Shown here: in pieces, positions 1 through 33,384 of the stretch | How the letters are laid out: every line of letters starts with the position of its first letter | How positions within the stretch are numbered: position 1 is the stretch's first letter | The notes under the pieces: generated by a model | The model's database searches: none | Told to the model about the DNA's origin: nothing | Seen by the model: only the letters and a program-made list of their open reading frames with translations | Position numbers and translations under genes: made by a program | IMG/VR virus record: IMGVR_UViG_3300014914_000020 | Location: 1-33,384 of that record | Length of the DNA: 33,384 nucleotides | Source: a virus | Strand: one strand, 5' to 3'

Positions 1-120
1 ACCTTGAAGCGCGCTGATCTGACTCGACGTTTGGAGCCCGCGGAGAAAGAGGATCGTGTGCGTCCGGGCCATCCGGTGCTGGCCCATCGCGCACTTGAGC
101 CGTCGAATCCAGCGGATCAT
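1..120 (-). CDS. partial hypothetical protein (N-terminal 40 codons)
   Basis: An ATG at 120 overlaps the TGA of the upstream gene (ATGA). The frame then stays open for 40 codons to the window edge, so only the N-terminus is seen. It begins MIRWIRRLKCAMGQ and is basic at first. The start/stop coupling matches the habit of the whole leftward operon, which is the main evidence that it is real. No family can be named. Confidence 0.45.
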   Translation of the reverse strand, partial: MIRWIRRLKCAMGQHRMARTHTILFLRGLQTSSQISALQG

Positions 121-539
121 CCGCCCAGCCCCCCAGGCCCGCCGCCCAGGCTGCCATCGCCGCGAGACCGCCGCGCAGCCAGAAGCGCTCGCATGCGTGG
201 GTCAGCGTTGCAGCGCGCGTCGGCATCCTCAAGCGCGGCGTCGATGCACTCATCGGAGAGCACGTCGTCGCGGCTGGCGTCCCAGGTCACGGCTCGCGCC
301 GTGATCTGGCGATGACCGTGCATCGGCGAGCCCCGGCCAACGGTGACCTTGGCCCAGCCCTGGTCATCGTGGTCGAGGATGAAGAAAGCGCCCGTGCTGG
401 CCTCGACGCGGACGGCCGGCACCCGAAGTCCGATCAGGTTGAGCGCCCAGTAGAGCTTGAACCTTGGATCCGGCCCGACGATGACGCTGCCGCGGAACGC
501 GGAGCACGGCTCGCCGTTCCAGAAAGTGGGCGTGGTCAT
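117..539 (-). CDS. hypothetical protein, 140 aa
   Basis: The ATG at 539 overlaps the stop of the preceding gene by 4 bp (ATGA), so it is translationally coupled. The first 90 residues look like a compact beta-rich domain (GSVIVGPDPRFKLYW, then STGAFFILDHDDQGWAKV). This is followed by an acidic helix and a basic, glycine-rich C-terminal tail (GGGPGGLGG). I do not recognise the family. Its position among small accessory genes suggests an early, non-structural protein. Confidence 0.65.
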   Translation of the reverse strand: MTTPTFWNGEPCSAFRGSVIVGPDPRFKLYWALNLIGLRVPAVRVEASTGAFFILDHDDQGWAKVTVGRGSPMHGHRQITARAVTWDASRDDVLSDECIDAALEDADARCNADPRMRALLAARRSRGDGSLGGGPGGLGG

Positions 540-775
540 GGGTAGTCCTTGAGCAGATTCTCCCAGCCGTCTCGTGGCGCTTCCCATCCCTGGGATAGAC
601 GGAACTCCTCGACAATGTCCGCTGCGATCGAGGCCTCGTGCGTAGCGCCCAGGGTGACTGGTGTTGATCGCGTGGACAGCCAGCCGGCGAACGCGAAGAG
701 CGCCTCGCTCGGGCTGGTGGGCTCGGTCGCTTTGGCCATTGACTCGATCTCCTTCGGCGGTGGTGTCGTGCTCAT
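536..775 (-). CDS. hypothetical protein, 67-79 aa
   Basis: The ATG at 775 overlaps the previous stop (ATGA). An in-frame ATG at 739 has a better ribosome binding site (AAGGAG about 9 nt upstream) and may be the real start, giving 67 residues. The sequence is a soluble small protein with a short amphipathic helix (HEASIAADIVEEFRLSQGW) and an aromatic C-terminus (DGWENLLKDYP). No family is recognised. Confidence 0.65.
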   Translation of the reverse strand: MSTTPPPKEIESMAKATEPTSPSEALFAFAGWLSTRSTPVTLGATHEASIAADIVEEFRLSQGWEAPRDGWENLLKDYP

Positions 776-1146
776 GCGACGAGTACCCAGCCCTTGGGCT
801 CGACGCGCAGGTTGCCGGCTGCCCAGGCGACGAGCTCAGCGTCGAGCTCGCGGCCGTAGAAGACGGCGCCGTCGAACCTACCCAGGCCCTCCCAGCGCTG
901 CGGGTCGTCGTGCGGAAGCACCAGCAGGACGGCGTCATTCTTGAATGAGACTCGCTGAGCCTGGCTCCCCACGGTGCGCGCGGCCGCAGCGATCAGCTTG
1001 CCGCCGTGCTTCCGGAGCTCGCCCCAGAAGTAGCGCTCGGAGCTCTTGGGCACGCCGAGCACGAAGAGCCCCCCGCGTTGCTGGGGCGAGGCCGCGCTGG
1101 CGAGCAGCGCGTGGATGGCGACGCGGTTGTCGAGGATGCAAACCAT
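772..1146 (-). CDS. hypothetical protein, 124 aa
   Basis: The ATG start follows a purine-rich GGGGGG stretch. The protein is mixed alpha/beta with a hydrophobic N-terminus (MVCILDNRVAIHALLASAAS), a strand pair around GLFVLGVPKSSERYFWGELR and a later AVLLVLPHDDP strand. There is no signal peptide cleavage motif and no recognised motif. It sits between a DUF3850-like gene and a small soluble protein and is coupled to the latter by a 4-bp overlap. Confidence 0.65.
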   Translation of the reverse strand: MVCILDNRVAIHALLASAASPQQRGGLFVLGVPKSSERYFWGELRKHGGKLIAAAARTVGSQAQRVSFKNDAVLLVLPHDDPQRWEGLGRFDGAVFYGRELDAELVAWAAGNLRVEPKGWVLVA

Positions 1147-1189
1147 TACAGGCGCCCCCCGTGCTCTGCCCTGGAATGCCTGGCCTCCA

Positions 1190-1624
1190 TCAATCCGCCT
1201 CCCCTTCGACGAGCACCTGCGGGCTGGCGTACTCGAGCGCCTTCATGACCGAGCCGACAGCCACGCGCTTTCCGGTGACCGAGAACACGTTGAGGCCGAG
1301 CACGGCCCACTCGCTGTCGAGCGCGTCATTCCAGACCCACGAGTCGACGGTGCCGCCGCAGCCGTCGCCGGCGCCGCGCGTGACGTAGGTGATGCGAGCG
1401 CGGATGCTGCGGCCGGTGTAGCCGTGCTCCTCGCTGCCGCCATTATCGGCTGCCTGGGGATCCCACTCCTTGAGCACGAGCAGGTCGCTCACGCGGTAGC
1501 CGCGGTCGTCCTTGCGCAGCTCGAAGGGCTTGAGGCCGAGCGCCATGGCCTGGAAGGGCGCGGGCCAGGTCTTGAGCTCGTGGCATCGGTCGCGGACGGA
1601 CGGGGCGGGCTGTGCTTCGGTCAT
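1190..1624 (-). CDS. DUF3850/ASCH-like protein (PUA-fold)
   Basis: The 144-residue product begins shortly before HELKTWPAPFQAMALGLKPF, followed by ELRKDDRGYRVSDLLVLKEW and then YTGRSIRARITYV. This is the typical order of the DUF3850/ASCH-like domain: HxLKtwPepF, FElRkdDR, GdxLxLxEw, ytGrxlxxxityv. The family has a PUA-like fold thought to bind nucleic acid, and phage copies are common but their role is unknown. The ATG at 1624 has a good site (AGGAGCACCGCC). The frame is also open upstream to an ATG at 1834, so a 214-residue form is possible. I trust the domain call more than the start. Confidence 0.8.
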   Translation of the reverse strand: MTEAQPAPSVRDRCHELKTWPAPFQAMALGLKPFELRKDDRGYRVSDLLVLKEWDPQAADNGGSEEHGYTGRSIRARITYVTRGAGDGCGGTVDSWVWNDALDSEWAVLGLNVFSVTGKRVAVGSVMKALEYASPQVLVEGEAD

Positions 1625-1834
1625 GGCGGTGCTCCTGGGCAGTAGGGGGTGGACGGCGTAGAGGTGGTGCTCCTGGCTGGAGCCCTTCCGATCCGCGACG
1701 GCGTAGCGCTCCAGCGCCTTGGCGGCGTAGCGCTCCAGCGCCTTGGCGGCGTAGCGGCCATACCGCTCGCTCTCTTGGTCGGCGAGCTCCTGCTGGTGAT
1801 CCGCGAAGTCCCGTATGACCGAAGGCGGGACCAT
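1625..1834 (-). CDS. in-frame upstream ORF / N-terminal extension of the DUF3850 gene
   Basis: From the ATG at 1834 a 70-codon frame runs without a stop into the start of the DUF3850-like gene at 1624. It fills the only sizeable gap between its neighbours. The sequence is charged and helical and carries a tandem octapeptide repeat, ERYAAKAL twice then ERYAVAD, encoded by a 24-bp DNA repeat. It could be an alternative N-terminus of the 1190-1624 product or a separate small gene that has lost its stop. Confidence 0.4.
1701..1756. repeat. 24-bp tandem repeat, two full copies plus 8 bp
   Basis: The unit starting GCGTAGCGCTCCAGCGCC occurs at 1701-1724 and, identically, at 1725-1748. A third partial copy of 8 bp follows (1749-1756). 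In the minus frame each unit encodes eight residues (ERYAAKAL). Perfect identity suggests a recent expansion by slippage. Confidence 0.9.
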
Positions 1835-1869
1835 GTCATAGAGACGTGACGCTGTCTTCTCCGGGCGCG

Positions 1870-2127
1870 TCAACCGTCGAGCCTCGTGATGACAACGTCG
1901 CCGGACACTTCGACGAGCGCGCCAGTTTCGGCGTCGCTGAAGAAGTAGCCGTCGCTGGCCTCCTCGCTGAGGACCTTGCCGCTCGACGTCCACTCGCGGA
2001 CCTTCATGCCTCCCGAATACAGCTCGACCTTGTGCTGGTCTCCATAGCCGCCGGCCTTGGCTCTACGGGCGTCCGTGCATCCGGCGAGGGTTGCGAGAAG
2101 GGCGAGCACGATGAGGGGCTTGGTCAT
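1870..2127 (-). CDS. small lipoprotein, 85 aa
   Basis: The product starts MTKPLIVLALLATLAGC: a short basic n-region, a hydrophobic core and an LAGC lipobox, so it should be lipidated at Cys17. The mature part (GDQHKVELYSGG, VREWTSSGKVLSEEASDGYFF, GALVEVSGDVVITRL) is a small beta-rich domain. I recognise this pattern from short phage lipoproteins of unknown role. The start is set by GGAG nine nt upstream and by ATGA coupling to the preceding gene. A role at the host envelope, such as superinfection exclusion, is only inference. Confidence 0.8.
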   Translation of the reverse strand: MTKPLIVLALLATLAGCTDARRAKAGGYGDQHKVELYSGGMKVREWTSSGKVLSEEASDGYFFSDAETGALVEVSGDVVITRLDG

Positions 2128-2486
2128 GATGTTGGCTCCGCTGGCGGTGACGTTTCTTCCGGTTCCATTGATTGCTTGGGCTTCGGTGCCCACTGGCTCG
2201 CGTCCGGCTGGCCGCCGCTCGACAAGAGCTCGCGCGCCCAAGTGGCCTGGAGTCGAGCAACGACCTGCTCACAGCGAATAGACGCGCTCGGATACTGGCT
2301 GCCAGTCCACGCGGCAATGCGCGCGTCGATCTCGCGGTGCCCAGCGAACCACTCGAGCAGCTCGTCCGACGGCCGCTCTCCCCTCGAGAGCTGGGCCTTG
2401 ACCTGGCTGCAAAGAATGCGCGTCGCCTCTTCGGAGCTGCGCTTCGCGTCGCCTTCCCACGGCGGCGGTGGTTCATAGCATGGCAT
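2124..2486 (-). CDS. hypothetical protein, 120 aa
   Basis: The start overlaps the previous stop by 1 bp (TGATG) and the stop overlaps the next start by 4 bp, placing it firmly in the operon. The N-terminus is proline/aromatic rich (MPCYEPPPPWEGDAKR). The middle is helical (ATRILCSQVKAQLSRGERPSDELLEWFAGHREIDARIAAWTG, residues about 21-62). The C-terminus is disordered and proline rich. Not recognised beyond resembling small phage proteins of early operons. Confidence 0.7.
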   Translation of the reverse strand: MPCYEPPPPWEGDAKRSSEEATRILCSQVKAQLSRGERPSDELLEWFAGHREIDARIAAWTGSQYPSASIRCEQVVARLQATWARELLSSGGQPDASQWAPKPKQSMEPEETSPPAEPTS

Positions 2487-2782
2487 CAGGACTTCCTCGC
2501 GCGCGGCCTACGGGCCTGGTCAGCCTTCGGGCAGGTCGCGAAGTGAGACGTTCTGCGGACGGTATCGCTCGGCCACTCGTCGCGATCGAAGAGAGTGGGC
2601 GCGATGACGTGCGCGCGGGCGTCGCTGCCAAGCCCGTCGATGACAACCTTGCCGTCGCTGCTGGGCTCAGCGTCGACCGGCATCCAGGACCCAGACGCGG
2701 CCGTGCGGACCCAGACGATGGATTTGCCGCAGTAGGTGCAGCGCTTGACGGCGCAGCAGTTTATCGGCGCGTAGTGGGCCAA
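2486..2782 (-). CDS. small zinc-ribbon-like protein, 98 aa
   Basis: A TTG start gives MAHYAPINCCAVKRCTYCGKSIVWV..., with CxxC at residues 15-18 and a later HFATCPKAD that could supply the other zinc ligands. The pattern 'C-CGK-I-WV...G-WMPVDAEP' resembles small phage and actinobacterial-type zinc-ribbon proteins of unknown role. It is next to the sigma factor gene, so a nucleic-acid contact is plausible but unproven. The C-terminus is basic (ARRPRARKS). Confidence 0.7.
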   Translation of the reverse strand: MAHYAPINCCAVKRCTYCGKSIVWVRTAASGSWMPVDAEPSSDGKVVIDGLGSDARAHVIAPTLFDRDEWPSDTVRRTSHFATCPKADQARRPRARKS

Positions 2783-2815
2783 TCGGTCACTCCAGGGGGG
2801 CCAGCGTTCCGGCGG

Positions 2816-3295
2816 TCAGCCTAGCAGCCGTTCGAGAATCCGTCGACCTCGGTGAGCTCGCATGCGGGCGGCCTCGGGCGTGATGCCCAGGCGCTCGGCG
2901 GCCTGGATCCGGCCAAGCCCCAGGAGCTCCAGCTCGAGCACGGCCCTCGGTGCCGGCGGGAGGTCGCCCAGGGCCTCGGGGACCCTGGCGACCAGCTCGG
3001 CGCGCCCGGCCACGTCCTCGGCCGCGACGAGGTCTTCGAGGACGCCTGCGCCCTGGGCTGCGGCGCGTGCGGCCCTGGGCCTGCCGGCGGCCTCGACGCG
3101 GACGTGCCGCCAGCGGTCGACCAGCACGCCCCAGGCGGCAGTCGTGCCCCAGGCAGGGCCGACGCCGCCGGCGACCAGGAGGGCGCGCGCGGCGACCTCC
3201 TGGGCGATCTCCAGGCAATCCTCGCGCGGCAGGCCGCGGCGTCTGGCAGCTCGGAAGGCGGCGCGGTGCGCGGCGAGGACCTGGCCGTCGCTCAT
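2816..3295 (-). CDS. ECF-like RNA polymerase sigma factor
   Basis: The 159-residue protein has the two-domain plan of a minimal sigma-70 family factor. Residues about 10-66 resemble region 2 (REDCLEIAQEVAARALL, then WGVLVDRWRHVRVEAAG). Residues about 110-158 are a clear region-4 helix-turn-helix: LPPAPRAVLELELLGLGR, then QAAERLGITPEAARMRAHRG and RRILERLL. The middle linker is alanine and arginine rich. The ATG at 3295 follows the stop of the 72-residue gene by 2 nt. Such factors redirect host RNA polymerase to particular promoters; the repeated two-box leaders at 4563, 5234, 5863 and 7236 are candidate targets. Region 2 is weaker than region 4, so a sigma-like DNA-binding protein remains possible. 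Confidence 0.7.
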   Translation of the reverse strand: MSDGQVLAAHRAAFRAARRRGLPREDCLEIAQEVAARALLVAGGVGPAWGTTAAWGVLVDRWRHVRVEAAGRPRAARAAAQGAGVLEDLVAAEDVAGRAELVARVPEALGDLPPAPRAVLELELLGLGRIQAAERLGITPEAARMRAHRGRRILERLLG

Positions 3296-3297
3296 GC

Positions 3298-3516
3298 TCA
3301 CGGCTCGCCCATGGCGGCGCGCGTGGTGTCGATGTAGGTGGCTCGATCCGCCGTGCCGTCCGGGTAGGCCAGCCCGAGGGTGGTGGTCCCGTCGTCGTGG
3401 CGCGTGACGCGCGTGACGGTGAGGGGCCCACCAGCGCTCGCGTCGCGCTCCTGCGCGAGCCCGTAGACCACGTCCCCACGTCGAAGGCTGCGGATGCTCT
3501 TGGTCTTGCCTGCCAC
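3298..3516 (-). CDS. hypothetical protein, 72 aa
   Basis: A GTG start follows AGGAGCGCCACC. The product (MAGKTKSIRSLRRGDVVYGL, then GGPLTVTRVTRHDDGTTTLGL) looks like a small beta-barrel, similar in feel to short SH3-like or KOW-like folds. The family is not recognised. It is immediately upstream of the sigma factor gene with a 2-nt gap and is surely cotranscribed with it. Confidence 0.65.
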   Translation of the reverse strand: MAGKTKSIRSLRRGDVVYGLAQERDASAGGPLTVTRVTRHDDGTTTLGLAYPDGTADRATYIDTTRAAMGEP

Positions 3517-3581
3517 GGTGGCGCTCCTGGGATAGGCCCTCAGTCAATCACGCTTTAGGGCGTGGTCAAGTCGGCCAGCGG

Positions 3582-4562
3582 TCACGCTGCGAGCTTCCGG
3601 CACTTCGAGCGGCGCGCAGCCTGGACCTGGGCGACGTGCTCGCGGACCGACGGGTCGCGCTCGATGAAGCCGCGGTCCTCAGCCCAGACGCGCCAGGAGC
3701 CAGGGCGGCCGTCGGACTTGCGGGTCCGGCGCCAGAGCCCCTCGATGCGCAGGCCGTGCTTGCCCTTGCGGGCGGTGTCCTCGATCTCGATGGCCTTGGC
3801 CAGGAGGTCGGGGTGCTCGTCTTGCAGGCTCTCGAGCTCGCCCTCGGTCATGTTGGGGCAGAAGTAGCAGGAGCTCTTGCGGCAGCCGTCGAAGCCGGCG
3901 GCGCGGACGATGGCCTCGACCTCGTTGCGGTCGATGCCCCAGGCCTGGAGCGGATACCAGAAGGCGAAGCCGCCGACGTGCGCGGGCTTCTTGCAGGCGG
4001 CCTCGCCCTCGAGCGGGGCCTTGCGCTTCATGTCGGCGGGGCCGGCGTTGAAGCCGACCATCTTGACGGGGACGCGGCCAGCGGCGCGGTCGGCGATGAT
4101 GAGCGGGTGCGCCGCGAGGAAGGCATCCATGGGCTCGTGCTTCCACTTGACCGAGCAGCCGCCGCGGCCAAAGGCCTCGCCCGGCAGCGTCTCGTTGCTG
4201 AGCATGTTGCCGATGATGTTGGTGTAGCCCTCGGCGACGCGGACGCGCTTGCCGGTGGCCTCGTCGTCGCGGTAGAGCAGCGAGGCGGGGCCGTACTGGC
4301 GGCCGGTGCCGTGCCGGCTGACTACGGTGACGGCCGGCATGCCCTGCTCGACGAGCCACGCGGAGAAGGCCGCGACGTGAGCGTAGGTCTCGGGGATCTC
4401 GGCGCCGACGTCGGCGAAGAGGATCAGGTCGGGGCGGATGCCGCGCCGGACGCACTCGATGAGGAAGGCCGTCGAGTCGAAGCCGCCGCCGAAGTTGGCG
4501 ATGAGCGTGGCGCCGTCGGCTGGGGCCGTGCCGTGGTCGAAGGCCTGGTAGGTGATGGTCAT
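3582..4562 (-). CDS. PAPS reductase-like PP-loop ATPase with conserved cysteines
   Basis: The 326-residue protein belongs to the adenine nucleotide alpha-hydrolase family related to PAPS reductase. Its PP-loop reads NFGGGFDSTA (residues 23-32), a variant of SGGxDST. It is followed by ILFADVGAEIPETY, the usual strand with an acidic residue. GCSVKWKHEP (135-144) matches the C-x-x-K-x-K-P region. Cys190 and GCRKSSCYFCP (226-236) give five cysteines that could hold a metal or an iron-sulfur cluster. Phage members have no proven role; related enzymes activate substrates with ATP for sulfur transfer (PAPS reductase, DndC, TtcA). It starts downstream of a conserved two-box leader with GGGAGC before the ATG. 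It might serve DNA modification with the nearby C5 methyltransferase, but that is inference. Confidence 0.8.
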   Translation of the reverse strand: MTITYQAFDHGTAPADGATLIANFGGGFDSTAFLIECVRRGIRPDLILFADVGAEIPETYAHVAAFSAWLVEQGMPAVTVVSRHGTGRQYGPASLLYRDDEATGKRVRVAEGYTNIIGNMLSNETLPGEAFGRGGCSVKWKHEPMDAFLAAHPLIIADRAAGRVPVKMVGFNAGPADMKRKAPLEGEAACKKPAHVGGFAFWYPLQAWGIDRNEVEAIVRAAGFDGCRKSSCYFCPNMTEGELESLQDEHPDLLAKAIEIEDTARKGKHGLRIEGLWRRTRKSDGRPGSWRVWAEDRGFIERDPSVREHVAQVQAARRSKCRKLAA

Positions 4563-4618
4563 GGCGTTGCTCCCTTGAGGTAGCAACCCCTTCGGACATC
4601 GGCCGGGGGCCACTTGAG
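4563..4618 (-). promoter_or_regulatory. two-box leader, copy 1 (before PP-loop gene)
   Basis: In coding sense: CTCAAGT, 17 nt, CGAAG, 27 nt, then the ATG at 4562. The last part contains CACC/TACC, CTCAAGGGAGC and AACGCC. The same boxes and spacings precede the genes starting at 5233, 5862 and 7235. The geometry (two boxes 16-17 nt apart, start codon about 27 nt after the second) fits a promoter read by an ECF-type sigma factor, but no transcript start is known. Confidence 0.55.
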
Positions 4619-4638
4619 GCCGGCCCGGGGATTCCGAC

Positions 4639-4860
4639 TCATGAACCGAGCGCGTCCGGAACCTCGAGGACGGCGAAGGCGTGCGGGTGCCGTTGATGGC
4701 GAGGCTGGGCGGCCTCGAGATCGTCGCGCAGGCGGTCGGCGCATGGGCGCTCGGCGAAGGCATCGACGACCTCGACGAGGTCGTGCCCCAGGCCGTGGCG
4801 CGCGGTGTCGCGCAGCGCTCGCACGCGCACGACCAGGAAGCGGGGTTGGGCGTCTCGCAC
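4639..4860 (-). CDS. hypothetical protein, 73 aa
   Basis: A GTG at 4860 lies 4 nt after the previous stop and gives VRDAQPRFLVVRVRALRDTA, then GLGHDLVEVVDAFAERPCAD, a small basic alpha/beta protein. An ATG at 4914 in the same frame would add 18 proline-rich residues overlapping the upstream gene; it has no ribosome binding site, so I prefer the GTG. The gene ends just before the leader of the PP-loop gene. No family recognised. Confidence 0.5.
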   Translation of the reverse strand: MRDAQPRFLVVRVRALRDTARHGLGHDLVEVVDAFAERPCADRLRDDLEAAQPRHQRHPHAFAVLEVPDALGS

Positions 4861-4864
4861 TGGC

Positions 4865-5233
4865 TCAGGCCTCGCTGTCGGCGTCGGGGTGGTCGGGCCA
4901 GCAAGAGGGGTCATTGCAGACGTCGATCTCGGTCACGACCGCGAGCGCCACTGCGAAGGCCTCCTCGACGTTGGCATAGAACGCGGCGCCGTCGGCGGCC
5001 GTCGCGCTGGTGATGACTTCGGGCGCCACAGTCGGGCGGCCGACGGTCGGTGTGTCGTCGACGACCGAGACCGACTTGGCGCTGGTGTCGATCGCGAGGC
5101 GGATGGGGGAGTCGCGGAAGCGGACGACCACGGTGCTCGTGTCGGGGAAGGCGGTGACGGTGGCGCGCCCGACGATGACGGCGGCGTCCTCGTTGAAGGC
5201 GGTCTCGATGGCGTTGATGAGCGGGGTCTTCAT
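4865..5233 (-). CDS. hypothetical protein, 122 aa
   Basis: The ATG at 5233 is preceded by the conserved leader with GGGAGCAACGCC, the same as for the PP-loop gene. The product begins MKTPLINAIETAFNEDAAVIV and continues with beta strands (TSTVVVRFRDSPIRLAIDTS). It ends with a helix and a cysteine-containing tail (VCNDPSCWPDH). No family recognised. The frame is open upstream as far as an ATG at 5437, which would add a membrane segment. Confidence 0.6.
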   Translation of the reverse strand: MKTPLINAIETAFNEDAAVIVGRATVTAFPDTSTVVVRFRDSPIRLAIDTSAKSVSVVDDTPTVGRPTVAPEVITSATAADGAAFYANVEEAFAVALAVVTEIDVCNDPSCWPDHPDADSEA

Positions 5234-5289
5234 GGCGTTGCTCCCTTGGGGTGACACTCTCTTCGGCCACGCCCCCACGGTGACCTGAG
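5234..5289 (-). promoter_or_regulatory. two-box leader, copy 2
   Basis: Coding sense: CTCAGGT, 17 nt, CGAAG, 27 nt, ATG at 5233. The proximal part (CACCCCAAGGGAGCAACGCC) is nearly identical to copy 1. Here the leader lies inside an open frame from the upstream membrane ORF, so it may be translated as well as transcribed from. Confidence 0.55.
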
Positions 5290-5437
5290 TGGTCTCCTGG
5301 AGAATCCACCACGCGACTCCGACAGCAGCCGCCCAGGCGAGCAGTGGCCACGCCCAGGCAAGCAGGTCGAGCAGGGCCTCGAGGGCGACGCGCCACCAGC
5401 GCGGCCGCGGCGGACGGTCTTGGTCTGGGCTTTCCAT
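5234..5437 (-). CDS. membrane-segment ORF in frame with the 4865-5233 gene
   Basis: From an ATG at 5437 (AGGAGG about 13 nt upstream) the frame encodes a charged N-terminus, then WWRVALEALLDLLAWAWPLL and AWAAAVGVAWWIL, long enough for one or two membrane helices. It then reads straight through the leader into the ATG at 5233 with no stop. It is either an N-terminal membrane anchor giving a 190-residue form, or a separate small membrane protein. The hydrophobic stretch and GC3 pattern favour real coding. Confidence 0.45.
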
Positions 5438-5552
5438 GGTGATCGCAGAGCCTCCTGGTCGTGTGCGGGGCGGGGCGTTGATCGGCGGGCGTGCGCGCGT
5501 GTAGCGTCTGGCCGGTGATGCTCCCGCGAGGTTGGTCCCTCGCTTGAGACTC

Positions 5553-5584
5553 AGGCCCGCCCAGGGTTCGCCCCGGGCGGGCCT
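5553..5584. terminator. GC-rich hairpin, possible terminator
   Basis: A perfect 10-bp inverted repeat, AGGCCCGCCC and GGGCGGGCCT, is separated by 12 nt and lies 8 nt after the stop of the 5593-5862 gene. There is no long T-run on the minus strand (the plus strand has GTTTCATTTC), so it may work by stem stability or face the other way. Confidence 0.5.
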
Positions 5585-5592
5585 GTTTCATT

Positions 5593-5862
5593 TCAGACCT
5601 TCCAGCCGTCGGGCAGCCAGGCCTTGCGGTCACTCGTGCTCGGGCGCGGGCGCCTGCCGGCCTTGACCACCGGCCAGTGAAGCCGCAGCCAGCGTTTCGC
5701 GGCCGCGCGCTCGCCCTGGAAGAGGTCGCGCTCGTGCTGCGCGAGGCTCGTGTCGGCGTCCTCGATGAACCACTCGACATCGCCGGAGCGGCTACGGAAG
5801 CGCGTGATCGTGACGGGGCCGACGTTGTGCCGGCTCAGGATGGCGGGGCTGGTGGTGTTCAT
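5593..5862 (-). CDS. hypothetical protein, 89 aa
   Basis: The product is basic, with MNTTSPAILSRHN followed by GPVTITRFRSRSGDVEWFIE and a helix (LAQHERDLFQGERAAAKRWL). It ends in arginine-rich sequence and AWLPDGWKV. The charge suggests a nucleic-acid or nucleoprotein contact. No family recognised. It has a two-box leader upstream and a hairpin downstream, so it may form its own transcript unit. Confidence 0.65.
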   Translation of the reverse strand: MNTTSPAILSRHNVGPVTITRFRSRSGDVEWFIEDADTSLAQHERDLFQGERAAAKRWLRLHWPVVKAGRRPRPSTSDRKAWLPDGWKV

Positions 5863-5918
5863 GGTGGCGCTCCAGGTGAGATAGAAACCTCTTCGTCACG
5901 GCGGCCGACCGACTTGAG
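5863..5918 (-). promoter_or_regulatory. two-box leader, copy 3
   Basis: Coding sense: CTCAAGT, 16 nt, CGAAG, 28 nt, ATG at 5862. The box sequences are the same as in copies 1, 2 and 4, but the ribosome-binding part has diverged (CTGGAGCGCCACC). The conserved distal boxes with a diverged translation site argue that the boxes themselves are selected. Confidence 0.55.
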
Positions 5919-5926
5919 GCGCTGGG

Positions 5927-6109
5927 CTACTTTTCCTCGGGAGGACCGCCGGCGCTGTACGGGTCGACGCCGAGATCCTCCCAGCCCTCGAGGTCGGGGC
6001 AGTCGCACTCGAAGGCGTGCAGGTCGTGCACGCGGCACCACCATTCCCCGCAGACGCACCGGACCCAGGCGGGACCGGGCGGCGCGGGGCTCTGGTCGTG
6101 GTCTGGCAT
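5927..6109 (-). CDS. small Cys/His-rich protein, 60 aa
   Basis: The short product has CVCGEWWCRVHDLHAFECDC at residues 18-37: cysteines 18, 20, 25, 35 and 37 with His28 and His31. This is dense enough for one zinc site. The C-terminus is acidic and proline rich. Family not recognised. The ATG at 6109 is 20 nt downstream of the methyltransferase stop, so it is probably cotranscribed with it. Confidence 0.6.
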   Translation of the reverse strand: MPDHDQSPAPPGPAWVRCVCGEWWCRVHDLHAFECDCPDLEGWEDLGVDPYSAGGPPEEK

Positions 6110-6128
6110 GCCCCCAGGCTACAGGCGC

Positions 6129-7088
6129 TCATGCCGCGATGCGTGAGCGCTCGGGCAGGCATGCCGCTGCGGCCGCGCGCTCGAGCAGCCAGGTCACCAC
6201 CGGCGGGCTGACGCTGTTGCCGATGAGGTGCGTGGCCGTGGTCGCCGACTCCGGCAGGGCGTAGCCCTCGGGGAGCCCCTGAATCGCGACCTGCTCGGGC
6301 ACGGTGAGCATGCGCATTTCGTCGCCACGGTGGATCGCCCAGCGGCCCTTGGTGGTCAGCGTTCCGCAGGGGCGGTCCAGGCTGCGGCCGGTCCGCCCGG
6401 AGCCGCTGCCGTAGAACGGCGCGAGGAAGACGTCGCCGACGTTGCGCCTGCCGGCCTCGTGGCGCGAGATCGTCGACGCCGCGCGCCCGGGTTTGTAGAC
6501 CTTCGACCAGCTGCCCGAGTCGAGGTCGAGCACCGATCTCACCGAAACGTGCGCCGCGTCGGGCTGGCCCAGGTAGAGCGGCGCCGCGCTCTTGGCGCAG
6601 ACGATGAAGACGCGCTTGCGATTCTGCGGGACGCCCGCGTCCGCCGCGTCGATGACGTGCGGCGCGAGGCTGTAGCCCAGGGCGCCCATGGCCGCAGACC
6701 ACGCCCCGTAGAGCCGCCAGTCGAGGAACTCCGGCACGTTCTCGATGATGACGAGCTCGGGGTCGTGGTACTCAGCGGCCGACACGACGGCCCAGGCGGT
6801 CGAGCGGCTCGCGTCGTGCTGGGGGCGGTCGACCCCGCGGGCCTTGGAGTGGCCCTGGCAGCAGGGCGACGCCAGCAGGACGTCATGGTCGGGGACCAGC
6901 GACCAGTCCTGCTGGTGCAGGTCCTGGCAGGAGTGGAGCGTGCCGGGGTGGTTCCGCTCGTGGGTCTCGACGGCGGCCTGCCAGTGGTTCGCAGCGAAGA
7001 CGACGTCCAGGCCAGCGGCCTCGGCGCCGCAGGTGAACCCGCCGGCTCCGGCGAAGAGATCCACGGCGCGCTTCGTGGTGGCAGTCAT
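6129..7088 (-). CDS. C5-cytosine DNA methyltransferase
   Basis: All the main motifs of the family are present in order: motif I DLFAGAGGF (residues 10-18, SAM binding), motif IV SPCCQGHSKA with catalytic Cys76 (74-83) and motif VI ENVPEF (116-121). QNRKRVF (155-161), MRMLTVPEQVAIQGLPEGY (258-276, motif IX-like) and IGNSVSPPV (289-297, motif X) follow. The target-recognition region lies at about 165-257 and is short. At 319 residues it is a normal stand-alone phage enzyme. It should protect phage DNA from host restriction by making 5-methylcytosine; no cognate nuclease is next to it. The start follows the 47-residue gene by 3 nt. Confidence 0.95.
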   Translation of the reverse strand: MTATTKRAVDLFAGAGGFTCGAEAAGLDVVFAANHWQAAVETHERNHPGTLHSCQDLHQQDWSLVPDHDVLLASPCCQGHSKARGVDRPQHDASRSTAWAVVSAAEYHDPELVIIENVPEFLDWRLYGAWSAAMGALGYSLAPHVIDAADAGVPQNRKRVFIVCAKSAAPLYLGQPDAAHVSVRSVLDLDSGSWSKVYKPGRAASTISRHEAGRRNVGDVFLAPFYGSGSGRTGRSLDRPCGTLTTKGRWAIHRGDEMRMLTVPEQVAIQGLPEGYALPESATTATHLIGNSVSPPVVTWLLERAAAAACLPERSRIAA

Positions 7089-7091
7089 CGC

Positions 7092-7235
7092 TCAGCCCTC
7101 CCGGCTCAGGAAGCGAGCGACCGGGCCGAAGACCAGCTTGCCGTCGAGGAAGGTGAAGTCGGCGACCAGCGTGGCGAAGATGGCGAGCGCGGTGCAGAGC
7201 GCCTGGGCGTTGGTGAAGAGGTCGGCGGTGTTCAT
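7092..7235 (-). CDS. small hydrophobic protein, 47 aa
   Basis: The product reads MNTADLFTNAQALCTALAIF then ATLVADFTFLDGKLVFGPVA and a short basic end. Residues about 12-27 are hydrophobic enough for one weak membrane helix. It is preceded by GGAGCATCGCC and the two-box leader copy 4, and followed closely by the DNA methyltransferase gene, so it may be the first gene of that unit. Function unknown. Confidence 0.55.
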   Translation of the reverse strand: MNTADLFTNAQALCTALAIFATLVADFTFLDGKLVFGPVARFLSREG

Positions 7236-7290
7236 GGCGATGCTCCGTTGAGGTGCCAGACTCTTCGGAACGAGCCAGGGGGAACATGAG
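7236..7290 (-). promoter_or_regulatory. two-box leader, copy 4
   Basis: Coding sense: CTCATGT, 16 nt, CGAAG, 27 nt, ATG at 7235. It lies just downstream of an intrinsic terminator (7302-7349), exactly where a new promoter would be expected. This is the best contextual evidence that the leader is a promoter. Confidence 0.6.
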
Positions 7291-7301
7291 CCCGCCACGA
7301 G

Positions 7302-7349
7302 AAAAGGCGCGAGCTCGCCCAGGACTCCCAGCCCGGACGAGCTCGCGCC
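7302..7349 (-). terminator. rho-independent terminator
   Basis: On the minus strand GGCGCGAGCTCG and CGAGCTCGCGCC form a perfect 12-bp stem around a 20-nt loop and are followed by TTTTCTC. It comes 34 nt after the stop of the 7384-7824 gene and before leader copy 4. Confidence 0.75.
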
Positions 7350-7383
7350 CGTCGTGTTCAGTCCCTTCGCGGAGCCCCTGCCA

Positions 7384-7824
7384 TCAAGGGCTGTCAGGGC
7401 CCTCGTAGTCTCCGCACTGCGCCTCCGGAGCGATCTCGCGAGCGACCTGGTCCTCGGCCGGCGTGGCGTTGCCGAGTGTGCCGCTCGCGCTGGAGCTGCC
7501 GGCCGCGCGAGCTGGGCCCTCGTCCGTGTCCCAGTCCTCGAGCGCTGTCTCGGCAACGATCGCGGCGTGCAGCCTGCCGTCGTAGGTGAAGCCCTCGAGG
7601 TTGGCGAGGCCGCGCGCCGTGACCTCGGGCGGATCGCTGCGCTGCAACCCACGCAAGACGAGCGCCGCGTGCGCGGAGACATGGGCGCGCGCCAGCTCGA
7701 GCCCCACGCGGTCGCCGCTGCTCGTGAAGTAGTCGCCGGCCAGGTGCGCGAGCGCCCGGTCGGAGTGGTCTCCGCTGAGGAGCTTGCGGAACTCGGAGCC
7801 CTCGGGTGAATCGAAGATGGTCAT
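7384..7824 (-). CDS. hypothetical protein, 146 aa
   Basis: The ATG at 7824 has an ideal AGGAGG seven nt upstream. The first 60 residues are helical (FRKLLSGDHSDRALAHLAGD, LELARAHVSAHAALVLRGLQ) and suggest a small helical bundle; the remainder is acidic and low complexity. No family recognised. The frame is open upstream to 8067, where a two-helix membrane segment is encoded. It ends at an intrinsic terminator. Confidence 0.65.
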   Translation of the reverse strand: MTIFDSPEGSEFRKLLSGDHSDRALAHLAGDYFTSSGDRVGLELARAHVSAHAALVLRGLQRSDPPEVTARGLANLEGFTYDGRLHAAIVAETALEDWDTDEGPARAAGSSSASGTLGNATPAEDQVAREIAPEAQCGDYEGPDSP

Positions 7825-8067
7825 GGTCGACCTCCTGGTTGGTGGTGACGCCGGCCGCATTGCGCAGCCGATCGGTTGATGTTTGGTCCAGACCGACCGC
7901 ACTGCCAGGCCGACGAGGAGCCCCGCGTATGAGACGAAGGCGAGCCACGCGACGACCGCTCGCCCGGTCTGTGACCAGACGCACAGAAGGATAACCAGCC
8001 AGAGCAGGCATCCCAGGAGCGGCCAGCTGGGCAGCGAGCGAACGGGCGACGTCCTATCGAGTGGCAT
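7825..8067 (-). CDS. two-helix membrane ORF in frame with the 7384-7824 gene
   Basis: From the ATG at 8067 the frame encodes a basic N-terminus and two hydrophobic segments, LLGCLLWLVILLCVW and VVAWLAFVSYAGLLVGLAV, about residues 17-31 and 38-56. It then continues with no stop into MTIFDSPEG at 7824. Two short helices with little else recall a small holin-like or other phage inner-membrane protein, but no family match can be claimed. Whether it is made as a separate protein or as an anchor of the downstream product is open. Confidence 0.45.
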
Positions 8068-8629
8068 CGTAGACCTCACGCAACACGACCGCGCGAACCT
8101 CCGACCAAGCGGCCTGGTCGTACCAGGTCCAGTAGGTCGGGCCGCGGGGTAGCTCGACGTCCAGCCTCACGGGCTCAACGTACGGGCCGTGCCCGCCAGC
8201 CACGATGACCACGCCGTCGACGAGCTCGAGGTGCCAGGGGATGTCAGGTGCGGGCGCGGTGCACGCCCCGAGGAACACGGCGAGCATGAGCACCAGCCCG
8301 CGCATTGCTTCGACCCTGCGCAATTCGTCGAGCCTGCGCAATGCGTCGAGCGCGCGACCTTTCGTCTCAGCGTACCGCGTCCGCAAGCGAAACCCGCGGC
8401 AGGCGAAGCACGCGAAGCAGACCCACCGGATCCGAAGCAATCTGAGCGTCTTGCCGACTGGCGCGTAGACGCGAGCGTCGGGTTCGCCGACAGCATAGGA
8501 GCCACTGCCGGCGATGTCGTCGTAGAAGACCTTGACCTCGTATCCCATGCCGCAGCACTTCGAGCAGACCTGAAAGCCTAGATAGCCGATGGCGGTCTGG
8601 GGCGGGTTGGTCTCAAGCAGGAGCTTCAC
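8054..8629 (-). CDS. Cys-rich protein continuous with a lipoprotein-like segment, 191 aa
   Basis: A GTG at 8629 overlaps the previous stop (GTGA). Residues 1-80 carry two cysteine clusters, VCSKCC (22-26) and VCFACFACRGF (71-77), consistent with a zinc-binding fold. A hexapeptide-like repeat (LDALRR, LDELRR, VEAMRG) then leads into MRGLVLMLAVFLGAC at residue 109. That is a complete lipoprotein signal with an LGAC lipobox, and the last 83 residues would be a good stand-alone lipoprotein from the ATG at 8305. Either two genes share one frame with internal initiation or a fusion has occurred. No family is recognised for either part. Confidence 0.55.
   Translation of the reverse strand: MKLLLETNPPQTAIGYLGFQVCSKCCGMGYEVKVFYDDIAGSGSYAVGEPDARVYAPVGKTLRLLRIRWVCFACFACRGFRLRTRYAETKGRALDALRRLDELRRVEAMRGLVLMLAVFLGACTAPAPDIPWHLELVDGVVIVAGGHGPYVEPVRLDVELPRGPTYWTWYDQAAWSEVRAVVLREVYDATR
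8316..8351. repeat. 18-bp tandem repeat, two copies
   Basis: CTGCGCAATTCGTCGAGC (8316-8333) is followed directly by a copy differing at one base (8334-8351). A third, more diverged unit precedes it. In the minus frame it encodes the hexapeptides between the Cys-rich and lipoprotein segments, so it may mark the joint between the two. Confidence 0.8.
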
Positions 8630-8880
8630 CACGACGGCTCGTCCGACTGCGGGATGGCCCTCGTGAAACTCGGCAGGATGCTCTGGCCGCCGTCCTCGTC
8701 GGTCGAGACGAGCGCCAAGATGAAGAAGACGTCGCGCCCCTCCCTCACGGCAAGGCGCAGCAGCTGGCCGAGAACGGCGTGGTCGTCCCGAGTCACGGTG
8801 AGCAGCGGCCCATCCTCGCGGGCCAGGTGCACAACGTTCTCTTCGGTGCCAATCGTGACTTTGATGATGGTCGGTCGCAT
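8626..8880 (-). CDS. hypothetical protein, 84 aa
   Basis: The ATG start lies 8 nt after the resolvase gene. The product (MRPTIIKVTIGTEENVVHLA, LLTVTRDDHAVLGQLLRLAV, REGRDVFFILALVSTDEDGG) alternates strands and helices and looks like a small globular protein. Unrecognised. Its stop overlaps the GTG of the next gene. Confidence 0.6.
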   Translation of the reverse strand: MRPTIIKVTIGTEENVVHLAREDGPLLTVTRDDHAVLGQLLRLAVREGRDVFFILALVSTDEDGGQSILPSFTRAIPQSDEPSW

Positions 8881-8888
8881 GCCTCAGC

Positions 8889-9407
8889 CTATCCCACCCT
8901 GCGGACGCGGCAAGCGACGCCGATCGGCGGCAGCCCCAAGACCACGCGAACGTGGGGCTCCTCGCCGCGGGCGCACCACCAAGACTCGACCGCCTTGACG
9001 GCGACGCGCTTGTCGTCATCGAGCACGCCCGACTTCTCGATCGCGTCCAGGCAGGCCTTGAGCACGTTGTCACCGTCCGGCTTCTGGTCTCGGAGGATGC
9101 GCCCGTCGGCCTCAGCCTTGTGCTCGAGGACCTTGGGGCGGCTGAGCACGGCGCAGACGTGGACAACGCACGGCTCGCGGAGCACCCGCTCCCCGTACAG
9201 CCACGCCGCCCTGATCTCCCACGCCGCCCACTTCTCCCACGGGTCGGACTTCCTCCCTGGGTAGTGCCTGGGCTTGCCCGTGCGCGGGTCGCGCCCCCCG
9301 GTGCGGTGGCGCTCCTTCGCGACGGGGTCGCCCGGCAGCATGACGTCGAGCATCGGCGTCATGCACACCAGGGCGACCTTGCCGATGGTCAGGAGGCCAT
9401 CGGTCAC
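8889..9407 (-). CDS. rusA: RusA-family Holliday junction resolvase
   Basis: The 172-residue product carries the RusA signature KPDGDNVLKACLDAIEKSG (109-127) followed by VLDDDKRV (128-135), which supplies the catalytic aspartates. The N-terminal PGDPVAKERHR matches the family's basic 'G-P-x-x-K-x-R' start. The annotated GTG overlaps the upstream stop (GTGA); an ATG at 9362 (residue 16) would give the more usual family length. RusA cuts four-way DNA junctions during recombination or before packaging. It fits with the YqaJ exonuclease and annealing protein on the other strand. Confidence 0.85.
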   Translation of the reverse strand: MTDGLLTIGKVALVCMTPMLDVMLPGDPVAKERHRTGGRDPRTGKPRHYPGRKSDPWEKWAAWEIRAAWLYGERVLREPCVVHVCAVLSRPKVLEHKAEADGRILRDQKPDGDNVLKACLDAIEKSGVLDDDKRVAVKAVESWWCARGEEPHVRVVLGLPPIGVACRVRRVG

Positions 9408-9988
9408 TCGAGGCCGCCTTCGCCGTCGTATGAGCCCGGCGGCGGGGGCTCTCCTGCGTCGATCGCAGCGGCGTCAGCCTGGGGGGGCCTCGGGTCGTCG
9501 CGCACAAGCGGCAGCTGTCTCTCGCTCGCCGTGAGCGCGCGGCGAGCAATGATCTCGCCGGTATCGGTGCGGACCGTCAGCGCCTCGCCCTTGTCGTGGT
9601 GCGCCTGGAGCTCGCACTCGACCGGCCTGGTGTCGCTGCGGTTGCGGACCAGGCGGGCCAGCTTGCCGATGCGCGCCGTGATCTCGGCCTCGTGGGCCTT
9701 GAGGTCGTCTCTGACCTGCTTGACCTGCTTGGCGTGCTCGGAGTGCTCGCCGAGCTCGCCGAGCTCGGCGAGCTCGCCGTGCGCAGCGCCCAGGCTCTCG
9801 GAGGCCTGGCGCCACTCTTCGTCGGAGATCGCGACGATGAGTCCGCGGGTCTCCCGCCCCAGGATCGTCAGCGCCTGCGCGCTCGGTGTCGCCTTGCCGG
9901 ACCTCGCCGAGCGCCCCGCGGTCGTCGGCGTCGCGTTTCCTGCGAGCGCCCCTGCCTTCGCCTTCTTCGCTGCGGCCTTCTTGGCCAT
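9404..9988 (-). CDS. hypothetical protein with coiled-coil centre, 194 aa
   Basis: The N-terminus is lysine/alanine rich and basic (MAKKAAAKKAKAGA). A long helix follows at about 58-120 (ASESLGAAHGELAELGELGE, HAKQVKQVRDDLKAHEAEIT). The last third has a strand-rich motif, CELQAHHDKGEALTVRTDTG then IIARRALTASERQLPL, which I recognise as common in phage proteins of unknown role. The disordered end is proline/glycine rich. The basic start suggests DNA contact. It is coupled to the resolvase gene by GTGA and follows a strong hairpin. Confidence 0.7.
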   Translation of the reverse strand: MAKKAAAKKAKAGALAGNATPTTAGRSARSGKATPSAQALTILGRETRGLIVAISDEEWRQASESLGAAHGELAELGELGEHSEHAKQVKQVRDDLKAHEAEITARIGKLARLVRNRSDTRPVECELQAHHDKGEALTVRTDTGEIIARRALTASERQLPLVRDDPRPPQADAAAIDAGEPPPPGSYDGEGGLE

Positions 9989-10056
9989 GTTCGTCCCCTG
10001 GTTCTGTTGGCCGGCACGGCATGCGCGGCGGCCTTGGTGGTGATGTGTGCAACGAC

Positions 10057-10093
10057 ACGAGCGCCCCAGGCCACGACGGCCTGGGGCGCTCGT
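10057..10093. terminator. 16-bp perfect hairpin, probable terminator
   Basis: ACGAGCGCCCCAGGCC and its exact complement are separated by only 5 nt (ACGAC). It lies 14 nt after the stop of the secreted-protein gene (10108) and before the 9988 gene. No U-run follows on either strand, but the stem is very stable. Confidence 0.65.
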
Positions 10094-10107
10094 TAGAACC
10101 CTACCCC

Positions 10108-10797
10108 TCAGTCACACTGGCAGGTGATGTAAAGCACGCCCTCGCTCGAGACGTGGTAGGTCTCGTCCTTGTCGAGGATGTCGGTGATGGTCAGCCCGTT
10201 GGACGTGATGATCTTGAGACGACACTTGCTCTTATTGCACCGGCCCGTAGCGAACGCGGCCACGACGCCGTCGCCGTTCGTTCCGGTGACATAGCCGCCG
10301 TTCACGGACGGCCCGTCTCCGGCGGGAGTCGGAGCGACCACGCCGTAGCTGCCGCTGTCGTCGACCACGATGACGGCGCGCCCGAGCACGTCGACGTCGC
10401 CGACGCCGTCAAGCGTGTCGAACTGCAACACCATCGCGTCCTCGAGACCGCCGGCGGCGCCGGAGAGCGCAGGCAGGTTCCCGACGGTGTCGTTGTCGCC
10501 GAAGAAGGAGACCTTCGACGAGAAGACGTATCCGACAGCGGCCGGCATGGCCGAGACGCCGGTGTCATCCAGGCCCCAGGCGAAGACCGGCGTGCCGTCG
10601 GGCGCGTCGACGAAGATCGTGATGCCGCCGCCGGTGCGGTGGATGCGCCCGACCGGCTCGAGGCCGCCGTCGTTGCCGTCGGACCAGCCCGCGACCTGGA
10701 AGGCCTGGCCGTGCTGGATGGGGGCCTTCGCGAAGGCCGGGGCGCTGAGCAGGGCGAGCGCGGCGAACGCCGCGACGAATGAGAATGTGTACCGCAT
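10108..10797 (-). CDS. secreted protein with Sec signal peptide, 229 aa
   Basis: The ATG at 10797 has CGGAG eight nt upstream and opens MRYTFSFVAAFAALALLSAP then AFAKAP: a textbook Sec signal with a likely AFA cleavage site near residue 23. The mature part is beta rich and glycine/aspartate rich (WSDGNDGGLEPVGRIHRTGG, AVIVVDDSGSYGVV). It ends with cysteines (GRCNKSKCRLK, TCQCD) that could form disulfides outside the cytoplasm. It resembles no phage family I know; it looks like a bacterial exported protein picked up by the phage. It is bounded by a strong hairpin downstream and a 107-bp gap upstream, so it may be expressed independently. Confidence 0.75.
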   Translation of the reverse strand: MRYTFSFVAAFAALALLSAPAFAKAPIQHGQAFQVAGWSDGNDGGLEPVGRIHRTGGGITIFVDAPDGTPVFAWGLDDTGVSAMPAAVGYVFSSKVSFFGDNDTVGNLPALSGAAGGLEDAMVLQFDTLDGVGDVDVLGRAVIVVDDSGSYGVVAPTPAGDGPSVNGGYVTGTNGDGVVAAFATGRCNKSKCRLKIITSNGLTITDILDKDETYHVSSEGVLYITCQCD

Positions 10798-10904
10798 GGT
10801 TGAGCTCCGTGCGTTTGCGACTAGGTCCCGCGTTCCAGCGTCGAGGCCCGGGACCCGAAAGGCCGGCGACGCGGGTTGAGTGTGCCCCACGATGCCCGGT
10901 CGGG

Positions 10905-11510
10905 CTAACGCATGCCGCCAAGCGTGCGCCGATAGAGCTCTCCGGCGCCCCGGTTGCGATCGGTCGCATTCAACGCTGGCGGCCTAGAAACCGCGTCGTG
11001 GTGCGTGTCTTCTTGATGCCGGCCGCGCTGAGGGCTGATGTATTTGTCGTCCTGGATTTCGCCGCACAGAACGGCCATTGCCTGCTGCAGCAGCCAGCGC
11101 GCCTCGCGCAGCTGGCGGCGCGTCGGCCTGGAACGCTGCCGGCGTCCGCGCTCGAGGCGCCACTCCAGGTCGACGATGGCCGCGCCTACCAGGTCGCGCG
11201 CGTTGGGCTTGTGGCTCTCGGCGACCGGCTGGCCACGAGAGCCACGCGCAGCGAGCTCGACCAGCACGTCGCCGACCTGGACGTTGCGCTCGTCCGCGCC
11301 GCTCCGGATGTCTCGACACAGTCCGTCGGCTATCCCGACGGCCTCGGGCGTCATCGCCTGGTCGACGATCCAGCCTCGTCTACGCCAGGCCTCGGCGATG
11401 TGGTCGCGCCGCTTCGGGTGGACGCCGAAGCGGCGCGCAGACTCGGCAATGCCCTCGGCGCGCATTCGCATGCGCACAAGCAGAGCGACCTCGTCGCCCT
11501 TGAGCTTCAA
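10905..11510 (-). CDS. hypothetical protein with HTH-like N-terminus, 201 aa
   Basis: A TTG start overlaps the previous stop (TTGA). Residues 1-50 (EVALLVRMRMRAEGIAESAR, RFGVHPKRRDHIAEAWRRRG) have the look of a helix-turn-helix. The middle is helical and the last 50 residues are basic and probably disordered. Could be a small DNA-binding protein; family not recognised. It is followed by a 107-bp gap with no gene. Confidence 0.55.
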   Translation of the reverse strand: MKLKGDEVALLVRMRMRAEGIAESARRFGVHPKRRDHIAEAWRRRGWIVDQAMTPEAVGIADGLCRDIRSGADERNVQVGDVLVELAARGSRGQPVAESHKPNARDLVGAAIVDLEWRLERGRRQRSRPTRRQLREARWLLQQAMAVLCGEIQDDKYISPQRGRHQEDTHHDAVSRPPALNATDRNRGAGELYRRTLGGMR

Positions 11511-11719
11511 GCGACGCGCGCTCGGATGGACAAGTCGAGCTCGCCGACGTCGACGAGCTCGCCGCGGCGCAACGCGAGCAGCTGGTCGGTGCGCAGCAAC
11601 GCCAGGACCTCGTCGGTGTCGATGCGGTGCCAGCCTCGCCGTGCCAGCCGTCCATGCAATCGCCCAGCCCGACAGAGCACTTCGTAGCCGGAGGGCGCGG
11701 CAAAGCGAGGCGTCACCAT
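11507..11719 (-). CDS. hypothetical protein, 70 aa
   Basis: The ATG at 11719 lacks a strong ribosome binding site, and a gap of 65 nt separates it from the upstream gene. The product (APSGYEVLCRAGRLHGRLAR, DTDEVLALLRTDQLLALRRG) is basic with two short helices. It is coupled to the next gene by TTGA. Not recognised. Confidence 0.5.
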   Translation of the reverse strand: MVTPRFAAPSGYEVLCRAGRLHGRLARRGWHRIDTDEVLALLRTDQLLALRRGELVDVGELDLSIRARVA

Positions 11720-11784
11720 GAGCTGGCGCCAGTCCCCGGGACGAGGGGCCGTGAGAGCGCCAGCTGCCCTTCTGACTTTGAGAT

Positions 11785-12192
11785 TCAGTTGACCCGCCCC
11801 CCGTCCAACGGATCGCGGCCGAGGTCGTCGCGAATCATCGACTTCGCCCGCGCCTTCGCCGCGGCCTGGATCGCCTGCGCCCCGAGCATGCCGTTCTCGA
11901 GCACGAGCTGCTTTGTGCTCTTGGTGTTCGCCTCCGTCCAGCGCCCATGAGCCTCGATGAGGTCCTCGAGGCGCATGAGCATTTCGAGCGCGACCGCAGC
12001 CTCGGCCTTCTGATTCGCGAGCATTTCCGGCGACAGCTTGACGCCTGGCGGCACCATGCCGAGGTCTGCCTGCCTCCTCGCAAACTCGAGCATCCGCTCG
12101 AGGTCGAGCTCGCGCCGCACGCATTCACAGATCCCGATGACCGAGAGCATCGCTTGAACGTAGGCGCCTCCCGGCATGCCCTGGCCGGTCAT
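11785..12192 (-). CDS. hypothetical helical protein, 135 aa
   Basis: The ATG at 12192 overlaps the previous stop (ATGA). The product is nearly all helix (VIGICECVRRELDLERMLEF, AEAAVALEMLMRLEDLIEAH, GMLGAQAIQAAAKARAKSMI). Its position in the same operon as the SMC-like ATPase suggests a role in DNA replication or recombination, but no motif supports a specific function. Confidence 0.65.
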   Translation of the reverse strand: MTGQGMPGGAYVQAMLSVIGICECVRRELDLERMLEFARRQADLGMVPPGVKLSPEMLANQKAEAAVALEMLMRLEDLIEAHGRWTEANTKSTKQLVLENGMLGAQAIQAAAKARAKSMIRDDLGRDPLDGGRVN

Positions 12193-12611
12193 GGGTCAAC
12201 GCTGCTTTCCTGGTGCGCATCGGCCGCGCCCTCGGTCGGCCGATGCGCGGACAGCGCGCCGCCCTCCTGCGTGCCAGCCCGGATCAATCCCTCGAGCTTC
12301 AGCGCGTAGGTCTTCCAGGCCTGGCCCTGTTCCATTAAGTCGATCTTCATCTTCTCGGCCGCGACGCACTGCGCCGCCAGCCCTGCGGCCCTTCGATCGA
12401 ACCGATCGCACTCGCGCTTCCACGAGGGGAGCTCGACGCCGCATGCGTGTAGCCATCGCTCGATCGCATCGGCAGCGTCTATCAGACTGTCGAACTTGAC
12501 TTCGATCTGTAGGCCGGCGTCGACTTGCACGCCATGCACCAGAACGTCCTCGAAGACCTGGTCCGGAGCAAGCACCGGCTCGATGCCCTCGACGCGCACT
12601 TTGACCTTCAT
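12189..12611 (-). CDS. hypothetical protein, 140 aa
   Basis: The ATG at 12611 overlaps the TGA of the ATPase gene (ATGA), so the two are translationally coupled. It starts with strands (MKVKVRVEGIEPVLAPDQVF, IEVKFDSLIDAADAIERWLH) and continues as a helix with paired cysteines at 83 and 99. Tight coupling suggests it works with the ATPase. Family unknown. Confidence 0.65.
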   Translation of the reverse strand: MKVKVRVEGIEPVLAPDQVFEDVLVHGVQVDAGLQIEVKFDSLIDAADAIERWLHACGVELPSWKRECDRFDRRAAGLAAQCVAAEKMKIDLMEQGQAWKTYALKLEGLIRAGTQEGGALSAHRPTEGAADAHQESSVDP

Positions 12612-14215
12612 GCCGTGATTCCTGCGCCGGTCTCCGTGTCGGCCACGACAGCCCGCATCGGCCCGTCTGTCGGCAGCGCCGAGAAGAGCAGCACGCGACG
12701 CCCCTTGACGTGCTCGACCAGGGCGCGCCGGTTGGTCGGGTCGAGGTCCTGGTAGACGCGCTGACCGAGCACGATGACCGCGAGCTCGTCTGCCGGCACG
12801 TCGCGCAGAGCAACCGGGATGGTCGCGTCGCATGCGATGCGCGTCCGCTGCCCGTCGCTGAGGTCCAAGTAGGGCCTGGGCTGGCTCTCGCCCGGGGGCA
12901 CGGCCAGGACCTCGCCGTCGACGACCGAGAAGCCCTCGACGCCGGCCTCGTTGATGAGCCGGCTGAGGATCGCGTCGGTGCCACGCCCAGCCTCGCGCAG
13001 CTCGTCCTCGCGTCCGCGGAGCGTGGCCGCGTCACGCCGGCGCTGCTTGCCGTGCGCGCGCTTCTCGAGTGCGTTGCGCACCAGGGTCCCGCGGTCGTTG
13101 TCCTTGCGCGCCTGGGCTACCGCAGCGGCCGCCTGCCCGACCTCGTCACCGGTGGGGGGCTTGGCGTCGGCAAGCACAGCAATCGCCTTCTGCGCGGCCT
13201 CCCAGCCGTTCTCGATGGCCTCGAGATCCATGAGCCGCTGCTCGGCGGCGTGGAAGCGGTCATTGGCTGCCGCCTTGTGCGCCTGGGCGCGTGCATGGGC
13301 GCTGCTCGCCTGCTCGAGCGCGGCCTGCGCCCTGGTGACCTCATCGACCAAGCTGGTCACGAGCTCGCCAGCCTCGTCGCTGACCTTGGCGGCGGAAGAC
13401 AGGCCCTCATGCGCCTCGTTCATCGCGTCGGCGTCCGGCCCGCCTCCCTCGCCGACCTTGGCCCTGGCGTCGGCCGCGGCCTGCGCGATCTCGGCGAACG
13501 TGCCGACGCGCTCGCGCACCCCGCCGTCCGCCGCGATGGCCTGCTCAAGCGCAGCCTGGAGAGCGTCGGCAGCGTGCGGCGCTTCGAGATCCAGGTCGGA
13601 CCCCGTTGCCAGCAGCGCATCGGCCTCACCCTGGACGCGCTCGCTCTCGCCCTTGATGCGTCGCGCCGCACCATCGAAGGCGTCCTTGACCTTCCGCGCC
13701 AGCTCGACCAGGTCCTCGCAGTCGCCCAGGCCTGCCGGCATGAGCTCGTCGAAGATGGCGCGCTTGCGCGTGGCCAGCTCTTCGTCGCTCTCGCCCGGCT
13801 TGCGCGTGGCGCAGAGATCGTAGAAGAGCGCGACCTCCGGCGTGAGCCCGAGCATGCGCACCAGCGACTTGACGATCGCGCGGTTGCACTGGTCGCGGCC
13901 TTTGTAACCCGGGTCGACGATCGCGGCGACGTCCATGCGCGACGTGAGACCGACAACCTCGAGCTCGCCCTTGCGCGAAGTCCTGGCGCCGAGGCGGATC
14001 GTCGCGCCGAAGCCGCTGACCTCGCCCTTGCTGCGCCCGTGCTTGAGCTTGATGTTCCGCTCGCCGGTGGTGAGGTCGGTGATGGCGTCGAGGGTCTGGC
14101 TCTTCCCGGAGCCGTTGTGTCCCTCGAGGACGACGAGGCCGCCCTCGTCTGGAATCTCGATCTCGCCGTCTGGCGCGCCGCCTGCGCCGGTGAGTCGTAG
14201 GACCTGGCTGGTCAT
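12608..14215 (-). CDS. SMC/RecN-like AAA ATPase
   Basis: The 535-residue protein has an N-terminal ATPase half with Walker A GHNGSGKS (32-39). A long coiled-coil middle follows (about 170-430, alanine/glutamate rich). The C-terminal half has an ABC-type signature, LSDGQRTRIACDAT (452-465), and a D-loop-like DLDPTN. The usual Walker B 'DE' is not seen: the strand reads LAVIVLGQRVYQ, so the catalytic acid must come from elsewhere or activity is reduced. Phage proteins of this type are partners in end processing and recombination, like the Rad50/SbcC family but smaller. It is the first gene of the leftward operon, facing the YqaJ exonuclease operon across the candidate origin. Confidence 0.8.
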   Translation of the reverse strand: MTSQVLRLTGAGGAPDGEIEIPDEGGLVVLEGHNGSGKSQTLDAITDLTTGERNIKLKHGRSKGEVSGFGATIRLGARTSRKGELEVVGLTSRMDVAAIVDPGYKGRDQCNRAIVKSLVRMLGLTPEVALFYDLCATRKPGESDEELATRKRAIFDELMPAGLGDCEDLVELARKVKDAFDGAARRIKGESERVQGEADALLATGSDLDLEAPHAADALQAALEQAIAADGGVRERVGTFAEIAQAAADARAKVGEGGGPDADAMNEAHEGLSSAAKVSDEAGELVTSLVDEVTRAQAALEQASSAHARAQAHKAAANDRFHAAEQRLMDLEAIENGWEAAQKAIAVLADAKPPTGDEVGQAAAAVAQARKDNDRGTLVRNALEKRAHGKQRRRDAATLRGREDELREAGRGTDAILSRLINEAGVEGFSVVDGEVLAVPPGESQPRPYLDLSDGQRTRIACDATIPVALRDVPADELAVIVLGQRVYQDLDPTNRRALVEHVKGRRVLLFSALPTDGPMRAVVADTETGAGITA

Positions 14216-14420
14216 GGTGATGCTCGTGGGGGTCGCGTTCCTGGCGCCGACGCATCGCCGACGACCGCCTCAGCGTAGACCGAGATCGTCGAGGCGGCAA
14301 GGCGCGGCCGCGGCCCTCCGGGTCGCCGGCGGCTGCGCGCGCGTGCCGTGCGCGCACGCTTCGTATGGCCGAGCTACCGCGTAACTGCTTTTACTTTGAA
14401 GGTATGGGGGTAGCACCCTC

Positions 14421-14506
14421 CGGGGCACCCACTGGAGCAACCCCTGGGGCATCAAGCAGGCGCTGGGGCAGGGTCTGGAGCATGGCGCGGGGCATCCACC
14501 GGGGCA
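14421..14506. repeat. iteron-like repeats, seven heptamers mostly at 12-bp spacing
   Basis: The heptamer (C/T)GG(G/A)GCA starts at 14421, 14433, 14445, 14464, 14476, 14488 and 14500. The spacings are 12, 12, 19, 12, 12 and 12 bp, so two phased blocks are separated by 7 extra bp. Degenerate copies continue the phase at 14409 and 14512. Regular short direct repeats in a divergent region are typical of initiator-protein binding sites. Confidence 0.75.
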
Positions 14507-14531
14507 TGGCCGCGAGCAGGGGTGTTCGAAT

Positions 14532-14540
14532 GGTGGATAA
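14532..14540 (-). promoter_or_regulatory. DnaA-box-like nonamer
   Basis: GGTGGATAA matches the complement of the DnaA box TTATCCACA at 8 of 9 positions. It lies 25 bp from the last iteron. A single near-match could be chance; a second lies at 14621. Confidence 0.4.
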
Positions 14541-14620
14541 GTCTGCCCGGTTTTCCCCTCTGTGCACCACATGTAGCGCTTTCTCGATCCCGAGGTCGCA
14601 CCCTGCGGTATGCGAGGCCC

Positions 14621-14629
14621 TGTTGATAA
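14621..14629 (-). promoter_or_regulatory. DnaA-box-like nonamer
   Basis: TGTTGATAA matches the complement of the DnaA box at 8 of 9 positions, in the same orientation as the one at 14532. Confidence 0.35.
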
Positions 14630-14837
14630 CCCCGGATTCGATCACTTCATTTGCGCGACTGGCGATCCGCTGTAGTCTCCAAGCGTCTGCCGTTTTCAGA
14701 GTGCGGTCGACAGAGTGAGTCGGGAGCGACAATGCGAGCAGGTGGGTCTGGCACTTCTCATTCTTCCCAGAACCCTCCGGACCTGCGCCCTGCGCCCTAC
14801 TCAGGAGCTGCAAGAGGCGCTCTCGCATATTGAAGGT

Positions 14838-14870
14838 GGCCGCGGTCGGAGCCTGCCGACCGCGGCCTTT
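14838..14870 (+). terminator. hairpin before the exonuclease gene (terminator or attenuator)
   Basis: GGCCGCGGTCGG and CCGACCGCGGCC form a perfect 12-bp stem with a 6-nt loop followed by TTT, 20 nt before the ATG of the exonuclease gene. Transcripts entering from the origin region would meet it, so it may attenuate the rightward operon or insulate it. Confidence 0.6.
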
Positions 14871-14889
14871 CACTTCCCGGAGCCAGCCA

Positions 14890-16023
14890 ATGCCGACCAT
14901 GACGCGCGACCAAGTTGAGTCACTGCTCGAGACCTTCGACGACGACGTCGACGCATGGCGCGAGCGGCGCCGGCTCAGCCTGGGAGGCTCCGACCTCTTC
15001 CCGATCATCTACCCCGAGGACATCGGCGGCTACTCGAGCGAGTGGTCGCTCTGGGCGAACAAGGTTCACGGCCGCGACGCCGACGACCAGTCGCTCGATG
15101 ACAAGGACTGGCTGGCCTACGGCCACGACGTCGAGCCAGGCATCGTCGCCTTCGCCGGCCGCAAGATGACGGCCGAAGACCCGACGCTCAAGGTCGTGCC
15201 CTACCGCAACGCGATCTTTCCCGACCCGGGCGGTGCGCCGCTTCACTTCTCGCCAGACGCCCTGGTCTACCGCAAGCCGGGCTGGGAGCTGGTGGGCGGC
15301 GTCGACGCCAAGCGGGTCAACGTCTTTCATTGGAAGCACGCCGAGGTGGCTGACCAGTGGGGAGACGCCGGCACGTCGACCATGCCCAGGCGATGCACGG
15401 TGCAGGGCGTCGCGGGGTGCTCGCTCTTCGACGTGCCCTCGTGGGTCTTCGCCGCCGACCGCGGCACCGTGCCCGAGCTCTTCCCGCTGCTGCCGTCCGA
15501 CGATGACAAGGCCGCGCTGCGCGATGTCGCAACGACCTGGTGGCAGCGCTTCATCGTGGGCGACGAAGAGCCCCAGGTCGACGGCAGCAACGCGACCAGC
15601 GATGCGCTCAAGGCGCTTTTCGACTCCGGCAGCGAGGAAGTCCTGGCGGCGACCGACGAGGACCTCGACATACTCGACGCGCTTCGCATAGCGCGCGACG
15701 CATTCGATGCCGCCAAGGGCGTCAAGCAGGGCCTCGAGAACCGCCTCAAGCACCGGATCGGGACCGCCAAGGGCATCCGCGGCGTGGCGACCTGGGGCTG
15801 GTGCAAGGGGCGCAAGAGCCTCGACGCCGACCCCTTCTGCAACGACATCGCGGCGGCCGTTGCCGAGGCCTGGGTGCTGCCCATGCTGCTCGCCGGCGGC
15901 ATGGACCCGGACGAGGCGCGCGCGACTGCGATTGCCGAAGCGCGACTCGTGGTGCAGACTTCACGCAACGACAACACCAACCGAGGCGAGCCCTACAGGC
16001 GCTTCGGTCTCACCAGACGCTAG
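14890..16023 (+). CDS. YqaJ-like viral recombinase / PD-(D/E)XK exonuclease
   Basis: The 377-residue product has the order of a YqaJ-type alkaline exonuclease. LGGSDLFPIIY (31-41) is the substrate-end motif, and LAYGHDVEPGIVAFAGR (75-91) carries the helix glutamate. HFSPDALVYR (119-128) gives the metal-binding Asp, GGVDAKRV (136-143) the D-x-K pair, and TVQGVAGCSLFDVPSW (170-185) the Q motif. The D-x-K in place of E-x-K is allowed in the superfamily. The enzyme should resect DNA ends for the annealing protein encoded next. The ATG at 14890 has GGAG seven nt upstream; the region after about 260 is helical. Confidence 0.8.
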   Translation: MPTMTRDQVESLLETFDDDVDAWRERRRLSLGGSDLFPIIYPEDIGGYSSEWSLWANKVHGRDADDQSLDDKDWLAYGHDVEPGIVAFAGRKMTAEDPTLKVVPYRNAIFPDPGGAPLHFSPDALVYRKPGWELVGGVDAKRVNVFHWKHAEVADQWGDAGTSTMPRRCTVQGVAGCSLFDVPSWVFAADRGTVPELFPLLPSDDDKAALRDVATTWWQRFIVGDEEPQVDGSNATSDALKALFDSGSEEVLAATDEDLDILDALRIARDAFDAAKGVKQGLENRLKHRIGTAKGIRGVATWGWCKGRKSLDADPFCNDIAAAVAEAWVLPMLLAGGMDPDEARATAIAEARLVVQTSRNDNTNRGEPYRRFGLTRR

Positions 16024-16033
16024 GAGCATCGCC

Positions 16034-17146
16034 ATGACCAACGAGGAAGCCGGGGGGGCGATCCCTCCCGAAGACGAGCACGGCCAGTACGACGAGGCCA
16101 TCGACCACCTGGAGACCGAGCTCGGGAAGATCGAGAGCGATCTAGCAGGCGACGAAGAGCCTGCGCCGGCAGAGCCAGCTCCCCCCACCAGCGCGCTTGA
16201 AATGATCGGCATGGGCCCGACCGACGTGACCGGAGGGGAGAAGGCCGCGAGGGTCGACTCGCTCGGCAACCAGGAGCTCGCGGTCACGGACCCCGCCGCG
16301 CTCATGCTGGCCGCGCAGATGGAAGCCGCAGTCAAGGCGCGCTTCGGCCGCGCCATGGCAAAGCCGCGCGACGAGGACGCGGCGCGCATGGGCATCGAGA
16401 AGGAATGCCGCCGACCCGGGTTCGCCGAGGTCGCGCGCTACGACCTTGAACGGCACTCGCGCGGAAGCGGGCCCTCAGCCAGGTTCGCCGAGCTCGCGGC
16501 GCGCAAGTGGGGCAACCTGGACGTCGGCAGCTTCGTCGTCGCCGACACCAAGGAAGCGCGGCGCGTCTACTGCTACGCGACGGACCTCGAGACGAACTGG
16601 ACCGAGCACGAAATGATCGTGGTGGTGCGGTCGGTGGAACGGTCGAGCGGCAACAACCGAGAGGTCTTGCAGCAACGCCAGAACTCGCGCGGCAAGCCCG
16701 TCTACGTCGTCCGCGCGACCGATGAGGAAATGGATGCGAAGGCCAAGAACTACGTCAGCAGGACTCTGCGAGTGCTGCGCCTGCGCCATATCCCGGGCGA
16801 CCTGGTCGATGACTGCATGGCCATCGTCGTCGCGGTGCAGCGCGACTCGCAGGCCTCCGACCCGGACCGCTTCCGCAAGATCATCCTGCGCACCTTCATG
16901 ACGATGAACGTCACGCCAGACGACCTGGCCGAGTACCTGGGCAAGCCGTTCGCCAAGGCCAGCCAGCGCGAGCTCGGAGAGATCAAGAGCGTCGGCGTCC
17001 GCATCCAGGGCGAGGACGACTACACATGGGGCGACGCGCTCGCCGCCAAGCTGGACCAGCGCGGCCAAGCGTCGAAGGGTAGCGGCAACGACGCCGGCGG
17101 CGTGTCCGATGCCATCGCATCGGCGCGACGGAAGGCGCAGTCGTGA
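16034..17146 (+). CDS. probable single-strand annealing protein (RecT/Erf-like role)
   Basis: The 370-residue product has an acidic disordered N-terminus (to about 70) and then a folded core. The core contains ARYDLERHSRGSGPSARFAE, AARKWGNLDVGSFVVADT, YCYATDLETNWTEHEMIVVV and AKNYVSRTLRVLRLRHIPGD. This 'GPS-RFAE-A--WGN', 'DLE-N', 'RN-iP' layout is one I associate with phage recombination mediators found beside YqaJ exonucleases. The assignment rests on that pattern and on gene order, not on a catalytic motif. The start has GGAGCATCGCC, the same ribosome-binding sequence as several leftward genes. It is coupled to the next gene by GTGA. Confidence 0.65.
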   Translation: MTNEEAGGAIPPEDEHGQYDEAIDHLETELGKIESDLAGDEEPAPAEPAPPTSALEMIGMGPTDVTGGEKAARVDSLGNQELAVTDPAALMLAAQMEAAVKARFGRAMAKPRDEDAARMGIEKECRRPGFAEVARYDLERHSRGSGPSARFAELAARKWGNLDVGSFVVADTKEARRVYCYATDLETNWTEHEMIVVVRSVERSSGNNREVLQQRQNSRGKPVYVVRATDEEMDAKAKNYVSRTLRVLRLRHIPGDLVDDCMAIVVAVQRDSQASDPDRFRKIILRTFMTMNVTPDDLAEYLGKPFAKASQRELGEIKSVGVRIQGEDDYTWGDALAAKLDQRGQASKGSGNDAGGVSDAIASARRKAQS

Positions 17147-17343
17147 GCGGCCCTGGGCCCGCGTCTCTCTACCCGGACATGCGCGTACTGCTCGGGTCGC
17201 TGGCGGCTCTCGCGCTCTGCGCCTGGGCGCCCTGGGCGGCCCTGCTGCTGGGCGCCGGCGCGACGGCCTGGGCATGGTCACGCGCTCGCCGGCGGGTCTA
17301 CCTGCGGGCGCTCGCGCGTGACGCCGGCGCCAGGAACCGCTGA
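17143..17343 (+). CDS. small membrane protein, 66 aa
   Basis: A GTG overlaps the annealing-protein stop (GTGA). The sequence MRVLLGSLAALALCAWAPWA then ALLLGAGATAWAWSRARRRV gives one or two membrane helices at about residues 13-46 and a strongly basic C-terminus, so the C-terminal end probably faces the cytoplasm. Function unknown. Confidence 0.6.
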   Translation: MSGPGPASLYPDMRVLLGSLAALALCAWAPWAALLLGAGATAWAWSRARRRVYLRALARDAGARNR

Positions 17344-17345
17344 GC

Positions 17346-17765
17346 ATGGCCAAGCGCAAGAAGGCGGACGACACGGCGCACGACTGGCGGCCGGCGCCCT
17401 ACAGGCCGCACTGGCATGCCGACTTTTGGGGAGACTCCCGCGTCCTCAACATGACGCTCGAGGAGGTCGGCTGCTACGTCCGCCTCCTCGACATGCACTG
17501 GGTCAACGGCGCGCGGGGCATACCTGTGCGCCGGGACCGGCTGCTCAAGGTGCTACCGGCGCTCAGCGACGACGACGCGCTCGACAACGTGCTCGCGTGC
17601 TTCACGTCGGATGGTGCGCCGGCCGGCAGGCTGGTCCAGAAGCGATGCCTTGAGGAGATCGCGAAGGCCCTCGTGCGCTTCACGAAGGCGCGCGCAGCGG
17701 CTCAGGCCCGGCACCAGGGGCGCGAGCAGCCGGCTCCGAAGCGCGCTCGCAGCCGCAAGCGCTGA
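17346..17765 (+). CDS. DUF1376 (YdaU-like) replication protein
   Basis: The domain at about residues 19-105 reads YRPHWHADFWGDSRVLNMTL, EEVGCYVRLLDMHWVNGARG, then RLLKVLPALSDDDALDNVLA. These match the DUF1376 pattern 'Yf-w---Df--dt--lt--E-GaY--LL---w---G-lp'. Proteins with this domain are usually replication initiators or replisome organisers of phages and prophages, often with a longer C-terminus. Here the protein is only 139 residues and ends in a basic tail. It is a candidate partner for the iterons at 14421-14506. Confidence 0.75.
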   Translation: MAKRKKADDTAHDWRPAPYRPHWHADFWGDSRVLNMTLEEVGCYVRLLDMHWVNGARGIPVRRDRLLKVLPALSDDDALDNVLACFTSDGAPAGRLVQKRCLEEIAKALVRFTKARAAAQARHQGREQPAPKRARSRKR

Positions 17766-17988
17766 CGCCGTCGGCGCGGTCCAGCCGGCGGCCGTCGCGC
17801 GCGACCCCGATCAAGAGGTCGCGTGCGGCCTCGACCATGGTGGCGATCTCGTCATAGACGACCTCGTTGCCCAGGGCGGCCTCGATGATCGAGCCGTCGC
17901 CTGGCTCGAGGATCGCGACGACGCGCTCTAGAGCGTCGCGGATGACCGGGTGCACGAGGTCGGGACGTGGCTGACGTGTCGCTGGCAT
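17680..17988 (-). CDS. possible antisense hypothetical protein, 102 aa
   Basis: In the plus-strand operon, a 400-bp stretch with no good plus-strand gene is covered by a minus-strand frame. It has an ATG at 17988 with AGAAAGG upstream. Residues 10-70 (PDLVHPVIRDALERVVAILE, SIIEAALGNEVVYDEIATMV) look like a real helical domain; the tail is low complexity and overlaps the end of the DUF1376 gene. Strand switch and overlap lower my confidence. Confidence 0.4.
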   Translation of the reverse strand: MPATRQPRPDLVHPVIRDALERVVAILEPGDGSIIEAALGNEVVYDEIATMVEAARDLLIGVARDGRRLDRADGVSACGCERASEPAARAPGAGPEPLRAPS

Positions 17989-18164
17989 GGCATGGCCTTT
18001 CTGCTGGATCGGGGCTCGGACAGCCCCCCTCCTCGGCATCGCATGGGGCCGACTTGACGGAATCCGGATCCGGGGGGATGCTCAAGCCGGACTCAGCGCG
18101 GGGCGTTGGTGATGGCGGCGACGCCTCGCGCTCCTCACGGGCCCACCAACGGAACGCGACACCC

Positions 18165-18413
18165 ATGCCCCAGCCACCAGACCGAATCCGCGTCACCTTC
18201 GAGCTCGCCGAGCCAGTCCACGCGATGCTTGAGCAGTGCCTCGCTTCGGGGCTCTTCGGCGACACGCTCAGCGAGGTCGTCGATCGCATGATCTGCGCCG
18301 AGGTCGGCAGGCTGATCGGCAGCGGCTTCATCAACGTCACGCACGACACGCCGGCAGAGCGGCAGCTGCCCCGCGAGCTCGGCGAGGGCGCCGCGCGGAG
18401 CCGCGCGCAATGA
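18165..18413 (+). CDS. ribbon-helix-helix-like small protein, 82 aa
   Basis: From the ATG at 18165 the product reads DRIRVTFELAEPVHAMLEQC then LASGLFGDTLSEVVDRMICA. This is the strand-helix-helix plan of ribbon-helix-helix regulators (a short basic strand, a helix, 'GlfG-t-sEvv--mi'). It could be a small repressor or a replication or copy-control protein. The ribosome binding site is weak. The stop overlaps the next start (ATGA). Confidence 0.6.
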   Translation: MPQPPDRIRVTFELAEPVHAMLEQCLASGLFGDTLSEVVDRMICAEVGRLIGSGFINVTHDTPAERQLPRELGEGAARSRAQ

Positions 18414-18634
18414 CTCCGCGATTCGCCATGCGAGGACCAACGGCCAGGGCTGCGAGCCTCGCGGCTCCGACCTTCGCCGCGGCCAGCAGGTCATTCCGCC
18501 GGATCTACGGGGAGGCCGCCTGGGTGATCGACCCGGGCCCCATTGCGCTCGACGATGGTTCGCTCGCTCGCATCGTGGCCTCGGCCGCTAGCGGATCCTC
18601 GCTCGTGCTCACCAGCGAGAGCGGCGACCGATGA
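18410..18634 (+). CDS. hypothetical protein, 74 aa
   Basis: Coupled to the previous gene by ATGA. The product is basic at the start (MTPRFAMRGPTARAASLAAP) and ends with a small strand/helix part (IDPGPIALDDGSLARIVASA). Not recognised. Its end overlaps the uncertain start region of the following gene. Confidence 0.5.
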   Translation: MTPRFAMRGPTARAASLAAPTFAAASRSFRRIYGEAAWVIDPGPIALDDGSLARIVASAASGSSLVLTSESGDR

Positions 18635-18920
18635 GCACCCGACGCGCCTCACGCCCGCCGCCCTGGAGATCGCCAAGCGGCCCGCGTACCCCACGCCGAC
18701 GACCGAGGACGTGCGCGTCCTGAGCTACTCGATCGAAGGCATGACGATCCACCAGAGGGCCGTGGTCGACTTCATGGCGTCCACGACCATTGCCGACGCC
18801 GTGGACGGGGCTGGCTACCCGGAGGTCGACCCGTGGCCCACTGGCCCGGCCAAGTGCGCGATCATCCTGGCCGACGGGCTGTGCGAGGCGCTCGCAGAGT
18901 GGGAAGCGCGACATGCGTGA
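18543..18920 (+). CDS. hypothetical protein, start uncertain
   Basis: The frame shows strong GC3 coding bias only from about 18633 onward (TRLTPAALEIAKRPAYP, then VLSYSIEGMTIHQRAVVDFM). The ATG at 18543 lies in sequence without that bias and inside the previous gene. An ATG at 18631 placed for ATGA coupling is out of frame by one. In-frame options are GTG 18711 or ATG 18741. Either a non-ATG start is used or a one-base error hides the real one. The C-terminus (ILADGLCEALAEWEARHA) is helical. Family unknown. Confidence 0.5.
   Translation: MRSTMVRSLASWPRPLADPRSCSPARAATDEHPTRLTPAALEIAKRPAYPTPTTEDVRVLSYSIEGMTIHQRAVVDFMASTTIADAVDGAGYPEVDPWPTGPAKCAIILADGLCEALAEWEARHA
18898..18914. repeat. 17-bp direct repeat, copy 1
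   Basis: AGTGGGAAGCGCGACAT is repeated exactly at 19181-19197, 283 bp away. Both copies are read as WEARH in their gene frames: one ends a protein and the other lies inside the next. Confidence 0.8.
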
Positions 18921-19452
18921 CGGGATGACGAGCAAGGCCATGCGCGATGGCCAGCAGGATGCCAGGGACGCGCTCTGCTCGATGCTCTGCCGCTTGTCGG
19001 ACGGGCATCGCCGCAAGTTTCGGCGCATGTACGCTAGCAACGCGGACTCGATGGACATGCCCCTAGCCCACGTCGTAAGTGAGTTGACCGCCGACAGGCT
19101 CGACCGGGCTCTCGATCAAGCCGAGCGCTCACTCGTCAAGCTAGAGGCGCGAATGCCTGAGCCCAGCGCGAAGGCCGCGAAGTGGGAAGCGCGACATTCT
19201 GAATCGAACACTCCGGAAACTCCGGACAGTCGCGACATCGCGCCGGCAGGCCGCAGATGCGATCAGGAAGCGGATCAACCGAGCGCCCGGGGCACCAGCT
19301 TCCAGCCCATGAACCCACGGGCACCCAAACGTTCGGCTTGGAACCAGCGCCCGAAGAGCGCCTCCCACTCGTCGAGGCCCCAGGCGCATTGGTATCCCTT
19401 CGGGCTCTTGGTGTCCTTGTCGGCCTTCTTCCAGCACGCGACCAGCAGGTAG
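18913..19452 (+). CDS. hypothetical protein, up to 179 aa
   Basis: The ATG at 18913 overlaps the previous stop by 8 bp. The first 100 residues are helical and convincing (DGQQDARDALCSMLCRLSDG, HVVSELTADRLDRALDQAER). After the KWEARH repeat at about residue 95 the sequence becomes serine/proline rich, and the last 178 bp run antisense into the 3' end of the ParB-domain gene, so that part may not be functional. Family unknown. Confidence 0.5.
   Translation: MRDGMTSKAMRDGQQDARDALCSMLCRLSDGHRRKFRRMYASNADSMDMPLAHVVSELTADRLDRALDQAERSLVKLEARMPEPSAKAAKWEARHSESNTPETPDSRDIAPAGRRCDQEADQPSARGTSFQPMNPRAPKRSAWNQRPKSASHSSRPQAHWYPFGLLVSLSAFFQHATSR
19181..19197. repeat. 17-bp direct repeat, copy 2
   Basis: Exact second copy of AGTGGGAAGCGCGACAT (first at 18898-18914). 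Downstream of it the coding character changes, which suggests a duplication or recombination joint. Confidence 0.8.
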
Positions 19453-20366
19453 CCCCGCGGCTTGAGCAGGCCGCGCATCGTGAGCAGCGCCTCGACCCGC
19501 TGGTGCTCGAGCGGGAGGACGTTGAGGACGTAGTTGCAGGTCACCACGTCCCAGGCCCGCGTCAGCAGCCCGTAATCGGGGTCATACGCCGGATCGAAGC
19601 GCGCGAGGCCGTGCAGAAGGCCGGCGCCGTAATCGAGCACGTCGCCCTTGAGCAGCCGTGAGCGCTGGTACGCATTCATGGGCGCGCTGTCGCCGCTGCG
19701 GGCGATGCTGGTCCGGTAGCCGGCCAGGGTCTCGACGACGGCGCGCTCCTCGTCGCCGAAGCCGTCCAGGAGGCGCGTGGGATCCGCTGCGGCCTCGTGC
19801 TTGCCGGCGGCCCGGTCCTGCTTGGCCTGGAGCTCGGCGAGCTCTGCCGGCGTCCAGGCGAGCCCCTCGAGGTCTCCCTGGGCCCGCTCGATCGCGGCCG
19901 CCTGGTCGAGCACGGCCTGGGCATCCCAGCCGCCGAGCTCGCCGGAGCGGTTGTCGGCCAGGGCGCGGCCGGTGGCGGCGACGTCGTCCTCGTCGACCAC
20001 GACCGCGGCGATGTGGGTCCAGCCGAGCTCGACCGCGACCTGGTGCATGCCGTTCCCGATCTTGATGACCATGCCCTGGCGCTGGACGACTGCCGGCCGG
20101 TGCTGCCCGTACTTGGCCAGGCTGGCCCGGATCGCGTCGAGGTTGGCCTTGTCGTGCGTTCTCGCGTTCGTCGGGTCCTGGACCAGCTCGCCGAGCGGCT
20201 TCAGGAGCCCGGCCAGGTCGGGGCTCGCAATAACTGCAATCACTCCATCGGGGAGCGCGACGGTTTCACGTGAAACGCCGGGCGCGCGCCTGCGCCGCTT
20301 GACCGCCTTGCTGCGGGGGGCCCGCTTCCGAGCGGCCTTCTTCTTCGGCGTGGCCTTGGCTGGCAT
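19275..20366 (-). CDS. ParB-like domain fused to a methyltransferase-like domain
   Basis: The ATG at 20366 has GGAG six nt upstream. The first 30 residues are lysine/arginine rich and probably bind DNA. A ParB/Srx-like N domain covers about 56-145: LGELVQDPTNARTHDKANLD, LAKYGQHRPAVVQ and GNGMHQVAVELGW, the last being a degenerate form of the GERRxRA nucleotide box. No ParB helix-turn-helix follows. A linker leads to a class I SAM-methyltransferase-like domain (240-363) with GDVLDYGAG as motif I, AYDPDY, then WDVVTCNYVLNVLP and LLKPRGYLLVACW. That half resembles the DNA phosphorothioation-associated putative methyltransferases, with a short loop after motif I. Catalysis is unproven. It stands alone between convergent genes and the tail terminator. 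Confidence 0.7.
   Translation of the reverse strand: MPAKATPKKKAARKRAPRSKAVKRRRRAPGVSRETVALPDGVIAVIASPDLAGLLKPLGELVQDPTNARTHDKANLDAIRASLAKYGQHRPAVVQRQGMVIKIGNGMHQVAVELGWTHIAAVVVDEDDVAATGRALADNRSGELGGWDAQAVLDQAAAIERAQGDLEGLAWTPAELAELQAKQDRAAGKHEAAADPTRLLDGFGDEERAVVETLAGYRTSIARSGDSAPMNAYQRSRLLKGDVLDYGAGLLHGLARFDPAYDPDYGLLTRAWDVVTCNYVLNVLPLEHQRVEALLTMRGLLKPRGYLLVACWKKADKDTKSPKGYQCAWGLDEWEALFGRWFQAERLGARGFMGWKLVPRALG
20263..20276. promoter_or_regulatory. parS core palindrome
   Basis: GTTTCACGTGAAAC is the exact 14-bp core of the bacterial chromosomal centromere site TGTTTCACGTGAAACA; only the outermost base on each side differs (G and G). It covers codons 31-35 (VSRET) of the ParB-domain gene, the same peptide that parS gives inside rsmG (gidB) of many alphaproteobacteria. 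By base count alone an exact 14-mer is expected about once per 270 Mb. Confidence 0.85.
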
Positions 20367-20470
20367 GGCGAGCTCCGCGTTCCTGGGGCAGGCCCAGCCT
20401 ACGGCCGCGGAAAGCGCCACGCGAGGCCTGGCCGGAGCTCGGGGACAGCGCCTCACGCGCCGCCGATAGG

Positions 20471-20504
20471 AAAAGGCGGCGCCAGGCCGAAGCCCGACGC
20501 CGCC
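20471..20504 (-). terminator. intrinsic terminator with UUCG tetraloop
   Basis: On the minus strand GGCGGCGTCGGGC, loop TTCG, GCCTGGCGCCGCC (13 pairs, two of them G-T) is followed by TTTTCC. It is a textbook terminator for the long leftward tail operon. Confidence 0.85.
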
Positions 20505-20675
20505 CAGGAACGCGAGAGAGCCTCGAAAGGCCCCCCTGCTCCGGCCAGCCTACCGGGCTGAGATCGCGAGGTTCAACGATCGGGATAGACTTCGCCTGGG
20601 CTGTGCCACGGCAGCCCCGAGACGCAGCGACGACGGATTGCTAGCGAAGGCCCGTCCGAGGGTCACCGTGGAAGT

Positions 20676-20709
20676 CCTGCCGTGGCAGTGCGCGCGCTGC
20701 CGCGGCAGG
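20676..20709 (-). terminator. strong hairpin right after the last tail gene
   Basis: CCTGCCGTGGCAG and CTGCCGCGGCAGG pair over 13 bp (one G-T) around an 8-nt loop, 4 nt after the stop of the fibre-like gene. It has no T-run, so it may protect the mRNA 3' end or act together with the terminator at 20471. Confidence 0.55.
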
Positions 20710-20713
20710 GCGG

Positions 20714-21379
20714 CTAGTCCTTGCTGTAGATGGCCCGGACGCGGGCGTTCCAGGCCGTGGCGTTGAAGTCGCTGACGATCTCGATGTTGGTGGTCGTCAT
20801 GCGCAGCTGGAGCACGTCGGTTCCGTCGGTCCACGGCAGCGCGATCGCCTGCGTCCCGTTGAAAGCCGTGCCCTCGAGCACCAGGTACTCGTCGAGCGTC
20901 GGGTTGGTGATGCCGTGCGCAACCTGGGCGGTGCCGATGTTGGCGAGCCCGCTGAACTCGACAGCGATCACGAAGCGGTCGACGTCGCCTGGGAAGCGGC
21001 CGCGCATGCGCTGCTCCGTGGTGCTCCAGTACTCGCCGCCGACGACCCAGGCCGACTCCTCGGCGCTGTAGTAGGTCCAGGCACCATCGAGGTCGCGGCG
21101 CTCGCCGCCCATGCCCGCGCGCGCCAGGACCTCGATCCATCCGCCATTGGAGAAGATCGCGACGCTGTCGGTCGTGAACGCGACCCACAACCCAGCCGGC
21201 ACGTCACCGACGATATAGGTGTCGCCGTCGACCGCGCCGCCGGCGTCCGAGTTTTGGCGCGCCTCGATGCGCAGGGCGGCGAAAGCGTTGCCGGCCAGGT
21301 GCTTCTCGTTGCCGAGCAAGTGCGCCTGGGCCTGGTTGGCGGCGTACTCCTCGAGGCCGAAGATCGGTTCGGTGGGCAT
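20714..21379 (-). CDS. DUF2793-like tail fibre/adaptor protein
   Basis: The N-terminal half (EEYAANQAQAHLLGNEKHLA, NAFAALRIEARQ, then GDTYIVGDVPAGLWVAFTTD and SNGGWIEV) follows the DUF2793 pattern: repeated Q/N residues, a helix, and a strand pair with G-YIV---P-G-W. The C-terminal 110 residues (FSGLANIGTAQVAHGITNPT, VLQLRMTTTNIEIVSDFNAT, RVRAIYSKD) look like a beta-sandwich end domain common in phage fibres and probably contact the host. It starts 3 nt after the hub gene stop and ends the tail operon. Confidence 0.7.
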   Translation of the reverse strand: MPTEPIFGLEEYAANQAQAHLLGNEKHLAGNAFAALRIEARQNSDAGGAVDGDTYIVGDVPAGLWVAFTTDSVAIFSNGGWIEVLARAGMGGERRDLDGAWTYYSAEESAWVVGGEYWSTTEQRMRGRFPGDVDRFVIAVEFSGLANIGTAQVAHGITNPTLDEYLVLEGTAFNGTQAIALPWTDGTDVLQLRMTTTNIEIVSDFNATAWNARVRAIYSKD

Positions 21380-21382
21380 GGG

Positions 21383-24010
21383 TCAGGTTATCTGCGGGGT
21401 GAGGGTCGCATAGGCCACGTTGCCGCGTTGCACGGACAGGCCCAGCTTGTGAATGGCGATGTTGATGGTCGTCTGAACGCCGCCAAAGTCTGAGTTTTGC
21501 TGCGAGTTGCTGTAGTCCTGGGTAGGCAGCAACACGTCGGAGAACGTTCGCAACACGACGCCCTGCGGGGCGTCGAGGATCTCCAGGTCATACCCCAGCC
21601 CGTCTAGGTCCTCGACCGGGATGTCGAACGCGAGGAAGCCTTGCGACACGCGCGTCCGGCGGAACCATGTAAAGGTCATGGATCCGTTGCCGATCTTGGT
21701 GGCGCGGATGTCTGTCACGCGCCACGGCACCAGCGTCTCGTTGCGGAAAAATAGCGGCTGCGAGCCGAAGTCGGAGACGACGCCGTCGACGGCTACGGCC
21801 TTCCAGAACTTGGACGTGCCGGCGTTGAGGCTGCTGACCTCCTTGAACTCGACGCCTGGTGCGTTCATGAATGCGAAAGGCTCGCCGGCGTTGTCGTGAA
21901 CCATGTGGTCCTCGGTGTCAAAGAGACCGCGGCCGAGCGTCGTGAGCTCGAAGACGTTGGGCCCGATGAGCGTCGCGTCCTGCCAGGAGATGATCTCTTT
22001 CCCCCAGACGCCGACGTTCGCTCCCTCGAGCATCTCGGCAAGGCTCTTGCTAGAGAGCGTGCCCTCAAACAGGTCGATTTGCAGGGCCGTCCCGTGGTCG
22101 ATCCTGGTGTGCGTGACTGGCGGGGTGGGGTGCGCCGTGAGCGTGCGGCCCGCAGTCGCCTCAGTCGCGACGTCGTAAGCCTTCGTGAAGTTGCCCCCTT
22201 GAATCGCGCCTTTGTAGACCGTCGCGCCGATGAACTGAGCCTGTCGGTCGCGCGCAACGACGGTGGAATATATGCCGCTGAGAACGGCATGCCCCTCGAA
22301 GAGCGGGGGCAGGTCGAGCATGCCGAGCACGAGCTCTGGCGGAACGTACGGGCCCTGCGGCTCCGGGTCGGTCGGATCGTCGCTGACGCTGTTGTCGATG
22401 CTGAGCAGCGATACGACCTCGACCGTGCCCTCGCACTCGAGCAGGTAGTTTGCTCCGCGAGTGACGCGCTCGAGCAGCACCAGCCAGGTCGACCCGAAGG
22501 CCGTGACGACGGCGCGGTCATTCTCCTGTATGCCCAGGTAGCTCGGCGGGAGCGTGAAACGCACGCGCTGCTGGTTTGCGTGGGCAGCCCAGAGCAGTCG
22601 CCGCGTGACGGACTGCGCATCCTCCCCCAGCATGACGACAGGCACGTTGATGTCGCGCACGTTCTCGCCGAAGGGCTTGTCGATCTTCTGAGCGCGTGCG
22701 CTGCCGCTCTGGTAGTTGAAGAGCGCATCGAGGTAGCGAAGGTTCAACGTCGTGGGCAGGTCGCGCCCCGTGACGTCGGTGACCTCCATAGGGCGCGCCT
22801 CGTCGCGGCCGCTCTCGTGCGCCGCCAGGTCGTCGGAGTCGATGACGACCTCGGGGGCATTGCGTCGGTAGAAGAACGCCAGCGTGCCGGAGCGGTCCTG
22901 CGCGAGAACGTCGGCGCGCACGAGCAGCGGCTGGATCTGCGCCTTGACCTCGGTGGGCCCGCGGACCTGGTAGCCATCGACGGGGACCTGGCCAAGCCCT
23001 GAGATGTCGTACTCGCTCGCCAGCCAGCCGGCATCGTCGAGCAGCCTTGCGATGGCCTGGCCGTCGGTCGTCTGCTCGGCCTCTTCGACGAGCGCGCTGA
23101 TCTGCGGAGGTATGTTCCCGAACTGGTTGACGAGCAGGCGCTCGAACGTGAAGTAGGCGGTGAAGCGGTAGGCCGGCACAAGCCCGACGCCCTCGGCTGC
23201 CTCGATGAGCGGGCTCGGAGACTGCGCAACGTTGCCGTCGTAGAAGACGAAGTCCGCGGCGCCGTTCGCCTGGAGCTGCGGCAGCCCCTGCGTGATGTTG
23301 ACTGCGTTCGGCGCGGCCGTCTCGGCCACGACGATCCCGTCATCGTCTGCGATCTCGAGGAACGTCTCGCCGGTCTGATTGTTTTTGCCGGCAGCAACGC
23401 ACCGGAAGACGCCGTTGTTCGCAGCCGTCGGCCAGTCGGTCATCGTGACGTCGACGCCGGACTTGAACTTGTGCAGCTTCGGGTCTCCCGCGGGCGACTT
23501 GACGCGCATGACCCTCCGCACGAAGTCGCCGTCCGGGTTGTGTTCGTCGAGCGTAGTCGACACGAACTGGTCGCTCGTGACGTCCTTCCCGGGCGCGAAG
23601 CCCCAGAGCACCTTGCTGTTGCCCCAGACCTTGAGCAGGTTGCTGATGCCGGCCGCAGGCGCCTCGCCGACGTTGACCGCCATGTCGAAGAAGAAGTTGT
23701 AGGACACGATCGTCGAGCCGCCGCCGCCCTTGCCTCCGATCTCCTCCTCGACCTTGACCTGCTGGCGCTCGCTGAGCCATATGTAGCTGCCAGGCACGCG
23801 GTTGAATGGGCCGATGGTTTTGTAGACCGGCGAGTGCTCCGCTGTCTGATTGAAGCGGAAGTCCTCGACGCGCGGACCCTCCGGCCCGTCGGGCTGGAAG
23901 AGCTGCCCGAGCAGGATACTGTCAGCGTAGGCGCCGACGACCGAGCCGATCGCGCCGCCGAGCGGGCCGCCGATTGCAGTGCCTACGGCGGTGAGTCCGA
24001 TTTGCACCAT
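21383..24010 (-). CDS. large tail tip / baseplate hub protein (GTA-like)
   Basis: The ATG at 24010 overlaps the NlpC/P60 stop by 1 bp (TAATG). The 875-residue product starts with a glycine-rich hydrophobic segment (LTAVGTAIGGPLGGAIGSVV), then FNQTAEHSPVYKTIGPFNRV and IVSYNFFFDMAVNVGEA. This opening is typical of the large tail proteins next to NlpC/P60 genes in gene transfer agents and related phages (Phage-tail_3 type). The last third has FNIII-like strands (VTDIRATKIGNGSMTFTWFR). It lacks the extra TIM-barrel region of the longer GTA proteins. It forms the tail tip that crosses or contacts the host envelope. Confidence 0.8.
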   Translation of the reverse strand: MVQIGLTAVGTAIGGPLGGAIGSVVGAYADSILLGQLFQPDGPEGPRVEDFRFNQTAEHSPVYKTIGPFNRVPGSYIWLSERQQVKVEEEIGGKGGGGSTIVSYNFFFDMAVNVGEAPAAGISNLLKVWGNSKVLWGFAPGKDVTSDQFVSTTLDEHNPDGDFVRRVMRVKSPAGDPKLHKFKSGVDVTMTDWPTAANNGVFRCVAAGKNNQTGETFLEIADDDGIVVAETAAPNAVNITQGLPQLQANGAADFVFYDGNVAQSPSPLIEAAEGVGLVPAYRFTAYFTFERLLVNQFGNIPPQISALVEEAEQTTDGQAIARLLDDAGWLASEYDISGLGQVPVDGYQVRGPTEVKAQIQPLLVRADVLAQDRSGTLAFFYRRNAPEVVIDSDDLAAHESGRDEARPMEVTDVTGRDLPTTLNLRYLDALFNYQSGSARAQKIDKPFGENVRDINVPVVMLGEDAQSVTRRLLWAAHANQQRVRFTLPPSYLGIQENDRAVVTAFGSTWLVLLERVTRGANYLLECEGTVEVVSLLSIDNSVSDDPTDPEPQGPYVPPELVLGMLDLPPLFEGHAVLSGIYSTVVARDRQAQFIGATVYKGAIQGGNFTKAYDVATEATAGRTLTAHPTPPVTHTRIDHGTALQIDLFEGTLSSKSLAEMLEGANVGVWGKEIISWQDATLIGPNVFELTTLGRGLFDTEDHMVHDNAGEPFAFMNAPGVEFKEVSSLNAGTSKFWKAVAVDGVVSDFGSQPLFFRNETLVPWRVTDIRATKIGNGSMTFTWFRRTRVSQGFLAFDIPVEDLDGLGYDLEILDAPQGVVLRTFSDVLLPTQDYSNSQQNSDFGGVQTTINIAIHKLGLSVQRGNVAYATLTPQIT

Positions 24011-24459
24011 TACGCGAGCTCCGGGTGCCGCATGCGCTTGAGGAAGCGCTGCCGCCAGCGCGTATCCCACTCCTGGTCGATGACGTGGCCGATGAGCGAC
24101 GACGTGTGCAGGAGGCCGCGGCCGACGCCGGTGCTCTCGATGCCGACGTGCTGCGCGATGCTCTTCGACCGCCAGTAGAAGAGGATCACGTCGCCGGCCT
24201 GGGCGTCGTCGTCGTCGACGACCTCGAAGGTGCGGCGCAGGTCGGCCTCGAGCGACTGGCCGTCGCCCCAGGGCCCATAGCCCTTCGGGTCGTAGATCGG
24301 GAGCCCGAGCTTCTTGCAGGCGTAGGCGACGGGCCCGCCGCAGTCCATGCCGGCGCCCAGGCATCGCCCTTGGTGGATGAACGGCGTTCGCAGGCACTCG
24401 AGCGCCGCCTCGACGAAGGCCGTGCGAAGCTCGACGACGGTGCCGGCCGTTGTCGTCAT
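24010..24459 (-). CDS. NlpC/P60 family peptidase, tail-associated
   Basis: The ATG at 24459 overlaps the DUF2163 stop (ATGA). The 149-residue protein carries MDCGGPVAYACKKLG with the catalytic Cys40, QHVGI with His104, and a third polar residue near LLHTS (His118). 'FIHQGRC-GAGMDCGG' before it is the usual family lead-in. Such enzymes cut peptide bonds in peptidoglycan and travel with the tail to open the cell wall at injection. Position between DUF2163 and the hub gene is the same as in gene transfer agents. Confidence 0.9.
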   Translation of the reverse strand: MTTTAGTVVELRTAFVEAALECLRTPFIHQGRCLGAGMDCGGPVAYACKKLGLPIYDPKGYGPWGDGQSLEADLRRTFEVVDDDDAQAGDVILFYWRSKSIAQHVGIESTGVGRGLLHTSSLIGHVIDQEWDTRWRQRFLKRMRHPELA

Positions 24460-25337
24460 GGTCCCTGGAGCGCCTTGTCGGAGCCGGGCATCGTTGGGTA
24501 GCCCTGGAAGTTGACCAGGTTGGCAAACTTCGACGTGCAGATTGTCGCCGTCTTGTTGCAGCCTGCGATGACCGTAAAGGCGTCGCCGATCTGAATGTCG
24601 TTCGGCGTTGGCAGGTAGAGCGTGAGCGTGTAGCTGCCGCCGCCGCCGTCGGTGCTCTTCTGGACCTCGCTCACGACGCCGGCGTTGCTGCCCCCCGTCC
24701 ACTCGACCGTGCCCTCGGTCCAGAAGTCATCGCCCAGGCCGCCAGCCGGCGCGCCGCTCAGGACGAAGACCTGGCGCGGCGAGCTGGGCGAGACAGACTG
24801 GGCGAGCTCGGCAGCGAAGGTGAAGGGGCCCAGGGGCGCGGCGCACCGGCCGTCGCCCAGGTCGGCATCGCAGCGCCTCGAATGCCTGCGGCCGACGCGC
24901 TGCGTGAGCCGCTTGCCAACCCCGCTCATGTCGGCTTTCCAGTCCTCGCCGTTGAAGCGCAGCGACTCCATGGTGTACGCGGTCGTGACGATCGCGCCGG
25001 CCCACGGGAAGCGCCAGTTGACGACGAACTCGCTCACGGCCGCGTTTCGGAAGAGGCCCGCGCGCAGGTCGTCCGACGTGATCGTCGTGCCGGTGACGCC
25101 GTCGACCTCGAGGTTGAGATCCTCGAGGCCGTTGGGCATCTCGAGCGAGCTCGGGTCGATGCCCTGAACCGGCGTGTAGGTGTAGGTCGCGAAGTCCTCC
25201 TCGCGGAACGGCAGCGGGCGGTCGTGCACTGCGAACCGGAAGACCTGGCCGTCTCGCCTGGTGATGCGCCAAAGGCTCGCCAGGCGCAGCGAACGGCCGC
25301 GCATGAGAGACAGTCCGCCTGGCGTGATGGCAAGCAC
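24456..25337 (-). CDS. DUF2163 / phage BR0599-like tail protein
   Basis: A GTG at 25337 shares one base with the previous stop (TAGTG). The 293-residue protein ends with the family hallmarks: RRCDADLGDGRCAAPLGPFT (about 155-174), then GCNKTATICTSKFANLVNFQ and GYPTMPGSD. The conserved cysteines lie in both parts. The first half has LRLASLWRITRRDG and LFRNAAVSEFVVNWRFPWAG as in DUF2163. It is a tail tip or baseplate component of GTA-like tails. Confidence 0.85.
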   Translation of the reverse strand: MLAITPGGLSLMRGRSLRLASLWRITRRDGQVFRFAVHDRPLPFREEDFATYTYTPVQGIDPSSLEMPNGLEDLNLEVDGVTGTTITSDDLRAGLFRNAAVSEFVVNWRFPWAGAIVTTAYTMESLRFNGEDWKADMSGVGKRLTQRVGRRHSRRCDADLGDGRCAAPLGPFTFAAELAQSVSPSSPRQVFVLSGAPAGGLGDDFWTEGTVEWTGGSNAGVVSEVQKSTDGGGGSYTLTLYLPTPNDIQIGDAFTVIAGCNKTATICTSKFANLVNFQGYPTMPGSDKALQGP

Positions 25338-25696
25338 TAGAACGCCCCTCCCGAGCTGAATGACACAGGCTGCGCAGCGGCCCAGACGCCGGCGACGGTC
25401 GCGTTGTCCTCGAGCGCCACGACGACCATGTCGCCGATGGCGATGGTCCGGAGCAGCGTCCCGTCGCGGTCGTGCAGGAGCAGCGGGTCGCTCGAGGCCG
25501 AGTCGTTGAATACGTAATGCTTGGGCGCGCCGACCCAGCGGTGCGCGGTGGCGTCGCCCAGGCGGACGACCGCGGCCGCGCCGGTTGTCTCGACCGTGAT
25601 GACGCGGTCACGCCTGGGCCAGAGCTGCATGACCTCGGCCGCGCCGAGCTCGGCGTTGCGGGCGTCGCCGTAGTGGTCTCGCTCGAGGACGGTCAT
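25337..25696 (-). CDS. small tail protein, 119 aa
   Basis: The ATG at 25696 comes two nt after the DUF2460 stop; an in-frame GTG at 25714 would add six residues. The product is beta rich (TVLERDHYGDARNAELGAAE, RRDRVITVETTGAAAVVRLG, DGTLLRTIAIGDMVVVALED) and ends AAAQPVSFSSGGAF. A similar small gene is not always present between DUF2460 and DUF2163 in GTA-like clusters; its exact role is unknown. Confidence 0.65.
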   Translation of the reverse strand: MTVLERDHYGDARNAELGAAEVMQLWPRRDRVITVETTGAAAVVRLGDATAHRWVGAPKHYVFNDSASSDPLLLHDRDGTLLRTIAIGDMVVVALEDNATVAGVWAAAQPVSFSSGGAF

Positions 25697-25698
25697 GG

Positions 25699-27210
25699 TC
25701 AGAAGGCGAGCCACTGCCGGAGGGATGGGGCGTCGGTGACGCTCGAGTCGAAGTAGCTAGTGCCGTTGCCCGTGCGAATCTTGACCCGCTTGCTTCCTCC
25801 TCCGAACCCGGCTTGCCAGTGATAGTGCGCGACAAAGCGATCCGTTGCGCTTGGCGAGCTCCAGGCCGTAGCCGGGACAGCGTAGACGTAGGTGCCGGCA
25901 ACGATGAACGCCTGCGAAGGCGACCCGCCTCCCGATTGCAGGACGGTCTCGCCATCCGCGCTGACGCGATACATCGCTGCGAGCGAAGACGCAACGCCCG
26001 ACCCGAACACATCCTCTTTTACGTCGATCGTCAGCGTGTGCCCGGCGTCGTTCCACTGGTTCGTGCCTGGCTCGCCGACAGGCGTAAACCATCCGACATT
26101 GGCCGACGACCCCGCCCCCAGGATCTCAGTGTATTCGCCCTCCGCAACGGTAACGGTACTGAGCAAGAGGTCATCATTGAACGTGCCGTTCCACGGCGGG
26201 GGCACGGTCGTCACGCCGCTGCTCGCGTCGGTGAGGTAGAAGCGCTCGATGGCGGTGTCGTTGGTCTGGCTGCCGAGGACGATGGTGATGCCGTCGTCGG
26301 TGCCGATGGTGGCGACCAGGTTGGCGGCGTGGTCGCGAACCTCGATCGTGTTGACCAGCGAATGATTGAAGATGAACCAGTGCGGGCCGCCGTGGGGGAT
26401 GTCCTGCCCGCTGGCCTTGGTCGGGTCTGGCAGCAGCAGGTCGGTCACGCCGTCGGTGGCGCGCACCCGCACGGAGACGTGGGCCCGGGAGAGCTGAACG
26501 TCGGCGCCGCTGAGGTCCTCGATGTCGAGGTTCCCGCCGGCGTAGGTGTCTTCGAAGGCGACGAGCTCGTCTCGGATCTCGACGACGGGGATCTGGCCGA
26601 TGTTGCCGTTCTCGAAGCCGTCGATGGTCGCCTGGAGCCCTCGGTCGGCCTCCTCGCCAAACCGGCACGGCCAGTGCATCTCAAAGCCGGCGGTGATCGT
26701 CACGCCGCCGGCAGGGGCAACCGCGAACGTGATGACTCCGGTGGTCCCGTCGATCGTGTAGTCGACGCCCTCAGTCTGCGCGGCAGCGTCGAGCGCGACC
26801 AGCACGGTGCTGGCAACCGGCTTGGTGATGGTCGACACGCCCTCGGAAGGGCCCTCGGGGTAGGTCTTGCGGAGCTGGTATTGCAGCTCGACGCCGTCGC
26901 CCTGCTCGATGACCTGGTCAAGCGCGGTGGGCGCGTCGCGGCCGTTGAGCGCGCTGGTGAAGTCGAGCGGGTCTTTGTAGCGGAAGCCGAAGAGCGCGCC
27001 GGTGCGGGCCTGGAAGAAGGTCTGCAAGAGCGCCAGGTTGTCGAGGGTCTTCAGCCCCCAGGCAACGTCGTAGACGCGGCGCGGAGACTCCCAGCGGCCG
27101 ACTCTCTCCTCGTGCCCTGAGCTCTGCTCGACGATGCCGGTGCTGAACCCGGGCCCGCCACGAGAGCCGTAGGAGATGATGGTCGGGAAGAGGGTCTCAT
27201 GTACGGCCAT
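25699..27210 (-). CDS. DUF2460 tail protein with C-terminal extension
   Basis: The first 220 residues match the DUF2460/TIGR02217 family: FPTIISYGSRGGPGFSTGIV, YDVAWGLKTLDNLALLQTFF, GFRYKDPLDFTS and GFEMHWPCRFGEEADRGLQA, followed by PVVEIR. The family usually ends about there, near 210 residues. Here about 280 further residues follow, rich in strands and glycine (for example WFIFNHSLVNTIEVRDHAAN), probably one or two beta domains exposed on the tail that could bind the host surface. The protein corresponds to the distal tail component next to the tape measure. Confidence 0.8.
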   Translation of the reverse strand: MAVHETLFPTIISYGSRGGPGFSTGIVEQSSGHEERVGRWESPRRVYDVAWGLKTLDNLALLQTFFQARTGALFGFRYKDPLDFTSALNGRDAPTALDQVIEQGDGVELQYQLRKTYPEGPSEGVSTITKPVASTVLVALDAAAQTEGVDYTIDGTTGVITFAVAPAGGVTITAGFEMHWPCRFGEEADRGLQATIDGFENGNIGQIPVVEIRDELVAFEDTYAGGNLDIEDLSGADVQLSRAHVSVRVRATDGVTDLLLPDPTKASGQDIPHGGPHWFIFNHSLVNTIEVRDHAANLVATIGTDDGITIVLGSQTNDTAIERFYLTDASSGVTTVPPPWNGTFNDDLLLSTVTVAEGEYTEILGAGSSANVGWFTPVGEPGTNQWNDAGHTLTIDVKEDVFGSGVASSLAAMYRVSADGETVLQSGGGSPSQAFIVAGTYVYAVPATAWSSPSATDRFVAHYHWQAGFGGGSKRVKIRTGNGTSYFDSSVTDAPSLRQWLAF

Positions 27211-27213
27211 GCG

Positions 27214-30200
27214 CTAGAGCCTCGCGGTGCGCCGCGCCTGCGCTGCGGCCTGGCGGCCAGACTTGCGGAAGCTGTCGGCGTCGGGGGTGATGATGGTGGT
27301 GTTGTTGGTGATGGTGGTGCCGCCGCCGGCGCCGCCAGCGACCTCGACGCCGAGCCTACCACCACGCCCTCGGCGCAGCGGCAGGATGCCCTCCGGCTCC
27401 TTCTCGGCGAACGTGGTGAGCGCACCGTTGGCCAGCTGCGCGATGCCTGGGCGATCGAGGATGCCGCCGGACTGGAGCTGGCCGACCTTCTGCCCGGACG
27501 TGTCGAAGGCGTTGCCCTTGGCCGACCCGAAGACGTTGCCCGGGGTGCTGAAAGCCCCGCTGAGCGCGCCGACTCCCGATTGAATCCCGCCGGAGATCAA
27601 CGCGGTCAGCGGCTGGAGCGCAAACTGCTGGAGCAGCTGCTGCTGCAAGGCCTGGAAGAAGGCGCGCGCCGCATCCTTGGCCGTGCTCGCCCCGCTGGCG
27701 TAATCCGCGAGCGAGCTGACGAGGGATTGCGCGGCCTGGTCGGCCTGCTCCTGGACGACGCGCCCGCTGTCGATCTCCTGGCGCAGGGCGAGCATGCCCT
27801 CGCGCGCCTCGGCGCTGATCTCGATCTCGCCCTGCTGCTCGATGGCCGTGAGCTGGCGCTCGAGGCGCAGCTTGTTCAAGGCCGCGGCGTTGAGGCCGAC
27901 CTCCTCCCGCTCCTCGAGGAGCCCTGCGTTGACGGCGGCCAGGCTCTGGCGTCCATCCTCCTGCTTGCTGACGAGCTTCTCCTCGGCATCCCCGAGGATC
28001 TCGAGGGCCCGCGCGAGCGTGCTGGCCTCCGAGCGGACGCTGCTCAGGTCGACGCCGGCGGCTTGCAGCGCGTCGCTGAGCTGGTCGGTGGCGCTCTTGA
28101 GGCGGGCCGATGGGTCGGTGAGCGCGCCCTCGAGGTCGATGTCCGCGATGGCGTCGCGCACTTCCTGGAGCCGGTCGACGACGTTGGTGCCGAGCGCCTC
28201 CTCGACCTCCCCTCCGGCATCGCCGGCCACTTCGCCCAGGCTGCGGATGCGGTCGTTGATGAGGTCGAGAATGCCGGTGGTACGCACGCGCGCCAGGTCG
28301 AAGCGCGACTCAAACTGGTTCAGGATCTCGTCGGGATCGAGGTCGGGGAGCACGAGGCCGCCGACGCCCATCCCGGACGAGATGCCGCGCGCCCGGGTGA
28401 GGCCCTCGATGAAGGCGTCGATGTCCGCGCCGAAGAGGCCGCCCTCGTCGTCGAATGCCGCGCGCAACGTCTTGCGGAGGCCCTGGGCCTCGGCCGGAGT
28501 GATGAGGTCATCGGCGGCTGCGTCCGCGAAGGCGTTGCGGACCTCGAGGCGCGCTGCCCCGGCGAGGAAGTCGATGTCACTCTGCTCGAGGCCCAGGCCG
28601 AGAGCCTTGGCGATGTCTGTCGTGGCTCCCGACTCGCCGAGCTTCTCGATCTGCAACCTCAGCTTTTCAGCCTGGTCGTTGAGGATGCCGATGTCTGCCG
28701 CGATGCCCTTGACGACGCCCTCGGTGTCGCCGAGCTCTGCCGCCTGGGCGACGGCGGCCCGGTTCTCGGCCAGCCTTTGGAGAGCATCGTCGAGATCCGA
28801 CACGCCCGCCCCGACGCCCTCGAGGGTCTTCTCGAGCTTCTCGGCCTCGGTGCCCATGTCGACGAAGGCCGCGGCCGCCAGGCCTGCGGCCGTGATGACC
28901 AGGCCGGCCGGGCTGGAGAGCGCCGCGAAGGCCCGGCCGAGCGCGCTCACGCGAGTCGCTGCGCCGGTGGCCACGCTGAGGCCGTTGGTCGCAGCCGTGG
29001 CCGCTATGAGGCTCCTGGTGAGGCCCAAGAGGAAGGTGCCGGCGCGGATCGCAGCGAAGGCCGCGAGTGCGCCGGCTGCGAACTTGATGCTCGTGGCCAG
29101 CACGGCAGCAGCCGCGCTCGCCTCCTGCCCCTCGACCTCGATGCCGGACAGCACGCGCAGCGTGTCGGTCGCGACCACGGTTACAGACCGGAACGCGCCG
29201 CCCAGGCCGCCGTCGCCGAGCGCAAGCACGAGCTCGGTGGCCGCGCTCGTGAGCGCCTTGAACGACCCGACCAGCGTGTCGTCCTGGAGATCGGCGATTT
29301 CCTTGGCCTCGCCTGCGTAGGCCTCGGTGGCCTCCTCGAGCTCGCGGACGCGGTCGACCGACTGGCTCAGGATGATCGCCGTGGCCGCGGTGCGCGCCCC
29401 GAAGATGCGGCCCAGGTCGCTCGCCTTGGCCTGGGCGGCCCCGAGCCGCCCGAAGATCGTGATGATGTCGTTGGTCTCGGGACTGAGCGACTCGATCGTG
29501 AGCCCGAGGTCGTGGATGGTGTCCCGAGCTCGCTCGGTCGGGTCCGCCAGCTTGAGCAACGCCGTGCGCAACCCGGTGCCGGCGAGCGTGCCCTGGATGC
29601 CGCGGTCTCCCAGCACGCCGAGCGCGGCCGATGTCTGCTCGACGGTGTTCCCAAAGGCACCGGCGATGGGTCCGGCGAACTTGAGCGCCTCGCTCAGCTG
29701 CAAGATGTTTGTGTTGGCGCGGTTGCTGACGATGACCAGGGCGTCAACGACCTCGACGGTGCGATCGGCGTCCAGGCTGAACTGGCTGACGACGTTGGAC
29801 GCGATGTCGGCGGCCTTGCCCAGGTCGATCATCCCGACTTGCGCCAGGTTGAGCGTGGCACCAATGGCGGCCATGGACTCGTCGGCGTCGAACCCGGCGC
29901 GCGCCAGGAACGTCAGCCCCTCAGACGCCTCGAGGGCCGAGAAGCGCGTCGTGGCCCCGAGCGTGCGCGCCGTGTTGGTGAGGTCCTCGAGCTGGCTCTC
30001 GGACGCACGCGCGACGGCGCCCAGGGTGACGATGGACTCCTCGAACTTGCCGATGATCCTGGCGACCTGGCGGATGGCGACGCCGGCGCCGATTGCTCCG
30101 ACCAGCCCCCGGACCGCGGTGCCTGCCGACTTCGCCGACTTGGTGACCGTGCCGGCCGCACGGTTGAACTCACGGGCTCCCGAGCGAGCTCCGCGCGCGT

Positions 30201-30225
30201 CGATCCCGAGCCTCAGCGTGGGCAT
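27214..30225 (-). CDS. tape measure protein
   Basis: The 1003-residue protein has the minor tail/tape measure pattern. The N-terminus has MPTLRLGIDARGARSGAREF and the TIGR01760-like core VARIIGKFEESIVTLGAVAR, TRFSALEASEGLTFLARAGF and TLNLAQVGMIDLGKAADIAS. A hydrophobic stretch lies near residue 400, coiled coil follows to about 800, and a lambda gpH-like end reads QQLLQQFALQPLTALISGGI and GGILDRPGIAQLANGALTTF. At roughly 0.15 nm per residue it would set a tail near 150 nm, an inference from known tape measures. The start (AAAGGGAG upstream) overlaps the gpGT end by 56 bp. A 1052-codon frame on the other strand is a GC artefact. Confidence 0.92.
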   Translation of the reverse strand: MPTLRLGIDARGARSGAREFNRAAGTVTKSAKSAGTAVRGLVGAIGAGVAIRQVARIIGKFEESIVTLGAVARASESQLEDLTNTARTLGATTRFSALEASEGLTFLARAGFDADESMAAIGATLNLAQVGMIDLGKAADIASNVVSQFSLDADRTVEVVDALVIVSNRANTNILQLSEALKFAGPIAGAFGNTVEQTSAALGVLGDRGIQGTLAGTGLRTALLKLADPTERARDTIHDLGLTIESLSPETNDIITIFGRLGAAQAKASDLGRIFGARTAATAIILSQSVDRVRELEEATEAYAGEAKEIADLQDDTLVGSFKALTSAATELVLALGDGGLGGAFRSVTVVATDTLRVLSGIEVEGQEASAAAAVLATSIKFAAGALAAFAAIRAGTFLLGLTRSLIAATAATNGLSVATGAATRVSALGRAFAALSSPAGLVITAAGLAAAAFVDMGTEAEKLEKTLEGVGAGVSDLDDALQRLAENRAAVAQAAELGDTEGVVKGIAADIGILNDQAEKLRLQIEKLGESGATTDIAKALGLGLEQSDIDFLAGAARLEVRNAFADAAADDLITPAEAQGLRKTLRAAFDDEGGLFGADIDAFIEGLTRARGISSGMGVGGLVLPDLDPDEILNQFESRFDLARVRTTGILDLINDRIRSLGEVAGDAGGEVEEALGTNVVDRLQEVRDAIADIDLEGALTDPSARLKSATDQLSDALQAAGVDLSSVRSEASTLARALEILGDAEEKLVSKQEDGRQSLAAVNAGLLEEREEVGLNAAALNKLRLERQLTAIEQQGEIEISAEAREGMLALRQEIDSGRVVQEQADQAAQSLVSSLADYASGASTAKDAARAFFQALQQQLLQQFALQPLTALISGGIQSGVGALSGAFSTPGNVFGSAKGNAFDTSGQKVGQLQSGGILDRPGIAQLANGALTTFAEKEPEGILPLRRGRGGRLGVEVAGGAGGGTTITNNTTIITPDADSFRKSGRQAAAQARRTARL

Positions 30226-30580
30226 TGGACACTCCCTTTCCGGCTACCGTTTGAGCCTTCGATCGTTCCCCACTCGACCAGGTGCGCCAGGTGTCCTCGA
30301 GCCCCAGGACGTCGTCGAACAACGCGCGCCTGCGCTCGAGAGCCCGGACGCCCATAAGCTCGCACCAGTCGCGTAGCTGCCCGATCCCGATGCGTTGCTC
30401 GGGCCCGTCGAGCGTCGCGCGCAGGCAGCGCCAGGCGTCGAGCGTGTCCGCCTGGAGCCAGTCGATCTCGGGCTTGGCGTCGTAGCCCTCGACCTTGTGG
30501 CGCTTCGACACGCGCTTCCAGAAGTCGCGGTCGCGCTGCGTTCGGTTCCATTTGAGCTCCCAGGACAGGAGCCCAGTCAG
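30170..30580 (-). CDS. gpGT frameshift extension of the tail chaperone (T part)
   Basis: After a -1 slip the ribosome reads CTG at 30580 onward: LTGLLSWELKWNRTQRDRDF, then WKRVSKRHKVEGYDAKPEID, 136 residues ending at 30170. 'LTGLLSWEL' directly after the slip is the typical start of the T domain in this chaperone family. The joined protein would have 290 residues. It should bind tape measure and tube subunits during tail assembly and is not part of the virion. It overlaps the tape measure start. Confidence 0.8.
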   Translation of the reverse strand: MTGLLSWELKWNRTQRDRDFWKRVSKRHKVEGYDAKPEIDWLQADTLDAWRCLRATLDGPEQRIGIGQLRDWCELMGVRALERRRALFDDVLGLEDTWRTWSSGERSKAQTVAGKGVSNAHAEARDRRARSSLGSP

Positions 30581-31041
30581 TTTCCCCGGGCGGTATCCGC
30601 GGCGTTCTTGCGAAAGGTCGCCTCGGCCATCGTGAGCTCGAGCATGTCGTCATAGAAGGGGAGCTCCCGGTCCATGAAGGACGCATACGCGGCCTCCCAG
30701 TGGTAGGGGACCTCGGGGCTGTCGGCGTCGTCGGTCTCGGTGACGCCCGACCAGTCCTTGAGCAGCGTCTTGGCCATCGCCTCGGCGTTGATCTCGCGCA
30801 GCACGCCCTCGTCTTCATGCGATGGAGCCGGGAGCCCCGCTGCTTCGGCGGCCCTCTTCGCGTCGTTGAGGGCCTGAATCTCAGGCTGGCGCGCGAGTGA
30901 CAGCTCCTTCAGGAGCTCGGTGTGCTCAGGGTTTCCCCAGCGAGCGACTTGCACGCGGATCCCGCGCGCCTTCGCGTAGTCCTTCCAGACGCCACTTCTC
31001 TCGGCGTCGCGGTCGATTCGGGTTCTGTTCAAACTGGGCAT
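30577..31041 (-). CDS. tail assembly chaperone gpG-like
   Basis: The 154-residue product lies between the tube and tape measure genes, the fixed place of gpG-like chaperones. It is helical and acidic at the end (KRAAEAAGLPAPSHEDEGVL, AKTLLKDWSGVTETDDADSP, LPFYDDMLELTMAEATFRKN). The codons before the stop read CGG GGA AAC TGA and contain the slippery heptamer. No sequence motif other than position, size and frameshift supports the call, but together these are strong. Confidence 0.82.
   Translation of the reverse strand: MPSLNRTRIDRDAERSGVWKDYAKARGIRVQVARWGNPEHTELLKELSLARQPEIQALNDAKRAAEAAGLPAPSHEDEGVLREINAEAMAKTLLKDWSGVTETDDADSPEVPYHWEAAYASFMDRELPFYDDMLELTMAEATFRKNAADTARGN
30580..30586 (-). 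promoter_or_regulatory. programmed -1 frameshift site GGGAAAC
   Basis: In the gpG frame the heptamer is split G GGA AAC, the X XXY YYZ form with X=G, Y=A and Z=C, directly before the TGA. Slipping one base back opens the T frame. This matches the lambda G/GT arrangement in place and direction. Confidence 0.85.
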
Positions 31042-31083
31042 GGGTGGGTGCGTTCCTTGCAGGGGGGCTTGAGGCGGTGCTGC

Positions 31084-32328
31084 TTACGCGACCGGGATTG
31101 CCGTGGTGCGGTAGACCCGGAAGGTGCGGTCGGTCAGCGTCTCGCGGTTCGCAGCCCACGACAGCGTGCCGAGCACGTCGTCATCGCCCTGCGGTGCGTT
31201 GCGCTGGCCGTCGTCGAAGTTGATGTCGCCGATGTCGAACCAGTACCCCTGGCCATCCGCGTCTGCCATGACGATCGCGAGGCGGCTGCCGGTGAAGTCG
31301 AGGTATCGGTCGTAGATGACCTCGCGCCCAGCGGAGTAGTAGAACTCCAGGCTGCCAGAGAGCGCGAGCGTGCTGACGCCGAGGTCGTTGGGCCCGAGCG
31401 TGCCGATGATGTTGCGCTCGCGCAGGCCGTTCGCCAGGGCGAGGGACACGTCGCGCAGCTCGATGACCTCGCCGTTCTCGAGGATGCCCTGGACGTTGTC
31501 TACGCCGCTGTACGGCTTGAACGCGGGCGCCGTGGTGACGGTCGCTCCGGCGATGTCGACGCTGCTCTCGTTCTTGCCGAGCCATGTGAAGTTACTCTCG
31601 ACGTTGCCCTGCGCCCCGACCTGCATGTTCCAGGCGTCGATGGCCAGGCCCGTGAAGACCGAGACGGTGCCGATGTCGAGGTAGCGCCGGCGGATCGTGT
31701 GCGACCGGCAGACCACGCCGTTCTCGGCATAGCTCGGAATGTCGAAGTCGACGCCCGAGCCGCCTGGGTTGGCCTCGTCGACGAGCGTGGTGAGGCCTTC
31801 CACCCTGAGCTCGTCGTTCTCGGTCGTCGGGCTGTCGCTGTGCTCGACTGCCACGACGCGGAAGAGCCCGTTGTTGGCCGGGGTGGCGAAGGCGTTGACC
31901 TTGCCGACCTGGACGACGTCGCCCGGGGCCAGGCCGAGGAATGCGTCGTCTCCACCACCGATGAAGCCCTTGACGACGGGTGCGTTCGTGAGGTCTCCGA
32001 CGGCGACCGTCAAGTTGCCGGCGGCGATCGACTGATCCGCCGTCCAGACGGAAGAGAGCAGCGCCGTCTCGATGAGGGTGTCGAGAGCGGAGTAGCTCAA
32101 GAGGTGGTTGGTGTCGCCGCCGGCGTTGACGTTGGTGCGGGTGATGAAGCCGGGCTGACGGTCGCCGCGCAGCTCGTTCTCGCGGTCGGTGGACGTGTTC
32201 TGCTTGAGGGTCTCGCCGGTGGTGCGCAAGGCCTCCATCGCGGGCGTGACGGGGGTGACGCCAAAGGACGCCTCGGGGACGATCTCGAGGGCGACCAGGC
32301 TGGTATCGGCGCTGATTCCGAAAGGCAT
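31084..32328 (-). CDS. major tail tube protein
   Basis: The 414-residue product opens MPFGISADTSLVALEIVPEA, then SFGVTPVTPAMEALRTTGET, a pattern common to long tube proteins of siphoviruses ('i-~ve-t~G~tP'). Strand-rich sequence follows, with a central insert at about 120-175 and an Ig-like feel near residues 145-200 (LAPGDVVQVGKVNAFATPAN, NNGLFRVVAVEHSD). It would polymerise around the tape measure. It lies immediately before the chaperone genes, as expected; the gap downstream is 42 bp. Confidence 0.82.
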   Translation of the reverse strand: MPFGISADTSLVALEIVPEASFGVTPVTPAMEALRTTGETLKQNTSTDRENELRGDRQPGFITRTNVNAGGDTNHLLSYSALDTLIETALLSSVWTADQSIAAGNLTVAVGDLTNAPVVKGFIGGGDDAFLGLAPGDVVQVGKVNAFATPANNGLFRVVAVEHSDSPTTENDELRVEGLTTLVDEANPGGSGVDFDIPSYAENGVVCRSHTIRRRYLDIGTVSVFTGLAIDAWNMQVGAQGNVESNFTWLGKNESSVDIAGATVTTAPAFKPYSGVDNVQGILENGEVIELRDVSLALANGLRERNIIGTLGPNDLGVSTLALSGSLEFYYSAGREVIYDRYLDFTGSRLAIVMADADGQGYWFDIGDINFDDGQRNAPQGDDDVLGTLSWAANRETLTDRTFRVYRTTAIPVA

Positions 32329-32344
32329 GGTTGGGCTCCTGGGC

Positions 32345-33384
32345 TCAGGTGGTTACGACGGTCCCTTGCCACGGAATCGTGACCTGGACCTGGTAGTAAG
32401 GGCCGGCCCGGCCCAGGCGCTCGAGGTTGGACGCCTCGAGTAGGACTCCATCCTGCCGGACCGAGGACATCGAATCGACGACCAGGTCGCCAAGTGCGAC
32501 CGCTGGCTGGTCGCCTTCTCCGATGGGGACCATGAGGTCGACGATCGTGACCCCTGGCCGAGAGTGGCTCTCGACGCCCCTTTCCAGGCGGATACGTTCG
32601 CCTGGCAGGTGCACCACGGCCGCGTGCAGGGCGTGGGGCGGCTCGAATCTGATGTTGGGCCAGCCGACCATGACGCCGGCCCCGTCGAAGACCTCGGCCC
32701 AGAGCCGGGCCTCGATCATGGCGAAGACGTCCTCGAGCTCGGCCTCGCCCTCGCTTGCCCCTGCTGGCCGATCTCGTGTCTCGAAGACGTGGAAGGGACA
32801 GCGGACCTCGATGGTGTACCAGGCGCCTTCGCGGCCCAGGACCTCGGAGGTCGCCGCGGCCCATTGGATACTGCTCGAGATCGCGGTGGTGAAGGCCGCC
32901 TCGATGCGGCGAGCGAGATCCGTTGCGACTCCCCAGGACGAGTCGATGGGGACATGCACGCGGGCCTCGAGCCAGCCGTCCTTGCGCCAGACGACACGCC
33001 GGCCGCTCGTGGCGACCTGGGCGTTGGCCCCGGTGACGATGTCGACCTCGCAATGCACGCCGTCGGGGCGCAGCGGGACGCCGGAGCCGTCGACCTCGAG
33101 CTCGTTGCTGTAGACGACCGGCAGAACGCTCGGATACGGGGCCACGACCTCAATCTCGAAGCGCGTGCGCGCAATGACGCCGATGCTCTCAAAGCAGCCC
33201 TGGCCCGACGGCTCGGCGAGGCCGGAGACGGTCGCCAGCCCGAAGACGGCGCCCTCGAGCTCGCCCTGGGCTTCGCCGTCGTCGTCGGCACACTCACGGC
33301 CCAGGGCGAGCTCGAGGGCGCCGTCTTCGGGCTGGCGACCGTCTCCGGCCTCGCCGAGCCGTCGGGCCAGGGCTGCTTTGAGAG
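32345..33384 (-). CDS. tail completion/terminator-like protein, two domains, 5' end uncertain
   Basis: The reliable part starts near 33185 and includes two similar halves. The first (VLPVVYSNELEVDG, GRRVVWRKDGWLEARVHVPI, GREGAWYTIEVRCPFHVFET) and the second (FAMIEARLWAEVFDGAGVMV, LERGVESHSRPGVTIVDLMV, GPYYQVQVTIPWQGT) both resemble DUF4128-like tail terminator folds. The position before the tube gene fits. A GTG at 33145 would give 266 residues, but the frame is open and codes sensibly further up (RTRFEIEVV), with no stop to the window edge. Everything beyond 33271 is inside a perfect palindrome that may be artificial, so the true N-terminus is unknown. Confidence 0.65.
   Translation of the reverse strand, partial: LKAALARRLGEAGDGRQPEDGALELALGRECADDDGEAQGELEGAVFGLATVSGLAEPSGQGCFESIGVIARTRFEIEVVAPYPSVLPVVYSNELEVDGSGVPLRPDGVHCEVDIVTGANAQVATSGRRVVWRKDGWLEARVHVPIDSSWGVATDLARRIEAAFTTAISSSIQWAAATSEVLGREGAWYTIEVRCPFHVFETRDRPAGASEGEAELEDVFAMIEARLWAEVFDGAGVMVGWPNIRFEPPHALHAAVVHLPGERIRLERGVESHSRPGVTIVDLMVPIGEGDQPAVALGDLVVDSMSSVRQDGVLLEASNLERLGRAGPYYQVQVTIPWQGTVVTT
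33186..33384. repeat. 86-bp perfect inverted repeat at the window end
   Basis: Bases 33186-33271 are the exact reverse complement of 33299-33384, with a 27-nt spacer between them. The right arm stops at the last base of the window. The left arm reads in frame with the tail gene; the right arm is simply its mirror. Confidence 0.95.

Follow-up and report, generated by a model that had tools for sequence, protein, structure and literature searches.

The window analysed here comprises positions 1 to 33,384 of the IMG/VR virus record IMGVR_UViG_3300014914_000020, a stretch of 33,384 nucleotides. The features described below lie on its minus strand and are listed in the direction of reading. An intrinsic terminator of 19 pairs (7305..7350) stands directly upstream of the first of four short leaders, leader D (7236..7290), which heads a small membrane-like gene of 47 aa (7092..7235) and a gene for a C5 cytosine DNA methyltransferase (6129..7088). 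Leader C (5863..5918) precedes an 89-aa gene (5593..5862), and leader B (5234..5289) precedes a 122-aa gene (4865..5233), the frame of which is open upstream to 5437; both of these genes are without an assigned function. Leader A (4563..4618) is followed by a PP-loop (PAPS reductase-like) gene (3582..4562; PHROG 424, E 1.5e-24), the product of which has relatives of 41-44% identity in viral contigs. Downstream of the PP-loop gene are an ORF at 3298-3516 and a gene for an ECF-like sigma factor (2816..3295). No sigma-70 promoter was found in the window between 2500 and 9500.

Each of the four leaders contains the motif CTCAnGT-N16/17-CGAAG, at 4618-4590, 5289-5261, 5918-5891 and 7290-7263. The gap between the two boxes is 17, 17, 16 and 16 nt, respectively, and the distance from CGAAG to the ATG is 27, 27, 28 and 27 nt. 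The copies are present at the positions given in the sequence-only reading, an earlier description of this DNA that did not name their strand. The left ends listed there (4563, 5234, 5863 and 7236) correspond to the base immediately before the ATG. Dinucleotide shuffles gave an expectation of 0.13 exact matches per window, compared with the four observed (Poisson P of at least four copies about 1e-5). The terminator that had been reported beside one of the copies was located at 7350-7305, and the position of copy D directly after it fits a promoter opening a new unit. Written as pairs of 9-mers, the candidate -35 and -10 elements are CTCAAGTGG (4618-4610) and TCCGAAGGG (4596-4588) with a spacer of 13 in leader A, CTCAGGTCA (5289-5281) and GCCGAAGAG (5267-5259) with a spacer of 13 in leader B, CTCAAGTCG (5918-5910) and GACGAAGAG (5897-5889) with a spacer of 12 in leader C, and CTCATGTTC (7290-7282) and TCCGAAGAG (7269-7261) with a spacer of 12 in leader D.

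The motif search in related phages that had been suggested as a check found the boxes again in other phage contigs, with 3, 5, 7 and 13 copies. Three DNA scans of viral contigs were performed, in which most matches were coding or due to chance; intergenic matches alone were retained, because the excess at a gap of 14 was in part an in-frame LKS...AEE coding artefact. Contig G001 (IMGVR_UViG_3300038701_001323) contains three intergenic two-box copies, G009 (IMGVR_UViG_3300023283_000263) contains seven, and G002 (IMGVR_UViG_3300037478_000708) contains about five together with a relative of the PP-loop protein; G008 and G010 have one copy each. G002 and the two single-site contigs are the weaker cases. 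The good sites are all on a single strand in G001, G009 and the phage contig of bin G118 described below, and one site in G002 is on the opposite strand. The 9-mers are separated by a spacer of 12 in 20 of the 32 sites from five phage contigs, of 13 in 11 sites and of 11 in one, and shuffled controls gave near-zero matches. Over all phages box 1 is better described as CTCAAGTCC and box 2 as (G/T)CCGAAGAG. A further leader candidate, L295, was located at the end of an ORF and was rejected.

The 13 copies lie on a 64-kb phage contig in the Myxococcota genome bin G118. They were identified with a weight matrix and have spacers of 12-13; a short leader and then an ATG come next in nearly all cases. 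The genes of the contig include those for terminase, portal, tail and replication proteins. Exact phage-type sites are few on the chromosome proper: of nine exact pattern matches in the 6.5-Mb G118 genome, eight fall on this contig. Its C5 methyltransferase and that of the window share 62% identity, the tape measure proteins are related, and there is partial synteny. In both phages the promoter comes first, then the small membrane gene and then the methyltransferase, with an extra small ORF in between in the G118 phage; the small gene at this place, also behind a two-box site, was judged similar by eye. The G118 genome encodes a FliA/WhiG sigma factor (280 bits). As the contig is possibly mis-binned, the link between phages of this type and a Myxococcota host is only suggestive. 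No excess of sites was seen in eighty phage loci whose terminases share 47-67% identity with the G118 phage terminase (4 vs 6 in shuffles); the motif is therefore not simply tied to the terminase lineage, and the trait is scattered.

The consensus of sigma-28 (FliA) promoters is TAAAGTTT-n11-GCCGATAA (PMC2859248). Within the same phages, box 2 also occurs as GCCGATAAG, GCCGACAAG and GCCGATGAG and box 1 as CTAAAGTTC; the variants GCCGATAAG, GCCGACAAG and CTAAAGTTC match this consensus, and individual phage sites carry CTAAAGTT or GCCGATAA. Mean matches to the sigma-28 octamers over the 32 sites are 5.0/8 for TAAAGTTT and 5.6/8 for GCCGATAA, with the core CCGA invariant or nearly so. Like the sigma-28 promoters of bacteria, the sites combine a -35 element of the form (T)CAAGT or TAAAGT and a -10 element of the form GCCGA(A/T)(G/A)A with a short fixed spacer. 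They differ in being located in phages, in a preferred -10 element of GCCGAAGAG instead of GCCGATAA, and in a spacer of 12-13, once 11, which is mostly 1-2 bp beyond the n11 of the E. coli consensus. The window leaders are very likely a repeated promoter class of the alternative-sigma type, and on these similarities the type is probably FliA/WhiG (group 3) rather than ECF (group 4).

When bacterial genomes were scanned, the boxes were recovered in exact form between genes of Bdellovibrionota, in sites that look like promoters, one of them before a Flp-like pilin gene (named by eye). The pattern CTCAAGT-N14/16-CCGAWRAG was matched in 51 of 284 genomes belonging to the phylum of a MAG titled Myxococcota. 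About 30 loci were read in that phylum, and five of them are before flagellar genes: the sites of fliD, fliN and flaG have an exact CCGAAGAG box, and those of a flgM-like gene (Pfam score just below the cut-off) and a rod gene have CCGATGAG or CCGATAAG. The chance of five flagellar loci among about 30 is roughly 2e-5 on our assumption that about 1% of genes are flagellar. On the G118 chromosome, CTCAAGTCC-N12-GCCGATAG is located before an HTH gene and a pilM operon (PilM E 1e-85). Two other genomes of the same class have the promoter before the same HTH gene, with CCGAAGAG, and pilM was seen in one of them; two further genomes have the boxes before one orthologous gene. The spacer is mostly 11 in the Myxococcota flagellar sites and is 12, as in the phages, in all of the pilM-type and orthologous-gene sites. 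The likeness to bacterial sigma-28 promoters extends to identical boxes at the head of Myxococcota flagellar and pil genes. S-motility depends on type IV pili, and SigF of Myxococcus xanthus is FliA-like. In this organism SigF regulates S-motility genes (PMC9548883).

The preferred reading, to which a probability of about 0.75 is given, is that the window leaders are sigma-28-type promoters read by a host sigma factor of the FliA/WhiG family. The reader would be of the kind that has the Myxococcota and Bdellovibrionota sites before flagellar and pilus genes, and the phage would couple its methyltransferase, PP-loop, ECF-sigma and small-gene units to the motility programme of the host. We infer transcription by the host holoenzyme, the start site, the host of the window and any benefit from the sequence.

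The sequence-only reading had assigned the boxes to the phage's own ECF-like sigma factor, in the manner of an autoregulated phage regulon. The sigma-like ORF at 2816-3295 to which it pointed is real. The 159-aa product matches Pfam Sigma70_r4_2 (E 1.7e-7) and, below the curated cut-off, TIGR02937 (E 3.2e-6 over residues 11-156), its best solved relative is the ECF sigma CnrH, and it can be regarded as a real though diverged ECF-like sigma. Its gene follows promoter A in the same orientation, as in ECF autoregulation, no minus-strand terminator was found between the two, and two boxes 16-17 bp apart would suit ECF promoters too. Reading of the boxes by this protein is nevertheless unlikely. 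No viral relatives of it were found, and six-frame searches of G001, G002, G008, G009 and G010, some of which are fragments, gave no sigma domain above the cut-off. The same holds for the 81 called proteins of the G118 phage, among which a single HTH protein scored for region 4, though below the cut-off. An ECF sigma is co-encoded with the promoters in the window, and the searches of the other promoter-bearing phages found no comparable one. The -10 variants of the sigma-28 kind and the occurrence of the same boxes before bacterial flagellar and pil genes also argue against the phage sigma as the reader, and this part of the earlier proposal probably does not stand. Promoter A could drive the sigma gene, which follows the PP-loop gene in the same orientation; together with the other phages, for which no comparable sigma was found, this makes the ECF protein more likely a product than the reader. 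In the simplest view it comes from the PP-loop unit and is perhaps the next step of a cascade.

With a host FliA/WhiG-family sigma as the reader, the promoter would consist of a -35 element CTCAAGTCC, 12-13 bp between the 9-mers and a -10 element GCCGAAGAG, and the transcript would start about 7 nt further on at a conserved A and have a short leader with a Shine-Dalgarno sequence. Sigma-28 transcripts typically start about 7 nt after the -10 element. When 17 leaders, taken from the window and from the G118 phage, were aligned, 16 of them had an A at position 16, counted from the start of the -10 9-mer; it is usually placed within TACC or TAACC, about 7 nt past the -10 element. On this basis, transcripts of the window are predicted to start near 4581 (promoter A), 5252 (B), 5882 (C) and 7254 (D) on the minus strand.

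Between box 2 and the ATG, too, the window leaders are like those of the G118 phage, with the Shine-Dalgarno sequence at a fixed distance, which would suit a leader that works mainly on translation or on the mRNA, like start-associated sequences, with the upstream box incidental. This alternative is very improbable. The part that varies least is the upstream box at its fixed spacing, and this box recurs in G001 and G009, in which the stretch between box 2 and the ATG is unlike that of the window; the leaders that follow these boxes in bacteria are quite different. The retention of the boxes and their spacing while the leaders differ sets a promoter apart from a translational leader. To this extent the proposal of a promoter class before the PP-loop, methyltransferase and small genes is very likely right. 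No more credit can be given to the boxes as operators of a phage or host DNA-binding regulator: repeated gene-start sites are typical of phage operators and the G118 phage encodes an ArsR-type and another HTH protein, but the boxes are not inverted repeats of one another, the leaders of the window and the G118 phage have no dyad symmetry above re-pairing controls, so that a dyad operator inside the leader was rejected, and the likeness to bacterial sigma-28 promoters would be a coincidence.

The usual course for a phage is to use the housekeeping sigma factor of the host or to bring its own. Several phages described here appear to be reliant on an alternative motility sigma of the host, with many promoter copies, and no phage regulon on FliA/WhiG promoters was found in the open-access literature. 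The closest precedent is given by alphaproteobacterial phages under CtrA control, for which lytic deferment has been proposed (PMC9437464). They are similar in that several unrelated phages are under a host regulator of motility appendages, a feature which in the present case is an analogy at the sequence level. They differ in that the regulator there is a response regulator with tested binding, whereas a putative sigma-factor promoter class in other hosts is concerned here. Phage regulons with ECF or other alternative sigma factors likewise have an alternative promoter class and a sigma-like gene in one virus; unlike these, other phages with the present promoters had no comparable sigma that could be found, and that of the window is of the ECF, not the FliA, type. 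Cluster K mycobacteriophages have start-associated sequences (SAS) of 13 bp, located 3-7 bp from the start codon, and ESAS, which are imperfect inverted repeats of 17 bp (PMC3203893). Both systems have short repeats before the starts of many non-structural genes, mostly in one orientation and with a Shine-Dalgarno-like part, but the leaders described here have two dissimilar boxes at a fixed gap of 16-17 nt, and the constant parts, 27-59 nt before the ATG, do not form inverted repeats.

By extension, and tentatively, the type IV pilus/flagellar sigma of the host may control up to 13 mostly non-structural genes in scattered high-GC phages, one of them linked to Myxococcota, so that phage gene expression and DNA modification would follow host motility, as would a secondary ECF sigma in the window. 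This would be a lytic deferment by sigma factor, an interpretation for which somewhat less than even odds are given. If correct, it would tie infection to host behaviour, and the boxes would serve as a sequence handle in the search for phages that infect Myxococcota and related bacteria; they would also give a predicted consensus for promoters of the FliA/WhiG (SigF-like) regulons in these hosts. The tail genes of the window resemble those of alphaproteobacterial phages at 30-38% identity only.

The two-box sites, predicted sigma-28-type promoters, tend to differ in spacer length according to box type in the bacterial genomes, where among the loci examined a spacer of 12 is frequent at CCGAAGAG sites and a spacer of 11 at CCGATAAG/CCGATGAG sites. 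Exceptions to this pairing are the flagellar fliD, fliN and flaG sites. Because box type and spacer are often paired in this way and several of the bacterial genomes carry two or three FliA/WhiG genes apiece, different spacers may be preferred by two FliA/WhiG paralogues.

A sigma-28-like promoter is located upstream of an HTH gene in genomes of one Myxococcota class (L409 12353-12730, L433 and L434). The HTH gene is followed by pilM in G118, the genome of a Myxococcota bin that includes a 64-kb phage contig, and in G269, a second genome of the class. These HTH(-pilM) loci form a candidate regulon of a FliA/WhiG sigma factor in type IV pilus control.

The window contains a fifth, weaker two-box site on the minus strand at 18058 (GTCAAGTCG-N12-GCCGAGGAG), with an in-frame ATG of ORF 17680-18039 a short way downstream. 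The minus-strand gene at 19275-20366 encodes a fusion of an N-terminal ParB-like part (PHROG 620, E 8.5e-26) and a C-terminal part with a weak, below cut-off match (E 5e-4) to TIGR04096, a DNA phosphorothioation-associated methyltransferase. Together with the PAPS reductase-like PP-loop gene (3582-4562, minus strand), this fusion raises the question of DNA modification in the phage. The GTA-like tail module (24456-27210, minus strand) encodes an Rcc01695-family distal tail protein (match to TIGR02217, E 4e-56) and a minor tail protein with 30-38% identity to alphaproteobacterial phage counterparts; distant relatives of both are present in the viral contig IMGVR_UViG_3300023283_000263.

The G118 phage carries two C5 methyltransferase genes (L260 11592-12503 and 14086-14994; 62% and 45% identity to that of the window, respectively), each with its own separate two-box site upstream and small ORFs in between. 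A sulfatase-family protein (PF00884; L262 5645-6958) was identified by profile match amid the structural genes of this phage, with a best E-value of 1e-38 within the protein set scanned.
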